From Clostridium sp. (GTDB lineage Bacteria; Bacillota; Clostridia; Clostridiales; Clostridiaceae): a stretch of 64,000 bases of DNA. Each line of letters begins with the position of its first letter. Positions within the stretch are counted from its first letter, which is position 1. Positions 1 to 64,000 of this stretch are shown piece after piece. The notes beneath the pieces were generated by a model, which was not told the origin of the DNA, made no database searches, and saw only the letters and a list, made by a program, of their open reading frames with translations. The stretch lies in assembly GCF_022482905.1 (NCBI RefSeq), contig NZ_JAKVOI010000001.1, positions 1,365,958 to 1,429,957 of the forward strand. The letters are read 5' to 3'. The position numbers and the translations under genes are program-made.

Positions 1-85
1 TATTCTTTATAACATAAAACTCAACTAGTATAATAACTGCAATTATTATACCAGCAATAATTTCATATATTAATACAGAATTCAC
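1..85 (-). CDS. rny: Ribonuclease Y, N-terminal fragment (cut by window edge)
   Basis: Only the first 28 codons lie in the window. They begin at a GTG (83-85) preceded at five bases by GGAGGTG (91-97). They encode a hydrophobic stretch (about residues 5-23, rich in Ile, Val and Ala) followed by a Lys/Asn end. RNase Y has exactly this layout: an N-terminal membrane anchor before a coiled coil, KH and HD domains, and it initiates mRNA decay at the membrane. The position directly downstream of recA is the usual place of rny in clostridia. Identity therefore rests on context plus the membrane anchor; the catalytic HD domain is outside the window. Confidence 0.75.
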   Translation of the reverse strand, partial: MNSVLIYEIIAGIIIAVIILVEFYVIKN

Positions 86-207
86 ATGAACACCTCCTTT
101 GCTCTTCTTTATGTATCTATAATTTTAGCAAAATATACAAGCATAGAAATGGTGTCATATTTATTCAATTGGTAATTCTAATACATGATAAACCAGAATT
201 TGTCTTA

Positions 208-236
208 ATTTTATATTATATTTTATCCATTGTCAA
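208..236 (-). promoter_or_regulatory. Sigma-A promoter for rny
   Basis: On the minus strand TTGACA (231-236) is followed after exactly 17 bases by TAAAAT (208-213). The predicted start leaves a leader of about 115 bases before the rny GTG. It lies in the recA-rny gap and suggests rny can be transcribed independently of the damage-inducible recA promoter. Confidence 0.65.
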
Positions 237-291
237 GTTTGTAACTCCAATTTCACAGCCTAAATATTATCGCTTTAATGCAGGCACAAAA

Positions 292-1374
292 TTATTTTGC
301 CTGAGTTTTTGTTCCCTGCTTTTCTCCATCTGTCTTGCTGTTTTTCAATTCCTTATTTTCATCTTCAGGCTTTGCCAGAGGCAAATTATATTTTTTCCTT
401 ATCTTGTTCTCTATTTCATATCTTATATCAGGATTTTCCTTTAAAAACTGCTTGGAATTTTCCCTGCCCTGTCCCAATCTAGTTTCACCATAGGAAAACC
501 ATGCCCCGCTTTTTTGAACTAATTCTTCTCTAACCCCTACATCAAGGACATTACCCTCTCTGGATATTCCCTGATTGTACATTATATCGAATTCAGCCTG
601 CTTGAAGGGAGGTGCCACTTTGTTTTTAATAACTTTGGCCTTGGTTCTGTTTCCAACTACAGCATCACCCTGCTTTATAGCATCAGATCTTCTTACATCT
701 ATTCTGACAGATGAATAGAATTTCAATGCCCTGCCGCCAGGTGTAACCTCAGGGTTGCCAAACATGATCCCTACTTTTTCCCTCAATTGATTTATAAATA
801 CAGTTACACATCTGGATTTGTTTATAGATGCTGTCAGCTTTCTGAGTGCCTGCGACATAAGTCTTGCCTGAAGTCCTACATGAGAATCCCCCATTTCGCC
901 TTCTATTTCTGCTTTCGGCACAAGTGCCGCTACAGAATCAATTACTATTACATCAATAGCATTGGATCTTACAAGAGCTTCAACTATTTCAAGCGCCTGT
1001 TCTCCCGTATCCGGCTGTGAGACAATCAAATTTTCAATATCCACTCCCAAATTTTTTGCATAGGCTGGATCCAATGCATGCTCTGCATCGATAAATGCAG
1101 CAGCACCTCCTGATTTTTGAGCTTCCGCCACTATATGGAGTGCCACAGTTGTTTTTCCTGATGATTCAGGTCCAAAGATCTCAACTACCCTTCCTCTCGG
1201 TACTCCGCCTATACCAAGCGCTATATCCAGATCCAGGCATCCTGTTGAAATAGAATCTATGTTCAATTTACTGTTTTCTCCCAATTTCATTATAGAACCC
1301 TTCCCAAATTGCTTTTCTATTTGTCCCATAGCTGATTCTATAGCTTTCAATTTTTCACTATCAAAACTTGTCAA
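292..1374 (-). CDS. recA: RecA recombinase
   Basis: RecA is the DNA-dependent ATPase that forms nucleoprotein filaments for homologous recombination and triggers LexA self-cleavage. The 360-aa product has the Walker A motif GPESSGKT (residues 68-75), the conserved DAEHALDP segment and the [11 protein letters not shown]2-loop region, with a Lys/Glu-rich, disordered C-terminus, as usual. The start is a TTG (1372-1374) with AGAGGA nine bases upstream; no in-frame ATG fits better. The promoter carries a LexA box, so the gene is expected to be SOS-induced. It sits between pgsA and rny; the cinA gene found next to recA in Bacillus is absent here, as is normal in clostridia. Confidence 0.98.
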
Positions 1375-1394
1375 AACTTCACATCCTCTCTTAT

Positions 1395-1410
1395 AAGAAC
1401 TTACGTTCTT
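1395..1410 (-). promoter_or_regulatory. LexA (DinR) operator of recA
   Basis: A perfect palindrome AAGAAC-ttac-GTTCTT fits the Gram-positive LexA core GAAC-N4-GTTC. It begins four bases downstream of the -10 box of the recA promoter, so bound LexA would block transcription initiation. Confidence 0.85.
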
Positions 1411-1414
1411 AATA

Positions 1415-1443
1415 ATTATATATCATGGTTTATGTTTAGTCAA
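1415..1443 (-). promoter_or_regulatory. Sigma-A promoter of recA
   Basis: On the minus strand TTGACT (1438-1443), a 17-base spacer and a consensus TATAAT (1415-1420) lie about 40 bases upstream of the TTG start. The LexA palindrome directly follows, giving a compact SOS promoter. Confidence 0.85.
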
Positions 1444-1552
1444 TAGTACGTTTTATAAAAATGTACTAACTATATTATAGTATATTTTCAATTAAAGGTA
1501 TATAAAGTTATGTTTGTGTTTATACACCATTCTTAATTATAGACATAATTTT

Positions 1553-1604
1553 AGAGTTTTAATCCATTGATTTTACAAATTAAAAACCAATGGACTGAAA
1601 CTCT
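1553..1604 (-). other. Bipartite hairpin at the 3' end of pgsA
   Basis: Two nested inverted repeats, AGAGTTT/AAACTCT (1553-1559, 1598-1604) and TCCATTG/CAATGGA (1563-1569, 1588-1594), are separated by three-base internal loops. The outer arm overlaps the pgsA stop codon. The base run that follows on the minus strand (AAAATTAT) is not a good U-tract, so this may be an RNA-stability or attenuation structure rather than a strong terminator. The rest of the 228-base gap up to recA holds the recA promoter and LexA box. Confidence 0.5.
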
Positions 1605-2190
1605 ATCTGTCGGATTTCATTACTTCCTTATTTTTAACAAAATAATCCACACCGGATACTATGGTTATTATTATCGCCATGCCCATAGCAATATATGTTA
1701 TTAAATTCAATACTTTGTGGGGATGATCTACAAATACTTTAAAAATCGACATTGATACATGATTATAGTTCAAATTTATAAGCGCCAGTATAATGGCAAT
1801 TATCTGTGTTACCGTCTTTGCCTTACCCCATGGACTTGCAGCTATTACTATTCCTTCCGCTGCAGCAACCGTCCTTAGTCCGGTTACTGCAAATTCTCTC
1901 GCTATTATTATCATGGCTACCCAGGACGGTATTATATGATATTCTACAAGACAGACAAGAGCAGCTGTAACCAAAAGCTTATCCGCTAAAGGATCCATAA
2001 ACTTTCCAAATCTTGTTATCTGATTCCTGCTTCTAGCTATGTATCCATCCAATTTATCTGTTATTGAGGCAATTACAAAAACTATTATTGCAATTATTTT
2101 AAAATAAGGTACATCTTTTACAGCCATAAAAATCAAAAATACCGGAACAAGTATCATCCTAATTATTGTAAGTTTATTCGCTAAATTCAT
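1603..2190 (-). CDS. pgsA: CDP-diacylglycerol-glycerol-3-phosphate 3-phosphatidyltransferase
   Basis: This integral membrane enzyme makes phosphatidylglycerophosphate from CDP-diacylglycerol and glycerol 3-phosphate, the committed step to phosphatidylglycerol and cardiolipin. The CDP-alcohol phosphotransferase signature D-x2-DG-x2-AR-x8-G-x3-D-x3-D is complete, starting at about residue 45 of the 195-aa product, with several flanking membrane segments. I start at the ATG giving MNLANKL because GGGAG lies nine bases upstream; an in-frame ATG three codons earlier is possible. The start overlaps the end of rimO by 17 bases, pointing to translational coupling and one rimO-pgsA transcript. Confidence 0.95.
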
Positions 2191-3514
2191 CGCATACAAC
2201 TCCCATTAAATCATATTCAAAGCTATTTGTTATTTTTACCTTTATCATACTTCCCATTTCTAAGCTGTTGCTGCCTTTTATGTATATGACCCCATCTATG
2301 TCGGGAGACATTTCATAACTCCTTCCATAATACATGTCATCTTTCCGGCCCTCCACAATAACCAAATAAGTTCTTCCTACTTTGAGTTCATTTATGTTTT
2401 TTGATATGTCCTGCTGCAAAAGCATGATCTCCCCTTCCCTCTGCACTTTAATATCTTCCGGGACCTGATTTCTCATGCTGTAAGCCGGAGTATCCTCTTC
2501 CCTTGAATACTTGAAAACTCCAAGTTTATCAAACTTCATATTTTTTACAAAATTTTTTAATTCTTTAAAATCCTCTTCATTTTCTCCGGGAAAACCCACT
2601 ATCAAGGTTGTTCTTATGACAATATCCTTAACCTTGCTCCTCAACTTGTTTATGTTTTCTATTATCTGAGACTTTCTTCCCTTTCTGCCCATGGCTTTAA
2701 GTATCCTGTCACTTATATGCTGGACAGGGATATCTATATACCTGCATACCTTTTTGTTTTCGGCTATTTCATCTATAATCTCATCAGTTATCTCCTCAGG
2801 GTAGCAATAGAGAACTCTTATCCATTCTATTCCATCAATCATTGAGATGCGTTTCATGAGCTTGTGAAGCTGCTTGCTTCCATACAGGTCAATTCCATAT
2901 CTTGTAGTATCCTGTGCAATCAAAATTATCTCCTTTACACCTTTATCTGCCAGATCCCTGCATTCATCCAATATTGATTCAATTTTTCTGCTCCTGTATC
3001 TTCCTCTTATCTTGGGGATTATGCAATAGGTACAGAAGTTGTCACATCCTTCTGCAATTCTCACATATGCAGTATGGGACGGCGTAGTGATAATCCTTTT
3101 TCCCTCATTTATTTTCACATCACTGTAATTAAAATTACATATTTTTTTGTCATTGTCTTTAAAATGGATTTTAATGCTCTCATTCAACTTATCATAATCA
3201 TTGACTCCAAGCATTATATCTACTTCCGGCAAAAGCTCTGAAAGTTCTTTTCCATACCTCTGGGTTAAACATCCTGTTACAATTAATATTTTGCAATTAA
3301 ATTCACTTTTATACTTAGACATCTCGAGTACCGTATCTATGGATTCCTGCTTGGCAGACTCTATAAATCCACATGTGTTTACGATTATAACATCTGCCTC
3401 TTTCATATCGGCTACTAGATTGTATTCAGCATTTAAATTGTTTAAAATAATTTCTGAATCAACCCTGTTCTTGTCACAGCCCAAACTTATAAGTCCAACT
3501 CTTAGTTTATACAA
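2174..3514 (-). CDS. rimO: Ribosomal protein S12 methylthiotransferase RimO
   Basis: RimO is a radical-SAM enzyme that adds a methylthio group to the conserved aspartate of ribosomal protein S12. The 446-aa protein shows the N-terminal methylthiotransferase domain with its three cluster cysteines (the first in SLGCDKN), the radical-SAM CxxxCxxC motif in [13 protein letters not shown], and a C-terminal TRAM domain. MiaB is the close paralogue, but [12 protein letters not shown] and the pgsA neighbour favour RimO. The likely start is TTG (3512-3514), six bases after AGGAGG; the GTG two codons upstream directly abuts the Shine-Dalgarno sequence and is less likely. Confidence 0.93.
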
Positions 3515-3573
3515 TTTCACCCTCCTAAATTCAGGTCATATAGTCTATATTTAATTAATGTAATACACATGTT

Positions 3574-3602
3574 ATTGTAAATCTACTTTCAACTTTTTAC
3601 AA
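3574..3602 (-). promoter_or_regulatory. Probable promoter of rimO-pgsA
   Basis: On the minus strand TTGTAA (3597-3602), 17 bases, TACAAT (3574-3579), in the 115-base gap between ftsK and rimO. The leader would be about 60 bases. The -35 box is imperfect, so confidence is moderate. Confidence 0.5.
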
Positions 3603-3629
3603 GATAAAAAGCAAATATTAATGCACAAA

Positions 3630-5894
3630 TCACTCCTTGTATTCATTTTTATCCACAAGTATCTGCCTTGGTTTTGTACCATCTTTCCCGGATATTATAC
3701 CTCTTTCCTCCATTTGTTCTATTATTCTGGCAGCCCTGTTGTAACCTACTCTAAGTCTTCTTTGGACAAGGGACGTAGAAGCCTGTCCTGAATCAATTAC
3801 TATTCTTATTGCCTCATTCAGCAGTTCGTCACATTCATCGTTTCCGGCAGATGCATTGGTGTCGATTTCTTCCATTATATCATCTTCATACTGTGGTTCT
3901 CCCTGTTTATCCTTTATGTATTCAACTACATTTTCCACTTCTTTTTCCGATATAAAAGCCCCTTGGATTCTGACAGGTTTTGACTCTCCTACAGGATAAA
4001 ATAACATATCCCCCTTCCCCAGGAGCTTTTCCGCACCGCTCGTATCGAGTATAGTTCTTGAATCAATCTGACTTGAAACGGCAAAAGATATTCTTGAAGG
4101 TATATTCGCCTTTATTACACCGGTAATTACATCAACTGAAGGTCTCTGTGTAGCTATAACGAGATGCATTCCCGCCGCCCTGGCCATCTGGGCAAGTCGT
4201 CCTATATAATCTTCAATTTCATTTGGACATACCATCATCAAGTCCGCAAGTTCATCGATTATCATGACTACAAAAGGAAGTTTGCCTTCTACTTTTTCAT
4301 CCTGTGCCAAAGCATTATATCCCTCTATATTTCTTACTCCATTATCTGCAAACAACTTATACCTTCTTCCCATTTCCTGTACGGCCCAGTTGAGTGCGCC
4401 TGCAGCCTTTTTAGGATTTGTGACTACAGGTATCAAAAGATGTGGTATTCCATTGTATACACTCAGTTCAACTACTTTTGGATCTATCATGAGCAGCTTT
4501 ACCTCATCAGGAGAATATTTATAGAGCAAACTTATTATCATTGTATTTATACATACACTTTTTCCTGATCCAGTTGCACCTGCAATTAAAAGATGGGGCA
4601 TTTTCGTCAGATCAGAAACTATGCAGTTTCCTCCTATATCCTTTCCAAGTGAAAAGCAGAGTTTATCCTTTGAATTTGAAAATTCCTTGGATTCTATTAC
4701 CTCACTCAGATATACAGCTGTAAGTTCTTTATTTGGTACTTCTATGCCTATGGCCGATTTTCCCGGTATAGGAGCCTCTATTCTAACTCCGGTAGCAGCA
4801 AGCCCAAGCGCAATATCATCAGACAAATTAACTATTTTGCTTACTTTTACACCCGGGCTTGGCTGAACTTCAAATCTGGTAACGGAAGGTCCCTTGCTCA
4901 CCTGCATTACTTTTGCCTCAACTCCAAAGCTATTCAGAGTTTCTTCAAGTTTATTGGCACTGCTTATAAGTTCCCGTTTATCTTCCCTATTCAGCTTTGA
5001 CTGGCTGTTTTTTCTGAGCAAATCTATTTTGGGATAATTGTATACCATATCCTGGGCTTCACTTTCAATCATCTTTTTATTCAGTTCTTCATTTATAGAT
5101 TTATCCGGGACTTTATCCGAAGCTATTTCTATTTCAATTGGATGATCAAGAGACTTATTTTTGTCATCCTGTTTGCTGTTGTCCTGTTCCGGCAGAACAT
5201 CATCTTCCTTGGACTTCATGAAATTCAATATCTTTATTCTGTTGTTCAAACCTTTAATAAATCCGTTCCTTTCCTCGCTGTCTTTCAATATACCTTTCCC
5301 GGCTCCACTTTTATCTTCTATAATAGTATCATCTGAATCACCTTCTTTAGATGCAAAAATACTTCCCATCCTATGTAAAATATCATATAAGGTTATCTTT
5401 GTAATCAACATGAAGGAAACAATATAAACAGCTGTAAATATAATATAACATCCTGTGTCACCAAAAAGCTTGAAAAGCGGTATGTCTATGAGCAGGCTTA
5501 TAATTCCGCCATGAAGTACACCTTCTCGCATATACAACTTTTTTATACTTTCAAATATAGTATAATATGGATAGTAATCTGACATAATTATCATCTGCAT
5601 AAAGAGCATTGTATTTATTACAAATAAAAGTATTCCATAAAATTTCCTGCTGAAACTTATTCTGTTTTTGGAAGCCAGAAGGCATCCTCCCGTAAATATT
5701 ATCAAAACCGGAAATACAAATGCACCCAGCCCCATAACCGCTATCAATATTCTCTTTACAGTTTCTCCAACTATCCCGGATGTAGAAGGTGAAAACACAC
5801 TTACAAGCATAAGAATGCCCATAGTAACAAATACTATTCCCTTTATATCATTGTTTTCATTGCGTGTTTTTCTTTTCCTTCGTCTCATTGACAT
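3630..5894 (-). CDS. ftsK: DNA translocase FtsK/SpoIIIE
   Basis: This membrane-anchored hexameric ATPase pumps double-stranded DNA through the division or sporulation septum. The 754-aa protein has a basic N-terminus, about four to five membrane segments within residues 20-170, an acidic and variable linker to about 290, and the RecA-like motor with Walker A GATGSGKS (residues 439-446) and a Walker B region ending in IIDELADLMM. A winged-helix gamma domain at the C-terminus (SLVQRRLRVGYNRAARIIEQME) reads the orientation sequences. The length suits SpoIIIE more than the longer proteobacterial FtsK. GAGGTG lies ten bases upstream of the ATG. In related genomes its upstream neighbour is tepA; here ten accessory genes intervene. 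Confidence 0.95.
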   Translation of the reverse strand: MSMRRRKRKTRNENNDIKGIVFVTMGILMLVSVFSPSTSGIVGETVKRILIAVMGLGAFVFPVLIIFTGGCLLASKNRISFSRKFYGILLFVINTMLFMQMIIMSDYYPYYTIFESIKKLYMREGVLHGGIISLLIDIPLFKLFGDTGCYIIFTAVYIVSFMLITKITLYDILHRMGSIFASKEGDSDDTIIEDKSGAGKGILKDSEERNGFIKGLNNRIKILNFMKSKEDDVLPEQDNSKQDDKNKSLDHPIEIEIASDKVPDKSINEELNKKMIESEAQDMVYNYPKIDLLRKNSQSKLNREDKRELISSANKLEETLNSFGVEAKVMQVSKGPSVTRFEVQPSPGVKVSKIVNLSDDIALGLAATGVRIEAPIPGKSAIGIEVPNKELTAVYLSEVIESKEFSNSKDKLCFSLGKDIGGNCIVSDLTKMPHLLIAGATGSGKSVCINTMIISLLYKYSPDEVKLLMIDPKVVELSVYNGIPHLLIPVVTNPKKAAGALNWAVQEMGRRYKLFADNGVRNIEGYNALAQDEKVEGKLPFVVMIIDELADLMMVCPNEIEDYIGRLAQMARAAGMHLVIATQRPSVDVITGVIKANIPSRISFAVSSQIDSRTILDTSGAEKLLGKGDMLFYPVGESKPVRIQGAFISEKEVENVVEYIKDKQGEPQYEDDIMEEIDTNASAGNDECDELLNEAIRIVIDSGQASTSLVQRRLRVGYNRAARIIEQMEERGIISGKDGTKPRQILVDKNEYKE

Positions 5895-5978
5895 GTAGTC
5901 ATCCCACCTCTGAATTTTAGACTCCTATTTAAATATTCTACACTCTTTTATTATTTCCTTTTCTGCAAAACATAAATA

Positions 5979-6008
5979 AACTGTCCCATAACAAACTTTG
6001 AGACAGTT
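5979..6008 (-). terminator. Probable terminator of the catabolic operon
   Basis: Inverted repeat AACTGTC/GACAGTT (5979-5985, 6002-6008), followed on the minus strand by TATTTATGTTTT. It lies about 75 bases past the stop of the last island gene and just before the ftsK leader, so it marks the downstream end of the island. Confidence 0.6.
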
Positions 6009-6084
6009 CACTTTTATAAACACTAATCAGTACAAAAAATTATAGCAGTAATTGTAAAATATATCAATACCCTATATTCATATA

Positions 6085-7251
6085 TTATCTTGTTCTTGCA
6101 TTTCCTGTAAAGGAATCTATAGGTAAAAATCTGTCAAACCTCAATTGGCTGATATCTGCTCCCAAAGGCTCCCCCAACACCATTTCACTTAATATTTTGC
6201 CTATGGGTGCACTGATTCCAAAACCATGTCCGCTAAATCCACAGGCTGCATATAGACCTGGAACGCCTTCTATTTGACCAATACAGGTAGTGTCATCCGG
6301 GGTCCTGTCATGCCACCCGCTCCAGGAGCGTACAATCTTAATCTTTGCAAGGCCGGGGAACAATTGTACCAAGCCTTTTGCCCCAGAAGGAATATTGTTT
6401 GGTGTCAGCCTTTTCTCCACATAAGTTCCTTCTCTTGCAAAGGCGCCAATTGTACTTCCTGCTCCAAATACCAGAGAACCATGCTCGGTCTGGTGTCCAT
6501 AATAACCTGCATTGGATGAAATAAAAATTTCATCAATAAATCTCGGTACCGGTTCCGTTACAAACACTTCACATAGTGCATGGGTGAATGGAATGTCAAA
6601 ATCCACTGTATTCAGCAATTCACGGCTTCCATAACAAGCTGCCACAATAATGTTGTCCGCCTCATAAATATGTCCCTGGTTTGTAATGATTCTCCTTGCC
6701 TTTCCTCTTACAAGATCAATTATCTCCGCCTTTTCATGATCATAGAATTTTGCCCCCAGCTCCCTGGCTTTTGAATACAGCTTCAGAGTTGTCTTCAATG
6801 GATTTGCCCTACCTTCCTCCGCACAGTAGGATGATCCAACAATTTTATCGGAAAACTCAGGTACTCTTCTTCTAAGTTCACTTCCATCGATGAACTCTAG
6901 ATGCATACCATACTTTTCAGCATGAGGGATAAAAGTCTCCATTTTTTTCATTTCCTCATTTGTTACGGCATTTCTAAAGCCACCTGTGGTTTTGTACTCA
7001 ATGCCGCCAAGCTCCTCTTCAAGCCGGGGCCATATATCTGTAACACCATACATTGCAACAGAAAGTTCAGGTACTCCCCTGAAATTCATTTTATTCAGTC
7101 CACCGTTACGTGTAGATGAACCATTCCCCACGGTTTCTTTCTCAAGTACAGTCACAGAAAGCCCCTTTCGGGCTAAAAAATATGCCGCTGCATTACCCAC
7201 AGAACCGCTGCCTACTATGATTACATCAGATTTAATTACTTCATTGTTCAT
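6085..7251 (-). CDS. FAD-dependent amino-acid oxidoreductase (DadA/HcnC/OoxB-like)
   Basis: A 388-aa flavoprotein of the D-amino-acid oxidase (DAO) fold. The N-terminal dinucleotide-binding motif GSGSVG (residues 14-19) is followed by VTVLEKE, and the C-terminal FAD contact is in AACGFSGHGFGISAPIGK. This family oxidises the C-N bond of secondary or primary amines (glycine, sarcosine, D-amino acids, proline, opines). With the three iron-sulfur/flavin genes directly upstream it matches the catalytic beta subunit of heteromeric dehydrogenases such as proline dehydrogenase, octopine/nopaline oxidase or hydrogen cyanide synthase. The substrate cannot be read from the sequence. It is the last gene of the island operon, 14 bases after the small iron-sulfur gene. 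Confidence 0.8.
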   Translation of the reverse strand: MNNEVIKSDVIIVGSGSVGNAAAYFLARKGLSVTVLEKETVGNGSSTRNGGLNKMNFRGVPELSVAMYGVTDIWPRLEEELGGIEYKTTGGFRNAVTNEEMKKMETFIPHAEKYGMHLEFIDGSELRRRVPEFSDKIVGSSYCAEEGRANPLKTTLKLYSKARELGAKFYDHEKAEIIDLVRGKARRIITNQGHIYEADNIIVAACYGSRELLNTVDFDIPFTHALCEVFVTEPVPRFIDEIFISSNAGYYGHQTEHGSLVFGAGSTIGAFAREGTYVEKRLTPNNIPSGAKGLVQLFPGLAKIKIVRSWSGWHDRTPDDTTCIGQIEGVPGLYAACGFSGHGFGISAPIGKILSEMVLGEPLGADISQLRFDRFLPIDSFTGNARTR

Positions 7252-7265
7252 TTTTAACCCTCCTC

Positions 7266-7589
7266 TTATTCACGATAATCCGCATAAATTTTAGCCATTA
7301 CAGGTCTTGCCGGTGGTCTTGATGTCGTCTCCTCCAATTCTGTTGGTTTGATTTTCAACTCTTTTGCAACAATGTCCCTGACAATTCTCTCACAGGTCAA
7401 TCCCTGACACAATCCCATTCCAGCTCTCAAATATCTTTTGATCTCATTCAACGTAAGCATGCCATCATAAATTGCCTTTCTAATTTCACCTTTTGTAATC
7501 TCCTCACAGCGGCAGATAATTAAATCATCGTCCTTATGAGGCTCGAATTCTCCCAATGGCTTTATACGATCAATACTCCTGCTTTCCAT
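7266..7589 (-). CDS. Small BFD-type [2Fe-2S] protein
   Basis: A 107-aa protein with the bacterioferritin-associated-ferredoxin-like pattern: CxC in LIICRCEEI near residue 27, and CxxxxC in GLCQGLTCERIV near residues 60-65. This domain normally holds a [2Fe-2S] cluster and, in opine-oxidase and proline-dehydrogenase complexes, is often fused to the C-terminus of the alpha subunit. Here it is a separate gene between the two flavoproteins, with gaps of 13-14 bases on each side. The likely role is electron transfer within the complex. Confidence 0.78.
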   Translation of the reverse strand: MESRSIDRIKPLGEFEPHKDDDLIICRCEEITKGEIRKAIYDGMLTLNEIKRYLRAGMGLCQGLTCERIVRDIVAKELKIKPTELEETTSRPPARPVMAKIYADYRE

Positions 7590-7602
7590 AAATTATACCT
7601 CC

Positions 7603-9171
7603 CTATTTCTTAAAAAATCTTGCACTTCCTGACAGCTCTTTTGGTACCTTGATAGTTAAGAGAACCGTCTTGTCAAATGCTTCCGATTTCTTAATATCAA
7701 TGACCTCCGCTTCTCCAACCACTTTACCTCTGCGGTCAAGGGCGCTTCCCCTGTCACCTACTGACGGCAGCGGTAAAAACTCATAAGGCAGTGTCACCGT
7801 TGCAAAACCATCACCGCAGTCATCATCTACAAGAAAAATGGCCTGACCCGAGCAGGATGCAACGCACATACCACAGTTCCTACAATCTTTGTCATCATCT
7901 ACCGCCGGGAGGGCAGTAATCTTGTCGCCTATTTTGATACATCCAAATTTACAGGCATCCTGGCATGGGTTGCAGGGTATATTCTGTGTACACTCAATTA
8001 CAGGATGAATTCCGGATTTTTTCGTTACACCAGGATACTGATCAATTTCTGTCTCATCAATGTATCCATTTTTAAGCAGAAACTGCGATATGCCGTATCC
8101 TTCATCAGTTTGAGCCAAATCCGTCCTGCCTCTATTTTCACGGGAAAACATACCCTGTCTCAATTGTTCAATGGAATTAGAATACTTTATGTACTCCTGT
8201 TCAAATTCTTTTTCTTCTATATATTTTCCATATTTGGCAGCCGCAAGCCCTGCAATATGTCCATTTATCATGGCAGAACTTGCCTCTTCAATTCCTGCCA
8301 CATCACCGGCAGCAAATATTCCAGGTATAGAAGTACAGCCATATTTGTCACACACAGGTACAAGTCCACCTCTGTCCTCCATTTTCACTCCAGTCATCCT
8401 CACCAACTGACTCATAGGATTGAGACCAACTGCCACGCATATAGTATCTATATCAAAATGTTTTTCAGTTCCCGGAATTATATTCCATGTTTTATCCACT
8501 TCACCAATGGTAACACCAGTAACCTTGTCAGTGCCCTCCGCCTTGACAATAGTATGGGACAAATAGAAATTCACTCCCGTCCTTGACAATTTAGAAGCAT
8601 GTACCCCATATCCGCCAATTCTTGGTGCAGCATCAATAACTCCAACCAATTCACATCCGGCCTGCAAAAGCTGAAAGCCAACTACCAATCCCACATTTCC
8701 GGAACCAACCATAAGAATTCTTTTGCCGGGGCACACACCGTGAAGATTAATCATTGTCTGTGCAGCACCTGCTCCAATTACTCCAGGAATTGTCCATCCT
8801 TCAAAGGGAATCATTCTTTCTGAAGCCCCGGTGGCAACAACAATACTATTTGCTTTACAAGTCTCTATATGATCTTCTTTCATGACACTCACAGTTTTCT
8901 CGGGGAAAATTCCTATAACCGGTGAATTCAAATTTACTTCTACACCACAATCCCGGGCCTCTTCAAGAAGTTCTTTTCCTATGTTAATACCTCTGACCTT
9001 TGCCTTATGTTCTTTTGAACCGAAGAATTTATGAATTTGTTTAAAAAGCTGGCCTCCTGGTTTTGCATTCTCATCAAAGACAACGGTACTCATGCCTTTT
9101 TTTGCACCTTCCACTGCTGCACACAGACCTGCGGGACCAGCACCAATTACTACCAAATCATATCTTTTCAT
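7603..9171 (-). CDS. FAD/NAD(P)-binding oxidoreductase subunit with ferredoxin domain (HcnB/OoxA-like)
   Basis: A 522-aa alpha-type subunit. It has an N-terminal FAD motif GAGPAG (residues 10-15), a central nucleotide-binding GSGNVG, and the FAD-binding FAAGDVAG of the pyridine-nucleotide-disulfide fold. Cysteine-rich segments follow: one irregular group in CTQNIPCNPCQDACKFGC and one classical CxxCxxCxxxC group in CRNCGMCVASC, suggesting two [4Fe-4S] clusters. The ferredoxin insertion distinguishes it from the basic HcnB type and suggests electrons leave to a low-potential carrier in an anaerobe. It probably works with the DAO subunit and the two [2Fe-2S] proteins beside it. Only three bases separate it from the upstream [2Fe-2S] gene. 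Confidence 0.8.
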   Translation of the reverse strand: MKRYDLVVIGAGPAGLCAAVEGAKKGMSTVVFDENAKPGGQLFKQIHKFFGSKEHKAKVRGINIGKELLEEARDCGVEVNLNSPVIGIFPEKTVSVMKEDHIETCKANSIVVATGASERMIPFEGWTIPGVIGAGAAQTMINLHGVCPGKRILMVGSGNVGLVVGFQLLQAGCELVGVIDAAPRIGGYGVHASKLSRTGVNFYLSHTIVKAEGTDKVTGVTIGEVDKTWNIIPGTEKHFDIDTICVAVGLNPMSQLVRMTGVKMEDRGGLVPVCDKYGCTSIPGIFAAGDVAGIEEASSAMINGHIAGLAAAKYGKYIEEKEFEQEYIKYSNSIEQLRQGMFSRENRGRTDLAQTDEGYGISQFLLKNGYIDETEIDQYPGVTKKSGIHPVIECTQNIPCNPCQDACKFGCIKIGDKITALPAVDDDKDCRNCGMCVASCSGQAIFLVDDDCGDGFATVTLPYEFLPLPSVGDRGSALDRRGKVVGEAEVIDIKKSEAFDKTVLLTIKVPKELSGSARFFKK

Positions 9172-9174
9172 CTC

Positions 9175-9486
9175 TCATGCCTCCTTTGCTTTCAGTCCAT
9201 ATTGTGTCTGTACTTTCATTCCCTCTTTTAATGGAGTGATACATGTTCGGACATTGATCTCACCATCCACTACCATTACACAGTCTGTACATCTTCCAAT
9301 GGCACAAAACACCCCACGTGCTGTCCCTTTTTTTCTCGTATGTCTATGGGTCAATATTCCTGCAGCCATAAGTGCTGATGCAATAGGTTCATCTTCATAT
9401 CCTTCCATCTCTTTACCGTCAAAGTAGAACTTTATCTTCTTCCCTTTCTCATATTTTCCTAAGACAGGATGTTCTAATATCCTCAT
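9175..9486 (-). CDS. HcnA-like [2Fe-2S] ferredoxin subunit
   Basis: A 103-aa protein of the Fer2_4 type. The cluster ligands follow C-x4-C-x2-C-x11-C in GVFCAIGRCTDC...TC, and there is a beta-rich N-terminus (KIKFYFDGKEMEGYEDEPI). Such proteins are the small gamma subunit of heterotetrameric sarcosine oxidase-like, hydrogen cyanide synthase-like and proline dehydrogenase-like complexes. I start at the ATG (9484-9486), eight bases after AGGAG; a GTG three codons upstream overlaps the ribosome site. It is the first of the four oxidoreductase genes and follows the alcohol dehydrogenase by 28 bases. Confidence 0.8.
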   Translation of the reverse strand: MRILEHPVLGKYEKGKKIKFYFDGKEMEGYEDEPIASALMAAGILTHRHTRKKGTARGVFCAIGRCTDCVMVVDGEINVRTCITPLKEGMKVQTQYGLKAKEA

Positions 9487-9514
9487 ATTATTCACTCCTC
9501 TTTATCTTTCTTGT

Positions 9515-10666
9515 TTAATACAATCTCTCATAAATTTTTATCATATCTTCTACCGTAACATCTTTTCTGGTATTTGAAGGACTTCCACTGTCAAAAGCAT
9601 CTTTCGCCATCTTTTCAATGACTTTAAAAAACTCCTTTTTCTCTATACCGTATTGGTTCATATTCGGTACTTCGCATATATTGCAGATCTCATCAAGCTT
9701 GTCAATAAATATCTTTCCAGCTGTCATATCCTCATCTTCATCTCGGGCAGCTCCAATTGCTCTGGCCAATTGGGCAAACCTGTCATAAGCCCCGTCCAAT
9801 GCAAATGACATACATTCCTTCAACAGTATTGCATTTGAAATACCATGGGGTATGTGAAAAAGTGCACCAATCGGGCGGCTCATTCCATGGACAATTGTTA
9901 CAGAGGAATTATTAAAACTGATGCCTGCTTCAAGGGCGGCTATTGCCATTTCTTCACGGGCTTTTTCATTTTGTGTATCTTTATAGACAATGGGAAGATA
10001 TTCAAAAATACGCTTTACTGCTGATATGGCAAAACTGTCTGTCAGCGGAAATGCCTTTTTAGAGGTATAGGCTTCTACTGCATGGGTAAGTGCATCCAGA
10101 CCTGTAGCAGCTGTAACATTCTTTGGTGATGAATAAGAAAATTTGGGATCTACAATTGCAAGTGCCGGTATTAAAACCTTTCCTTTAAGCAGCATCTTTA
10201 TATCATTTTTCGTATCTGAAACAATTGTAAACTGTGTTGCTTCCGAACCGGTTCCGGCCGTAGTCGGAATAGCCGCAACCGGAGGAAGTGGATTTTCAAT
10301 TGTCTTGCCATTATAATCCGATATTCTTCCTTCATTAGTTGCCATTGCACCAATTGCTTTTGCCGCATCCAGCGGACTTCCTCCACCAAAACCTATAATG
10401 AAATCACATTTTTTTTCATTGTAAATATCAAGCCCTCTATAAATCATTTTATCTGTGGGTTCTGAAACAATTTCCGAATATACAGCAGAGCCTACTCCAT
10501 TTTTCTTCAGCATATCTATAAGAATCTTTACATTTCCCTGTTTAAGCATGGATTTTCCTGTCACAATCAATGCCTTTTTTCCCATGCGGCATAAATCCAA
10601 TTCACTCATTTTCAGTGCATCTTTTCCTAAAATTATTTTCCCTGGTGTTGTAAATTGATTTGCCAT
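9515..10666 (-). CDS. Iron-containing alcohol dehydrogenase, candidate sulfoacetaldehyde reductase
   Basis: A 383-aa group III alcohol dehydrogenase that would interconvert an aldehyde and an alcohol with NAD(H). Visible are the dinucleotide motif GGGSPLD (residues 94-100) and the four metal ligands expected for the family: Asp191, His195, His260 and His274. The position after HGMS, often His, is Arg264 (HGMSRP). The next gene upstream is a class III aminotransferase similar to taurine aminotransferases. That pairing is known from clostridial taurine assimilation, where the reductase makes isethionate, so sulfoacetaldehyde is my leading but unproven substrate. The start ATG has GGAGG seven bases upstream; this Shine-Dalgarno sequence lies just after the stop of the aminotransferase. 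Confidence 0.82.
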   Translation of the reverse strand: MANQFTTPGKIILGKDALKMSELDLCRMGKKALIVTGKSMLKQGNVKILIDMLKKNGVGSAVYSEIVSEPTDKMIYRGLDIYNEKKCDFIIGFGGGSPLDAAKAIGAMATNEGRISDYNGKTIENPLPPVAAIPTTAGTGSEATQFTIVSDTKNDIKMLLKGKVLIPALAIVDPKFSYSSPKNVTAATGLDALTHAVEAYTSKKAFPLTDSFAISAVKRIFEYLPIVYKDTQNEKAREEMAIAALEAGISFNNSSVTIVHGMSRPIGALFHIPHGISNAILLKECMSFALDGAYDRFAQLARAIGAARDEDEDMTAGKIFIDKLDEICNICEVPNMNQYGIEKKEFFKVIEKMAKDAFDSGSPSNTRKDVTVEDMIKIYERLY

Positions 10667-10680
10667 TATCAATTCCTCCA

Positions 10681-12009
10681 TTAAATAAATTCTTTATCAA
10701 CTACATACAAAACAGAATCTAATTTTTTCAGTTCTTCCAGCAGCTGTTCTTCGGTAATAATGAGAGGAGGTGAGACAAAAATCATATTTTCATGGGAGTA
10801 TGTCATAAATTTCTTTGCTTTTAACATCCCAATTATCTTGCCCATAATTCCCTCCGTATCTTTTCCATAAGGAACAAGTGGTTCCTTCGTCTTTTTATCT
10901 TTTACAAGTTCTACTGCAGAAAAAAGTCCGATTGACCTTATATCACCAATGCACGGATGTCCATCTTTCATTTTCAAGAGCTCTTCTTTTAAGACAGCGC
11001 CTACCTTATTTACATTTTCCAGAATATGTGCCTTCTTATAATAATTTACGCATGCAACTCCTGCTGCACAAGCCAATGGATGTCCACTATAAGTCAACCC
11101 GCAGGATAATAAATGGTCGTCAAAATATTCTGCAATTTCTTTGCTTACTGCGCAGCCTCCCAGCTGCACATATCCGCAGGTGACTCCTTTCGCAAAGGAT
11201 ACAATATCCGGTTTTACATCAAAATTTTCAAAGGCGAACATTTTCCCGGTTCTTCCCCATCCTGCCATAACCTCATCACAGATCATCATGATACCAAATT
11301 CATCACAAATCTTGCGAACGCCGGGCAAATAGTTTTTTGGTGGAATAATAATACCGTTGGAGCCCGTAATTGTCTCCATTACAATTGCTGCCACACTGTC
11401 CGGCCCTTCATAAATTACCTGTTCCCTCAACTTGTCAACATAGTATTGTCCTGCTGCTTCTTCAGATTCAAATTTTATTTTTTCCCTGTATACATAGGGA
11501 TCAAAGAACTTGACAAATCCGGGTATTCCAGGCTCTAGCGGATATCTCCTCGGTTCTCCCGTCAGGTTTCCTGCTCCGAAGGAGGAACCATGGTAACTTC
11601 TGTAACGGCTGAACACTTTATTTCTTCCCGTATACATTCTTGCCATCTTAATGGCATTTTCATTGGCATCTGCACCTGCATTTGTAAAAAAGACTTTGCC
11701 CATGTTGTCCGGCATCAGGTCGATAATCATCTTTGCAAGAACTGCCCTTGGTTCAGAGCCATAACTAGGTGCAATGTAGCACAATTTGTCAACCTGGGCC
11801 TTGATGGCATCTCCAATATCTTTATTTCCAAACCCCACATTCAGATTTACCAGCTGCGAGGACATATCCGTATACCGGTTCCCCTGATGGTCCCACATGT
11901 AAATTCCTTCTGCCCTTTCAATTACTATCGGATTCAATCCTCTCTGCTTGCTCCATGACTGCAAATTGTACTTCAATAATGTTTCTTTGATTTTCTCTTC
12001 TGTTGTCAT
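10681..12009 (-). CDS. Class III (omega) aminotransferase, taurine:2-oxoglutarate type candidate
   Basis: A 442-aa PLP-dependent fold-type I aminotransferase. It shows the SSQLVNLNVGFGN N-terminal segment, the GEPRRYPLEPGIPGFVKFF region, the PLP-pyridine aspartate in ICDEVMAGWGRTGK (Asp245), and the Schiff-base lysine in SFAKGVTCGY (Lys274). These segments resemble, from memory, taurine:2-oxoglutarate aminotransferase (Toa) of clostridia and bifidobacteria; beta-alanine, GABA and other omega-amines are alternatives. With the adjacent Fe-type reductase it could move an amino group to 2-oxoglutarate and hand the aldehyde on for reduction. The ATG at 12009 has AAGGAG eight bases upstream; a GTG three codons earlier is rejected. 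Confidence 0.8.
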   Translation of the reverse strand: MTTEEKIKETLLKYNLQSWSKQRGLNPIVIERAEGIYMWDHQGNRYTDMSSQLVNLNVGFGNKDIGDAIKAQVDKLCYIAPSYGSEPRAVLAKMIIDLMPDNMGKVFFTNAGADANENAIKMARMYTGRNKVFSRYRSYHGSSFGAGNLTGEPRRYPLEPGIPGFVKFFDPYVYREKIKFESEEAAGQYYVDKLREQVIYEGPDSVAAIVMETITGSNGIIIPPKNYLPGVRKICDEFGIMMICDEVMAGWGRTGKMFAFENFDVKPDIVSFAKGVTCGYVQLGGCAVSKEIAEYFDDHLLSCGLTYSGHPLACAAGVACVNYYKKAHILENVNKVGAVLKEELLKMKDGHPCIGDIRSIGLFSAVELVKDKKTKEPLVPYGKDTEGIMGKIIGMLKAKKFMTYSHENMIFVSPPLIITEEQLLEELKKLDSVLYVVDKEFI

Positions 12010-12076
12010 ATGAATCACTCCTTAATTTTTACAAAAACTTTATGATAATATTTTTATACATATACGCTGTAATAAT

Positions 12077-12790
12077 TTATCTCTTCTCTATCATCCTAAA
12101 CCTGTCCTCAGCATATTTAATAATTCTTGACAATGGTATAACAATAATTAAATAAGCCACCGCGAGAATAGTATAAGATTCTATAGTTAGAAACGTCTGT
12201 GAAGAAAATGTAGTTGCCTTCAATAGTAATTCCGGTACTGATATATAAGCTAACAAAGATGTATCTTTAACAATAGTTGCCAAATAGTTGCCAAATACCG
12301 GAATTGAATTTCGAAAAGCCTGTGGTAAAATAATCCGTATTAGTGTTTCCCAATTGCTGTAGCCCAAAGCCAGGGCTGCTTCTTTTTGTCCATAATCAAT
12401 ACTCAATATGGCAGAACGTATTACCTCCGACAGCAGGCATCCATAATTGAGTGCAAGACCCAGAGTCCCTGCTGCAACTGCCGGCAGTTTCACTGTATAA
12501 TTTATTCCAATTACCTGAATAAATATAGAGAGAATAAGTGGTATTACATAGTACATATATACCAGCTGAACCAACAATGGAGTTCCTCTGATAATTTCAA
12601 TTAAAACTGTCAATATTGCTTTTATAGATTTAAATCTGCTGATTCTTCCCAGTGCAATTACAAGTCCCAGTAACATTGCCAATACAAATGATAATATCGT
12701 CACCTCTAACACAATAAAGAATGCACTCATTAATTCAGGTGCCAATCCCTGTGTTGCTCTGGCGAAGTCCAAATTGCTTAAAGCTTGCAT
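12077..12790 (-). CDS. Polar amino-acid ABC transporter permease
   Basis: A 237-aa HisM/GlnP-type permease with about five membrane helices and the cytoplasmic coupling segment EAALALGYSNWETLIRIILPQAFRNSIP, which contains the conserved EAA loop. It would form the membrane channel of an importer with the ATPase and lipoprotein encoded just upstream. Gene order is binding protein, ATPase, permease, then the catabolic enzymes, so the transporter is probably the entry route for the island's substrate. GGAG lies seven bases upstream of the ATG. Confidence 0.9.
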   Translation of the reverse strand: MQALSNLDFARATQGLAPELMSAFFIVLEVTILSFVLAMLLGLVIALGRISRFKSIKAILTVLIEIIRGTPLLVQLVYMYYVIPLILSIFIQVIGINYTVKLPAVAAGTLGLALNYGCLLSEVIRSAILSIDYGQKEAALALGYSNWETLIRIILPQAFRNSIPVFGNYLATIVKDTSLLAYISVPELLLKATTFSSQTFLTIESYTILAVAYLIIVIPLSRIIKYAEDRFRMIEKR

Positions 12791-12832
12791 CTCATCACTC
12801 CTGTCACATATTTTTATAAAGAAATTGCTGTA

Positions 12833-13561
12833 TTAGTTGTTTATTATTCTCGATAAAAATTGCTTTGTCCGCTCATTCTTCGGATTATTAAAAATCTCTT
12901 CCGGTATACCTTCTTCTACAATATATCCTTTATCCATAAAAATCACTCTATTTGCAACATCCCTTGCAAATGTCATCTCATGTGTAACGACTACCATGGT
13001 CATCCCTTCTTCTGCCAACTGCTTCATAACTGCAAGTACATCTCCTACCAGTTCCGGATCAAGAGCAGAAGTAGGTTCATCAAACAATAAAATATCAGGT
13101 TCCATAGCTAGTGCCCTTGCTATTGCAACTCTCTGCTGCTGGCCTCCAGATAAAACATTTGGATAAACATCGGCTTTATCCGCCAGTCCCACTTTATCCA
13201 GCAATTCCATTGCCTTGTCAACTGCTTCCTTCTTCTTTTTCTTTTTAGTCACAATAGGTGCCTCTATAATATTCTGCAATACCGTCTTTAATGGAAATAA
13301 GTTGAACCTTTGAAATACCATGCCCACTTTCTTTCTCAATTCTCTCACGCTAACAGATTTATCCAATATATTTTTACCCTCACAGTACATTTCGCCGCAG
13401 TTAGGGATTTCAAGCAAATTCATACATCTAAGGAAGGTACTCTTACCTGAGCCTGAGGGGCCAATAATACAGACTACCTCTCCCTTGCTAATTGTTAAGT
13501 TTATATTTTTCAAGACTTCTAAATCTCCAAAACTCTTTGCTAAATTATTCACTTTAAACAT
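12833..13561 (-). CDS. Polar amino-acid ABC transporter ATPase (GlnQ-like)
   Basis: A 242-aa nucleotide-binding subunit that powers import. Walker A is GPSGSGKST (residues 34-42), the ABC signature is [15 protein letters not shown], Walker B is [14 protein letters not shown] and the switch histidine is in VVVTHEM. The length and motifs match the GlnQ/HisP family for polar amino acids and related zwitterions. A lysine run (KKKKKKE) near residue 110 is a local oddity. Upstream, a strong hairpin separates it from the binding-protein gene and probably reduces its expression relative to the lipoprotein. Confidence 0.92.
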
Positions 13562-13584
13562 GCATTTCTCATTCCTTTCCTATA

Positions 13585-13620
13585 TTCCATACGATATGGG
13601 GACAGTTATATCGTATGGAA
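13585..13620 (-). other. Intercistronic 13-bp hairpin between binding protein and ATPase genes
   Basis: A perfect 13-bp inverted repeat, TTCCATACGATAT (13585-13597) and ATATCGTATGGAA (13608-13620), with a ten-base loop. No U-tract follows on the minus strand; the ATPase ribosome site comes next. Such structures between a binding-protein gene and the other transporter genes commonly protect the upstream message and so raise lipoprotein output. Confidence 0.75.
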
Positions 13621-13630
13621 ATCATTCTTC

Positions 13631-14506
13631 TTAAGGATTTACTGTCTGTCCTTCCTTGACACCTACAAAATATTCTTCTGTCAAGCCATATTTTTTGAGG
13701 ATTTTCATAACAGTACCATCTTCTTTCAACTCATCCAGTGCCTTATTCCACTCTGAAGCAAACTTCTTGTCATCAAGGGGTAATGCTGCACCAATCATAC
13801 CGGAATATTTCATTTCATATGGAGAAAGCATCTTTGCCTTAATGCTCTTGTCTTGTGACAGCTTGTATGCAATAGCAACATTATCAACCATAACAGCATC
13901 TACTTTTTTAGAGGAAAGAGCTAAAAGTGCATCATTAATAGATGGATAAGTCTGTATATTTTTCATATATCCTTCTTTGACGTATTCCTCGGCTACTTTC
14001 ACAAAGCCACTTCCCTGCTGCACTGCAATAGTAGCATTTTTAAAATCCTTCAAACTCTTGAATCCTGCATCCTGTGAAAACAATATGGCTTCTCCTTCTT
14101 TATAGTACACATTACTAAACAGTGCTGCCTTTTGTCTTTCCTTGGTAATATACATGGCAGATGAAACGACATCACAATTACCGTTTTTTAATTCAAGCAA
14201 TAGGCTATTAAATGTTGCCTGCACAAACTGCACCTTATTAATCCCTAATTTTTTGGCAATAGCTGTTGTAATCTCTGCATCCACTCCTTTATATTGTTTT
14301 GTATCTACATCAATAAAACCAAATGGGGCAGTTCCAGTGCCTGCTACAACAATATAGCCTCTCTCTTTAATTTTTTTCAGTGTTTCAGACTCGCCACTAT
14401 TTGTATTGCTCTTTGAATCATTGCCAGCAGTTGAACATCCTCCCAGAATAGTCATGGATAAAACAAATGCCAACATCAATACTGTAATTTTCTTAAATTT
14501 GTTCAT
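13631..14506 (-). CDS. Amino-acid-binding lipoprotein of the ABC importer
   Basis: A 291-aa extracytoplasmic solute-binding protein of family 3. It has a lipoprotein signal peptide: basic MNKFKK, a hydrophobic core and lipobox LGGC with Cys24 as the lipidation site, followed by a Ser/Asn-rich tether. The mature part has the two-lobed pattern of glutamine/cystine-type binding proteins (for example GTAPFGFIDVDTKQYKGVDAEI). It is the first gene of the island operon, with GGGAGG seven bases before its ATG. The ligand is probably zwitterionic but is not identified. Confidence 0.9.
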   Translation of the reverse strand: MNKFKKITVLMLAFVLSMTILGGCSTAGNDSKSNTNSGESETLKKIKERGYIVVAGTGTAPFGFIDVDTKQYKGVDAEITTAIAKKLGINKVQFVQATFNSLLLELKNGNCDVVSSAMYITKERQKAALFSNVYYKEGEAILFSQDAGFKSLKDFKNATIAVQQGSGFVKVAEEYVKEGYMKNIQTYPSINDALLALSSKKVDAVMVDNVAIAYKLSQDKSIKAKMLSPYEMKYSGMIGAALPLDDKKFASEWNKALDELKEDGTVMKILKKYGLTEEYFVGVKEGQTVNP

Positions 14507-14573
14507 TACTTTTCCTCCCTTGTATAATCTTTAATTTTCTTTAATATACTCACTTATTTTTAGATTTTTAAAA

Positions 14574-14601
14574 TTGACAAAATAAAATTTATGGATATAA
14601 T
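14574..14601 (+). promoter_or_regulatory. Plus-strand sigma-A promoter with no protein gene downstream
   Basis: TTGACA (14574-14579), a 16-base spacer and TATAAT (14596-14601), both boxes perfect. Transcription would begin near 14608 and run toward the 3' end of the PucR-type gene, which is on the opposite strand. No ribosome site with an open frame of useful length follows. Confidence 0.5.
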
Positions 14602-14607
14602 TTATAT

Positions 14608-14957
14608 TTGTAAGATATACTGGAATTTTGATTCGGTCCGTATAAACAAAGTGTATATTATGGAAATACGTTTGGCAGTGGATTTTCATAATAGGTAAAG
14701 TACCTTAACTTTATGTGTTTTAGGATCGTCTTCTCTATTCCTGGTTTATGTCAAAATAATGTAATCTAAAAAACAAGTGGATAATCTATATTTAAAAAAT
14801 TGATTATCAAATACAGTAAATGCTTGTAGATTATTAATTTATTGCTATGTTATTTGTGAAATTATTAAATAACATGTATATAATTTATCATATTATAATA
14901 GGAATTCATATGTCCACCGTGTACAAATATATATTGTCATATTTGTGCACACTTTTA
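14608..14957 (+). ncRNA. Candidate intergenic small RNA
   Basis: The region runs from the perfect plus-strand promoter to a 12-bp stem with one mismatch (14919-14930, 14939-14950), which is followed on the plus strand by ACTTTTATAT, so it could act as a terminator. Two further perfect stems lie inside. This would make a transcript of about 350 nt, divergent from the island operon. It is inference from promoter, structures and lack of coding; chance in AT-rich DNA is possible. Confidence 0.3.
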
Positions 14958-14968
14958 TATAAATATAA

Positions 14969-16219
14969 TTAATTTCTAATTCTCAATAGTCTTAAAAATA
15001 TGCCTATTCTCATGGAAAGTTTTATATTAAATACAGTTTCTTCATTTTTTAAATCGCAGTCCAGTATTTCCTCTATCCTTTTGATCCTGTATTTCATTGT
15101 ATTTCTATGCAAATATAATTCTTCAGCGGTATTTCCCAAATTTCTATTATTTTTTAAATAGGCATCCAACGTTTTAACTAAATTTGAAGAATTTTTTTCA
15201 TCATATTCCTTTAGCTTCATCAAATTTTCATCAAATAATCTTCTCATCTCTTTATATGAATTCATTTCAAAAAATAATCTGAATACACCAAGATCTTTAT
15301 AATTTACAATACAATTATTCCTACTAAATTTCTTTGCTATCTCAAGTGACTTTCTCGCCTCCAAAATAACAGTTTTAAATTTTCCCAGCTCTTTACACAT
15401 TCCTCCTATTCCTATACTTACCGTAATAGGTTTCGATTTTTCGTTGATTTCAGCTTTTATGGACTCTGCAATATGTATCATTTTACTTTCAACTGTATTA
15501 TCATCTGCGCTTTTTTCATCCTTGTCCAAAGATACCATTATAAAAAAGGCATCACTTTGAACAACGCAAAAATATTTTCTGTTATTTTTATGTATTACTC
15601 CTTCAATAATAGCCTGAATTCTGCTTTTTATTTCAACAATAGTATTTTCATCATACAGCTCATTGCTTTTTAAAAATAAATTAAAATCATCAATATCAAC
15701 TACCAGTGCACAATAATATGCATCTACATTATATCCATATAAAATAGCTCTGTTTAATATTTCATCAGTAATATCTATATTCTCAAAAATTATTTCCTTC
15801 ATAAAATTATTCATGAACTGTTTTTGAGCATTCTTAGTAAAAATTGTCCTGCAGATATTTTGAGTTACATCTATAAGCCTTACCTGAAATGGCAATTCAA
15901 ATATGGGGAAGTCAATCTTATTTGCAAGTTCTATTACTTTTTCAGGTGTTGATTTTATATAGGGTCCTACATTTATAACGAGTCCGGACAGTTTTCTCAT
16001 ATTTATATCATTAACAAATTTAAGCAGTTTCTCAACATTGTCTCCTATAGCAATACCTGTTATAAACAGAAGTTCTCCCCCTTTTACATAGTTGACCGCA
16101 TCCGGTATTTCAATTACATGAACCCAGCTGATTATCCTGTCCAGTCCGCCGCTTCCCGCTACTATTTTCATTTCTTCAAGTCCAGGAAGATTCAATATAC
16201 TTCTGCAGGTTACAAACAT
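14969..16219 (-). CDS. PucR-family transcriptional regulator
   Basis: A 416-aa regulator. The N-terminal PucR domain begins with LNLPGLEEMKIVAGSGGLDRIISWVHVIEIPD-like sequence, conserved in purine- and amino-acid-catabolism activators. A central GGDEF-like region with no catalytic motif follows, and a C-terminal PucR helix-turn-helix contains NTAEELYLHRNTMKYRIKRIEEIL. I start at the ATG at 16219, nine bases after GGAG; two earlier in-frame ATGs overlap that site. It is encoded directly upstream of the transporter-catabolic operon in the same direction and probably activates it in response to the substrate. The effector is unknown. Confidence 0.88.
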   Translation of the reverse strand: MFVTCRSILNLPGLEEMKIVAGSGGLDRIISWVHVIEIPDAVNYVKGGELLFITGIAIGDNVEKLLKFVNDINMRKLSGLVINVGPYIKSTPEKVIELANKIDFPIFELPFQVRLIDVTQNICRTIFTKNAQKQFMNNFMKEIIFENIDITDEILNRAILYGYNVDAYYCALVVDIDDFNLFLKSNELYDENTIVEIKSRIQAIIEGVIHKNNRKYFCVVQSDAFFIMVSLDKDEKSADDNTVESKMIHIAESIKAEINEKSKPITVSIGIGGMCKELGKFKTVILEARKSLEIAKKFSRNNCIVNYKDLGVFRLFFEMNSYKEMRRLFDENLMKLKEYDEKNSSNLVKTLDAYLKNNRNLGNTAEELYLHRNTMKYRIKRIEEILDCDLKNEETVFNIKLSMRIGIFLRLLRIRN

Positions 16220-16299
16220 ATTATTCATCTCCATAAAAAATTATGTATGTTAATTTTAATATTAATACCTGTTGAATATTATTAATTATATAAAATAAA

Positions 16300-16332
16300 G
16301 TACTATTTTATTATAATATAACAAAATAGTAC
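16300..16332 (-). terminator. Terminator downstream of tepA
   Basis: Ten-bp inverted repeat GTACTATTTT/AAAATAGTAC (16300-16309, 16323-16332), followed on the minus strand by TTTATTTTAT. It ends the tepA transcript before the PucR-type gene and forms the upstream border of the island. Confidence 0.6.
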
Positions 16333-16348
16333 ATAAAACAATTACTTT

Positions 16349-17041
16349 CTATTTATTTTTATCATTTATAAGCTGATGCAGTTTCAAAATTGCCCTGCTT
16401 ATTCCTCCCACCTCATCAATAAGTCCCTCATCTACTGCTTCTTTTCCTATAAGCATGGTCCCTACGTCATTTAACAGTTCATCAGTTTTTGACATCATTT
16501 CATGCAGCTTTTCTTCGGTAATATTTGATGTCCTGACTATAAATTCATTTATTCTGTCCTGTATCTTGTTAAAATACTCAAAAGTCTGATGTACACCTAT
16601 TATCATTCCATTCATTCTCACAGGATGTACTATCATAGTTGCAGATGGCGAAATAAAGGAATAATCCGAACTTGTAGCCAGCGGCACCCCAATAGAATGG
16701 CCACCGCCTATTACCAGTGAAACAGTGGCCTTACTGAGACTGTTTATCATTTCAGCTATTGCAAGTCCTGCCTCCACATCTCCTCCCACGGTATTTAAAA
16801 TTACAAGAACACCTTTTGTCTGCATGTTTTTTTCAATGGAAATAAGCTGTGGTATAACATGTTCATATTTTGTAGTCTTCGTCTGGGGAGGAAGTACTTC
16901 ATGTCCCTCTATCTGTCCTATTATTGGCAGTATCTCAATCCCGTCTCTGGAGTCTTCAAGTGTCTCCCTTCCAAATTCCCTTATATTCTGTCTTCTATTT
17001 TCATCACCTGCTGAAGCTGTATTTTCTTCTTTATCTATCAT
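16349..17041 (-). CDS. tepA: ClpP-like translocation-enhancing serine protease TepA
   Basis: A 230-aa member of the ClpP/crotonase fold related to Bacillus TepA (YmfB). It contains the oxyanion region GGDVEAGLAIAEMI, the GHSIGVPLATSS segment carrying the nucleophile-equivalent serine, and the HPVRMNG region, in the ClpP Ser-His-Asp order. TepA is linked to spore or secretion-related proteolysis in Bacillus, where it lies next to dapA and spoIIIE, as in this neighbourhood. I start at ATG 17041 because GGAGG lies close upstream; the longer frame adds 15 residues with no ribosome site. It follows the aspartokinase gene by about 75 bases. Confidence 0.85.
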   Translation of the reverse strand: MIDKEENTASAGDENRRQNIREFGRETLEDSRDGIEILPIIGQIEGHEVLPPQTKTTKYEHVIPQLISIEKNMQTKGVLVILNTVGGDVEAGLAIAEMINSLSKATVSLVIGGGHSIGVPLATSSDYSFISPSATMIVHPVRMNGMIIGVHQTFEYFNKIQDRINEFIVRTSNITEEKLHEMMSKTDELLNDVGTMLIGKEAVDEGLIDEVGGISRAILKLHQLINDKNK

Positions 17042-17115
17042 AATATCTCCTCCATACTCAAAATGTGTATAGTATATTTTGTGCATAGGGGAAATTCAAT
17101 ATTCATTAAAACAAT

Positions 17116-18321
17116 TTAATTTTTATTGAGGTTAAAGCCGCTGTGAAGTGCATTTATTGCCTTGTCTTCCATTCTGCTTTCCACAAGACACCATATTGTT
17201 GTGTGTGAATCTGCTGTCTGTAATACCTGTATATTCTCTCTTGAAAGTATTTTTAGTATCTTTGCCATTACCCCGGGAATTCCTCTCATTCCACTTCCTA
17301 TAACTGCAATTTTTGTACAATCACTTATAAGTGAATACTTCAAGCCCAGATTTTCCATGACAATTTTGAAACTGTCAAGATCGCTTTCATCTATAGTGAA
17401 TACTTTTTCCTTTGGAAATACATTTATCAGATCTATGCTTATTAAATTATTGGCCAGTTCATCCAGTATATTATAATAATTTTCATTATCGGCATTATTG
17501 CTGTGCTCCACTGTAACCTGAACTCTATTTTTCATGGAAGTTATTCCACTTATAAGCTTGTGTTGATTTTCCATGACGGAATTGCTGATTATAGTTCCCC
17601 TGCTGTTATTGAGGGTGTTTTTAATAACCAAAGGTATATTACTGTTCATGGCAAGTTTTACAGCCCTTGGATGTATAACCTTTGCCCCCTGGTCTGCAAG
17701 CTGGAACACTTCATTATAGCTTATTTCTTCAATCAAAGAAGCATCAGCTACTATCCTGGGATCTGCAGTCATTATTCCATCTACATCCGTATATATTTCT
17801 ACACTCTCGGCATTCAGTGCATTTCCCAAAATCACTGCTGTAACATCACTCCCACCTCTTCCAAGAGTTGTCATAAAACCATTTTTAGTCATGCCCTGGA
17901 AACCGGCCACTACCGGAATTTTATCATCATCTATAATTCTATACAACTTTTCAGGGTTTACATCCGTTACCGATGCATCATTGTAATTGTCATCAGTAAT
18001 TATAGATGCCTGTCCTCCCGTTACAGGGACAGCATTGAATCCCCTCTTTGAGATCTCATCTGACATGACCACAGTACTTATAATTTCCCCACAGCTCATT
18101 ATCAGATCAGAAGCCAGCCTATTCTTATGTTTAAATTCACCGCTTATAAGAGAGAGAAGTGTGTCCGTGGCATAGGGCTGGCCCTTTCTTCCCATTGCCG
18201 ATACTACAACTACAGGACTATATCCTCTTTTTTTTGCATCTATCACCCTGCCTGCAACATTTTCTCTTCTTTCATGCGTAGAAACAGAAGTTCCTCCGAA
18301 TTTTTGAACCAATATCTTCAT
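17116..18321 (-). CDS. Aspartate kinase
   Basis: A 401-aa monofunctional aspartokinase that phosphorylates L-aspartate, the first step to diaminopimelate, lysine, threonine and methionine. The N-terminal motif VQKFGGTSVST, the substrate-binding GRGGSDVTAV and the EIYTDVDGIMTADPR segment are clear, followed by two C-terminal ACT domains for allosteric control. In Bacillus the corresponding locus encodes the diaminopimelate-sensitive DapG next to tepA, so this may supply diaminopimelate for cortex and cell wall; the paralogue type (dapG or lysC) cannot be settled. No lysine riboswitch is visible in the 88-base gap upstream. Confidence 0.92.
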   Translation of the reverse strand: MKILVQKFGGTSVSTHERRENVAGRVIDAKKRGYSPVVVVSAMGRKGQPYATDTLLSLISGEFKHKNRLASDLIMSCGEIISTVVMSDEISKRGFNAVPVTGGQASIITDDNYNDASVTDVNPEKLYRIIDDDKIPVVAGFQGMTKNGFMTTLGRGGSDVTAVILGNALNAESVEIYTDVDGIMTADPRIVADASLIEEISYNEVFQLADQGAKVIHPRAVKLAMNSNIPLVIKNTLNNSRGTIISNSVMENQHKLISGITSMKNRVQVTVEHSNNADNENYYNILDELANNLISIDLINVFPKEKVFTIDESDLDSFKIVMENLGLKYSLISDCTKIAVIGSGMRGIPGVMAKILKILSRENIQVLQTADSHTTIWCLVESRMEDKAINALHSGFNLNKN

Positions 18322-18409
18322 AATTTATCCCTCACTGTGTTACTCATTTTATAAAATTGATTTTACAATCATATATTCCTTACTATTTTATTCTCAAAAA
18401 GTTGAATTG

Positions 18410-18682
18410 TTAATGGGTTTTCTTCAAATTTTTTTCCTCTGCATCTATTATTATAGTTTTAGCACCTATTTTCTTAACACAATCCCAGGGTACTTCCATA
18501 AATTCATTTTTTCCGAAGATACCTAATTTTGATCTTGTATTATTCAAAAGCAGTATTTTCATGCTTCCATTTTCATCTATGATTATATCATTATTGCCAA
18601 GACAATTGAATCTTTCACCATCATTTACATTTATAATCTCATATCTTTCTATTTCACTGTAGAATTTTATATTATCGCTCAA
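18410..18682 (-). CDS. YlmC/YmxH-family PRC-barrel sporulation protein
   Basis: A 90-aa single-domain PRC-barrel protein, a family common in spore formers (YlmC/YmxH), where it is linked to sporulation by expression and context but has no defined biochemical role. The sequence has the alternating hydrophobic beta pattern (GSMKILLLNN, TIIIDAEEK) expected of the fold. The start is a TTG with AAGGGGGCG about six bases upstream. It lies between the M16 protease and aspartokinase genes, the conserved ymxG-ymxH order. Confidence 0.8.
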   Translation of the reverse strand: MSDNIKFYSEIERYEIINVNDGERFNCLGNNDIIIDENGSMKILLLNNTRSKLGIFGKNEFMEVPWDCVKKIGAKTIIIDAEEKNLKKTH

Positions 18683-18750
18683 AAAAACGCCCCCTTAAAT
18701 CCATTGTATAATTTATATTAAATACTATGAATTTAAAGCAGGTGTTATTA

Positions 18751-20049
18751 CTAAACCTCAGCACTATTTCCGAAATTAAATGGATTGCTACATTTATCAA
18801 GTAAATTCTCCACTATATCAATATCCACACTTTCACCTACTAATGCAGAATTTTTTATACCTTTTCCAAAGGTCTTATCCATTACCTCCCGCAATTTGCA
18901 CTCATCAATTTTGTCTATCTTATCCATTATCTCCTTAGGAGTACTTACCTTGTTCAGAAATAATACGGATTTACCATTATTAAACATTCTGCTTGTGGTA
19001 CTCTCCATTCCAAGTATGTAATTTCCCTTCAACTGCTCCTTTATCTTGTCAAGCTTTTTATTTCCAAGTCCATTCTCTACAAACTTGCTTATTTCCTCAT
19101 TTATTATACTTACTGCATCATATATGTATTTCGGATTCAAACCTGTATATATGCTTATTGCACCTACATTGTTGAATGAAGAAATATAGGAATATATAGA
19201 GTAGCAAAGTGATTTTTCTTCTCTGATCTTTTGGAATAAAATAGAAGATGCGCCTCCCCCTAGTATGTTACTCAACAGAAGCAATGTATATAAATCATCA
19301 TTTCCATTTTCTATTCCCTCTATTCCAAGTGTCAGATGTATCTGTTCTATGTTTTTTTTTCTAAAAAGATGATTGTTTTGAAATTCAGGTGTTGAATATG
19401 TAAAATTCTCTATACCATCATTGTTCCAGCGTCCAAAATACTCCTCTACTATATCCTCAATGCTGTTCAAGTCAAATTTGCCGCATATGGATATAATGGA
19501 ATTTTCCGGTGTATAATGACGGTGTATATAATCAAGGAGTTGCTTTCTATCAAATGACATGACATTTTCTCTCGTACCCAGTATTGGATATGATATTGAA
19601 TCCTCTCCCCATATTGCCTTGCTGTGCAAGTCGGAAAGCACTTCTTCAGGTGAATCCTCTTCCATATTTATTTCTTCAATTACGACACTCTTTTCTCTTT
19701 CCATGTCATCATGGGAAAACCTGCTATTGAATATCATGTCCGATATAACATCAAGGGCCAATCTCAAGTGGGAATCCAGTACTTTTACATAAAAACATGT
19801 AGCTTCCCTGCCTGTAAAAGCATTTATCTGTCCGCCGACTTCTTCTACACACTCAGCAATATCGAAGGCGCTCCTGTTTTCAGTACCTTTAAAAAACATG
19901 TGTTCTATAAAATGTGATATTCCATTTTCAGATATACTCTCGTTTCGAGATCCATTTTTGACCCATAGACCTACACTCACTGAATTCACATAACCTATGT
20001 CTTCTACGACTACTCTCAATCCATTATTCAGCTTGAATATCTTATACAT
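18751..20049 (-). CDS. M16 family zinc peptidase (processing-protease-like)
   Basis: A 432-aa pitrilysin-family protease with the inverted zinc motif HFIEH (His46, Glu49, His50) and the distal glutamate expected in the VVIEEINMEEDSPEE region about 75 residues on. The N-terminal half is catalytic; the C-terminal half is the inactive clam-shell partner (GGGASSILFQKIREEKSLCY). Homologues are Bacillus YmxG/MlpA and mitochondrial processing peptidase beta. The conserved position directly downstream of pnp in Firmicutes suggests shared expression. No signal peptide is seen, so it is probably cytoplasmic. AAAGGAG precedes the ATG. Confidence 0.9.
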   Translation of the reverse strand: MYKIFKLNNGLRVVVEDIGYVNSVSVGLWVKNGSRNESISENGISHFIEHMFFKGTENRSAFDIAECVEEVGGQINAFTGREATCFYVKVLDSHLRLALDVISDMIFNSRFSHDDMEREKSVVIEEINMEEDSPEEVLSDLHSKAIWGEDSISYPILGTRENVMSFDRKQLLDYIHRHYTPENSIISICGKFDLNSIEDIVEEYFGRWNNDGIENFTYSTPEFQNNHLFRKKNIEQIHLTLGIEGIENGNDDLYTLLLLSNILGGGASSILFQKIREEKSLCYSIYSYISSFNNVGAISIYTGLNPKYIYDAVSIINEEISKFVENGLGNKKLDKIKEQLKGNYILGMESTTSRMFNNGKSVLFLNKVSTPKEIMDKIDKIDECKLREVMDKTFGKGIKNSALVGESVDIDIVENLLDKCSNPFNFGNSAEV

Positions 20050-20106
20050 GGATTACACTCCTTTATAAATTTATATTTTTTAAATAAGCCAATTGAAAGA
20101 AAATAA

Positions 20107-20124
20107 AAAGGCACTTGAGCCCTT
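20107..20124 (-). terminator. Intrinsic terminator of pnp
   Basis: Stem AAGGGC/GCCTTT on the minus strand (six pairs, one G-U), six-base loop, then TTTTTATTTT. It starts only a few bases after the pnp stop codon. Confidence 0.7.
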
Positions 20125-20131
20125 CTATTTT

Positions 20132-22303
20132 TTATTCCTCTTTTATTTCCTTTTTTTCAGAATCCTTTTTTTCAGAATCCTTTTTTTCAGAATCCTTTAT
20201 TGCATCTTTTCTTGAAAGATTTACTCTTCCCTGATTATCTATTTCTATTACTTTCACGAGTATTTCATCACCTATTGAAACTATATCTTCAACTTTATTA
20301 ACTCTCTTGAAATCAAGTTTTGATATATGAACGAGTCCCTCTCTGCCCGGAAGTATCTCGACAAAAGCGCCGAAGTTGGTAATCTTGGTTACCTTTCCCA
20401 GATAAATTTCCCCTACTTTTACTTCCCTTGTCAGATCATCTATCATCTTCAATGCCTTCCTGTCTGCAGCTACATCATCTGACATGACAAATATTTTTCC
20501 ATCTTCTTTTATGTCTATTTTCACACCGGTTTCAGCAATGATTTTGTTTATGATCTTGCCTCCTGCTCCTATTACATCCCTTATCTTGTCAGGATCTATA
20601 TTTGTGGTAAAAGTCTTTGGAGCATATTCTGAAAGGTCTTTCCTAGGTTCTTTTATACAAGCATCAATTTTTTCAAGTATGAACAATCTTGCCGTTCTAG
20701 CTCTGTATAAAGTCTCCTCTATACACTTCAATGAAAGTCCATGTATCTTTGTATCAAACTGAATGGCAGTTATTCCTGCTTCAGTTCCTCCAACTTTAAA
20801 ATCCATGTCTCCAAAGAAGTCCTCTATTCCCTGTATATCTGTCAATATCTTTTCCTGTGATAAATCATCACTTGTTACAAGTCCAATAGCTATCCCTGCA
20901 GCAGGCCTTTTAATTGGAACTCCTGCATCCAAAAGCGCCAGGGTACTTGCACATATACTTGCCTGTGAAGTCGATCCATTTGAACTCAAAACTTCCGATA
21001 CAAGTCTTATTGTATATGGGAATTCTTCTTCAGGTGGAATAAGCGGTATAAGCGCTTTTTCTGCCAATGCTCCATGTCCAATCTCTCTTCTTCCCGGCCC
21101 TCTAAGAGGTCTTGTTTCACCTGTACTATAGGAAGGGAAATTATAATGGTGTATATATCGTTTCGAATCTTCGGAACTTATCCCATCCAGCACCTGGGCA
21201 TCTCCCAGTGCTCCAAGGGTTGCAACAGTAAGAACCTGAGTCAGTCCTCTTGTAAATAATCCCGTACCATGAGTTCTAGGTAAAATTGAAACTTCACAGC
21301 TTATAGGCCTTATTTCGTCAAATTTTCTTTCATCCGGTCTTCTGTTTTCGTTCAGGATCATGTTTCTTACTATTTCCTTTTGAAGTCTGTATAATATGTC
21401 TGCAATATCACTTTTGATATCACCTTCATAATCCGGATGGGAATTTTTGAACTTGTCATCTTTAGTAAACTCATCGCTTAATTTTTCCTTCACTTCATCC
21501 AATGCTCTATTTCTTTCATCTTTATCAGTTATATACATTGCCTTCTTTACCATATCAAAGGAAAAATCTCTAACTTCTTTTTCAAGGACTTCATCCACTT
21601 TATACAATTCCGGAATATCCTTTTTCTTTCCATATTTGTTCATCACTTCTTCTTGGAATAAAGCTATTTTTTTACACTCTTCAAATCCAAACTTTATAGC
21701 TTCATACATCACAGCCTCAGGTATTTCGTCTCCTCCGGCTTCAACCATCATTACCCTGTCCTTGGTTGCACATACAGTGAGATTCAGTGTACTCTTTTCT
21801 CTTTCTTCAAGCTTGGGATTTATTACAAAGTTTTCATCTACTATTCCAACAGAAACGGCTCCAACCGGAGTATTGAATGGAATGCTCGACAGGCATAGTG
21901 CAAGAGATGCTCCATTTATAGCGAGTATGTCAGGCTGGTTGTCTTGTTCTACGGACAGTATCGTACATACTACCTGAACGTCATTTCTATATCCTTTGGG
22001 GAACAGCGGCCTAAGTGGTCTGTCTATTGCCCTCGCATGCAGTATTGCTTTATCAGTAGGCTTACCTTCCCTTTTTATAAAACCTCCCGGAATTTTTCCA
22101 ACAGAATACAATCTTTCTTCATATTCTATACTTAACGGGAAAAAGTCAATTCCGTCCCTTGGCTTATCAGAAGAATTTGCGTTTACCAAAACAACAGTAT
22201 CGCCATAACTTATTAAAATAGCACAGTTAGAAAGCATTCCAACCTTGCCATAATCAACTTTTAAAGTCCTTCCTGCAACTGTAGTTTGAAAAATTTCACT
22301 CAT
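20132..22303 (-). CDS. pnp: Polyribonucleotide nucleotidyltransferase (PNPase)
   Basis: PNPase degrades RNA 3' to 5' with phosphate and is part of the degradosome with RNase Y. The 723-aa protein has two RNase PH domains around an all-alpha linker, with the active-site region [15 protein letters not shown] and DSLxxxD-type acidic residues in [23 protein letters not shown] domain ([23 protein letters not shown]) and an S1 domain ([31 protein letters not shown]) follow. The tail ends in repeated KDSEK units. Start: ATG 22303 after AAAGGAGG; an upstream in-frame ATG lies ahead of the ribosome site. It follows rpsO, as is usual. Confidence 0.97.
20146..20195 (-). repeat. In-frame 15-bp tandem repeat at the 3' end of pnp
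   Basis: A 15-base unit (plus-strand reading AATCC-T7-CAG) occurs about three times, encoding repeated Lys-Asp-Ser-Glu-Lys in the PNPase tail. Copy-number change would keep the frame; a change in the seven-T runs would shift it and alter only the disordered tail. Confidence 0.85.
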
Positions 22304-22349
22304 TGAATTACCTCCTTTACGATCCAATCACAATAACCTTTAAAATAAT

Positions 22350-22370
22350 AGAGCGGTTCAGAGCCGCTCT
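22350..22370 (-). terminator. Terminator/attenuator between rpsO and pnp
   Basis: Stem AGAGCGG/CCGCTCT with a seven-base loop just after the rpsO stop, followed on the minus strand by ATTATTTTA. A longer AT-rich outer stem (AATAAC-CTTTA with TAAAGTTATT) could extend it. It probably gives partial termination or an RNA processing point so that rpsO and pnp are expressed at different levels. Confidence 0.65.
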
Positions 22371-22375
22371 TAAAG

Positions 22376-22639
22376 TTATTTTCTTAAATTTAATTCTTTT
22401 ATAATAGCACGATATCTTTCAATATCCTGTTTAATTAAATAATTAAGAAGGCCCCTTCTCTTACCAACCATCATTAAAAGACCTCTTCTTGAATGATGAT
22501 CTTTCTTGTGAATCTTCAAATGCTCGTTCAAATGATTGATTCTGTTGGTAAGAAGTGCAATTTGTACTTCAGGTGATCCTGTATCACCTTCATGTCTTGC
22601 ATACTTCTTCATTATTTCATCTTTAACTGCCTTTTCCAT
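22376..22639 (-). CDS. rpsO: 30S ribosomal protein S15
   Basis: An 87-aa primary 16S rRNA-binding protein that folds the central-domain three-way junction and contacts bridge B4. It matches the family throughout, including [35 protein letters not shown] and KRRGLLNYL. It lacks the initial Met-Ala style of some species and begins [16 protein letters not shown] precedes the start. Its promoter and a structured leader lie upstream; pnp follows. Confidence 0.98.
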
Positions 22640-22649
22640 TTTTGTAACA

Positions 22650-22722
22650 CCTCCAAATTGTTAATCCCCTCTATTCCAAGAAAACCGTCGGCAAGTCGAA
22701 TTCCTTAGCATAGGGATCACGT
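22650..22722 (-). promoter_or_regulatory. Candidate S15-responsive leader of rpsO
   Basis: The leader between the promoter and the ribosome site can pair GATCCC near its 5' end with GGGGATT just before the Shine-Dalgarno sequence, enclosing smaller G+C-rich stems (GCCGACGGT). Bacterial rpsO leaders commonly mimic the S15 rRNA site for autorepression; the sequence is consistent but not diagnostic. Confidence 0.4.
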
Positions 22723-22727
22723 CTGTA

Positions 22728-22756
22728 ATTATAGCAAATAAAACTACTATTGTAAA
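22728..22756 (-). promoter_or_regulatory. Sigma-A promoter of rpsO-pnp
   Basis: On the minus strand TTTACA (22751-22756), 17 bases, TATAAT (22728-22733), with a leader of about 80 bases. It lies between the ribF stop and rpsO, so rpsO-pnp is transcribed independently of the nusA-infB operon. Confidence 0.75.
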
Positions 22757-22770
22757 TTAATTTTCAAAAA

Positions 22771-23697
22771 TTAAATTTTTAAGCTTTTACTATATGCATA
22801 GTCTCTGTCATGCTCCAACTGTTTTATCAATCCATCCAAAGTTTTAAACTTGATCTCATCTCTAATTCTCTCTATAAAATATATACTAAGCTTTTTATCA
22901 TATACATCACCGCTGAAATCCAGAATATTTGTTTCAACACTTAGGGCATTGTCATTGGTAGTAGGATTATATCCTACGTTTGTTATCCCTCTGTAATATT
23001 TACTATTCAATTTTACAATAGTAAAATACACACCTTCTTTTGGTACGAGGAATTTTTTGTTAAAGCTTATATTTGCCGTTGGAAACCCAAGTTTCTTTCC
23101 AAGATGCTTTCCCTGAATTACAGATCCACACATCATAAAAGGCCTTGTAAGCATATCTCTCGCCCTCTTCATATCTCCCATTTCAGATATTGTCTCTCTT
23201 ATAAGTGAACTGGATACAGTTTTGTCTTCATATTTTACTGGTGGAATTACATCCAGAGAAAATCCATATTTCAGGCTCAATTTTCGCAGCAAATTTATAT
23301 TTCCCATATTTTTATAGCCAAATTTGTAATTGAATCCTACTACAATTCCAAGAGCATTGTAATTTTTAATCAGGTTTACCACGAAATCCTCCGAACTCAT
23401 TTTCATAAATTCACTGTTGAAATTGGCCATATTTATTATGTCCAATCCAGTATTTTTTAATACCTCAAGCTTGTTTTCATTGCTCATCAGTATCTTGGGC
23501 CCTGCATTCTTATTGATTACCGCCCTCGGATGGAATTTGAAAGTAAATACCATACTCTTTGCATTATTTTTTTTTGCAAGATCTATTGCTTTTTCCACAA
23601 GCCTCATATGACCAAGATGAAGGCCATCAAAGCTTCCCAGAGCTATATACGTTTTTTCTTCTAAATATGTTTTAAAATTATCCTCTATAACTATCAT
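22771..23697 (-). CDS. ribF: Bifunctional riboflavin kinase/FAD synthetase
   Basis: RibF converts riboflavin to FMN and then FAD. In the 308-aa protein the N-terminal adenylyltransferase domain has ALGSFDGLHLGH, the HxGH-like nucleotidyltransferase motif, and SSSLIRETI. The C-terminal flavokinase domain has GKKLGFPTANI and TNVGYNPTT. Length and domain order are standard. It overlaps nothing but follows truB by only two bases and ends the rimP-nusA-infB operon. GGGGTAATT precedes the ATG. Confidence 0.96.
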   Translation of the reverse strand: MIVIEDNFKTYLEEKTYIALGSFDGLHLGHMRLVEKAIDLAKKNNAKSMVFTFKFHPRAVINKNAGPKILMSNENKLEVLKNTGLDIINMANFNSEFMKMSSEDFVVNLIKNYNALGIVVGFNYKFGYKNMGNINLLRKLSLKYGFSLDVIPPVKYEDKTVSSSLIRETISEMGDMKRARDMLTRPFMMCGSVIQGKHLGKKLGFPTANISFNKKFLVPKEGVYFTIVKLNSKYYRGITNVGYNPTTNDNALSVETNILDFSGDVYDKKLSIYFIERIRDEIKFKTLDGLIKQLEHDRDYAYSKSLKI

Positions 23698-23699
23698 GG

Positions 23700-24581
23700 T
23701 TAATTACCCCGAATCAATAACTTTATCATTTTAAATCCAATATCTTTTTTATTCATGCCAATGCCAATAAAATTATTTTCACCTATATAGACCTTATATA
23801 GTATATTTTCTTCCACTTTGTTTAAAAAATTTTTATCATGTATTATAATACCATTTAATACGTGTTTTTCAAATTGCGCTCCTACATGTAGAGAAGGATA
23901 TCTGGACAGTACATCTTCCATCGGAATTAAATATTTAAAAATACTGTCTTTATCCAGTTCTGAAATAGGAACTGATTCCAAAATGTCAAATTTACCTGTA
24001 TGGGTTCTCACAAGGTCCCACATAGTACCTCCACATCCAAGCTTGCATCCGATATCATGACAAAGACTTCTTATATAAGTGCCTTTGGAACATTTTACCT
24101 TAATTGTAACATAAGGCAATTTCAATTCTAGTATTTCCATATTATGTATAACAATATTTCTGCTCTTTCGTTCAATTTCTATACCCTTCCTCGCAAGCTC
24201 ATACAATCTTCTGCCATTCACCTTGAGTGCAGAGTACATCGGAGGTACCTGCTGTATATTTCCCACAAAACTCATAACTGCGTTTTCTACTTCATCTCTA
24301 CTTGCATCTACCCTTTTTTCGGAAAGTATCTTCCCATACTTATCATAGGTATCTGTTTCAATTCCAAGTTTCAATCTGGCAATATATATCTTCTCATCCT
24401 TCATTATGTAATCCACCAATTTTGTAGCATGACCAATACATATTGGGAGTACCCCTGAAGCTCCAGGATCAAGAGTTCCTGCATGACCAACTTTTTTTGT
24501 ACCTGAAACAGCTCTTACACTTTTGACTACATCAAAGGAAGACATTCCCACAGGTTTGTTTATGTTTAAAATACCGTCCAT
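23700..24581 (-). CDS. truB: tRNA pseudouridine-55 synthase
   Basis: TruB makes pseudouridine 55 in the T-loop of tRNAs. The 293-aa protein has the KPVGMSSFDVV start, the catalytic-aspartate motif GHAGTLDPGASGVLPI, YDKYG, and a C-terminal RNA-binding extension. It directly abuts nrnA (zero-base spacing) in the conserved rbfA-nrnA-truB-ribF cluster, indicating translational coupling. Confidence 0.97.
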   Translation of the reverse strand: MDGILNINKPVGMSSFDVVKSVRAVSGTKKVGHAGTLDPGASGVLPICIGHATKLVDYIMKDEKIYIARLKLGIETDTYDKYGKILSEKRVDASRDEVENAVMSFVGNIQQVPPMYSALKVNGRRLYELARKGIEIERKSRNIVIHNMEILELKLPYVTIKVKCSKGTYIRSLCHDIGCKLGCGGTMWDLVRTHTGKFDILESVPISELDKDSIFKYLIPMEDVLSRYPSLHVGAQFEKHVLNGIIIHDKNFLNKVEENILYKVYIGENNFIGIGMNKKDIGFKMIKLLIRGN

Positions 24582-25547
24582 CTACACCATCTCTTTTTTT
24601 ATTTCACCAACTATCAAATTATCAGCTTCATCTATATTTATTCCATCAAGTTCAAGTCCTGCAGCTCTTATATGTCCCCCGCCATCAAACTTTTCGGCAA
24701 TTTTTCTCACATCCACGGTTTCTTTTGATCTTAAACTCACTTTTATTCTTCCTTCATCTGATTCCTTGAGCATTACTGATACTTCCACCCCTTCAATTTG
24801 AAGTCCCAAATTAACTATATCATGGGTATCAATATCTGCATCCTGAACAGTATCATGAATCATCTTCTTTGTAACTTTTATTACGCTTATACTATTATCC
24901 ACAAGTTTCATATTTTCAATTGCAATACCGCACAACTTAATTTTTCCAAATTCCTTGTTGTCAAATATAATTCTATGGATTTTGCCGAAATCAAATCCCG
25001 TATCTATAAGATTTCCTGCAATTAGATGAGTCTTTTTCGTAGTGGATGGATACTTGAAAGAACCAGTATCAGTAATCAAAGCTGTATACAGACATTTCGC
25101 AATATCACGGTCTATGTCCACGTCTAATCCCTTCAACATGTCATATACAATTTCGGCCACAGCCGCAGCTTTTGTATCCACATAGTTAAAGTCTCCATAA
25201 TATTCATTTGTAAGATGATGATCCACATTTATTATTTTATAGCTTTTATCTTCAAATTTCAATTTTGCATTTATTCTCTTTTTGTCTCCACAGTCCAGGA
25301 CTATGACAACTTCAACATTGGATTTGATATCAGAAGTATTACCGTCTATTATGCTGGAACAAGGAAGAAATTTAAAATCTTTTGGTACTTCATCCATTGA
25401 AATCAATTCCACTTCTTTTCCAATGTTTTTTAATCCTTGAAACAGCGCCAGTGAACTTCCGATAGAATCACCATCTGGAGATTTGTGAAAAGTAATAGCC
25501 AGCCTATCACTTTTCCTTATCTCCTCAAGTATATTATCCATTGTCAT
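24582..25547 (-). CDS. nrnA: Bifunctional oligoribonuclease/pAp phosphatase (NrnA-like DHH protein)
   Basis: A 321-aa DHH/DHHA1 phosphoesterase that removes short oligoribonucleotides and dephosphorylates pAp, taking the place of Orn in Firmicutes. Motifs: FHKSPDGDSIGS, VLDCGDKKR, the DHH signature in NVDHHLTNEYYG, and the C-terminal glycine-rich FDGGGHIRAAG. The ATG at 25547 lies ten bases after AAAGGAG; an ATG three codons upstream sits too close to the ribosome site and would overlap rbfA by eight bases. It is translationally linked to rbfA and truB. Confidence 0.92.
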   Translation of the reverse strand: MTMDNILEEIRKSDRLAITFHKSPDGDSIGSSLALFQGLKNIGKEVELISMDEVPKDFKFLPCSSIIDGNTSDIKSNVEVVIVLDCGDKKRINAKLKFEDKSYKIINVDHHLTNEYYGDFNYVDTKAAAVAEIVYDMLKGLDVDIDRDIAKCLYTALITDTGSFKYPSTTKKTHLIAGNLIDTGFDFGKIHRIIFDNKEFGKIKLCGIAIENMKLVDNSISVIKVTKKMIHDTVQDADIDTHDIVNLGLQIEGVEVSVMLKESDEGRIKVSLRSKETVDVRKIAEKFDGGGHIRAAGLELDGINIDEADNLIVGEIKKEMV

Positions 25548-25548
25548 T

Positions 25549-25899
25549 TTACTCATGCTCCTTTATTTTTCTTAGAAGCTCATCTATGTGCATTCCCTGC
25601 TCTATGCTGTTATCCAGTTCTATAATTATCTCCGGAGTATTTCTCAGTCTAATTCTATGCCCGACTTCTCTTCTTATAAAACCGGATGAATTTTTTAGAG
25701 CTTCCAGGGTTTCATTTTTTGACCTGGTATTTCCATATAAACTTACATATACTTTAGCATAGCTCAAATCTCTTGTAACTTCAACCTTTGTAACACTCAC
25801 CATTGCTGTAATTCTAGGATCCTTTACATCTTCCCTTATTATATTGCTTATTTCCTTCTTCATCTCTTCATTTATTCTACCATTTCTGTACTTAGACAT
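25549..25899 (-). CDS. rbfA: Ribosome-binding factor A
   Basis: RbfA is a 116-aa KH-like late-stage 30S maturation factor that acts on the 16S 5' end. It shows the family pattern NEEMKKEISNIIREDVKDPRI near the start, YAKVYVSLYGN, and LRNTPEIIIELDNSIEQGMHIDELL. GGAGGGTG precedes the ATG. It is encoded between infB and nrnA as in most Firmicutes. Confidence 0.97.
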   Translation of the reverse strand: MSKYRNGRINEEMKKEISNIIREDVKDPRITAMVSVTKVEVTRDLSYAKVYVSLYGNTRSKNETLEALKNSSGFIRREVGHRIRLRNTPEIIIELDNSIEQGMHIDELLRKIKEHE

Positions 25900-25950
25900 A
25901 AAATATCACCCTCCATATTCAGCGCAAAACATCAGTGCACAAATTACATT

Positions 25951-28059
25951 CTAAAGTTCTTTCTTTTTCACTTCTTCAATAATATAGGTCTCTATTATAT
26001 CTCCCTCTTTTATATCATTGAACTTTTCCACTGAAATTCCGCATTCAAATCCCTGTGGAACCTCTTTGGCATCATCCTTGAATCTTTTTAGAGATGCAAG
26101 CTGTGATTCAAATATGACTATACCGTCTCTTATTATTCTCACATTGCTGTTTCTGACTATTTTTCCATCAAGTACGTAACATCCTGCAATGGTTCCTATG
26201 CTGGATATTTTATATATCTGTCGCACTTCAGCTTTTCCGGTTACATTTTCTTTGTAATCAGGTTCAAGCATTCCAAGCATTGCGGATTTTACATCTTCTA
26301 TAGCCGTATAAATTACCCTATATGTCTTTATATCCACAGCTTCTTTCTCTGCAGCCTTTTCTGCATTACTGTCAGGCCTTACATTAAATCCTATTATAAT
26401 TGCATTTGATGCGGACGCCAGGCTTACATCAGTTTCCGTTATGGCTCCAACGGCTCCATGTATTACTCTTACCTTGACTTCTTCAGTTGAAAGTTTCTGT
26501 AGTGACTGTCTCAAAGCCTCTATAGATCCTTGGACATCGGCCTTTACAATTATATTCAATTCCTTTACTTTTCCTTCTTTTATCTGATTGTATAAGTCTT
26601 CGAGGGATACTTTATGAGTTGATTGAAGGTACTCCTCCCTTACTTTCTGTTTTCTTCTGTCTGCCAGTTCTCTTGCAGTTTTTTCATCTTTTACCTGATG
26701 GAATCTGTCTCCAGCTGAGGGTACTTCTGATAATCCAAGTATTTCAACCGGTATAGACGGCCCTGCGGATTTAATATTTTTACCTTTGTCATCAAACATA
26801 GCTCTTATTCTTCCATAAGTAGTTCCAACTATTATCGAATCTCCAACTCTCAGAGTTCCATTTTGAACAAGCAGTGTTGCAACAGGTCCTCTTCCCTTAT
26901 CCAATTTTGCTTCGATTACAGCTCCCTTGGCATTTCTATTTGGATTTGCTTTTAATTCCTGAACTTCAGCTGTCAAAAGTACCATTTCAAGGAGAGTATC
27001 CAACCCCTCTTTGGTATGTGCAGAAACTGGAACGCATATAGTATCCCCACCCCAGTCTTCCGGTGTAATACCATATTCGGTAAGTTCCTGTTTTACTCTG
27101 TCAGGATTTGCTCCTGGTCTGTCTATTTTATTTATAGCTACAACTATAGGTACATTTGCAGCTTTACAGTGATTTATTGCCTCCACAGTCTGCGGCATTA
27201 TACCGTCATCTGCAGCAACTACAAGTATGACTATATCGGTGATTTGAGCTCCTCTTGCCCTCATGGCGGTAAAAGCTTCGTGGCCCGGAGTATCCAAAAA
27301 TGTTATCTTCTCTCCATTTATATTTACAGTATAGGCACCTATATGCTGAGTTATTCCGCCGGCTTCATGTGTTGTTACCTTTGATTTCCTAATAGCATCC
27401 AAAAGCGACGTTTTACCATGATCAACATGACCCATTACCGTTACTACAGGCGGTTTTTTATCCAGATTTTCCTCATTGTCATCGTCTTCCTCCTGCTCCA
27501 CTGCTTCTTTGTCAATATCCCTTTCTTTTTTCATTAAAATGACATTGAACTTTTCTCCTAATTTTTCTGCTGTAGAAAAATCTATTTCCTGATTTATCGC
27601 TGCCATTACACCCATGAATATAAGCTGTTTTATGACTTCTGTAGATGACTTTCCGATCTTCTCTGATAATTCTTTTACAGTTATTGTATCATCAATTTCT
27701 ATTATCTTTTCTTCTTCATCTTCTCCAGAATTCTTTTTATTATCACCATCATCCTGTGTATTATTTTGAGATTTACTCTTGTATTTTCCCTTTGACCTGT
27801 TAGATTTGCTCTTTTTGGTAGAATCTTTTTGAACTGAAGGAATTTTATCCTTTACTTCCTCCTTCTCTTCTACTAGCTCCTCTTCTTTTTTATCATCCTT
27901 CTCAGAAAAGAATTCCTTTATAAGTTCCGCATCCTCTTCTTCTATAACACTCATATGATTTTTTACAGTTACACTAAATTCTTCAGAAAGAATTTCAATC
28001 AGTTCCTTGCTTGTAATATTTAATTCTTTAGCCAATTCATAAACTCTTATCTTTGACAA
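25951..28059 (-). CDS. infB: Translation initiation factor IF-2
   Basis: IF-2 is the GTPase that places initiator tRNA on the 30S subunit and promotes subunit joining. The 702-aa protein has an N-terminal IF2_N motif ([22 protein letters not shown]), a charged, low-complexity linker (about residues 65-125), a second IF2_N domain, then the G domain with [21 protein letters not shown] and NKID, followed by domains II-IV. It is short compared with enterobacterial IF-2 because of a short N-terminal linker. I use the TTG at 28059, six bases after GGGGGTG; the longer frame begins at another TTG with no ribosome site. It lies 17 bases after ylxQ. Confidence 0.97.
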
Positions 28060-28076
28060 ATATTTCACCCCCAAAA

Positions 28077-28385
28077 TCAAGTTTGTACCTTATAAATATC
28101 TATAAGTTTTTCACTTATATTTTTATCCGTAATGCCAATCACCTTTATTGTCTGTTGTCCCACTGCGCATCCAAGTTCCTTTTCAGAGTACCTTTTTATT
28201 ATCTTTATATTATATTTATTGCCATAATTTAAAAATTTATTTAAAGTGTTGCAAGAAACATCTTCAGACAATATTATGAGACGTATATTACGTTTTTTTA
28301 TGCTTTGTTCACATTTATTATATCCTTCCAGAACCTTCCCTGCACGCTTGGCAATACCTAGAAATTGTAAGAAATTATCTTTCAT
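28077..28385 (-). CDS. L7Ae-family RNA-binding protein YlxQ
   Basis: A 102-aa kink-turn RNA-binding protein of the L7Ae/L30e/S12e family, encoded in the conserved nusA-ylxR-ylxQ-infB order. The N-terminal [25 protein letters not shown] carries the family's first helix and the glycine-rich turn. Function in ribosome biogenesis or RNA binding is probable but not defined. I start at the second ATG (28385), because AAAGG lies directly against the first; the start overlaps the end of ylxR by 11 bases. Confidence 0.85.
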
Positions 28386-28644
28386 TCTGTATTTCATCCT
28401 TTAATTTATTATAAAGTTCATTATCTATATCAGCTTCGAGATTTTTCTGGAGCCTCTTATTTTTAAATGCCTTCTCCAGGCACATGATATCCTTGCAGAT
28501 ATACGCTCCTCTGCCGTTCTTCTTACCGGTAAGATCTACAAAGACCTCTCCTTCTTTATTTCTTACAACTCTTATGAGTTCCCTTTTGGGTTTCATTTCC
28601 ATACATCCAAGACACATTCTCTGTGGTATTTTTTTCTTTTTCAT
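28375..28644 (-). CDS. YlxR-family nucleic-acid-binding protein
   Basis: An 89-aa DUF448 protein with the typical PQRMCLGCMEMKPKRELIRVVR start and GRGAYIC motif. YlxR proteins bind RNA or nucleoid in Gram-positive bacteria and have been tied to expression control of rRNA or metabolic genes. It is located between nusA and ylxQ as usual, and overlaps ylxQ. Confidence 0.9.
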   Translation of the reverse strand: MKKKKIPQRMCLGCMEMKPKRELIRVVRNKEGEVFVDLTGKKNGRGAYICKDIMCLEKAFKNKRLQKNLEADIDNELYNKLKDEIQNER

Positions 28645-28657
28645 AAATCACACCACC

Positions 28658-29773
28658 TTACTTTATAATATGATTTTCTACGCCTTCATCTTCACTCTCT
28701 TCTATTTTACCATTACTTTCATCCAATTTCTTTATCTGCGATTTGCTCTTTATGTCAATTTTCCAACCTGTAAGCTTTGCAGCCAACCTTACATTCTGCC
28801 CTTCCTTTCCTATTGCAAGAGACAACTGGTCATCATCTACTATAATTTGTGCAAATTTACTGTCCTCATCCAGCTGCACATCTAAAACCCTGGCAGGACT
28901 AAGTGCATTTGATATATACTCTTCTGGAAGTTTGCTCCACTTTATTATATCTATTTTTTCATTTTTGAGTTCATTTACTATGCTCTGTACTCTTGCTCCT
29001 TTAGGACCTACACAAGCTCCCATGGGATCAACATTTTCATCGTTGGAATGTACAGCAATCTTTGTCCTCGAACCTGCTTCCCTTGCAATGGATTTTATAT
29101 CCACTATACCATCGAATATTTCCGGTACCTCCAGCTCAAACAATCTCTTTATGAGTCCTGGATGAGTCCTGGATATGACAATTTGAGCACCTTTTGTAGT
29201 ATTTTTAACCTCCACTATATACAGTTTAATTCTATCGTTATAATTATACCTTTCACCCGGCATCTGCTCATTAGGGCCAAGTACTGCTTCTGTTTTTCCA
29301 AGATCTATAAGCACATTGTTTTTATCTTTTCTAATTACTACTCCTGTTATTATGTCATCTTCTTTTTCTGCAAAATCATTGTATATTATCCGTCTTTCTT
29401 CTTCTTTTATTCTCTGGACTACAACCTGTTTTGCAGCTTGTGCGGCAACTCTTCCAAATTTTCTGGGAGTCACTTCTATACTTACCAGATCACCAAGTTC
29501 ATATTTTGCATCTATTGATTTCGCATCCTCAAGTGATATTTCATTTATATCATCTTCCGGAGATTCCACTACTGTTTTCTGTGAATATACATGTATTTCT
29601 CCATTTTCTCTGTCCATAGTAACTTTTACACTTTGATTTCCGCTACCGCGCACAACATAATTTTTCTTGTAAGCTGCTACTAGTGCATCTTCTATAGTGG
29701 TAAACAGCAAATCTTTACTTATTCCCTTTTCTTTTACTATCTCTTTCAAGGCCTCTATAAATTCCTGATTCAT
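28658..29773 (-). CDS. nusA: Transcription termination/antitermination factor NusA
   Basis: NusA binds RNA polymerase and nascent RNA to control pausing, termination and rRNA antitermination. The 371-aa protein has the N-terminal polymerase-binding domain (FIEALKEIVKEKGIS), an S1 domain, and tandem KH domains (DPMGACVGPKGARVQSIVNEL and AIGKEGQNVRLAAKLTGW). It lacks the C-terminal acidic repeats of enterobacterial NusA, as in other Firmicutes, and ends in a short acidic tail. I start at the second ATG (29773), seven bases after GGGGAGGT; the first is too close. Confidence 0.96.
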   Translation of the reverse strand: MNQEFIEALKEIVKEKGISKDLLFTTIEDALVAAYKKNYVVRGSGNQSVKVTMDRENGEIHVYSQKTVVESPEDDINEISLEDAKSIDAKYELGDLVSIEVTPRKFGRVAAQAAKQVVVQRIKEEERRIIYNDFAEKEDDIITGVVIRKDKNNVLIDLGKTEAVLGPNEQMPGERYNYNDRIKLYIVEVKNTTKGAQIVISRTHPGLIKRLFELEVPEIFDGIVDIKSIAREAGSRTKIAVHSNDENVDPMGACVGPKGARVQSIVNELKNEKIDIIKWSKLPEEYISNALSPARVLDVQLDEDSKFAQIIVDDDQLSLAIGKEGQNVRLAAKLTGWKIDIKSKSQIKKLDESNGKIEESEDEGVENHIIK

Positions 29774-29788
29774 TTTCATTACCTCCCC

Positions 29789-30247
29789 TTAGAAATTGAC
29801 CTTTAAACTAACATCGGAAATTTTATTTCTCGGAATATCAATACTCTGAAATTCAGTTTTTAATTTCAATTCCTCAGAATTAAAATCAAGAAGTTCTCCT
29901 TCATATTCTTTCTTTCCATTAAGCAGTCCAGCTATATTGACTCTTACCATATTTCCTATATACCTCTTGAAATGTTCATCAGTATAAAGTTTTCTCTCTA
30001 TTCCCGGTGAAGATACCTCAAGATAATAAGAAAAACTTATTGGATCCTTCTCGTCCAGAATACTGCTTACAGCCCTGCTCACTTTTTCACAGTCATCCAG
30101 AGATATATTGCTATCCTGCTTATCTATATATATTCTCAAATAATTCTCGTTTTCCTCCTTTACCAGTTCTAAATAATACAATTCATAATTTAGACTTTCT
30201 ACCAGAGGATCTATCAATTTATGAAGTTTATTTATAAGGTTATTCAT
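29789..30247 (-). CDS. rimP: Ribosome maturation factor RimP
   Basis: A 152-aa 30S maturation factor with an N-terminal alpha/beta domain ([55 protein letters not shown]) and a C-terminal SH3-like domain. It is the first gene of the nusA-infB operon. AGGAGGAAG precedes the ATG. The upstream 211-base gap holds the two polC terminators. Confidence 0.95.
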
Positions 30248-30312
30248 ATCTTACTTCCTCCTCAATACATAGTTTAAACAATTTGATTTAAAAAGATGTT
30301 AACAGCTATAAT

Positions 30313-30338
30313 AAAAACGCAACTTATGCTGCGTTTTT
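30313..30338 (-). terminator. Second terminator downstream of polC
   Basis: Perfect stem AAAAACGCA/TGCGTTTTT with an eight-base loop. The arm itself supplies a U-run on the minus strand, and the symmetry would let it work on the plus strand too. It backs up the terminator at 30357-30378. Confidence 0.85.
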
Positions 30339-30356
30339 GCATTTTTACAAATAGAA

Positions 30357-30378
30357 AGAGTGGGCTAAAACCCACTCT
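30357..30378 (-). terminator. First terminator downstream of polC
   Basis: Perfect stem AGAGTGGG/CCCACTCT with a six-base loop, followed on the minus strand by TTCTATTT. Together with the next hairpin it closes the cdsA-dxr-rseP-ispG-polC transcription unit and insulates rimP. Confidence 0.85.
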
Positions 30379-30458
30379 GCAATTAAACAAGCTTCCGTAA
30401 AATTACTAAATACATTCTATCATACTAAAATACTTATTTCAAGACAAATATTTTTACC

Positions 30459-33400
30459 TTATGCAAACAGGCACAGTTGGTTTGTTTCAGGAAGTCCCTT
30501 GAGGCATCCATGTTCATCCAGCATTTCCATTACACTCTTTGAAACTTTGGCTCTCGTTCTCAGATCCTCCTTTGAAATAAATTCTCCCCTCTCTCTGGCA
30601 GACACTATATTTTGTGCTGCATTTTCACCTACACCCTGAAGTGTATTTATGGGAATTCTTATGCCGCTGTCCTCTATCAAAAATTTTACAGCATCCGATT
30701 TGTATATATCCACCGGGAGAAATTTTATCTTTCTTTTGTACATCTCATATGAAAGCTCCAAAATAGTTAGCAGTCCCTTGTCTTTCTGGGTTGCATTATT
30801 ACCCATGGCATATATTTCATCCATCTTTCTCTTTATTGAATCCTCCCCTTTTACAATTACATCAACATCAAATTCATCTGCCCTTACAGTAAAATAAGTC
30901 GCATAATATGCTTCCGGATAGTACACCTTGAAGTATGCAATTCTCATTGCCATCATTACATAGGCAACTGCATGACCTTTGGGGAACATGTATTTTATCT
31001 TCTTGCAGGATTCTATATACCAATCCGGGACATCGTGCTCTTTCATAAGAGCCTCTCTCTCCTCTGTAAGCCCTTTTCCCTTCCTCACTTTCTCCATTAT
31101 GGTAAAAGCATCCTTGGGCTGAAGTTCCTTTCCAATAAGATACATCATTATATCGTCTCTGCAGGCTATACAGTCACTCAGAGTTGTATACCCTTCCTTT
31201 ATATAGTACTGCGCATTATTAAGCCACACATTGGTACCATGTGAAAGTCCAGATATTCTCACAAGATCTGAAAAACTCTTTGGTTTTGTATCCAGAAGCA
31301 TCTGTCTTACAAATTTAGTACCAAATTCAGGCAGGCCGTAAGTTCCAACAGGGCATCCGAGCTCCTCTTCTGTAACGCCAAGTGCCTCCGGTGACGTAAA
31401 AAGACTTATTACCTTAGGATCCCCAAGTGGAATCTTTTTGGGATTAACTCCGGTCAAATCCTGAAGCATCCTGAGTACTGTAGGATCATCGTGGCCCAGT
31501 ATATCAAGCTTCAACAGCCTTCCACTTATAGAATGATAATCAAAGTGTGTTGTTATTATATCAGTATCATTGTCATTAGCAGGGTGTTGAACTGGTGTAA
31601 AATTATATATTTCATTGTCACTTGGAACTACCATTACCCCTCCAGGATGCTGCCCGGTAGTTCTCTTTATCCCTGTACATCCCATTGTGAGTCTCTCAAC
31701 CTCGGCCTGGGGTACTGTTATATTTCTTTCAGACAAGTACTTTTTCACATACCCGTAGGCAGTCTTCTCGGCTACGGTGCCAATTGTTCCGGCTTTAAAA
31801 ACGTGACCCTTTCCAAATAGCTCTTCCGTGTACTTGTGAACTACTGATTGATATTCACCGGAAAAATTCAGATCTATATCCGGTTCCTTGTCTCCATTGA
31901 ATCCAAGAAAGGTTTCAAAAGGTATGTCATGACCGTCACGCCTCATTTCTGTTCCGCATTCAGGGCAGTTCTTCTCCGGAAGATCTGCTCCCGAGCTCAC
32001 GGAACCATCCGTAATAAATTCACTGTGTTTGCACTTTGGACATACATAATGGGGTGGGAGTCCGTTTACTTCAGTAATATTTGACATTGTTGCTACAAAT
32101 GAAGATCCTACCGATCCCCTTGATCCTACCAGATAACCATCCTGTGAGGATTTGGCCACAAGCTTTTCCGCAATGAGGTACAGAACTGCATATCCATTGT
32201 TTATTATTGAATTCAACTCTTTATCCAGCCTTTTCTGTACTATGTCAGGTAACTTTTCGCCATATATGGAGTGTACCTTGTTAAGTGTCATTTCCTTTAT
32301 CTGCTCTTCCGCCCCTTCTATTTTAGGAGGAAATGTCTCATCAGGTATAGGCTTTACATCACCTATCATATCTGCAATCATGTTTGTGTTTTCTACAACC
32401 ACTTCCATGGCCTTTTTCTCACCTAAATATGTAAATTCCGAGAGCATCTCTTCTGTAGTTCTGAAGTAAAGCGGCGGTTGACTGTCTGCATCGGAAAATC
32501 CCTGGCCGGCCATTATTATACGCCTGAACACCTCATCCCTTTTATCCATGAAATGTACATCTCCTGTAGCAATTACAGGTATATTGTACTTTTCTCCAAG
32601 TGAGCATATTCTCTCGTTTATTCTTATGAGTTCGTCATCATCCTTAACAGTTCCATTTTGAATCATGAACTTATTGTTCCCTATAGGCTGTATTTCCAGA
32701 TAGTCGTAAAATTTCAGAATATCCTCCATTTCAGCATCACTTTTCCCGCTGAGTACCATCCTGTATACCTGTCCTGCTTCACAGGCTCCTCCTATTATAA
32801 GTCCTTTCCTGTATTTCATTATGAGACTCTTCGGCATTCGTGGTCTTTTGAAAAAATAGTCAAGATGGGAAAGTGAAACAAGTTTGTATAGATTTTTCAA
32901 TCCCACCTGATTTTTAACAAGTATTATGAGATGATATGTAGGCTGTTTTTTAACATCTATATTTTTCAGGAATTCCTCATTAAGTGTTTCCAAATCCGAT
33001 ATATTCCTGTCTTCCAGCATTTTAAAACACTTTAAGAGTATTTGGGCCGTCGCCCCTGCATCATCTACGGCTCTATGGTGATTTTCCAGAGACACTCCAA
33101 GATGTTTGGCAACTATATTCAATTTGAATTTCTTCAGTTCTGGAATGAGGAATCTGCACAATGCCACCGTATCCATAATAGGGCAGTTGAATTCCAGATT
33201 CATATCCCTGCAGTTTTTCTTTATAAATCCCGTATCAAAGCTTGCATTATGGGCCACAACCACAGCATCACCTACAAACTCCAAAAAATCGGGGAGTATT
33301 TTCCCTATTCCATCTGCCTTCTCTACCATTTCATCTGTAATGCTTGTAAGTTCTACAATATTCATCGGTATTGGTATTCCCGGATTTACAAATTCACTGA

Positions 33401-34769
33401 ATTTGTCTATTACCTTACCGTCTTTTATCTTTACCGCACCTATTTCTATTATCCTATCATTGATACTGGACAGCCCCGTGGTTTCAATATCAAATACAAC
33501 ATATGTGTCCTGCAAGCTTCTCTTTCCTGGATTTATAGTAATTGGTATTCCATCATCTACAAGATAGGCTTCCACGCCATATATGACCTTTATATTGTTC
33601 TTTTGGGCAGCAGCCATGGCCTCGGGATATGCCTGAACTACACCATGGTCCGTTATAGCTATGGCTTTATGTCCGTAAGATGCCGCCCTTTCTATAAGAC
33701 TTGATGCAGAACTTACTGCATCCATGGCACTCATCTGTGTGTGCAGATGCAGTTCCACTCTCTTTTTCTCCGCATCGTCCTGTTTTTTTATCTTAATGGA
33801 TTTTACTATGTCCTTTGCCATTATTACCAGTTCTCTTGCATAGGGATCATTTACGGTTTCACCTCTTACCATACAGTAGAGGCCTTCTTTTATCTCCTCA
33901 ATTATTCTGTCCGCATCCCTGGGTCTCGGAAAAAATTTTACAGTAATTGAACTTGTATAATCCGTTATGTAAAATGTAATTATTTTTCTTCCCATCTTGG
34001 TCTCTATTATTTCCTTTTTGAATATGGTTCCCTGTATTGCAACTACACCCTGGACTTCTGTTATCGACTTTATTTCAACAGGTGATATCGTTATATTCCT
34101 TCCAAATATTACATTGGCGGATTTTGAAGCATTCTTTTCATTTTGAAACTTTAATTTTTTCTCTTTCTGTGTACTGTTCGATTCCGGAGCAGAAACAACT
34201 TTTCTGTTTTTCATCAGGTACTTTATATAATCTTTTTCCTTGTCTTCACTTTCATCTAAAAAATTTTCATTACTGAGAGTTTTATCATATACAATATGAA
34301 CACTGCAGTCTATGCCGAATATATCCTTTATAATTTTTTTCATTTTATTTTCAACGCTTTTGTCCTGAAGAAAACTGCACAGGAAACTATTGCCGTTATA
34401 CAGATTTATAGAGCTGTCATCTACCGTTCTTGAAGACTTTGCCAAAAACTGTCTGCATACCGGAACATATGAAGATACCACATTTACAACTTCCATCCAA
34501 TAATTTTCGCAAATATCCTTTAGGGATACATTCGATATATCTTTGCAGCATATGAGATCAATATTTTGAAAGCATCCAAGCTGCTTTGACACAAGCTGCT
34601 TTATCCTGGATTGAATGGAATCATTGAGTTCATTTACAGATTTAACTATTATATTGAGCTTGTTGCTCTTTTTCAAATACTGTACTTTTTGAAGTTTTAT
34701 GTCCTCCAGGACACCATCAGTGCTGCAATCTATATTCTGCTGTAAAATCTTTTTAATATCAGTTCTCAT
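30459..34769 (-). CDS. polC: DNA polymerase III PolC-type alpha subunit
   Basis: PolC is the replicative polymerase of low-G+C Gram-positives, with built-in proofreading. The 1436-aa protein shows an N-terminal domain, an OB fold (about 220-310), a PHP domain ([14 protein letters not shown]) interrupted by the DEDDh exonuclease ([10 protein letters not shown] ... HNASFDTGF ... HRAVDDA), the catalytic palm with [11 protein letters not shown], and a C-terminal duplex-binding region with a four-cysteine zinc motif (CPKC ... CPEC). The length matches Bacillus PolC (about 1437 aa). AAGGAGGTG precedes the ATG. It follows ispG by 28 bases. Confidence 0.98.
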
Positions 34770-34797
34770 AATTCACCTCCTTAACTTCAAAGGCAAG

Positions 34798-35847
34798 CTA
34801 CATATTTTCAATTTCCTCCATGAGTGCTTCAACCAGATTGTCTTCACTCACCTTTTTTATAATCCTGCCATTTTTAAATATAAGTCCCATACTATTTCCT
34901 CCAGCAATTCCAATATCTGCTTCTGCTGCTTCTCCAGGTCCATTTACCACGCATCCCATAACTGCAACTTTAATGTTTTTATTCACATTGGAAAGGCGCT
35001 CTTCTACTTCCTCTGCTATCTTTATGAGATCAATTTGTGTCCTGCCGCAGGTCGGACACGATATAAGTTCAATTCCCTTCTTCAAAAGTCCACAGGCTTT
35101 TAAAATTTCCTTTCCGGTCTCAACTTCCTTTACCGGATTTCCTGTAAGTGAAACTCTTATAGTGTCTCCTATTCCCTCCATTAGAAGCGTGCCTATTCCC
35201 ACACTGGATTTTATTGTACCTCTAAATGGAGTACCTGCCTCAGTCACTCCAAGATGGAGAGGATAATCCGTAATTTTTGATATACTTCTGTAACTTTCAA
35301 TCATCTGGACGACATTTGAAGACTTTATAGATATCACTATATCGTGAAAATCCTCATTTTCCAGTATGGAAACATGATGCATTGCACTTTCAACAAGTGC
35401 TTCAGATGAAACTCTTCCATATTTATCTAGTATATCCTTGCTCAGGGAACCCGAATTTACCCCTATTCGTATAGGTATTCCCGAGGCCTTCGCACTTTTT
35501 GCAACTTCCTTTACTCTATGTTCGTCTCCTATGTTTCCTGGATTTATTCTAAGAGCCGATACTCCGTTTTTTATTGATTCAAGTGCCAGCCTGTAGTCAA
35601 AATGTATATCTGCAACTACAGGTATACTGGAAGCTTTTACAATATCCCTTAAAGCATCACAGGCTTCCATATCCGGTACGGCACATCTTACAATATCGCA
35701 TCCTGCCTTTTCCAGTTCCAGTATCTGATCTATGGTGCTTTTTTTATCTCTCGTATCCGTATTTGTCATGGATTGAACCGTTATATCAGAATTCTCCCCT
35801 ACAAATACATCTCCCAATTTTATCTTTTTTGTATGTGATCTTTTCAT
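34798..35847 (-). CDS. ispG: 4-hydroxy-3-methylbut-2-en-1-yl diphosphate synthase
   Basis: IspG (GcpE) is the [4Fe-4S] enzyme of the methylerythritol phosphate pathway that converts MEcPP to HMBPP. The 349-aa protein contains the TIM-barrel start VQSMTNTDTRD, ALRINPGNIG, and the C-terminal cluster domain with CPTCGRTQIDL and VMGCVVNGPGEA. The pathway partner dxr is two genes upstream in the same cluster, so the cluster supplies isoprenoid precursors for the adjacent UppS product. Confidence 0.97.
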   Translation of the reverse strand: MKRSHTKKIKLGDVFVGENSDITVQSMTNTDTRDKKSTIDQILELEKAGCDIVRCAVPDMEACDALRDIVKASSIPVVADIHFDYRLALESIKNGVSALRINPGNIGDEHRVKEVAKSAKASGIPIRIGVNSGSLSKDILDKYGRVSSEALVESAMHHVSILENEDFHDIVISIKSSNVVQMIESYRSISKITDYPLHLGVTEAGTPFRGTIKSSVGIGTLLMEGIGDTIRVSLTGNPVKEVETGKEILKACGLLKKGIELISCPTCGRTQIDLIKIAEEVEERLSNVNKNIKVAVMGCVVNGPGEAAEADIGIAGGNSMGLIFKNGRIIKKVSEDNLVEALMEEIENM

Positions 35848-35882
35848 TTTGAATTCTCTGCCTTTAGATTAAATTTTATACT

Positions 35883-36893
35883 TTAAAACTGAACAGGATG
35901 CAGCACATCCTTTACCGTCACAAGAACCATCAGAATCATCAATATGGCAAATCCTACATAATTAATTACTCCAACTTTATTCTGGTCGACTTTTTTTCCT
36001 GTTATTATTTCAAATATAAATAAAAATATATAACCTCCGTCCAGCGCAGGGAATGGTATTATATTAAATATTGCAAGCTGGATGCTTATATAAGCACAAA
36101 AGGCCAGCAATGTAAATATTCCCGCTTTTGCAGCAGCACCCGACATTTTTATTATGGTTACAGGGCCACCTACATTATCCATATTGGCTTTTCCCATAAA
36201 CAATGTCTTAAAAAAAGCAATTGTTTGATTTATTAGAGACCTCGTTTCTATAACTCCATAATATACAGACTGTCCTATACCCGGATTTAAAATCTGTTTT
36301 CCATAGGCTCCAATCATATACCTGTTTTCAGATTTGTCAAATACAGGTTTTACCACAACCTGTTTGGTTGCATCCCCTCTTTTGTAAACTATATTTACTG
36401 GATTCTGCCCATTCATATACACTTCTGTCAGAAAGTCTTCCCAGGTGAGAATTTTAGAATTATTGGCCTTTATTATCCTGTCTCCGGCTTTTAGTCCTAC
36501 TTCTTGAGCTGGTTTGTTTGCAATCGTCTTGTCTATTATCGGTGCCCAGTATCCTTTTTGTGATGCTATAACGGCAAATAGAACTATTCCCAGCAAAAGG
36601 TTCATTATAGGTCCGGCAGCTACAATGCTGAGTTTTCTAATGGGGCTTTTATTGTTGAAAGCTCTCGGGTCTGCACTATCCCCTTCTTCACCAAGCATTT
36701 TTACATATCCTCCTATGGGAAGCAGTTTGATGGAATATTTGGTTTCCTTTCCTTTTATTCCAACAAGCTGTGGTCCCATGCCTATGGCAAATTCCTCAAC
36801 TTTCACTCCATTTATTTTAGCAAGTGTAAAATGTCCCAATTCATGAATCAAAATCAACAGTCCAAAAGCCAGTATAGCTGCAATTATATACAA
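35883..36893 (-). CDS. rseP: Site-2 zinc metalloprotease RseP/RasP
   Basis: A 336-aa intramembrane protease that cleaves membrane-anchored anti-sigma factors and remnant signal peptides. The HExxH motif lies in the first membrane helix (ILIHELGHF; His17, Glu18, His21), a PDZ domain occupies about residues 115-200, and the C-terminal NIIPFPALDGGY provides the third zinc ligand. The start is a TTG with AGGAGG eight bases upstream. It sits between dxr and ispG as usual. Confidence 0.95.
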   Translation of the reverse strand: MYIIAAILAFGLLILIHELGHFTLAKINGVKVEEFAIGMGPQLVGIKGKETKYSIKLLPIGGYVKMLGEEGDSADPRAFNNKSPIRKLSIVAAGPIMNLLLGIVLFAVIASQKGYWAPIIDKTIANKPAQEVGLKAGDRIIKANNSKILTWEDFLTEVYMNGQNPVNIVYKRGDATKQVVVKPVFDKSENRYMIGAYGKQILNPGIGQSVYYGVIETRSLINQTIAFFKTLFMGKANMDNVGGPVTIIKMSGAAAKAGIFTLLAFCAYISIQLAIFNIIPFPALDGGYIFLFIFEIITGKKVDQNKVGVINYVGFAILMILMVLVTVKDVLHPVQF

Positions 36894-36919
36894 ATAGCAT
36901 TCCTCCTAAATAATCAATT

Positions 36920-38077
36920 CTATTTACAATATCGTAATTTCATATATTCTTTTATCTTAACATTTAATTCCAATATATCCTCTAATGTATAGTCGTCTTT
37001 CTTTTCAAACTTGTTCATGCAGTCTTCCAGTATATCCATTATATCCAGGAATTTGATTCTGCCTTCCAGAAACATGGAAACCGCTTCTTCGTTGGCACAA
37101 TTTAATATTGCAGGCATGGTTCCTCCACTTTCTCCTGCCTCATATGCAAATCTAAGCGGCCTGAAAGTATCCATATCCGGCTTTTCAAAATGTAGTTCAT
37201 TCAGCCTGTAAAAATCCAGCCTATCCACTACCGCGCTTTTTCTTTCAGGATAGTTCAGTGCATATTGTATCGGCAGTCTCATATCAGTACTTCCAAGCTG
37301 TGCAATAACACTTCCGTCTACATACTCCACCATGGAATGAACTACACTTTCAGGATGCACTACAACCTGTATCTTTTCATATGGTACATTAAAGAGCCAG
37401 TGTGCTTCTATGACTTCAAGCCCTTTGTTCATAAATGTAGCTGAATCAACTGTAAGTTTTTTACCCATATTCCATTTTGGATGATTCAAAGCCTCTTCAA
37501 CAGTTACACCTTCAAGATCATTCTTCTTTTTGCCTCTAAAGGGCCCTCCTGAAGCTGTAAGCAGAATTCTGCTTACAGCTTCACCTTCATTTCCCCTGAG
37601 GCATTGAAAAATTGCTCCATGTTCAGAATCCACGGGAACTATACTTGCATTGTGTTTTTTCATTTCATCGATGACTATCTTGCCTCCTGCAACCAGTGTT
37701 TCCTTATTGGCAAGAGCTATAACCTTCCCGGACTTAATTGCCTCAAGAGTTGGTACAAGTCCTGCAATTCCAACCACGGATGTAACAACTATATCCACTT
37801 CTTCCAATGAGGCTATAGTGTTCAATCCCTCTACTCCAAATAATATTTCTATATTCAAACTTTTATTACTGCAGTATTCTTTAATTTTATCATAAGCCGC
37901 TTTTTCATTCAAAACAACATATTCCGGATGGAATTCATCTATTATTTCCATAAGTTTGTATACATTTTTCCTGGCAGAAATTCCGACTAGCTTAAAATTT
38001 TCTCTATCTCTTCTCATTACATCCAATGTCTGTGTACCTATCGAACCCGTAGCTCCAAGTATAGAAATTTTTTTCAT
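36920..38077 (-). CDS. dxr: 1-deoxy-D-xylulose 5-phosphate reductoisomerase
   Basis: Dxr commits deoxyxylulose phosphate to the methylerythritol phosphate pathway using NADPH. The 385-aa protein has the NADPH motif GATGSIGTQTLDV, the metal/substrate region VPVDSEHGAIFQCL, TASGGPFRG, and WNMGKKLTVDSATFMNK. I start at ATG 38077 after AGGAGATG; the longer frame adds 17 residues without similarity to the family. It shares an operon with cdsA and rseP. Confidence 0.97.
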   Translation of the reverse strand: MKKISILGATGSIGTQTLDVMRRDRENFKLVGISARKNVYKLMEIIDEFHPEYVVLNEKAAYDKIKEYCSNKSLNIEILFGVEGLNTIASLEEVDIVVTSVVGIAGLVPTLEAIKSGKVIALANKETLVAGGKIVIDEMKKHNASIVPVDSEHGAIFQCLRGNEGEAVSRILLTASGGPFRGKKKNDLEGVTVEEALNHPKWNMGKKLTVDSATFMNKGLEVIEAHWLFNVPYEKIQVVVHPESVVHSMVEYVDGSVIAQLGSTDMRLPIQYALNYPERKSAVVDRLDFYRLNELHFEKPDMDTFRPLRFAYEAGESGGTMPAILNCANEEAVSMFLEGRIKFLDIMDILEDCMNKFEKKDDYTLEDILELNVKIKEYMKLRYCK

Positions 38078-38143
38078 TAAAACATCTCCTGTATTACAAT
38101 TAGTAAAAACTAAATATGATATGCCCATTATACCATATTTGCC

Positions 38144-38941
38144 TTAGGTTAGATTTGCAAATATCACATAATAATAGACTATGAAGCTTGAAAAGAGCAC
38201 ACTGTCAAACCTATCCAATATTCCACCATGTCCGGGTATTAAATTGCTGTAATCTTTTGCTCCAGCATATCTCTTTATAGAAGAAGCAAATAAATCTCCA
38301 AACTGTGAAAAAGTTCCGCATAAAATTCCTATTGCAATGTAATGATATATCTGAATAGGAACCCCCATGCTTTCCGCAAAGATTCCAAATATTATACAGC
38401 TTATAGTACTTCCGGCAACTCCACCAATAGAACCTTCCACTGTCTTTTTGGGACTTAATTCCGGACAGAGTTTTCTTTTTCCGAAAAATCTGCCGCTGTA
38501 ATATGCAGTAGTATCACAGATCCATGAGGAAATAAATATAGTCCACACCAGATACTCACCATGGTTTACATTATCTACTAGTACGATAAAACTAAAAAAT
38601 ACGGCTACATACAGAAATCCAAGTACTGTAATAGAAATATCAATAAAGTTGTACTTTAAATCCAATACCACTGTACACATGAGAACAAATATTGATATCA
38701 TCAATACAAGAAATATAAATCTGTAGTTTACCTCATATCCCATTGAAATAAAATAAGCTATGCACATCAGGTACCCTACTTTATTAATCGCCTTTACTTC
38801 TTTTTTTTCAGATACTTTATAAAATTCATACATTCCCATAAGCGATAAAATCATAATTGCATATTTCAAATATATGCCGCCTACAAATAGAAATAAAATA
38901 AAAGGAGCAATTACAACTGCCCCCAAATATCTATTATTCAC
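38144..38941 (-). CDS. cdsA: Phosphatidate cytidylyltransferase (CDP-diacylglycerol synthase)
   Basis: A 265-aa membrane enzyme that makes CDP-diacylglycerol from phosphatidate and CTP, the precursor used by PgsA encoded at the left of the window. There are about seven to eight membrane segments and the C-terminal signature FGDLFASSIKRYAGAKDYSNLIPGHGGILDRFDS, with the aspartates that bind magnesium. The start is GTG with GGGGAGG upstream. Confidence 0.96.
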   Translation of the reverse strand: MNNRYLGAVVIAPFILFLFVGGIYLKYAIMILSLMGMYEFYKVSEKKEVKAINKVGYLMCIAYFISMGYEVNYRFIFLVLMISIFVLMCTVVLDLKYNFIDISITVLGFLYVAVFFSFIVLVDNVNHGEYLVWTIFISSWICDTTAYYSGRFFGKRKLCPELSPKKTVEGSIGGVAGSTISCIIFGIFAESMGVPIQIYHYIAIGILCGTFSQFGDLFASSIKRYAGAKDYSNLIPGHGGILDRFDSVLFSSFIVYYYVIFANLT

Positions 38942-38981
38942 ACTAGCACCTCCCCAAAATCAATTAACATCATACTTTCAT

Positions 38982-39743
38982 CTATTTAATTCCGCCAAAT
39001 CTCCTGTTCCTGTTTTGATAGTCATATATGGCCTTAAGAAGATCTTCTTTCTTAAAATCAGGCCAGTATATATCCGAATACCAGAACTCGGAATATGCAC
39101 ACTGCCACAGCATAAAATTACTCAGTCTTTTCTCTCCGCTAGGTCTTATTATAATATCAGGGTCCGGCATATTTTTCGTATACAGATAATTTGAAATCAT
39201 ACTCTCGTCTATATCCTCAGCTTCAAGCAAACCATCTTTTATGTCCGAAGCTATCAATTTGAATGCCCTTGCAATTTCTGCCCTTCCACCATAGTTCAGG
39301 GCAAGATTCAAAATCAGTCCGGTATTGTTTCTGGTATTTTCATAGGCACTTTCCAGTTCCTTCTGACATAATTCTGGAAGTTGTGATATATCTCCGATAT
39401 GATTTATTATAACATTATTTTTGTCGAGTTCACTAAATTCTCTTCTCAAATACTGGACTAATAATCTCATGAGTGCAGATACCTCATCCCTGGGTCTGCA
39501 CCAATTTTCAGTAGAAAATGCATACAGCGTAAGATACTTGACACCTATATTGCTGCACTCTTTTACAATTTCCCTTATAGCCTCAACTCCAGCCTTGTGC
39601 CCCAAAGTTCTGGGAAGATTTCGCTTTTTTGCCCACCTTCCATTTCCATCCATTATGATGCCTATATGTTTAGGTATATTATTAATATCAATATGTATTA
39701 TAGTATCTGCATTATCTGTATTTATATTAAAATTTTCCGCCAT
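38982..39743 (-). CDS. uppS: Undecaprenyl diphosphate synthase
   Basis: A cis-prenyltransferase that builds the C55 lipid carrier for peptidoglycan. The 253-aa protein shows HIGIIMDGNGRWAKKRNLPRTLGHKAG with the catalytic Asp, the YLTLYAFSTENWCRP motif, and DPDIIIRPSGEKRLSNFMLWQ with the C-terminal substrate motifs. The ATG at 39743 is preceded by GGGAGG at seven bases; a TTG two codons earlier is less likely. It heads the uppS-cdsA-dxr-rseP-ispG-polC gene string. Confidence 0.97.
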   Translation of the reverse strand: MAENFNINTDNADTIIHIDINNIPKHIGIIMDGNGRWAKKRNLPRTLGHKAGVEAIREIVKECSNIGVKYLTLYAFSTENWCRPRDEVSALMRLLVQYLRREFSELDKNNVIINHIGDISQLPELCQKELESAYENTRNNTGLILNLALNYGGRAEIARAFKLIASDIKDGLLEAEDIDESMISNYLYTKNMPDPDIIIRPSGEKRLSNFMLWQCAYSEFWYSDIYWPDFKKEDLLKAIYDYQNRNRRFGGIK

Positions 39744-39794
39744 TTTCAAACCTCCCCTTTCAATAAATAGTTCTTTCAGTGCAGTATTTTAATA

Positions 39795-39816
39795 AAACCT
39801 GCGAATTCGCAGGTTT
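39795..39816 (-). terminator. Terminator downstream of frr
   Basis: A perfect 22-base palindrome, AAACCTGCGAATTCGCAGGTTT, 15 bases after the frr stop, followed on the minus strand by TATTAAAAT. The stem is strong (nine pairs); the U-tract is weak, so readthrough into uppS is possible. Confidence 0.65.
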
Positions 39817-39830
39817 AAAAACATTACAGA

Positions 39831-40388
39831 CTATATTGACATAACTTCCTTCTCTTTAGCTTCAACTATGTTTTCTATATCCTTTATAAAACTGTCTGTC
39901 TTTTTCTGTATGTCTTCTTCTGACTTTTTCAGTTGATCCTCGGTTATGTCATTATTTTTTTTAAGGGATTTCAGTTTATCATTACAATCTCTTCTAATGG
40001 CCCTTATTGCAACTTTTGAATTTTCTTCAGCTTTTTTAACATTTTTAACTATTTCTTTTCTGGTTTCTTCAGTAAGTTCAGGTACTACCAGTCTTATTAC
40101 TTCACCATCATTTGACGGATTGATACCGAGATCAGATTTCAGTATGGCTTTTTCTATAGCCTTGATGGAACTTTTATCCCAGGGCTGAATGGCAAGTACT
40201 CTAGGTTCCGGTATGGATATATTTCCAAGTTGGTTTATAGGTGTATTGCTGCCATAATATTCGGCCTCTATTCTATCCAGCATTGCTGTATTAGCTCTCC
40301 CTGCCTTCATGGATGCCAATTCTTTTTTCAAAGTCTCGGTAGTTTTCTTCATTTTTTCATCTGCAATTTTCAAAATATCTTCAATCAT
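39831..40388 (-). CDS. frr: Ribosome recycling factor
   Basis: A 185-aa factor that with EF-G splits post-termination ribosomes. It matches the family from start to end: AGRANTAMLDRI, YYGSNTPINQLGNI, EPRVLAIQPWDKS, GINPSNDGEVIRLVVPELTEE and the C-terminal three-helix bundle KKSEEDIQKKTDSFI. AGGAGGTATTTCT precedes the ATG. It follows pyrH by 18 bases in the conserved pyrH-frr pair. Confidence 0.98.
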   Translation of the reverse strand: MIEDILKIADEKMKKTTETLKKELASMKAGRANTAMLDRIEAEYYGSNTPINQLGNISIPEPRVLAIQPWDKSSIKAIEKAILKSDLGINPSNDGEVIRLVVPELTEETRKEIVKNVKKAEENSKVAIRAIRRDCNDKLKSLKKNNDITEDQLKKSEEDIQKKTDSFIKDIENIVEAKEKEVMSI

Positions 40389-40406
40389 AGAAATACCTCC
40401 TAAAAT

Positions 40407-41120
40407 TTATTCTTTGCACACAATTGTACCAATTTCTTCTCCAATAACTGCCTTTGATATGTTCTCCGGATTGTCAAGTCCAAACACCAGAATAGGAATA
40501 TTATTGTCCATACAAAGTGAAGTTGCAGTAGAATCCATTACCTGAAGCCCCTTTTCAAGCACTTCAATATATGACAACTTACTAAATTTTACAGCATCAC
40601 TGCATTTGTGAGGATCTTTATCATATACTCCATCAACCTTTTTTGCAAGAAGTATGACATCCGCTTCTATTTCCGCTGCACGTAAAGCCGCAGTTGTGTC
40701 CGTAGAAAAATATGGATTTCCGGTACCTGCCGCAAATATAACCACCCTGTCTTTCTCAAGATGTCTCATGGCTCTTCTTCGTATAAAAGGTTCAGCAACT
40801 TCTCTCATTTCAATAGCCGTCTGTACCCTTGTAGTGACTCCCAAGTTTTCAAGAGAATCCTGAAGTGCAAGTGCATTTATACATGTAGCAAGCATTCCCA
40901 TGTAATCTGCCGTGGTTCTATCCATACCTCCTCCATTTCTTCCTCTCCAGATATTTCCGCCGCCGACAACAGCTCCAACCTTAACGTTCATATCCACCAA
41001 TTTTTTTATCTGCTCAGCTATCTTTTTTGTTACATTAAAATCTATACCATATCCGTTATTTCCTGCAAGAGCTTCTCCTGAAAGCTTAAGCATGACTCTA
41101 TTATACTTGGCAATGCTCAT
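40407..41120 (-). CDS. pyrH: UMP kinase
   Basis: A 237-aa hexameric amino-acid-kinase-fold enzyme that phosphorylates UMP to UDP. Motifs: [12 protein letters not shown] at the N-terminus, [28 protein letters not shown], and [16 protein letters not shown] precedes the ATG. It lies after the strong rpsB-tsf terminator yet shows no clear own promoter in the 52 bases between, so some readthrough is likely. Confidence 0.98.
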
Positions 41121-41172
41121 TCAATACAACCTCCAATAATAAAAATTAGATTTTATATATCCCTATTCTAAA

Positions 41173-41199
41173 AAAAGAGAACACACAGTGTTCTCTTTT
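41173..41199 (-). terminator. Strong terminator between tsf and pyrH
   Basis: Perfect 12-bp stem AAAAGAGAACAC/GTGTTCTCTTTT with a three-base loop, followed on the minus strand by TTT. It begins a few bases after the tsf stop and ends the rpsB-tsf transcript. Confidence 0.9.
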
Positions 41200-41205
41200 C
41201 AGTTT

Positions 41206-42126
41206 CTATTTACCCTGCATCTGCTTTTTTACTTCTTCGGCAAAATCTTCAGTCTTCTTCTCTATTCCTTCACCTTTTTCAAATCTTTCAAAAGCAGTAA
41301 TTTTTATGGGCGCTCCATTTTCCTTGGACTTGTTTTGAAGATATTTGGCAATAGTCAAATCCGAATCCTTTATCCAAACTTGATCCACCAGACAATTTTC
41401 CTTATAGAATTTCTTTATTCTTCCCCCAATCATTTTCTCAATGATTTTTTCAGGTTTACCTTCATTCAATGCCTGTGCTCTATATATTTCCTTTTCCTTG
41501 TTCAATACATCTTCATCTACTGAATTTTCATCTAAAAAAGCTGGATTGGCTGCTGCAACCTGCATGGCAACATCCTTTGCAACTTCTTTAAGGATTTCAC
41601 CCTGTTTGTCACTTTCAACCTTAACCAAAACTCCAATTCTTCCACCACCGTGTATATAACTTGCAATTACTCCATTTTCAACGGATAACCTTTTAAATCT
41701 TCTTACTGTCATATTTTCACCGAGTTTTGAAATAAGTTCAGTAAGGGCCTGGGATATAGTCTTTGTTTCATCCAATAAATATTTTTCCTCCACAAGTTTT
41801 TCCACTGAATCTGAACTTGTGTATGATGCCTGTTTTGCAACTGTATCTGCAAACTTTACAAACTCACTATTGACAGCAACAAAGTCTGTTTCACAATTTA
41901 TCTCAACTATTGAGGCACTCTTTCCATCTTCAGAAATATAAGTTTTAACAAGACCTTCTGCTGCTATTCTTCCTGCTTTCTTAGCTGCTGCAGCCAATCC
42001 CTTCTCACGTAATACTTCAATAGCCTTATCCAAATCTCCATTTGTCTCAGACAAAGCTTTTTTGCAGTCCATCATGCCTGCACCAGTTCTCTCTCTTAAA
42101 TCTTTTACCATATTTGCAGTTATCAT
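41206..42126 (-). CDS. tsf: Elongation factor Ts
   Basis: EF-Ts is the guanine-nucleotide exchange factor for EF-Tu. The 306-aa protein begins [25 protein letters not shown], the conserved UBA-like N-terminal domain with the TDFV motif ([11 protein letters not shown]), and has the two core subdomains and the C-terminal module ([17 protein letters not shown]). The start has only a weak Shine-Dalgarno (GGGAAA), and a hairpin TTTAGCA/TGCTAAA (42141-42147, 42162-42168) lies just upstream, which could tune expression relative to rpsB. Confidence 0.98.
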
Positions 42127-42219
42127 AAGTATTTCCCGATTTTAGCACCAATGAATATAAATGCTAAACTGCGGTTTTCAACTCCCTTCAATATCCGTAT
42201 TTAATCCTTTTATAATGTA

Positions 42220-42921
42220 TTATTCAGCCAGTTGCTCTCCCTGTCTTCCTTCAACTACTGCATCAGCCATTTTTGAAGTAATCAATTTTACCGCCCTTAT
42301 TGCATCATCATTTCCAGGTATTACATAATCCACTTCATCAGGATCGCAATTAGTATCTACAATTGCTACAACTGGAATACCGAGAATTTTAGCTTCTGAT
42401 ATGGCATTTCTCTCTTTTCTTGGATCTACTACAAATATTGCTCCTATATTATTGGCATCCATAGCTTTGATTCCGCCTAGGTTCTTCTCGAGTTTCTGCT
42501 GTTCACCCTTAAGCTTAATAACCTCTTTTTTAGGAAGGACTTCAAAGGTTCCGTCTTCCTCCATCTTCTGCAAACCTTCTAATTTTTGAATTCTAGTTTT
42601 TATAGTTTGAAAATTTGTAAGCATTCCACCCAGCCATCTGTTGTTGACATAGAACATATCACATCTTGTTGCTTCCTGCTCAATTGCTTCCTGTGCCTGC
42701 TTTTTAGTCCCAACAAAAAGTACATCCTTTCCACTAAGTGCAACTTCCCTTACAAATTCATATGCTTTTTCAACTTTCTTCACAGTCTTCTGTAAATCTA
42801 TTATATAGATTCCATTTCTCTCTGTAAATATATATGGAGCCATTTTAGGATTCCATCTTCTCGTCTGATGTCCAAAATGGACACCTGCTTCCAGTAACTG
42901 TTTCATTGATATAATTGACAT
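42220..42921 (-). CDS. rpsB: 30S ribosomal protein S2
   Basis: A 233-aa late-assembling small-subunit protein. It matches the family over its length: [43 protein letters not shown]-type [12 protein letters not shown], and [22 protein letters not shown]. It begins the rpsB-tsf operon with GGAGGG seven bases before the ATG. Its promoter and an approximately 100-base leader lie upstream. Confidence 0.98.
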
Positions 42922-42929
42922 ATTTTTTC

Positions 42930-43020
42930 CCTCCTAGGTTTTTTCCTCCATCATCTTCATACTCATAGGTTTACCATATGGCACCCGCCTATAAATTAGA
43001 TAATGTGTGTAATTATTACT
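42930..43020 (-). promoter_or_regulatory. Untranslated leader of rpsB, candidate S2 control region
   Basis: About 90 bases lie between the predicted start and the ribosome site. They contain a short self-complementary run (GGTGCCATATGGTAAACC) and the purine-rich segment GATGATGGAGG, which is complementary to the later CCTCC-like sequences only weakly. A control role is inferred from the gene class, not from a recognised motif. Confidence 0.3.
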
Positions 43021-43026
43021 GTAAGT

Positions 43027-43055
43027 AGTATATCACAACAAATCCATCTGTTCAA
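43027..43055 (-). promoter_or_regulatory. Sigma-A promoter of rpsB-tsf
   Basis: On the minus strand TTGAAC (43050-43055), a 17-base spacer and TATACT (43027-43032), beginning a few bases after the codY stop codon. Confidence 0.7.
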
Positions 43056-43062
43056 TAAAATT

Positions 43063-43836
43063 CTATTTTATTTTTTTAAGTTCATCCAAAAGTTTATTAT
43101 TTAATATTTTAATATGGGTTCCTTTCATACCAAGTGATCTTGATTCAATTACACCTGCACTTTCAAACTTTCTAAGTGCATTTACAATTACAGATCTCGT
43201 TATTCCAACTTTATCTGCTATTTTGGATGCAACAAGCAGTCCTTCATTTCCATCCAGTTCTTTAAATATATGTTCAACAGCTTCTAATTCTGAATAGGAA
43301 AGAGTCCCTATAGCCAGCTGGACTACCGCTTTCTTCCTTGCTTCTTCCTCGATCTGATCATTTTTGGCTTTTAAGATTTCAAGACCTATTATAGTTGCAC
43401 TGTATTCTCCAAGGACAATATCTTCGTCTGTGAACTTTTCGTCAAATCTTGCAAGAAACAATGTGGCAAGTCTCTCTCTTCCTCCTATTATCGGAACTAC
43501 CATCAATAATTTATCATCAAACTCCAATTCACTTTCACCAGTATTAAATATTTCTTTATCAGTTATATTTGAAACCGTTTCATATACTCCCAATAATTTG
43601 TTGTTATATTTTTCTGGGAAGTTATTTTCATCTGTAAATTTCTTCTCAAAAGTATTATTATCAAAACTTTCAGAAAAGTCGCTACCTAATATATCTCCTG
43701 TTTTGCTTATAATATATACATTGCAGTTTAATACTTCTCCCAGCAAGTTGCATATATCATTAAAAACTACTAGTTCGGTACCTGATTTTTGCAATATTTT
43801 ATTTAACATTCTTGTCTTGTTTAACAAAGACATCAT
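43063..43836 (-). CDS. codY: GTP-sensing global repressor CodY
   Basis: CodY represses nutrient-scavenging and stationary-phase genes when GTP and branched-chain amino acids are high. The 257-aa protein has the N-terminal GAF domain ([18 protein letters not shown] start), a linker helix and a C-terminal winged helix with the recognition helix [32 protein letters not shown]. The longer frame adds 32 unlikely residues; GGAGG eight bases before ATG 43836 decides the start. Located between topA and rpsB. Whether it controls the amino-acid island cannot be judged by eye. Confidence 0.97.
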
Positions 43837-44015
43837 TAAAAATTCCTCCTTAGGACAATTCATATTTGACACCAGAGCTATGGATATGTTTACACAAAGG
43901 TATAATAAAAACAAATATATAAATTGCAGCAATTATGTAAATAAATTTTACACAAAATGCAAATTAAAATCAGTTTAATTTTTTAAATATTTAGAATTAT
44001 TCCATATCCTTAAAC

Positions 44016-44044
44016 ATAATACCATAACACATACTATAATTCAA
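44016..44044 (-). promoter_or_regulatory. Probable promoter of codY
   Basis: On the minus strand TTGAAT (44039-44044), 17 bases, TATTAT (44016-44021). The leader would be about 175 bases. The surrounding 326-base gap is very AT-rich, and weaker -10-like sites also occur near 43930-43960; no clear CodY box was found. Confidence 0.45.
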
Positions 44045-44097
44045 CAATAATTTTTAATTTACTGTATTATTGGAATATAAGCTTAGGCACAATAAAT

Positions 44098-44138
44098 TGA
44101 TAGAAAATATATTTAAAGTTTAAATACATTTTCTATCA
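44098..44138 (-). terminator. Long AT-rich hairpin downstream of topA
   Basis: An 18-bp inverted repeat with one mismatch, whose arms start TGATAGAAAAT and end ATTTTCTATCA (44098-44115, 44121-44138), 24 bases after the topA stop. The bases following on the minus strand (ATTTATTG) make a weak U-tract, so terminator is likely but not certain. Confidence 0.55.
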
Positions 44139-44162
44139 CTCAAGTGTCCCTTTTAATAGTGC

Positions 44163-46280
44163 TTATTTTGTCACATTATTGCTGTCATCCTCATCACTTT
44201 TAATATTATATTCTCTATGCTTGCATTCACTATTAGAACACTCCAGATAATTTCCCTTTGATTTATTGTATTTCTTTACCATATAGCTGCCACAAGCAGG
44301 ACACTTTTTATCTGTAGGTTCAAACCAGCTTACAAAATCACACTCAGGATAGTTGGTACATCCATAAAATTTTCTTCCCTTTCTGCTTCTCTTTTCAACT
44401 ACTTTTCCATCGCCACATTTAGGGCATTTTACATCCAGTTCTTTAACTATTGGTTTTGTATTTTTACATTCAGGATAACCTGGACAGGCTAAAAAATCAC
44501 CAAATCTTCCATGCTTTATAACCATGAACCTTCCGCATTTGTCACATTTTATATCTGTTACTTTGTCTTCTATTGTTATTTTTGCTACTTCTTTTTCAGC
44601 TATGTCTATGGATTTTTTCAGAGGTTCAAAAAAACCTCCGACAACATTTCTCCAATTCTCTTTTCCCTCTTCTATGCTGTCCAGTTTGTTTTCCATATCC
44701 GCTGTGAATTCCACATCGACTATCTGCTTAAAATATTCACTTAATATATTATTTACTATATTCCCCAATTCCGTCGGAGACAGTGTCTTTTTGTCACGCT
44801 CAACATACTTTCTATCTAGTAAAGTAGATATTATAGGTGCATAGGTACTTGGTCTGCCTATGCCATTTTCCTCCAGCGTCTTCACAAGCGATGCCTCCGA
44901 ATACCTTGCCGGCGGCTGTGTAAAGTGCTGTTTGCCTTCAATAGATTTTCTCATAAGCATTTCATCTACAGTTAACTCAGGGAGATTGGAATCCTCTTTT
45001 TCATCTTCTGTAGAATAGTCATATACCTTCATAAATCCATCGAATTTAACCTTTGATCCGCTTGCCCTGAGGATATAGCTGCCATTTGCTATGTCTATGG
45101 ATTTTACCTCGATTATACTTGAAGACATCTGGCTGGCAACAAATCGCTTCCATATAAGATTGTACAGCTTATATTGTTCCGGTTTTAAGCTTTCCTTGAC
45201 TATATCAGGTGTTATAGATACATTTGTTGGTCTTACAGCTTCATGTGCATCCTGTATATTCTTTTTTCCCTTGAAATTTCTTGGACTTTCAGGAATATAT
45301 TTTTGTCCAAAATTATCTACCACAAAATTTCTGCAATCATGCTGTGCTTCTTCTGCAATCCTTACAGAATCAGTTCTCATATAAGTTATAAGTCCTATGG
45401 TACCATATTTTTTAATATCCACTCCTTCATACAACTGCTGTGCTATTGACATTGTCCTCTTGGTGGAAAAGTTCAATTTTTTGTATGCGTCCTGCTGGAG
45501 GGTACTCGTTGTAAATGGCGGAAGTGGATTTTTATTTTTGGACGTCTTCTTTATATTTTTTACTATAAAATCCCCTGATTTTAAATCCTCTATTATTTTA
45601 TCCGCTTCTTCTTTATTTTTAATTTCAAGTTTCTTTTTTTTAAAAGTGGTAAGTCTGACTTTAAAATCTTTTTTTGAGGATTGTTTGCTTAAAAAACATT
45701 CAATTGTCCAATATTCCTCCGGTACAAATTCCTTTATCTGCTTTTCTCTTTCACATATCATTTTAAGTGCTACGGATTGAACTCTTCCTGCACTCAGTCC
45801 CCATTTTACTTTTCTCCAGAGTATAGGACTTATCTTATATCCAACAAGTCTGTCTAATACTCTTCGTGCCTGCTGGGCATTTACAAGATTGATGTTTATC
45901 TTTCTGGCATTTTGTATTGACCCTTTAACAGCCGTCTTTGTTATCTCATGAAATTCTATTCTGCACTTTTCACTGTCGTCTAGCTTAAGTACATTGGCCA
46001 AATGCCATGAAATAGCTTCTCCCTCTCTATCAGGGTCAGTAGCCAAATATATTTTATCGCTTTTCTTGGCTTCCTTTCTTAATTTGCTTAAAAGTTCACC
46101 CTTGCCTCTTATAGTTATATATTTAGGATTATAATTATTATCTGTATCTACGCCAAGCTGACTTTTGGGAAGATCTCTTACATGACCCATGGAAGCTTCT
46201 ACCACATAGTTCTTTCCTAAATACTTTCCTATTGTTTTAGCTTTTGCCGGTGATTCAACTATAACTAATTTTTGTCCCAT
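44163..46280 (-). CDS. topA: DNA topoisomerase I
   Basis: A type IA topoisomerase that relaxes negative supercoils. The 705-aa protein has the N-terminal Toprim domain (LVIVESPAKAKTIGKYLG; ATDPDREGEAISWHL), the active-site tyrosine in GLITYMRTDS, and three C-terminal four-cysteine zinc ribbons (CDKCGRFM..., CPKCGDGK..., CPACGSYM...). The ATG gives the standard start MGQKLVIVES but has only a weak AGAG near it; an unusual leader with a better ribosome site, mini-ORF and hairpin lies upstream. It is encoded between dprA and codY. Confidence 0.97.
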   Translation of the reverse strand: MGQKLVIVESPAKAKTIGKYLGKNYVVEASMGHVRDLPKSQLGVDTDNNYNPKYITIRGKGELLSKLRKEAKKSDKIYLATDPDREGEAISWHLANVLKLDDSEKCRIEFHEITKTAVKGSIQNARKININLVNAQQARRVLDRLVGYKISPILWRKVKWGLSAGRVQSVALKMICEREKQIKEFVPEEYWTIECFLSKQSSKKDFKVRLTTFKKKKLEIKNKEEADKIIEDLKSGDFIVKNIKKTSKNKNPLPPFTTSTLQQDAYKKLNFSTKRTMSIAQQLYEGVDIKKYGTIGLITYMRTDSVRIAEEAQHDCRNFVVDNFGQKYIPESPRNFKGKKNIQDAHEAVRPTNVSITPDIVKESLKPEQYKLYNLIWKRFVASQMSSSIIEVKSIDIANGSYILRASGSKVKFDGFMKVYDYSTEDEKEDSNLPELTVDEMLMRKSIEGKQHFTQPPARYSEASLVKTLEENGIGRPSTYAPIISTLLDRKYVERDKKTLSPTELGNIVNNILSEYFKQIVDVEFTADMENKLDSIEEGKENWRNVVGGFFEPLKKSIDIAEKEVAKITIEDKVTDIKCDKCGRFMVIKHGRFGDFLACPGYPECKNTKPIVKELDVKCPKCGDGKVVEKRSRKGRKFYGCTNYPECDFVSWFEPTDKKCPACGSYMVKKYNKSKGNYLECSNSECKHREYNIKSDEDDSNNVTK

Positions 46281-46283
46281 ATC

Positions 46284-46322
46284 TTAACTCTGGCCAAAAT
46301 TATGCCAGAGCATCACACCCCC
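46284..46322 (-). promoter_or_regulatory. topA leader: mini-ORF with embedded hairpin
   Basis: On the minus strand GAGGGGGTG is followed two bases later by an ATG that opens a nine-codon ORF (M-L-W-H-N-F-G-Q-S) ending in TAA, three bases before the topA ATG. The mini-ORF contains a perfect hairpin CTCTGGC/GCCAGAG (46288-46294, 46304-46310) whose 3' arm covers the only AGAG near topA. This looks like translational coupling or attenuation of topA. Confidence 0.5.
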
Positions 46323-46390
46323 TCATTTTATTCAAGTAATATATATCTGTAATTAATTTATAATAAATAGTTTCGTATTTTAGAATTATA

Positions 46391-47509
46391 TCAATCTATT
46401 ATTACACTTTTATCTGGATCTTTAACATAATAATTACCTGAAAGACATATTATTTGTTTTTTTAACTGCAATTCAAATAATAACTCATATAATTGTTTTA
46501 TGTCAACATTAGCTATTTTAGAAATGTCGTCTATATGTATTGGAGTATCTCCTATAATACTGTAAATTTTTTGTTCGGTTTTAGTTAGATTGTCTGATTT
46601 CTTATCAAATTCAACTGACCTTGTCTCATACTCAACTTCTAAGATTTGAAATATATCTTCAATATTGGTAAGCGGATATGCACCTTGCTTTATCAGTCTA
46701 TTTGTTCCCCTGCTTTCCTCCGAAAAAATTGAACCCGGAACTGCCATAACGCTTTTCCCCTGTTCCAATGCCATATCTGCAGTTATCAAAGCCCCGCTTC
46801 TTTCAGCAGCCTCCACTACAACCAGTACATCACTCAATCCACTTATTATTCTATTTCTTTTCGGGAAATTGTATGAAATTGGTTTGACCCCGGGTATAAA
46901 TTCTGAAACAACTGCACCATTAGCCAGAATATCTTTATATAATTTCCGGTTTTCCCTTGGATATATAACGTCCACTCCCGATCCGAACACAGCACAAGTA
47001 TATCCATTTGACTCAATTGCTCCCCTGTGGGCATATGAGTCTATTCCTCTGGCCATGCCACTAATTACATTAATATTATTTTTTGATATCTCCCTGCTTA
47101 TTATTTCAGCGGCATTTCTGCCATATATACTGCATTTTCTTGAACCCACTATACCTACATTTAAATTTTTATCTAATTTTACTACATTTCCTATATAGAA
47201 TAAAACAGCTGGTGAATCTTCATAATTTTTCAATCTTGAAGGATAAGAGTCCTCATTAAAATTTACACTTCCTATACCTTTCTCATAGCAGTATTCCATC
47301 TTTAACTCCAGCTGATCTTTTTGCCACGCCCTTTTTAATGCCGAAATTACATTCATATTTTCATATTTGCTCTCGCATGAATCCACCAAAGTATTATGCC
47401 TAATTACATTCATCCATACTTCCTCCACGCTGCTGAATCTCTTTAAGATATTCAGTTTTAGCCTGCTGGATATTTGTGCTGAAGAAAACCACAAATCATA
47501 AATATTCAT
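46391..47509 (-). CDS. dprA: DNA-processing protein DprA (Smf)
   Basis: DprA loads RecA on incoming single-stranded DNA during transformation and recombination. The 372-aa protein shows the Rossmann-like DNA-binding core: VGIVGSRKCSIYGRNAAE, NVISGMARGIDSYAHRGAI, GCGVD-type FGSGVDVIYPREN, and SGALITADMALEQGKSVMAVPG, with a C-terminal winged helix. GGAGG lies 11 bases before the ATG. It is divergent from comM. Confidence 0.96.
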   Translation of the reverse strand: MNIYDLWFSSAQISSRLKLNILKRFSSVEEVWMNVIRHNTLVDSCESKYENMNVISALKRAWQKDQLELKMEYCYEKGIGSVNFNEDSYPSRLKNYEDSPAVLFYIGNVVKLDKNLNVGIVGSRKCSIYGRNAAEIISREISKNNINVISGMARGIDSYAHRGAIESNGYTCAVFGSGVDVIYPRENRKLYKDILANGAVVSEFIPGVKPISYNFPKRNRIISGLSDVLVVVEAAERSGALITADMALEQGKSVMAVPGSIFSEESRGTNRLIKQGAYPLTNIEDIFQILEVEYETRSVEFDKKSDNLTKTEQKIYSIIGDTPIHIDDISKIANVDIKQLYELLFELQLKKQIICLSGNYYVKDPDKSVIID

Positions 47510-47654
47510 TTAAATTTTATCCTCCATACTCAGAAATTGATATTTTAATTATTTACATTACCCGCAATTTTATTCTCTGATATTTTTTAAATAATAGTGA
47601 AATTTTCCGTTTAATTTGGATTATTTATGTCCATAATTTAGCAGAGGTGATATT

Positions 47655-49172
47655 ATGGCTGTAAAGATTACTACTGCCTTTCTTGTTGGAATAGCGGGAA
47701 ACATAATATCTGTAGAGATAAATATTGAAAATGGGTTCCCATGCTTCAACATAGTAGGACTGGCGGATACTTCTGTAAGAGAATCCAGGGATAGAGTCAG
47801 GGCCTCCATAATAAATTCCGGCTTTAAATTTCCCATAAAGAAAATAACTGTAAATCTGGCTCCAGCTGACATTAAAAAGTTCGGCTCCCTGTTCGATCTT
47901 CCAATAGCATTGGGCATATTATATGCTACAGCTCAGATAGACTTTAAAGATTCAGAAAACTTTATAGTACTCGGTGAGCTGTCTCTTTTCGGCAACTTAA
48001 ACAGGGTTACCGGTGTACTTCCAATAACAATTGAAGGAGTCAGGAACAACATTAAGAATTTCATAGTACCTTTGGGGAATTCCGAAGAGTGCTCTGTTGT
48101 CAAAGGGGCAAATTGCTATGCTTTCAAGAATTTAAAGGAGGTTGTACAATTTATAAAATACAGGAATACATGCCCTTACGTAAATAAAAGCCACAGGAAG
48201 AGTACAACTTCCAAACTGGATTTTTCAGATGTACTAGGCCAGGAAAGCTGTAAAAGGGCAATAGAAGTAGCTGCAGCCGGTCATCATAATATATTGATGA
48301 TAGGACCTGCAGGCTCCGGGAAAACCATGCTGGCTATGAGAATACCATCTATACTTCCCGACCTTAATTATGAAGATGCATTGGACGTAACCAGGATATA
48401 CAGTGCTGCCGGCATGCTTGACAAAGATAAATCTCTTATTCTGGAGCCTCCCTTCAGAAATCCACATCATACTACAACTTCTATAGCCCTTATAGGAGGA
48501 GGTTCCAAATTAATGCCCGGGGAAATTTCACTTGCACATAATGGAATATTGTTTTTGGATGAAATACTCGAATTTAAAAGGAACGTCCTTGAAGTATTAA
48601 GACAGCCCATGGAAGAAAACATCATAACAATAAGCAGATCAAACGGCAAGGTAAATTATCCATGCAATTTCATGACAGTAATGGCTACAAATCCTTGTAA
48701 GTGTGGAAACTTTGGTTCCAACAGACACTGCAGCTGCACAGAATATGAAAGAAATCGATATATATCAAAACTTTCAGCACCTATACTCGATAGAATTGAT
48801 ATATTTATTTTTGTAAACACACCTTCTTTTATAGATCTAAAAGTTCCTTACGAAAATAGAAGTTCCAAAGACATGAAAAAAAACGTTATATATTCAAGAA
48901 AACTTCAAATGAAAAGATTAAAAGATGAGAATATCCAGTACAACTCACAGATGAATGGCAAACTTATAAAAAAATACTGCGCTGTTGATGACAATTCAAA
49001 CAAGTTATTCAGTAAAATATTTTCAAAATACAATTTAAGTGCAAGAGCTTATAATAAAATACTTAAAGTATCCAGAACCATAGCCGATCTGGATAATAAG
49101 GAACTAATTGAAACCAGTCATATAATAGAGGCCTTAAATTACAGGAAATTCATGAACAATAAAATAGTGTAA
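47655..49172 (+). CDS. comM: YifB/ComM family Mg-chelatase-like AAA+ ATPase
   Basis: A 505-aa AAA+ protein of the ComM family. In competent bacteria ComM is a branch-migration helicase that extends heteroduplex tracts. Features: an N-terminal Lon-like domain (VRESRDRVRASIINSGFKFP), Walker A MIGPAGSGKTM, Walker B GILFLDEILEF, and a C-terminal Mg-chelatase domain with a zinc motif (CKCG ... CSC). AGAGGTG precedes the ATG. One of only three plus-strand genes in the window, beside dprA, which also works in DNA uptake and recombination. Confidence 0.93.
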   Translation: MAVKITTAFLVGIAGNIISVEINIENGFPCFNIVGLADTSVRESRDRVRASIINSGFKFPIKKITVNLAPADIKKFGSLFDLPIALGILYATAQIDFKDSENFIVLGELSLFGNLNRVTGVLPITIEGVRNNIKNFIVPLGNSEECSVVKGANCYAFKNLKEVVQFIKYRNTCPYVNKSHRKSTTSKLDFSDVLGQESCKRAIEVAAAGHHNILMIGPAGSGKTMLAMRIPSILPDLNYEDALDVTRIYSAAGMLDKDKSLILEPPFRNPHHTTTSIALIGGGSKLMPGEISLAHNGILFLDEILEFKRNVLEVLRQPMEENIITISRSNGKVNYPCNFMTVMATNPCKCGNFGSNRHCSCTEYERNRYISKLSAPILDRIDIFIFVNTPSFIDLKVPYENRSSKDMKKNVIYSRKLQMKRLKDENIQYNSQMNGKLIKKYCAVDDNSNKLFSKIFSKYNLSARAYNKILKVSRTIADLDNKELIETSHIIEALNYRKFMNNKIV

Positions 49173-49287
49173 TATTCTTCCATGAACCCTTTTATTTAAA
49201 TGTACAATATATTATAATATTTTATATATAAGTAATTTTTTTCCATAAAGCATATGATAATCTATTTATGAATAGGAGTTAATACAA

Positions 49288-49461
49288 ATGAATTTTTTGA
49301 TAATTATACTATTGTTGATACTAGGTTTTATATTGTTTATATTAGGCCTGAAAACTAAAAATCATCATATGATAACATCAGGCGGAGTTATAGTACTATT
49401 TCTTTTACTGATATCCATCAACATATATATTCCTCCAATATTAAGTGCATTCAAAAGATAA
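49288..49461 (+). CDS. Small two-helix membrane protein, 57 aa
   Basis: A 57-codon frame from ATG (AGGAG nine bases upstream) to TAA. It encodes a hydrophobic helix (about residues 3-20), a short polar loop with KTKNHH, a second hydrophobic helix (about 32-47), and a basic end AFKR. It is in line with comM and yraN and 17 bases before yraN, so it is probably co-transcribed. I do not recognise a family; a similar-sized membrane protein at this place in related clostridia would support it. Confidence 0.65.
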   Translation: MNFLIIILLLILGFILFILGLKTKNHHMITSGGVIVLFLLLISINIYIPPILSAFKR

Positions 49462-49478
49462 ATTATAAAGGAGAAGCT

Positions 49479-49847
49479 ATGAAAACTTCCAATAAATACA
49501 AAGGGGATCTAGGCGAATCTATAGCTGAAATTTACCTGTCTTCAACAGGATATACTATACTTGAAAAAAACTTCAGATGCAGAACCGGTGAAATTGATCT
49601 GATAGGAAAAGACAGGGAGTTCTTATGCTTTATAGAAGTTAAAGCTAGAGAATCCAAAAAATACGGACTGCCCTGCGAATCCGTAAATTATAGAAAAAGG
49701 AATAAAATTTATAACACAGCAAAATTATATATTGCAAAAAACAGATTGTACAATTACAGTTTCAGATTTGATATAGTGGAAATTATGCTGAACACGGATT
49801 GCAATACCCACATCATCAAGTTAATCAAAAATGCTTTTCACATATGA
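49479..49847 (+). CDS. YraN-family endonuclease-fold protein
   Basis: A 122-aa UPF0102 protein with the PD-(D/E)xK-like Holliday-junction-resolvase fold: GDLGESIAEIYLSSTGYTILEKN, TGEIDLIGKD, and CFIEVKARES. No activity has been established for most members. GGAGAAG lies just before the ATG. It converges with rnhB with only four bases between the stop codons, so no separate terminator fits there. Confidence 0.9.
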   Translation: MKTSNKYKGDLGESIAEIYLSSTGYTILEKNFRCRTGEIDLIGKDREFLCFIEVKARESKKYGLPCESVNYRKRNKIYNTAKLYIAKNRLYNYSFRFDIVEIMLNTDCNTHIIKLIKNAFHI

Positions 49848-49851
49848 TATA

Positions 49852-50712
49852 TTAAATTATATTTTTCAAAAAACTCAGCCTGTGTATTCTGCAGACTCCA
49901 TATTTTTTTATAGCTTCAATATGTTCCCTTGTACCGTATCCTGAATTGCTGGGGAAATTATAATATGGATAAGTCACGCCATATTCCTTCATGAGGTTAT
50001 CCCGGTAGACCTTGGCTATAATGGACGCTGCAGCTATACTTGCACTCTTTGCATCACCTTTTATAATAAATTTATTGTCCATATTCAGGTTGTTCACAGC
50101 ATATCCATCGGATAATACCATGTCTACAGGAACCTTTAGCCCCTTCACAGCCCTTCTCAAAACTTCATTGTTGCACCAGGAAATTCCCCTCTCATCTATT
50201 TCATCACTGTTTATAATTGAAATACTATAACTTACAGCTCTGTCTTTTATAATCCTGGAAAGTTGTTCTCTTCTTTTAGGTGAGAGTTTCTTTGAGTCTT
50301 TGATACCAAGGATTAAACTTTTTTGTTCTATATGATTCAAGCTGAATACAACTGCCCCTGCAGCTATGGGTCCTGCCAGTGGTCCCCTCCCAACTTCGTC
50401 AACACCCGCTACGTATATGTAATTTCCAAAAGATCTGTCAAACTCATACATTTTTTCAACTCTGGAAATTTCATCTTTCATTTTTGCAATAAAATTCAAC
50501 AGGTTTTTTGATAGGTTTTTGACACCTTTTCTGCTATCTGAATTCAATGAATCAGCTATTTTATTGAAAATATCCTCTTCAATGTCAAAATAATTACGTT
50601 TCAATTTACCTACCATGTCATTTATGTCCGAAAAACTCATGTGGGATTTTTCGTTTAGAATAGACTTCTTTATGGACTGTAGGTCAAATTTTACCTTGTC
50701 AGTGTTTTCCAT
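49852..50712 (-). CDS. rnhB: Ribonuclease HII
   Basis: RNase HII removes RNA from RNA-DNA hybrids and single ribonucleotides from DNA. The 286-aa protein has a roughly 90-residue N-terminal extension, longer than the minimal enzyme, followed by the catalytic core VAGVDEVGRGPLAGPI (with the Asp-Glu pair), GIKDSKKLSPKRRE, and KGDAKSASIAAASIIAKVYRD. I start at ATG 50712 after AGAAGG at ten bases; the longer frame adds 11 residues. Confidence 0.93.
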   Translation of the reverse strand: MENTDKVKFDLQSIKKSILNEKSHMSFSDINDMVGKLKRNYFDIEEDIFNKIADSLNSDSRKGVKNLSKNLLNFIAKMKDEISRVEKMYEFDRSFGNYIYVAGVDEVGRGPLAGPIAAGAVVFSLNHIEQKSLILGIKDSKKLSPKRREQLSRIIKDRAVSYSISIINSDEIDERGISWCNNEVLRRAVKGLKVPVDMVLSDGYAVNNLNMDNKFIIKGDAKSASIAAASIIAKVYRDNLMKEYGVTYPYYNFPSNSGYGTREHIEAIKKYGVCRIHRLSFLKNII

Positions 50713-50741
50713 CACAACACAACCTTCTCTGATAATAAAAA

Positions 50742-51587
50742 TCACTCTGGAATTTCGAGAGAAATCCCGCCGAACTTTCCCGATCTGTATTCATCCAAAA
50801 TCATATTTGAAACCCTATTGTAATCTATTTCTCCTCCACGCATCAACATTCCTCTTTTTCTTGCTATGCTATCTATATTATTTATTGCACTGTAACTTAG
50901 CGAATCAAGTTTATATCTTTCAATAATTCTGTCACCATAATTTTCAGATAATATATCTATGAGCTTTAACGCCAGTTCCTCTGTATCCATTATCTCATCT
51001 TTTATGGCACCTGTAAATGCAAGGTTCAATTGAGTTTCCCTACTTTCAAGCTTGGGCCAGAGTATTCCTGGAGTATCCATAAGTTCCATTCCAAATCTCG
51101 TCTTGATCCATTGTTTTGATTTTGTGACGCCTGGTCTGTTACCCGTTCTTGCAATTTTATTCCTGGCTATCTTATTTATAAAAGAGGACTTGCCTACATT
51201 TGGTATGCCGACCACCATAACCCGGTCTATTATACTTTTTATGCCTTTGGACCTCAATTTATCGTGTTTGGATTTCAAAAGACTGTTCAATGCTGGTTTT
51301 ATGTAATTTATTCCAAATCCTGTATTGCAATTCACTGCCAGTACACTGACATTATCAGATAACAGAACTTTACACCACTTTTTTGTAATACTGTCCTCGG
51401 CTAAATCACATTTGTTCAAAAGAATTATTCTAGGTTTGTCTTTACACAAATCGTCTATTTCTGGATTTTTACTTGATATGACTATTCTGGCATCTCTCAT
51501 CTCTATTACAGCATCTACAAGCCTTATATTTGCATTTATTTCCTTTTTTGTCTTGAGCATATGTCCCGGAAACCAATTTATATTCAC
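50742..51587 (-). CDS. rbgA: Ribosome biogenesis GTPase RbgA (YlqF)
   Basis: A 281-aa circularly permuted GTPase needed for late 50S assembly. The order of motifs is permuted: G4 (LLNKCDLA) precedes G1 (GIPNVGKSSFINKI) and G3 (DTPGILWPK). The N-terminal INWFPGHMLKTKKEI is typical. It sits between lepB and rnhB, the usual ylqF-rnhB order, and ends about 30 bases before the rnhB start. Confidence 0.95.
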   Translation of the reverse strand: MNINWFPGHMLKTKKEINANIRLVDAVIEMRDARIVISSKNPEIDDLCKDKPRIILLNKCDLAEDSITKKWCKVLLSDNVSVLAVNCNTGFGINYIKPALNSLLKSKHDKLRSKGIKSIIDRVMVVGIPNVGKSSFINKIARNKIARTGNRPGVTKSKQWIKTRFGMELMDTPGILWPKLESRETQLNLAFTGAIKDEIMDTEELALKLIDILSENYGDRIIERYKLDSLSYSAINNIDSIARKRGMLMRGGEIDYNRVSNMILDEYRSGKFGGISLEIPE

Positions 51588-51608
51588 ACAAATAAACCTC
51601 CCTGATAT

Positions 51609-52130
51609 TTATCTATAGGATTCAAAAGTTCCCATTTTATTAAATGGATATATCCTAAATGCAGCTCTACCAACTACTAACTTGTATTTTACAAATCCAA
51701 CATCCTGAAATCTACTGTCCCGGCTGTTGTTTCTATTATCTCCCAGTACAAAGATTGTATTGTCCGGTACTGTAACTTCACCGAAATCTCCAATCATTGT
51801 TTCCAATATATACGGTTCATTTTTAATCTTGTCGTTTATATACAGTTTCCCATTTTGTATTTTTACCCTGTCACCACCTACCGCTATCACCCTCTTAATA
51901 AACTTCTCACTTGGGTCGGCAGGATATTTTATTACTACTATATCTCCAGGTTTAGGATCTCTAAAATAGTAACTGACTTTTTCCACTATAAGTCTGTCTC
52001 CATTATTCAAGGTTGGATCCATGGAATGTCCATCAACACTTACGGTTTCAAACACAAAAGTTATAATTAAAAATGCCGCTACAACTGCAATCAATATTGA
52101 TTTTCCAATATCAACTAATTCCTTTAACAA
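51609..52130 (-). CDS. lepB: Signal peptidase I
   Basis: Type I signal peptidase cleaves signal peptides of exported proteins. It is short, with one N-terminal membrane helix, the Ser nucleophile in VDGHSMDPTL, and the Lys general base in FIKRVIAVGGDRV, plus GDNRNNSRDSR. I propose the TTG at 52130 (173 aa) because AGGGTGGTG lies six bases upstream. The longest frame would start at TTG 52154, inside the terminator U-tract of rplS and without a ribosome site. It is the gene after rplS. Confidence 0.88.
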   Translation of the reverse strand: MLKELVDIGKSILIAVVAAFLIITFVFETVSVDGHSMDPTLNNGDRLIVEKVSYYFRDPKPGDIVVIKYPADPSEKFIKRVIAVGGDRVKIQNGKLYINDKIKNEPYILETMIGDFGEVTVPDNTIFVLGDNRNNSRDSRFQDVGFVKYKLVVGRAAFRIYPFNKMGTFESYR

Positions 52131-52159
52131 ATTCAACACCACCCTGATATGCAAAAAAT

Positions 52160-52177
52160 GGGACTATTGCAAGCCCC
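52160..52177 (-). terminator. Terminator downstream of rplS
   Basis: Stem GGGGCT/AGTCCC on the minus strand (six pairs, one G-U), six-base loop, followed by ATTTTTT. It lies between rplS and lepB and overlaps the longest lepB frame, which is why that start is rejected. Confidence 0.75.
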
Positions 52178-52191
52178 GTTTAGATTCAATC

Positions 52192-52539
52192 CTACTTTAA
52201 TATTTCCTTTACCTTTGCTGCCTTACCAACTCTGTCTCTTAAATAATACAATTTAGCTCTTCTTACTTTACCTCTTCTTGTAACTTCTATTTTATCTATT
52301 ATAGGTGCATTAACCGGAAAGGTCCTTTCAACACCAACACCATAGGCAACTCTTCTTACTGTAAATGTCTCTCTCAAGCCTCCGTTTTGCCTCTTTAAAA
52401 CTACGCCTTCAAATACCTGTATTCTCTCCCTGTTTCCTTCATTTATCTTTACATGTACCTTTACTGTGTCACCAACATTAAACTGTGGCAAGTCGTTTCT
52501 AATCTGTTCTGCTTCTATAGCTTTTATTACATCTAACAC
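52192..52539 (-). CDS. rplS: 50S ribosomal protein L19
   Basis: A 115-aa large-subunit protein at the subunit interface. It matches the family with [52 protein letters not shown], and [22 protein letters not shown]. The start is GTG with GGAGG nine bases upstream. Its own promoter and structured leader lie upstream, so it can be regulated apart from the trmD genes. Confidence 0.98.
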
Positions 52540-52547
52540 TGTGCATT

Positions 52548-52617
52548 ACCTCCTTATAATTACTAAACGTTCTTATCCAGTATAAAACTACAGACAGAGG
52601 ACCGTTCGTGCAGCACA
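52548..52617 (-). promoter_or_regulatory. Candidate L19 leader of rplS
   Basis: The leader has the sequence GTGCTGCACGAACGGTCC near its start, and a downstream GGATAAGAACGTTT that can pair with it (AACG/CGTT plus neighbouring G-U pairs) to form a long-range stem before the ribosome site. Firmicutes rplS genes commonly have an autoregulatory L19 leader; the match is by layout and partial memory of the motif. Confidence 0.5.
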
Positions 52618-52623
52618 AAATTC

Positions 52624-52652
52624 ATTGTATCATATTCAAAATCTATTTTCAA
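52624..52652 (-). promoter_or_regulatory. Sigma-A promoter of rplS
   Basis: On the minus strand TTGAAA (52647-52652), 17 bases, TACAAT (52624-52629), just after the trmD stop codon. It gives a leader of about 75 bases before the GTG. Confidence 0.7.
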
Positions 52653-52662
52653 TACATGCTTT

Positions 52663-53397
52663 TTATTTTTTATTTATTTCATCTGCAGCTTTAAGTATTT
52701 TCATATCTTCCTTTGAAAACTTTATCTTTTCAAAAAGGTCGGGTCTTTTTTCTCTCGTTATCAAAATGGATTCAAGTCTCCTCCATTTTCTTATATTCTC
52801 ATGATGTCCCGATATCAATACCTGCGGCACTGCCTCGCCTTCAAAGCACTCAGGTCTTGTATATTGGGGATACTCAAGCATTCCATCGTAGAAAGATTCC
52901 TCAACATAACTTTCACTGTTTTTAAGTACTCCAGGCACCATTCTGCATATGCCGTCTACAATAGGTATACATGCAGATTCTCCACCTGTAATTACAAAAT
53001 CGCCCAGGGATATTTCCATATCTATATATTTGTATGCTCTTTCATCTATTCCCTCATAATGCCCGCACAAGAATATAAGTTCCTTTTCCCCTGCAAGGTG
53101 CTTTGCCATTTCCTGATTAAATGTCTTTCCTCTTGGGCCTAGAAATATCACCTTTCCATTATTGACCTGCTTCACAGCTTTTATACAATCCACTATTGGT
53201 TGTGCAGCCATTATCATGCCTGCTCCTCCACCATAGGGATAATCATCGACTTTTCTATGTTTGTCTTTCGTATAATCTCTTATGTCAACTGTATTTATAT
53301 CTAAAATTCCCTTCTCCCTGGCCCTACCTATTATACTATAGTTGAATACATCAAACATGCCAGGAAAAAGTGTCAAAATATCTATTCTGACATCCAT
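52663..53397 (-). CDS. trmD: tRNA (guanine-37-N1)-methyltransferase
   Basis: TrmD methylates G37 next to the anticodon and prevents frameshifting. The 244-aa SPOUT enzyme shows [20 protein letters not shown], the trefoil-knot SAM region ([34 protein letters not shown]), and the catalytic Asp region [12 protein letters not shown]. Its start overlaps the end of rimM by 16 bases, suggesting translational coupling. Confidence 0.98.
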
Positions 53398-53876
53398 GTG
53401 CTCACCGGCTTTATAAGTATCCTAGATTTTTTTACATCTATATCCAAAATTATATCTTCCAGTGCTGGGATCAAAAGTTCTTTTCCTTCTTTTATCCAAT
53501 AGACATCATTATTCGGGGTATGTATTACTTCTGCAACCTTTCCATAATTTACTCCATTATTGTCAAAAACACTACACCCTATTATATCGGAAATAAAATA
53601 ACTTCCTTCTTCAAGTTCAACTGCATCTTCCCTTTTGACTTCAATATACTTCTCCTTGTAGCTGTCCGCATCTTCTATGGAATCTATACCTTCTATTTTC
53701 AATATAACTCTCTTTGACTGCAGCTTGCAGCTTGCTACCTTTCTCACTTTTCCATCAACATATACACGTGTCAATTCCTTGAATCTTTTAAAATCATCAG
53801 TAAGCGGATATATCTTCAATTCACCTTTTATTCCATGTGTATTTACTATCTTACCTATTGTAATGAATTGTTCCAT
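53382..53876 (-). CDS. rimM: Ribosome maturation factor RimM
   Basis: A 164-aa 30S head-assembly factor with an N-terminal RimM beta-barrel ([23 protein letters not shown]) and a C-terminal PRC-barrel ([38 protein letters not shown]). The start is ATG 53876 after AAAGGGGTG; the longest frame begins at a TTG seven codons earlier ahead of the ribosome site. It is preceded by a strong hairpin separating it from khpA. Confidence 0.95.
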
Positions 53877-53908
53877 AAGTATATTCACCCCTTTCAACTG
53901 ATAATATC

Positions 53909-53941
53909 AATATAAGAGTTAGGAAGCCTAACTCTTATATT
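53909..53941 (-). other. 15-bp perfect hairpin between khpA and rimM
   Basis: AATATAAGAGTTAGG (53909-53923) and CCTAACTCTTATATT (53927-53941) form a 15-bp stem with a three-base loop, overlapping the khpA stop codon. No U-tract follows. It is probably a processing or stability element between the rpsP-khpA and rimM-trmD parts of the operon. Confidence 0.8.
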
Positions 53942-54162
53942 ATCTCTACAACAACCCTCTTGTTCTCTTTTATAGCTGCTGCCTTTACCACAGTTCTTAT
54001 AGCCTTGGCTATCCTCCCCTGTTTTCCTATTACTTTTCCCATGTCTTCTTGTGCAACTTTCAATTCAAGAATTATAGATTGTTCTCCTGCGATTTCATTT
54101 ACTTGAACCATATCTGGGTTATCTACCAACGATTTAGCTATAATTTCAACTAATTCTTTCAA
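53935..54162 (-). CDS. khpA: KH-domain RNA-binding protein KhpA
   Basis: A 75-aa single KH-domain protein (YlqC) that pairs with KhpB/Jag in sRNA-like and cell-division control. The GxxG loop is in [18 protein letters not shown] start at the TTG at 54162, giving the family-typical [17 protein letters not shown]; it is six bases after GGGGGTG. The GTG three codons earlier lies inside the ribosome site. It lies between rpsP and rimM, its normal place. Confidence 0.92.
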
Positions 54163-54180
54163 GTTATCCACCCCCAGTAA

Positions 54181-54438
54181 CTACTTGCCAATCTTTTCAC
54201 CTAATCCAGCCTGAGTAAAAAGTCTTTTTACAACATCAGTTGGTTGAGCACCATTTTTTATCCATTGTACAGCTTTCTCTTCGTCAAATTTTATAGTAGT
54301 TGGTTCTGTTGTAGGATTATAGTATCCTAATTCTTCTATAAATCTTCCATTCCTTGGAGATCTTGAATCTGCAACAATTATTCTATAAAATGGAGCCTTT
54401 TTTGCACCCATTCTTCTCAATCTTATCTTTACTGCCAT
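54181..54438 (-). CDS. rpsP: 30S ribosomal protein S16
   Basis: An 85-aa small-subunit protein. It matches the family throughout: [41 protein letters not shown], and ends in a C-terminal helix with [30 protein letters not shown] precedes the ATG. It follows ffh by 41 bases. Confidence 0.98.
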
Positions 54439-54479
54439 TTATATCACCTCCTTGGCTGTATTGAATCTTTAAAATCTAT

Positions 54480-55835
54480 TTAAAAAGGCAACTTTCCAAA
54501 CATACCCTTCTTAAATCCTTTTTTGCTGCTTATTCCATTGAATTGTTTCATTATCTTCTTGATTTTTTCAAAGTCCTTGAGCAGCCTGTTTACCTGCTGT
54601 ATAGTGGTACCCGATCCAGATGCGATTCTCTTTTTTCTTGATGTTGAACTACTTATAATGGACGGATTGGCTCTTTCCTTCATGGTCATGGATTTTATTA
54701 TGGATTCCTTTGTCTTCAAATCCTTCTCACCCTGTGAGAGATCCACTCCACGAAGAGCCTTAGAATCTACCCCCGGTATCATTTCCACAAGTTTGCTAAT
54801 GGGTCCCAGTTTCTTAGTCTGCTGCATGAGATTTAAAAAGTCCTGAAAATTGAATTCCTTGTTAAGCATTCTCTCGCCAAGTTCTTTAGCCTCATCCTGA
54901 TCTATGGACTGCTGTGCCTTCTCTATAAGTGAAAGTACATCTCCCATTCCAAGTATCCTCGATGCCATTCTGTCAGGGTGAAAGACCTGAAAATCACTCA
55001 TCTTCTCACCTACACCTATAAATTTTATAGGTGTTCCAGTCATTGCCTTTATAGAAAGTGCAGCTCCGCCTCTCGTATCACCATCCAGTTTTGTGAGTAC
55101 AACTCCACTTATGCCTATCTGTTCATTAAAAGCCTGGGCAACATTAACTGCATCCTGACCTGTCATAGAATCTACAACAAGTATGGTTTCACCTGGATGA
55201 ACCGCATCTTTTATATTTTTAAGCTCATTCATAAGTTCTTCATCTATCTGGAGCCTTCCGGCAGTATCTATTATAACCACATTCAAATTATTGTTCTTTG
55301 CATATTCAAGTGCTCCTCTGGATATGTCTACTGCAGTCACCTTGTCTCCCATTGAAAATACTGGAATATCTATCTGCTTTCCGACTACCTGAAGCTGTTT
55401 TATTGCTGCAGGTCTGTATATATCACAAGCTACCAGAAGAGGTTTCTTGTTCTTTTTTCTGAGTTCCAGAGCCAGCTTGCCGCACACGGTAGTTTTACCT
55501 GCTCCCTGGAGTCCTACAAGCATTATCACTGTCAATCCACTTGATGAATATTCAAGGGAACTCTCGCTGCTGCCCATTAAACTCGTTAATTCCTCGTTTA
55601 CAATCTTTATAACCTGCTGTGCAGGAGTCAAACTCTTGAATACTTCTTCTCCAAGGCATTTCTCACTGACACTTTTTATGAAATTACGTACAACCTTGTA
55701 GTTAACATCTGCTTCTAAAAGTGCCAACTTTACTTCCCTCATAGCATCTTTTATATCTTTTTCCGAAAGCTTACCTTTTCCCCTAAGCTTCTTCAAGGTA
55801 TTCTGAAGCTTAGATGCCAATCCTTCAAAAGCCAT
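54480..55835 (-). CDS. ffh: Signal recognition particle protein Ffh
   Basis: Ffh is the SRP GTPase that targets nascent membrane proteins with the 4.5S/6S RNA. The 451-aa protein has an N-domain, a G-domain with GLQGAGKTT, ACDIYRPAAIKQL, DTAGRLQIDEEL and TKLDGDTRGGAALS, and a methionine-rich M-domain with the helix-turn-helix GSGTTIQQVNRLLKDFEKIKKIMKQF. GGAGG precedes the ATG. It is co-transcribed with ylxM (13-base gap). Confidence 0.98.
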   Translation of the reverse strand: MAFEGLASKLQNTLKKLRGKGKLSEKDIKDAMREVKLALLEADVNYKVVRNFIKSVSEKCLGEEVFKSLTPAQQVIKIVNEELTSLMGSSESSLEYSSSGLTVIMLVGLQGAGKTTVCGKLALELRKKNKKPLLVACDIYRPAAIKQLQVVGKQIDIPVFSMGDKVTAVDISRGALEYAKNNNLNVVIIDTAGRLQIDEELMNELKNIKDAVHPGETILVVDSMTGQDAVNVAQAFNEQIGISGVVLTKLDGDTRGGAALSIKAMTGTPIKFIGVGEKMSDFQVFHPDRMASRILGMGDVLSLIEKAQQSIDQDEAKELGERMLNKEFNFQDFLNLMQQTKKLGPISKLVEMIPGVDSKALRGVDLSQGEKDLKTKESIIKSMTMKERANPSIISSSTSRKKRIASGSGTTIQQVNRLLKDFEKIKKIMKQFNGISSKKGFKKGMFGKLPF

Positions 55836-55848
55836 GTTAATCCTCCTA

Positions 55849-56184
55849 CTAAATATTATCCATTATATATTTCTTTATATAATCTATTTTAATTCCGTTA
55901 TCTGCAGTTTTGATAGAATCAAGCATCTCCAGAACATTTTCCATGCTTTTTTTCAATTCCAGCCTTCTATCCATCAGGCCCAATTTCTCTTCATAGTGTA
56001 CCAGAAGCCTGTTGCATCTTCTTATAATATCGTATACCGCCTGTCTGCTTGTATCTGTATGTTCAGCTATTTCAGACAGTGACAGATCCAGATTGTAATA
56101 CAAATCCATTATATTTATTTGCTTATCCGTCAATAATTTACCATATATATCTAACAATATGGAGAACTGTACTCTTTTTTCCAT
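55849..56184 (-). CDS. YlxM/p13-family SRP-associated HTH protein
   Basis: A 111-aa protein with a sigma-like helix-turn-helix (LSLSEIAEHTDTSRQAVYDIIRRCNRLLVHYEEKLG). YlxM modulates the SRP pathway in streptococci and is nearly always encoded next to ffh. Its ATG has no close Shine-Dalgarno sequence: the nearest purine-rich site GAGGAAGTG is about 24 bases upstream. A strong promoter and palindrome lie upstream. Confidence 0.9.
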   Translation of the reverse strand: MEKRVQFSILLDIYGKLLTDKQINIMDLYYNLDLSLSEIAEHTDTSRQAVYDIIRRCNRLLVHYEEKLGLMDRRLELKKSMENVLEMLDSIKTADNGIKIDYIKKYIMDNI

Positions 56185-56269
56185 GAAATATCAAGCAAAT
56201 AATGCTCTTTCACTTCCTCAAGACTTATTCAAATTCACTTAATTCCATAACTAACTTCTGACAGAAATC

Positions 56270-56298
56270 ATAATATCAAAAATATCAGAGACTGTCAA
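56270..56298 (-). promoter_or_regulatory. Sigma-A promoter of ylxM-ffh
   Basis: On the minus strand TTGACA (56293-56298), 17 bases, TATTAT (56270-56275), both near consensus. It starts in the ftsY-ylxM gap and leaves a leader of about 80 bases. Confidence 0.8.
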
Positions 56299-56315
56299 GT
56301 AAATTTACTTAACAG
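56292..56315 (-). promoter_or_regulatory. Palindromic operator-like site over the ylxM -35 box
   Basis: A 24-base palindrome with one mismatched pair, centred on AAGTAAATTTACTT (56297-56310). It overlaps the -35 box of the ylxM-ffh promoter. It has no U-tract, so it reads as an operator rather than a terminator of ftsY. The binding protein is unknown. Confidence 0.5.
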
Positions 56316-56327
56316 CTTTCTTATATT

Positions 56328-57239
56328 TTAAAATAATACTTCCACAAAGCTTTCCGGATTAAATTCCTGAAGATCTTCAATGCCTTCCCCTACACCTATC
56401 AATTTAACTGGTATATTAAGAGAATGTTTTATAGATATTACGATACCTCCCTTTGCAGTCCCATCCAGCTTTGTCAAAATTATCCCGTCTATTTTGCAAA
56501 CCTCCATAAACTGCTTTGCCTGCTGTACTGCATTTTGTCCTGTTGTAGCATCCAGGACCAGAAGTGTTTCCCTGTGTGCTTCACTGTATTCCCTGTCAAT
56601 TACCCTGTTTATTTTTCCAAGTTCATCCATTAAATTTTTCTTGTTGTGGAGCCTTCCTGCAGTGTCACATATAAGCACATCCACCTTTCTTGCCCTGGCT
56701 GCTTGAACTGCATCAAATATTACAGCAGCAGGATCTGATCCTTCCTGATGTTTCACTATATCAACGCCTGCCCTGCTGCTCCATATTTCAAGCTGGTCTA
56801 TAGCGGCTGCCCTGAATGTATCCGCAGCAGCCATGAGGACTTTGTAGCCGGCACTCTTTAATTTTGAACTCATCTTGCCTATGGACGTTGTCTTTCCAAC
56901 TCCGTTTACTCCTATAACCAAAACAACTTCCGGTATTTTTTCAGGCTTCACACTGCCCCGTTCCGTACCCAGCATATCTATAATTACTTCCTTTAAACAA
57001 TCCTTTACGAGTGAAGGTTCCTTTATCTTTTTTTCCTTTATCTTCTCTTTCAATTTATCTATTATGTAAATAGTTGTATCCACACCTATATCAGCTGTTA
57101 TAAGTATTTCTTCAAGTTCTTCATAAAGATCATCATCTATGGAAATTGATCCACTTAATACTTCCATTATTTTTCCTGTAAAATTATCCTTTGTCTTCGT
57201 AAGTCCACTCTTTAACTTATCAAAAAATCCCTGTAACAT
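56328..57239 (-). CDS. ftsY: Signal recognition particle receptor FtsY
   Basis: FtsY is the membrane-associated SRP receptor GTPase. The 303-aa protein has a short N-domain and a G-domain with GVNGVGKTTSIGKM, AADTFRAAAIDQLE, CDTAGRLHNKKNLMDEL, and TKLDGTAKGGIVISI. It lacks the long acidic A-domain of enterobacteria, as usual in Firmicutes. The start is ATG 57239 after AGAGGG; the longest frame starts six codons earlier. It follows smc by 29 bases. Confidence 0.97.
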   Translation of the reverse strand: MLQGFFDKLKSGLTKTKDNFTGKIMEVLSGSISIDDDLYEELEEILITADIGVDTTIYIIDKLKEKIKEKKIKEPSLVKDCLKEVIIDMLGTERGSVKPEKIPEVVLVIGVNGVGKTTSIGKMSSKLKSAGYKVLMAAADTFRAAAIDQLEIWSSRAGVDIVKHQEGSDPAAVIFDAVQAARARKVDVLICDTAGRLHNKKNLMDELGKINRVIDREYSEAHRETLLVLDATTGQNAVQQAKQFMEVCKIDGIILTKLDGTAKGGIVISIKHSLNIPVKLIGVGEGIEDLQEFNPESFVEVLF

Positions 57240-57268
57240 ATATTTCCCTCTTTCCATTTATTAATCTA

Positions 57269-60200
57269 TCAAGATGCCTTTTCACTTAAATCTACGGATA
57301 CAACCTTGGATACTCCCTTTTCCTCCATAGTAACTCCATACATGACATCACTGGCTTCCATGGTGCCTTTCCTGTGAGTTATTATGATAAACTGGGTATT
57401 TGCAGAAAACCTCTTGAGGAATTCCGCATATCTGGATACATTGACATCATCAAGTGCGGCCTCTATCTCATCAAGTATGCAAAAAGGAGTCGGCTTCATC
57501 TTCAGTATGGCAAATAAAAGTGCTATTGCAGACAATCCTTTTTCACCACCAGACATGAGATTTATATTTTGAAGCTTCTTCCCCGGCGGTTGAACTGTTA
57601 TTTCTATATTCCCTGTAAGTTCATCACCCTCTGTAAGCTTCAGATCCGCACTCCCTCCTTTAAACAGTTCTATAAATGTTTCATTAAAATTTTTTCGCAG
57701 TTTTTCAAAATTTTTATTGAACAGTATCCTCATCTTTTCTGTCATTTCAGTAATTACATTTTCTAATTCTTTTCCTCCATTTACCAGATCTTCTTTTTGA
57801 AGACTCATAAAATCAACCTTTTCTTTTACTCCCCTATATTCTTCAATAGCTCCCAAATTTACAGCTCCTATATTGGATATCTCTTTCTTGAGAGAATCTA
57901 TCTTCTTTTTGAATACATCTATGTTTTCTATGTATGTCCTATATTTTGTTCCTTTTTCATATGTTATTTCAAGATCTGAATTTAATTTCAAATTCAAATT
58001 TTTCTTCTCTGTAGAAAGCTTGGTGAGACTGATCTGGTGTTTATGAATTTTCTCCTCCTGTTTATTTATTTTTACTGCAAGCAGCCGGGAATTTTCATTG
58101 CTGTAATTTATTTTTTCTTTAAGGCTTATTTGTCTTTTTTTCAATCTGTCTATATCTTGTTCAAGCTCAGATATACCCATTTTTACGATTTTTATTTCAT
58201 TTTTATTATTCTCAATTTCAATGCTGAATTTTTTCTTGTCGCTGCAGAGTTCGTTCTTCTGAACTTTTAAATTGTCTATTTTAAGCTCCATTTCTTCAAT
58301 ATCACTGCAGATCCTTTCTATGGAAAAAGATCTGTTCATTATATTTTCATCCAGTTTTGCCTTCTCCACCTTTATTTCCGTGAGTCTGTTTCTTGAATCA
58401 TCAATATTTGAATTTTTGCCTTCTATTTCTTTTTCCAGATCCAATATATTTTTGTTGTTGGTTTCCTGCTTTAAATTTAGTTCTTTTAAATCAATCTTTT
58501 TATTTTCAAGCTCCAGTACAAACGTTTCTTTCTGTCTGGATATGCCCAGCAGCTCTTTTTTAGATATATCCATGTTCTTCTTCAGCTTTATATTTTCACT
58601 GTTTATAGTATTTATCTTTTCCTTAAATTTTACTATATCTATATTTTTCGAATATATATCATCTTTTAAATTCAGATTTAATTCATCCAGCTCTTGTATA
58701 TTTCTTTGATGTTCACCTATAACATTACTCAAAGAATTTCTATCCTTGTCCATAGCTTTAATTTTATTTTTCAGATCATTTATTTGTCTCTTTCTTCCAA
58801 GTACATTTGACATTTTGGATTTTAGGCTTCCTCCAGTCATTGATCCACCGGCATTCACTACCTCCCCTTTTAATGTAACTATTCTCATGGTGTAGTTGGT
58901 GGCTTTTGCTATCTTCAATGCACTATCCAAATCCTCTGAGATTATGGTTCTACCAAGTATATTTCCAACTGCATTTTCAAATCTTGAATCGTAATTTACA
59001 ATATCACTTGCAATCCCCAAATACCCATTTATGTCACACATACGTCTGGATTCTGAAATTTTTCTGTTCTTAATTATATTGAGTGGTAAAAATGTAGCTC
59101 TGCCAAGATTATTTGCTTTCAAATAATCTATTAGTTTTTTTGCGATATTGTCATCTAGAGTTATTATATTTGAAATAGCTGCACCCAGGGCTATTTCCAC
59201 AGCGATCTCAAATTTTTTCTCAACTTCAATTATTTCACCCAATAAAAAACATCTGTCATTATTTACTCCTGTCCTGCCCGATTTTATATCCTTCATAAGG
59301 ATCTTGGATGACCTGTTGTACCCTTCATACTGTTTTTCCAAATTTGCAAGCATATTGAGACCTGCAGTGGCTTTCATGTAATCGTCATCTGCTCTTTTTA
59401 ATTCATATGTATATTTTTTCAAATTCTCCCTGGAAGATTTAATTTCACTTTTATTCTTTTCTATTGCAGTTCTATCATTTTCAACTCTTTTTTCTATATC
59501 CTCTATTTGAGATTTGATAGTGGATATAGTTGCATTATTTATCTTTATAGAATTTTCACAGTCACTGCAGGATCTTTTTATATAATCATCCTTGTCATCT
59601 ATTTTTTTTATATTGTCCTTAAGGGAAACCATATTGTTTTTAATATTTGACATGGAACTCAAATACTCTATTTGATTGTCCTTCAATTTCTTAAGTAAAT
59701 CATCCCTGTCACATATATTTTTTATTATTTCATTTAAAGCTCTGCCTCTCTCTTCTATTTCACCTGATAATTTTTTTTGAATTTCAATCTGGTCGGAAAG
59801 TTCTTTTTCCTGAAGGTATTTTTGCTTAAAAACTTCACTCAACTTGTTTTTAATCACTCCATATTCTGAATCAATCTTTTCAATATTGTTCTCAGAATTA
59901 GATATCTTTTCTTTCAAGACATCTATATTTGAATGTAACTTCTGAATTTTTGATTTGCTGTCATAATATTTTTTTTCACAATCAAGTTTTTCCTTTTCTA
60001 TATCGGATAATTCCTTATTACATCTGTCTATATCACATTTCAATACGGCAAAATCTGAATTCAATTTTTTTACGTAGTTTTCACCTTCAGAAATTATTTT
60101 ATCCAGATCATCAATTTCTATCTGCAATTTGTCAATTAAATTTATCAATAAATTTATTTCCTTTTCTTTCAATCCTTCCGAAAGTTCCAAAAATCTATTT

Positions 60201-60835
60201 GCCTTTTCATTTTCAATGCGCAGCGGTTCAAGTCTTTCTCTATAGGTAGAAAGTATATCCTCTATTCTCATGAGATTTTCATCGGTATTTTTAAGTTTCT
60301 TCTCCGCTTCTTCTTTTCTCCACTTGAACTTCACAATTCCAGCCGCTTCTTCCAAGAGCCTTCTTCTGTCCTCAGGCTTTCCACTCAATACGGCATCAAT
60401 TTTTCCCTGTCCTATTATGGAATAGCCTTCTTTCCCTATGCCTGTATCCATAAAGAGTTCATATATATCTTTTAATCTGCATCTTGTATTGTTTATATAG
60501 TATTCACTTTCTCCAGATCTATAAATTCTCCTTGTAATCGTAACAGAAGTATATTCCAGGGGCAGTGACTTGTCTTCATTGTCAAGGTTCAACGAAACCT
60601 GACACAACCCCAAAGGTTTTCTGAACTGGGTACCTGAAAAGATAACATCCTCCATTTTGCCCCCTCTCAGATTTTTTATGCTCTGTTCTCCCAGTACCCA
60701 TCTTACTGCATCGGAAATATTGCTTTTGCCGCTTCCATTTGGGCCGACTATGGATGTGATGCCCTTTGTAAATATCAATTCAGTCCTGTCTGCAAAAGAC
60801 TTGAAGCCTCTTATTTCTATACTTTTTAAAAACAT
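57269..60835 (-). CDS. smc: Chromosome partition protein SMC
   Basis: A 1188-aa condensin ATPase that compacts and segregates the chromosome together with ScpA and ScpB. The head has Walker A IVGPNGSGKSNIS near the N-terminus and the C-terminal signature LMSGGEKGLSAIALLFAI and Walker B FCILDEIEAALDD. Two long coiled coils (about 170-500 and 680-1010) flank a hinge around 520-660 (GVNNDRCFLLGEIIEVEKKFEIAVE..., GGSMTGGSLKSK). Length is normal. The gene begins six bases after the stop of a 32-aa gene. Confidence 0.98.
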   Translation of the reverse strand: MFLKSIEIRGFKSFADRTELIFTKGITSIVGPNGSGKSNISDAVRWVLGEQSIKNLRGGKMEDVIFSGTQFRKPLGLCQVSLNLDNEDKSLPLEYTSVTITRRIYRSGESEYYINNTRCRLKDIYELFMDTGIGKEGYSIIGQGKIDAVLSGKPEDRRRLLEEAAGIVKFKWRKEEAEKKLKNTDENLMRIEDILSTYRERLEPLRIENEKANRFLELSEGLKEKEINLLINLIDKLQIEIDDLDKIISEGENYVKKLNSDFAVLKCDIDRCNKELSDIEKEKLDCEKKYYDSKSKIQKLHSNIDVLKEKISNSENNIEKIDSEYGVIKNKLSEVFKQKYLQEKELSDQIEIQKKLSGEIEERGRALNEIIKNICDRDDLLKKLKDNQIEYLSSMSNIKNNMVSLKDNIKKIDDKDDYIKRSCSDCENSIKINNATISTIKSQIEDIEKRVENDRTAIEKNKSEIKSSRENLKKYTYELKRADDDYMKATAGLNMLANLEKQYEGYNRSSKILMKDIKSGRTGVNNDRCFLLGEIIEVEKKFEIAVEIALGAAISNIITLDDNIAKKLIDYLKANNLGRATFLPLNIIKNRKISESRRMCDINGYLGIASDIVNYDSRFENAVGNILGRTIISEDLDSALKIAKATNYTMRIVTLKGEVVNAGGSMTGGSLKSKMSNVLGRKRQINDLKNKIKAMDKDRNSLSNVIGEHQRNIQELDELNLNLKDDIYSKNIDIVKFKEKINTINSENIKLKKNMDISKKELLGISRQKETFVLELENKKIDLKELNLKQETNNKNILDLEKEIEGKNSNIDDSRNRLTEIKVEKAKLDENIMNRSFSIERICSDIEEMELKIDNLKVQKNELCSDKKKFSIEIENNKNEIKIVKMGISELEQDIDRLKKRQISLKEKINYSNENSRLLAVKINKQEEKIHKHQISLTKLSTEKKNLNLKLNSDLEITYEKGTKYRTYIENIDVFKKKIDSLKKEISNIGAVNLGAIEEYRGVKEKVDFMSLQKEDLVNGGKELENVITEMTEKMRILFNKNFEKLRKNFNETFIELFKGGSADLKLTEGDELTGNIEITVQPPGKKLQNINLMSGGEKGLSAIALLFAILKMKPTPFCILDEIEAALDDVNVSRYAEFLKRFSANTQFIIITHRKGTMEASDVMYGVTMEEKGVSKVVSVDLSEKAS

Positions 60836-60841
60836 ATTCCT

Positions 60842-60940
60842 CTATCTCCCAAACATCATTGGAATCAACCCAATTATAAACATAATTACTATGCCTACTG
60901 CAAATATTTTAGTCATTTTTACCCTGGTATTTTTTTTCAT
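60842..60940 (-). CDS. 32-aa single-span membrane protein (DUF4044-like)
   Basis: A 32-codon frame: basic N-terminus MKKNTRVKMTK, one hydrophobic helix, and the end MMFGR. GGAGGG precedes the ATG. Its start overlaps the stop of the radical-SAM gene (ATGA), and its stop lies six bases before smc, so it is coupled on both sides. Small proteins of this kind (DUF4044) occur at the same place in other clostridia; the function is unknown. It is too short for ordinary ORF calls. Confidence 0.75.
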   Translation of the reverse strand: MKKNTRVKMTKIFAVGIVIMFIIGLIPMMFGR

Positions 60941-62025
60941 ACTTCACCCTCCTTTAGTTTTCTGCTGATTTGACCTATATAGCTTTTCAATGATAGTATA
61001 TTTTCTTTCTTATCAAAAAACAGTTTTAAGTTTTCTCTTTCCACAGATTTATCCTGAATCACACGGATGGAAGTAAATTTTAAATTTGATTTCATGCTTT
61101 CGAAAAATTTTTTGCCGTCAGCATACAATATTGATATGTCCCTTGGATTTATACTTATATCCAATACGCCGTCATATACTTGAGGTACGACACCTTGAAT
61201 CATTTCCACATAAAGGCTGCCAAGTACAAGTTCTCTAAATGCAGGATGAAAAGGGCCATTCACTACTTCTCCTCCCAAATTTATCTCTTCTGTAGGCTGA
61301 AGTCCGACTCTTATAACATTTATTCCTTCAGACACAAGCATACAGTAAAGCAGTTTGCTTATATCAACGGCATCACAAAGACTGTATGGACTATAAATGC
61401 CATTGCTGTACATGTACTCCATAGGAGTATTTTTTATTATAAGTGCCGGATAAATTCTATATATATCAGGCTTCATATCTATAGATTTTTTAACTGTAGC
61501 TATATCCTTGTCAAAATTATCACCTGGAAGTCCGAGCATAATTTGATGTCCCAATGTAAATCCATATTCTTTGATAAGCAGTGAAGCTTTTCTCACATCT
61601 TCCTCAGAATGTCCTCTTCCCGATTTTAAAAGTACTTCCTCGTCCAGAGACTGAACCCCGAGTTCTATAACATCAACACCATAATGTTTCAGATTATCCA
61701 GAATGGGAACATCTATATAATCCGGCCTTGTGGAAAGGTGTATAGAATCTACAAGTCCCCTGTCCTTGTACTGTTTGGCTGCATCCAGAAGTTCTTTTTG
61801 CTTACGGATATCTATGGCGGTAAAGGTTCCACCAAAAAAAGATACTTCTATAAATGCCCCATCTTTTTTTATCGTACCAAGATATGTATCTATAGTATGT
61901 CTCGTAAAAGCCTCATCTACCTTTTCTTCACTTCCTGTAATCTTTGTCTGATCACAGAATACGCAATTATGCGGACATCCTTCATTGGGAACAAATATAG
62001 GAATTATATAGTGTTTTTTGCCCAT
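60937..62025 (-). CDS. Elp3-like radical SAM protein
   Basis: A 362-aa radical-SAM protein with CPHNCVFC (CxxxCxxC) near residue 17, binding the [4Fe-4S] cluster, and an Elp3-type barrel (SFFGGTFTAID, LSTRPDYID, ELGVQSLDEEVL, GHQIMLGLPG). Members of this clade are related to Elp3 tRNA-modification enzymes but lack the acetyltransferase domain; the substrate is unknown. It is conserved between rnc and smc in clostridia. GGAGGTG precedes the ATG. Confidence 0.9.
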   Translation of the reverse strand: MGKKHYIIPIFVPNEGCPHNCVFCDQTKITGSEEKVDEAFTRHTIDTYLGTIKKDGAFIEVSFFGGTFTAIDIRKQKELLDAAKQYKDRGLVDSIHLSTRPDYIDVPILDNLKHYGVDVIELGVQSLDEEVLLKSGRGHSEEDVRKASLLIKEYGFTLGHQIMLGLPGDNFDKDIATVKKSIDMKPDIYRIYPALIIKNTPMEYMYSNGIYSPYSLCDAVDISKLLYCMLVSEGINVIRVGLQPTEEINLGGEVVNGPFHPAFRELVLGSLYVEMIQGVVPQVYDGVLDISINPRDISILYADGKKFFESMKSNLKFTSIRVIQDKSVERENLKLFFDKKENILSLKSYIGQISRKLKEGEV

Positions 62026-62054
62026 TTATTTTCACCTCCGGTAAAGTAACTTCT

Positions 62055-62765
62055 TCAAAAATGCCGGTCATTACTTTTTATATTTGCAAGAGCCCTGTAT
62101 GCAGCATCTTGTTCAGACTGCTTCTTGCTGTATCCAACTCCGCTTGCAAGTATATTGCTGTCTACAGCTACCTGAGTATAGAATTTTCTTCTATGGGGCG
62201 GTCCTTCAAATTTAACCAGTTCATAATCTATGTCCACTTCTCCATTTTGCTGCAGGATTTCCTGAAGCCTGGTCTTATAGTCGAATACTATTTCATCCTT
62301 TACAGCTTTCTCTATAATATCCTGAAAGTTTTTTATTATGAATTCATCAACTTTTTTATATCCATTATCTATATAAAAAGCCGCAATTATGGCTTCAACA
62401 CAATCAGCAAGTATGGACATTCTTTCCCTTCCGCCTGTCATTTCCTCGCCTTTGCTCATCTTTATATACTTTCCTATGTTCCATTTCTTCGCTACCTCAT
62501 AAAGTGACGTTTCACATACTATAAGTGATCTTTTCTTTGTAAGAACTCCTTCCTGCTCATCTCTATAGTTTAAAAACAGGTACTTTGATATGGCAAGCTG
62601 AAGTACTGCATCTCCCAGAAATTCCAGACGTTCATTGAACTTTACAAACTTTTTCCCATTTGCATAGGAACTATGGGTAAGTGCCGTTTCAAGAACTTTT
62701 TTATCCTTGAAATGGGCATCAAGCCTTTCTTCCAATTCTTCAATATTATTTGAAATACTCTCCAT
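62055..62765 (-). CDS. rnc: Ribonuclease III
   Basis: RNase III cleaves double-stranded RNA to process rRNA and control mRNA. The 236-aa protein has the catalytic signature NERLEFLGDAVLQLA, the second acidic helix DCVEAIIAAFYID, and a C-terminal double-stranded-RNA-binding domain (DYKTRLQEILQQNGEVDIDYELVKFEGPPHRRKFYTQV). AAGGAG precedes the ATG. A folded leader upstream could be its own target. Confidence 0.97.
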   Translation of the reverse strand: MESISNNIEELEERLDAHFKDKKVLETALTHSSYANGKKFVKFNERLEFLGDAVLQLAISKYLFLNYRDEQEGVLTKKRSLIVCETSLYEVAKKWNIGKYIKMSKGEEMTGGRERMSILADCVEAIIAAFYIDNGYKKVDEFIIKNFQDIIEKAVKDEIVFDYKTRLQEILQQNGEVDIDYELVKFEGPPHRRKFYTQVAVDSNILASGVGYSKKQSEQDAAYRALANIKSNDRHF

Positions 62766-62781
62766 TTTTTCTCCTTCTGAA

Positions 62782-62827
62782 GTTTATTCCTCAGTCTGTT
62801 CTTTCAAGAACAAATTCAAGAATAAAC
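62782..62827 (-). other. Nested hairpin in the rnc leader
   Basis: Outer stem GTTTATTC/GAATAAAC (62782-62789, 62820-62827) encloses an inner stem GTTCTT/AAGAAC (62798-62811). It lies directly before the rnc ribosome site. In E. coli RNase III cleaves its own leader hairpin; a similar loop is possible here. Confidence 0.5.
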
Positions 62828-62848
62828 TGCATGATAAAAATAAATTTA

Positions 62849-62874
62849 AAGCCCCGCACTATAAAACGGGACTT
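62849..62874 (-). terminator. Terminator downstream of acpP
   Basis: Stem AAGTCCCG/CGGGGCTT on the minus strand (eight pairs, one G-U), ten-base loop, followed by TAAATTTATTTTT, a few bases after the acpP stop. It separates acpP from rnc. Confidence 0.8.
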
Positions 62875-62880
62875 GCCTTT

Positions 62881-63114
62881 CTACTCCTCTGTATGAGCTT
62901 TTATGTACTCAACTACATCCCCTACAGTAGATATTTTTTCTGCTTCCTCATCTGGTATTTCCAAATCAAATTCTGTCTCAAGAGCCATAATAAGTTCAAC
63001 TATATCAAGTGAATCCGCACCAAGATCATCCACAAAAGATGATTCCGTAGTTATTTCCTCTTCACCAATTCCAAGTTGTTCGGATATTATTTTTTGTATT
63101 TTTTCAAAAATCAT
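62881..63114 (-). CDS. acpP: Acyl carrier protein
   Basis: A 77-aa acidic four-helix protein that carries fatty-acid intermediates on a 4'-phosphopantetheine attached to Ser35 in the DSLD motif ([18 protein letters not shown]). The start is ATG 63114 after AGGAGGTG; the longest frame adds eight residues. It lies between plsX and rnc, the common clostridial order. Confidence 0.98.
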
Positions 63115-63147
63115 AATTCCACCTCCTAAAAAATTCATACATAAATA

Positions 63148-63175
63148 ATATTACACAAATATCCCATAGCGTCAA
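63148..63175 (-). promoter_or_regulatory. Promoter of acpP
   Basis: On the minus strand TTGACG (63170-63175), a 16-base spacer and TAATAT (63148-63153), about 30 bases before the ATG. No FapR-type operator palindrome was recognised. Confidence 0.6.
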
Positions 63176-63251
63176 TATTAATTAACATCAAATTTATTAT
63201 AACAATTTATTTTACATTAATACATTTATATTATAACTTTTTTATATTATT

Positions 63252-64000
63252 CTATATGTTTCCAAACAGGCTCTCTATTTCAGACTTTATTTTATCTATA
63301 ACTGAATTTTCTATACATTGCTCAGCCTGGAAAATAGCATTCTTAAATGCCTTGACATTAGAACTTCCATGGGCTTTTACACATACTCCCTTTGACCCCA
63401 AAAATGCAGAACCTCCATACTCTGAATAATCAAATTTTGTCTTAAATTTCTTAAAGGTATTCTTCATAAGCAGGGCACCTATTTTTGCAGAGTACGACTT
63501 CATGATTTCTTCTTTCAACATCCCAGCTACATTCAATGAAACGCCTTCATACATCTTAAGTACAGTATTTCCGACAAATCCATCACATACCAGTATATCT
63601 ACATTTCCATCTGATATGTCTCTAGGTTCCACATTCCCAACAAAATTTAAATTTACATCCTTCAAAAGCTTGTATGCCGCCTTTGTAAGTTCATTTCCCT
63701 TTTCTTCTTCTATTCCTATATTAACAAGCCCTACAGATGGATTATTTATCTTGAGCACATTTTCAAAATATATTTTTCCCATCATTGCAAATTGAAGCAA
63801 ATATTGGGGTTTGCAGTCCACATTAGCTCCAGAATCTATAACCATGAAGTTTCCATTCCTGCCCGGCATTATAGGTGCGAGAGCAACCCTATCTATACCC
63901 CTAATTCTCCCGACTATCAACGTGGCACCAGTCATGAGAGCTCCTGTGCTTCCTGCAGATACAACTGCCTCAGCTTCACCTCTGGACACTATATTCAATG
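63252..64000 (-). CDS. plsX: Phosphate acyltransferase PlsX, 5' end cut by window edge
   Basis: PlsX makes acyl-phosphate from acyl-ACP for phospholipid synthesis. About 250 C-terminal residues are present; the open frame runs off the right edge, and the N-terminal motif (AxDxMGGD-type) is outside. Visible: [84 protein letters not shown] and [21 protein letters not shown]. It precedes acpP, as is usual. Confidence 0.96.

Follow-up and report, generated by a model that had tools for sequence, protein, structure and literature searches.

A ten-gene island between tepA and ftsK in a Clostridium genome combines PydD/PydE-like enzymes with a flavin/iron-sulfur dehydrogenase complex and suggests a possible route for N-substituted beta-alanine

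The window analysed, a 64-kb stretch from Clostridium sp., carries, in the interval from ftsK (5894) to tepA (16349), ten intact, co-directional open reading frames (ORFs), all encoded on the minus strand. In the direction of the genes, the island begins with a PucR-family regulator (PucR N-terminal, GGDEF_2-like and HTH_30 domains by Pfam; 14969..16234), followed by an ABC importer of the polar amino acid type, composed of a family 3 extracellular solute-binding lipoprotein (SBP; Pfam SBP_bac_3; 13631..14506), an ATPase (NCBIfam/Pfam; 12833..13561) and a permease of the HEQRo 3-TM family (TIGR01726 above cut-off; 12077..12790). A class-III aminotransferase (NF004718 above cut-off; 10681..12018), predicted to be PydD-like, of the beta-alanine:2-oxoglutarate type, precedes a PydE-like iron-type alcohol dehydrogenase (Fe-ADH, Pfam; 9515..10681), a predicted malonic semialdehyde reductase. 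The last four genes encode a small [2Fe-2S] subunit (Pfam Fer2_4; 9175..9495) that resembles the gamma subunit of OpnDH/HypDH, an alpha subunit with an FAD/Pyr_redox_2 domain (Pfam) and a C-terminal Cys-rich part carrying two 4Fe-4S-like motifs (7603..9171), a BFD-like [2Fe-2S] subunit with its own gene (Pfam Fer2_BFD and SO_alpha_A3; 7266..7589), and a predicted catalytic beta subunit of the DAO family, of the secondary-amine dehydrogenase type (6085..7251). These family assignments agree with the original prediction, which saw in the module the uptake of one amine followed by its oxidation, a transamination and the reduction of an aldehyde.

From the SBP to the DAO gene, intergenic spacing ranges from -1 to 69 bp, as in an operon, while 462 bp lie between PucR and the rest of the island. 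Two terminator-like hairpins, each with a T-rich tail and on the minus strand, lie 3' of tepA (16300..16332, -12.7 kcal/mol) and 3' of the DAO gene (5974..6013, -16.1 kcal/mol), so that the island does appear as one self-contained, same-strand module with a terminator-like hairpin on each side, much as had been proposed. A consensus terminator scan with a loop limit of 8 listed neither hairpin, the one after the DAO gene having a 10-base loop that exceeds this limit, and an Rfam scan of the window gave no match. The G+C content is 37.6% for the island, 35.3% for the remainder of the window and 29.5% for PucR; since 10-kb windows differ by 1.4 points, the value for the island was not used as evidence of transfer.

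In all 12 other genomes of the genus, tepA is directly followed by ftsK, and the ten-gene block is thus an insertion into a conserved gene string. The stretch preceding ftsK (GGAAA...TGTAGAAT) is common to the seven genus-mates displayed (7/7) and is retained in the window past the island. Had the same genes been found at this interval in close relatives, the block would have to be seen as ancestral, and the comparison across the genus did not find them there; in addition, none of those 12 genomes carries a DAO gene above 46% identity. At E<=1e-50, DAO matches occur in 5 of 13 genomes of the genus, only the one of the window's own genome exceeding 46%. In the larger samples, where the best four or five candidates per genome were scored, matches came from one of the 391 class genomes at E<=1e-100 (the own genome), from two of 397 in the family of Anaerostipes (G437, 79%; G509, 45%) and from two of 349 in that of G435, namely G435 itself and G436. 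Within the genus of G437, 7 of 11 genomes have a match at E<=1e-80, and G437 alone is above 46%. From this patchy spread of the module, we infer that the island was horizontally acquired.

The aminotransferase and the Fe-ADH are of the PydD/PydE (beta-alanine) type by genomic context, trees and residues, their activities being predicted from sequence. The eight closest aminotransferases, at least 73% identical (L031, L032 and L092-L097; the module at L059 itself excluded), are all located in reductive pyrimidine degradation (Pyd) clusters, which is why the pair is read as PydD/PydE. A dihydropyrimidinase is present in the fetched stretch of each of the eight, PydA in seven and PydC in six. Overall, Pyd genes were found in 19 of the 22 aminotransferase neighbourhoods fetched, among them L033, L034, L036-L039, L041 and L049, where they were confirmed. 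The relatives outside Pyd clusters are more distant (61-64%): one at 64% sits in a Tau cluster (L040) and two at 61-62% (L050 and L098) in neither kind, with no Pyd genes within the stretches fetched; L098 is labelled Pyd in the aminotransferase tree despite this, and was left out of the column comparison described below. In the trees, both window enzymes are placed with Pyd-linked pairs, and the Fe-ADH groups (100/100) with those of L031, L032 and L059. To the pair in the Pyd clusters L031 and L032, from the same taxonomic family, the aminotransferase is 76-80% and the Fe-ADH 56-58% identical. The ABC transporters at L031/L032 were considered as taurine type and rejected, since PydA, a dihydropyrimidinase and a ureidopropionase-like amidohydrolase are encoded beside them.

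A combination of class-III aminotransferase, Fe-ADH and ABC importer is also known from taurine nitrogen assimilation in Bifidobacterium kashiwanohense (Toa-TauF-TauABC). On that model, the island would serve taurine or a derivative (N-methyltaurine, tauropine), the dehydrogenase freeing taurine, the aminotransferase converting it to sulfoacetaldehyde and the Fe-ADH reducing this to isethionate. Among solved structures, the best match to the window aminotransferase, 6jix, is indeed a taurine:2-oxoglutarate aminotransferase; Bifidobacterium has a sulfoacetaldehyde reductase of the Fe-ADH type, TauF; and the relative at L040 lies in a Tau cluster. However, 6jix is only the closest of the solved structures, and the tree sets the window aminotransferase among Pyd-linked enzymes. 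All seven columns that discriminate Toa from Pyd aminotransferases side with Pyd, in a comparison of 19 Pyd-linked rows with three Toa rows, two of which were assigned by kinship or context only. The Fe-ADH is remote from TauF (4e-48, versus 6e-143 for a Tau-linked Fe-ADH). At the positions of the TauF substrate residues Phe252, Thr257 and Phe265 it has Phe, Val and Arg, and thus departs from the TauF pattern; the importance of Phe265 for sulfoacetaldehyde reductase is given in PMC6616044. Phe occupies the last position in 3/3 TauF rows and Arg in 16 of 17 Pyd-linked Fe-ADHs (nine rows of a first table and eight added), the 17th, L097, having Tyr, whereas the Thr257 position discriminates less well, as Pyd rows carry Val or Thr. 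The importers differ as well, that of the island belonging to family 3 and that at L040 to the NMT1/OpuAC type. Finally, G437 holds the module (see below) as well as a separate Toa (73%)-TauF (67%)-TauABC cluster, in which TauB is split in two ORFs. We therefore regard a taurine substrate as very improbable, and the taurine side of the substrates originally proposed was not borne out.

The PydD/PydE-like pair stands apart from the remainder of the Pyd pathway. The PydD and PydE steps extend this pathway to the release of nitrogen from beta-alanine, reportedly the subject of a JBC paper from 2019. In contrast to that pathway, the ten island genes include no PydA, PydB or PydC, and PydB (dihydropyrimidinase), the one of the three sought genome-wide, was not found in this genome at E<=1e-60. 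As 8 of the 12 genus-mates do have a dihydropyrimidinase (at least 82% identity), near the aminotransferase, the pair in the window is expected to be fed by something else, and beta-alanine would have to come from elsewhere. All eight genus-mates with a Pyd cluster have a PucR there that shares 62-68% identity with the island PucR, compared to 25-32% for the other PucRs in the compared loci.

Based on motifs and on the DAO model, the four flavin/iron-sulfur genes are assigned to the fold class of opine/L-proline dehydrogenase-type complexes. The defining motifs of OpnDH were taken from PMC4575208; further background comes from PMC7332683 and PMC8704557. The DAO beta subunit shows GxGxxG and R-x-W, the alpha subunit is predicted by its domain to bind FAD, and the gamma-like Fer2 subunit has, at residue 64, C-x4-C-x2-C-x12-C, within the C-x4-C-x2-C-x11/12-C of OpnDH. 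The second [2Fe-2S] motif that OpnDH carries within alpha (C-x-C-x15-20-C-x4-C) is missing from the island alpha subunit, and a BFD motif, C-x-C-x32-C-x4-C, is found on the separate 107-aa protein. In the Cys-rich part of alpha, Cys 394, 400, 403, 407 and 411 and Cys 430, 433, 436 and 440 are invariant across seven aligned sequences, with no Fer4 match in Pfam. The likeness to flavin opine dehydrogenases (OdhABC; NoxAB/OoxAB; Pseudomonas, Bradyrhizobium, Agrobacterium) thus extends to DAO beta, FAD alpha, small Fer2, the BFD-like cluster and R-x-W, as judged by domains and motifs, and the octopine operon likewise includes ABC opine permease genes. The island differs in its separate BFD gene, in the additional 4Fe-4S-like part of alpha and in its host, by its clostridial kin probably a strict anaerobe. 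A plasmid search with the DAO protein returned 1,533 records, every best place being below 60% identity; the 30 matches listed are 29-32% identical and come from proteobacteria, and Rhizobium, Agrobacterium and Sinorhizobium are the commonest genera (674 of the 1,533).

In the VIA-align comparison of the DAO model, L-proline dehydrogenase and sarcosine oxidase beta are nearest, opine dehydrogenase and iminodiacetate oxidase also match, and the archaeal L-proline dehydrogenase subunit 1y56_B is the best match by sequence as well as by model. One of the two complex types of the archaeal dye-linked L-proline dehydrogenase has four polypeptides, as does the island complex, a likeness in subunit number; the operon context of the island, however, points to beta-alanine and not to proline. 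Membership of this dehydrogenase family is not enough to tell the substrate, since the same kind of enzyme occurs in two further settings of the own genome (L045, L048). It might oxidise an ordinary amino acid (L-proline, a D-amino acid, sarcosine or an N-methyl compound) and supply only electrons or nitrogen, while PydDE would handle free beta-alanine, imported or made elsewhere. Besides the nearest relatives of the DAO subunit, two loci fit such a simpler substrate: at L057 and L058, the dehydrogenase adjoins a sodium/solute symporter, with the proline symporter PutP among the models (all below cut-off) and no PydDE in the available stretch, the L057 contig stopping 1.4 kb past DAO. Nevertheless, this does not explain why two genera share the tight order aminotransferase - Fe-ADH - Fer2 - alpha - BFD - DAO, and we consider it an unlikely explanation, albeit one to be taken seriously.

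The second of those genera is Anaerostipes, where one metagenome-assembled genome (G437) has the six genes together in the order of the window (L059). Of the island genes, this core and an interrupted SBP gene thus occur together elsewhere, but the ABC ATPase and permease were not seen at L059. A DAO of at least 68% identity is present in five genomes (the own and four others, one with a DAO fragment), all with an aminotransferase match at E<=1e-150; the background for such a match, taken from the class sample, is 12 of 391 genomes, own included. In G435, G436 and G438, the aminotransferase lies apart from the dehydrogenase. Because the aminotransferases of these three of the four other genomes fall in one clade, and G435 and G436 belong to one family, the co-occurrences are not independent evidence.

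We lean, if modestly, towards the island being a horizontally assembled catabolic route for an N-substituted beta-alanine, with cleavage by the dehydrogenase followed by PydDE. The importer has the features of a family 3 system for polar amino acids, SBP_bac_3 with Arg and Asp together with a matching ATPase and permease, and would take up the N-substituted beta-alanine. Arg124 (IT.ER motif) and Asp208 (VDAV..D motif) of the SBP align with the Arg and Asp of AncQR, an ancestral amino-acid-binding protein used as alignment reference, residues which we take to hold the ligand in such proteins. Since these are shared with binders of alpha-amino acids, a ligand with an alpha-carboxylate beside the amine is slightly favoured. 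The imported compound may be a secondary amine in which one arm is beta-alanine and which also bears an alpha-carboxylate, e.g., beta-alanopine, N-(1-carboxyethyl)-beta-alanine. The four-subunit dehydrogenase (DAO beta, FAD alpha, Fer2, BFD) would oxidise the C-N bond, with electrons passing through the Fe-S relay, possibly to ferredoxin or NAD as acceptor, and hydrolysis of the imine would presumably release a keto compound together with beta-alanine. Transamination of the latter by the PydD-like aminotransferase, with 2-oxoglutarate as nitrogen acceptor, would then produce malonic semialdehyde, and its reduction with NAD(P)H by the PydE-like Fe-ADH would end in 3-hydroxypropionate. In such a pathway, oxidation would roughly offset reduction, and through this balance an anaerobe would, much as in a Stickland fermentation, obtain a keto acid as well as nitrogen. 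Control may lie with PucR, of the kind found at the pyrimidine degradation clusters of the genus. Beta-alanine, one of the substrates originally listed, would accordingly keep a place as a likely intermediate but be released from a larger imported molecule.

More specifically, and only as a tentative proposal, the island may encode an undescribed anaerobic beta-alanine opine route (for beta-alanopine or a close analogue), in which an opine-type flavin dehydrogenase, a 4Fe-4S relay and PydD-PydE in one operon carry out a self-balancing, Stickland-like fermentation to 3-hydroxypropionate. The sarcosine oxidase, iminodiacetate oxidase and opine dehydrogenase among the DAO fold relatives would also be compatible with a non-opine secondary amine with a beta-alanine arm, such as N-methyl-beta-alanine, N-carboxymethyl-beta-alanine, fructosyl-beta-alanine or putreanine. 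Given the SBP residues, which argue weakly for an alpha-carboxylate, we think this rather improbable. The non-opine substrates overlap with the preferred route for N-substituted beta-alanine, the leaving group being the sole difference.

No published account of exactly this gene set was found in searches of the open-licence literature. The island would represent the beta-alanine tail of pyrimidine degradation uncoupled from the pyrimidine genes and joined to a front end of the opine dehydrogenase type, the search of the same genome having found no dihydropyrimidinase. If true, N-substituted beta-alanines are predicted as a substrate class, and we know of none that serves as food for anaerobes. 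It would also call for caution in naming such aminotransferase/Fe-ADH pairs taurine genes by their nearest solved structure, and would assign a function to a rare flavin/iron-sulfur complex in Clostridia. A contig scan for loci of this complex with six exact 8-residue patterns, by which relatives may be missed, gave four loci. Near the complex at L059 and L113, additional genes encode Fe-ADHs, aldehyde dehydrogenases and NCS1-like permeases, the last two partly identified by eye.

The ten genes lying between tepA and ftsK are all intact and encoded on the minus strand. Domain scans assigned them to PucR, SBP_bac_3, an ABC ATPase, a polar-amino-acid permease, a class-III aminotransferase and Fe-ADH, followed by the redox genes Fer2_4, Pyr_redox_2/FAD (alpha), Fer2_BFD with SO_alpha_A3, and DAO. 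The genes from SBP to DAO are spaced by -1 to 69 bp, PucR lies 462 bp upstream of this string, and a hairpin with a T-rich tail is found at either end of the island (16332-16300 and 6013-5974 of the window); the anatomy described in the original prediction was therefore correct. The PucR-SBP gap also holds, on the plus strand, a perfect TTGACA-16-TATAAT match (14574-14601) pointing to the PucR 3' end and, on the same strand, another hairpin with a T-rich tail (14919-14950). This region has no match in Rfam, and the two elements could represent a short divergent transcript.

The island had been proposed to be an inserted block, and comparing the tepA-ftsK interval across the genus bears this out. 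In the search for tepA, the gene was present in 13 of 13 genomes (own genome included), with ftsK directly downstream, and no island between, in all 12 others. Since, in addition, the stretch ahead of ftsK that is common to all seven genus-mates inspected is retained in the window beyond the island, and no counterpart of the DAO gene above 46% identity was found in the 12 other genomes, the island is best read as an insertion in this species; the alternative, its loss in all 12 others, is less simple.

Taurine was among the substrates initially considered. Among solved structures, the aminotransferase is closest to the taurine enzyme 6jix, which supports that lead, although its nearest genomic relatives point elsewhere. 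Two genome searches gave eight loci with aminotransferases at least 73% identical (L031, cut by a contig end, L032 and L092-L097; the L059 module described below, found by another route, is left out). In the fetched stretches, dihydropyrimidinase (PydB of reductive pyrimidine degradation, Pyd) occurs in eight of eight, PydA in seven and PydC in six, and seven of the eight (L032 itself counted) carry an Fe-ADH at least 55% identical to that of L032, while that of L097 is 36% identical to another Pyd-linked Fe-ADH. The same-genus relatives (62-66%, eight genomes) lie in Pyd clusters in every case. Altogether, Pyd genes occur in 19 of the 22 aminotransferase neighborhoods fetched, the exceptions being L050 and L098, with neither system, and L040, a taurine (Tau) cluster whose Fe-ADH matches the sulfoacetaldehyde reductase TauF (6jko, E 6e-143) and whose aminotransferase is 64% identical to that of the window. 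In trees, the aminotransferase/Fe-ADH pairs of the window and L059 group with Pyd-linked pairs, with support of 96/94 and 100/100 in the smaller trees and of 86/93 in the larger. The alanine mutant of TauF Phe265 is described as nearly inactive (PMC6616044); the corresponding position is Phe in all three TauF rows, and Arg in the window, L059 and 16 of 17 Pyd-linked rows (Tyr in L097). This pocket Arg would suit malonic semialdehyde or another aldehyde with a carboxylate. The Thr257 position, Val in the window and L059, separates less well, because Pyd rows hold either Val or Thr. All seven aminotransferase columns separating three Toa (taurine aminotransferase) rows from 19 Pyd-linked rows are Pyd-like in the window and L059. 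Thus, the taurine options are unlikely, and beta-alanine is favored instead.

The same gene set was sought elsewhere by scanning genome contigs (one genome per species, 84,980 species), and DAO at 68-77% was recovered from four loci. In an Anaerostipes MAG (L059), a PucR-family gene is followed by the aminotransferase (77%), Fe-ADH (57%), Fer2 (76%), alpha (76%, two ORFs), BFD (68%), DAO (77%) and an SBP gene broken by a frame change; this gene stands after DAO, and in the window at the opposite end of the string. This genome has a separate Toa (73%)-TauF (67%)-TauABC cluster, making a taurine role of the module unlikely. In L057 and L058, a sodium/solute symporter accompanies the dehydrogenase and PydDE is absent from the stretch examined; L060 is a DAO fragment. 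The aminotransferase has a match (E<=1e-150) in all four genomes, against 12 of 391 in the class sample (own included); this co-occurrence is only suggestive, as the matches of three of the genomes share a clade and two or more of the genomes share a family. Few genomes in the samples searched carry the dehydrogenase at 68% or more (1/391, 1/397, 2/349, 1/11 and 1/13), and all of those counted were already known to carry it.

No dihydropyrimidinase was found at E<=1e-60 in the own genome in a genus-wide search of 13 genomes, 10 of which have a match; in eight of those, the match reaches 82% or more and lies next to the aminotransferase. Judged genome-wide by this enzyme alone, the PydD/PydE-like pair (beta-alanine aminotransferase and malonic semialdehyde reductase) would work here without pyrimidine genes. 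Given that the island PucR is 62-68% identical to that at the Pyd clusters of these eight genus-mates, both probably sense a common signal near beta-alanine.

Beta-alanine would be the meeting point of the island parts. The family-3 importer would bring in a molecule with an alpha-amino-acid head, favored since the Arg and Asp of amino-acid-binding proteins are conserved in its SBP; the opine-class dehydrogenase would free beta-alanine from this secondary amine, and the PydD and PydE steps would follow, with amine oxidation balancing malonic semialdehyde reduction. Such a route would account both for the constant order of the genes and for the presence of four redox genes. The earlier idea of a one-amine module is supported. 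The least secure part of the route is the identity of its substrate: beta-alanopine, for which dehydrogenases are described in marine invertebrates (PMC4575208), appears the simplest natural fit, N-methyl- or N-carboxymethyl-beta-alanine being possible as well. Possibly, too, an ordinary amino acid is oxidized alongside an independent beta-alanine branch. The island is a new combination of known kinds, and no description of this gene set was found in searches of an open-licence library.

Related loci were also observed. The own genome has a second, distant kit of like make-up (L048, G000:C1:1857000-1876000), also present in G004 (L046). In it, a family-3-like ABC importer and a four-subunit flavin dehydrogenase are joined by an Fe-ADH, a PRK08117-type class-III aminotransferase, D-2-hydroxyacid dehydrogenase-like and RidA-like genes and a racemase-like protein (PRK07475); the kit possibly serves another opine-type substrate. 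Next to a third four-subunit flavin dehydrogenase of this genome (L045, G000:C1:678000-697000; conserved in G012, L044) lie a PotABCD-type importer and two ornithine-cyclodeaminase-like genes (PRK06199), and inspection by eye adds a PII-like protein and an amidohydrolase. In the window and in L045, L057 and L058 the alpha subunit is fused; in L059 (8074-9645), L046, L047 and L113, separate genes encode its FAD and Cys-rich parts. L113 (G509) has two tandem four-subunit sets behind a PucR gene, then two Fe-ADH genes, with an NCS1-like permease and an aldehyde dehydrogenase, named by eye, after the dehydrogenase sets. In L080, L082 and L083 (G435, G438), PydD-like aminotransferases adjoin a gene resembling either an acylating aldehyde dehydrogenase (SauS-like) or the alpha subunit of methylmalonyl-CoA decarboxylase, with every match under its family cut-off; they may belong to an energy-yielding beta-alanine route via malonyl-CoA.
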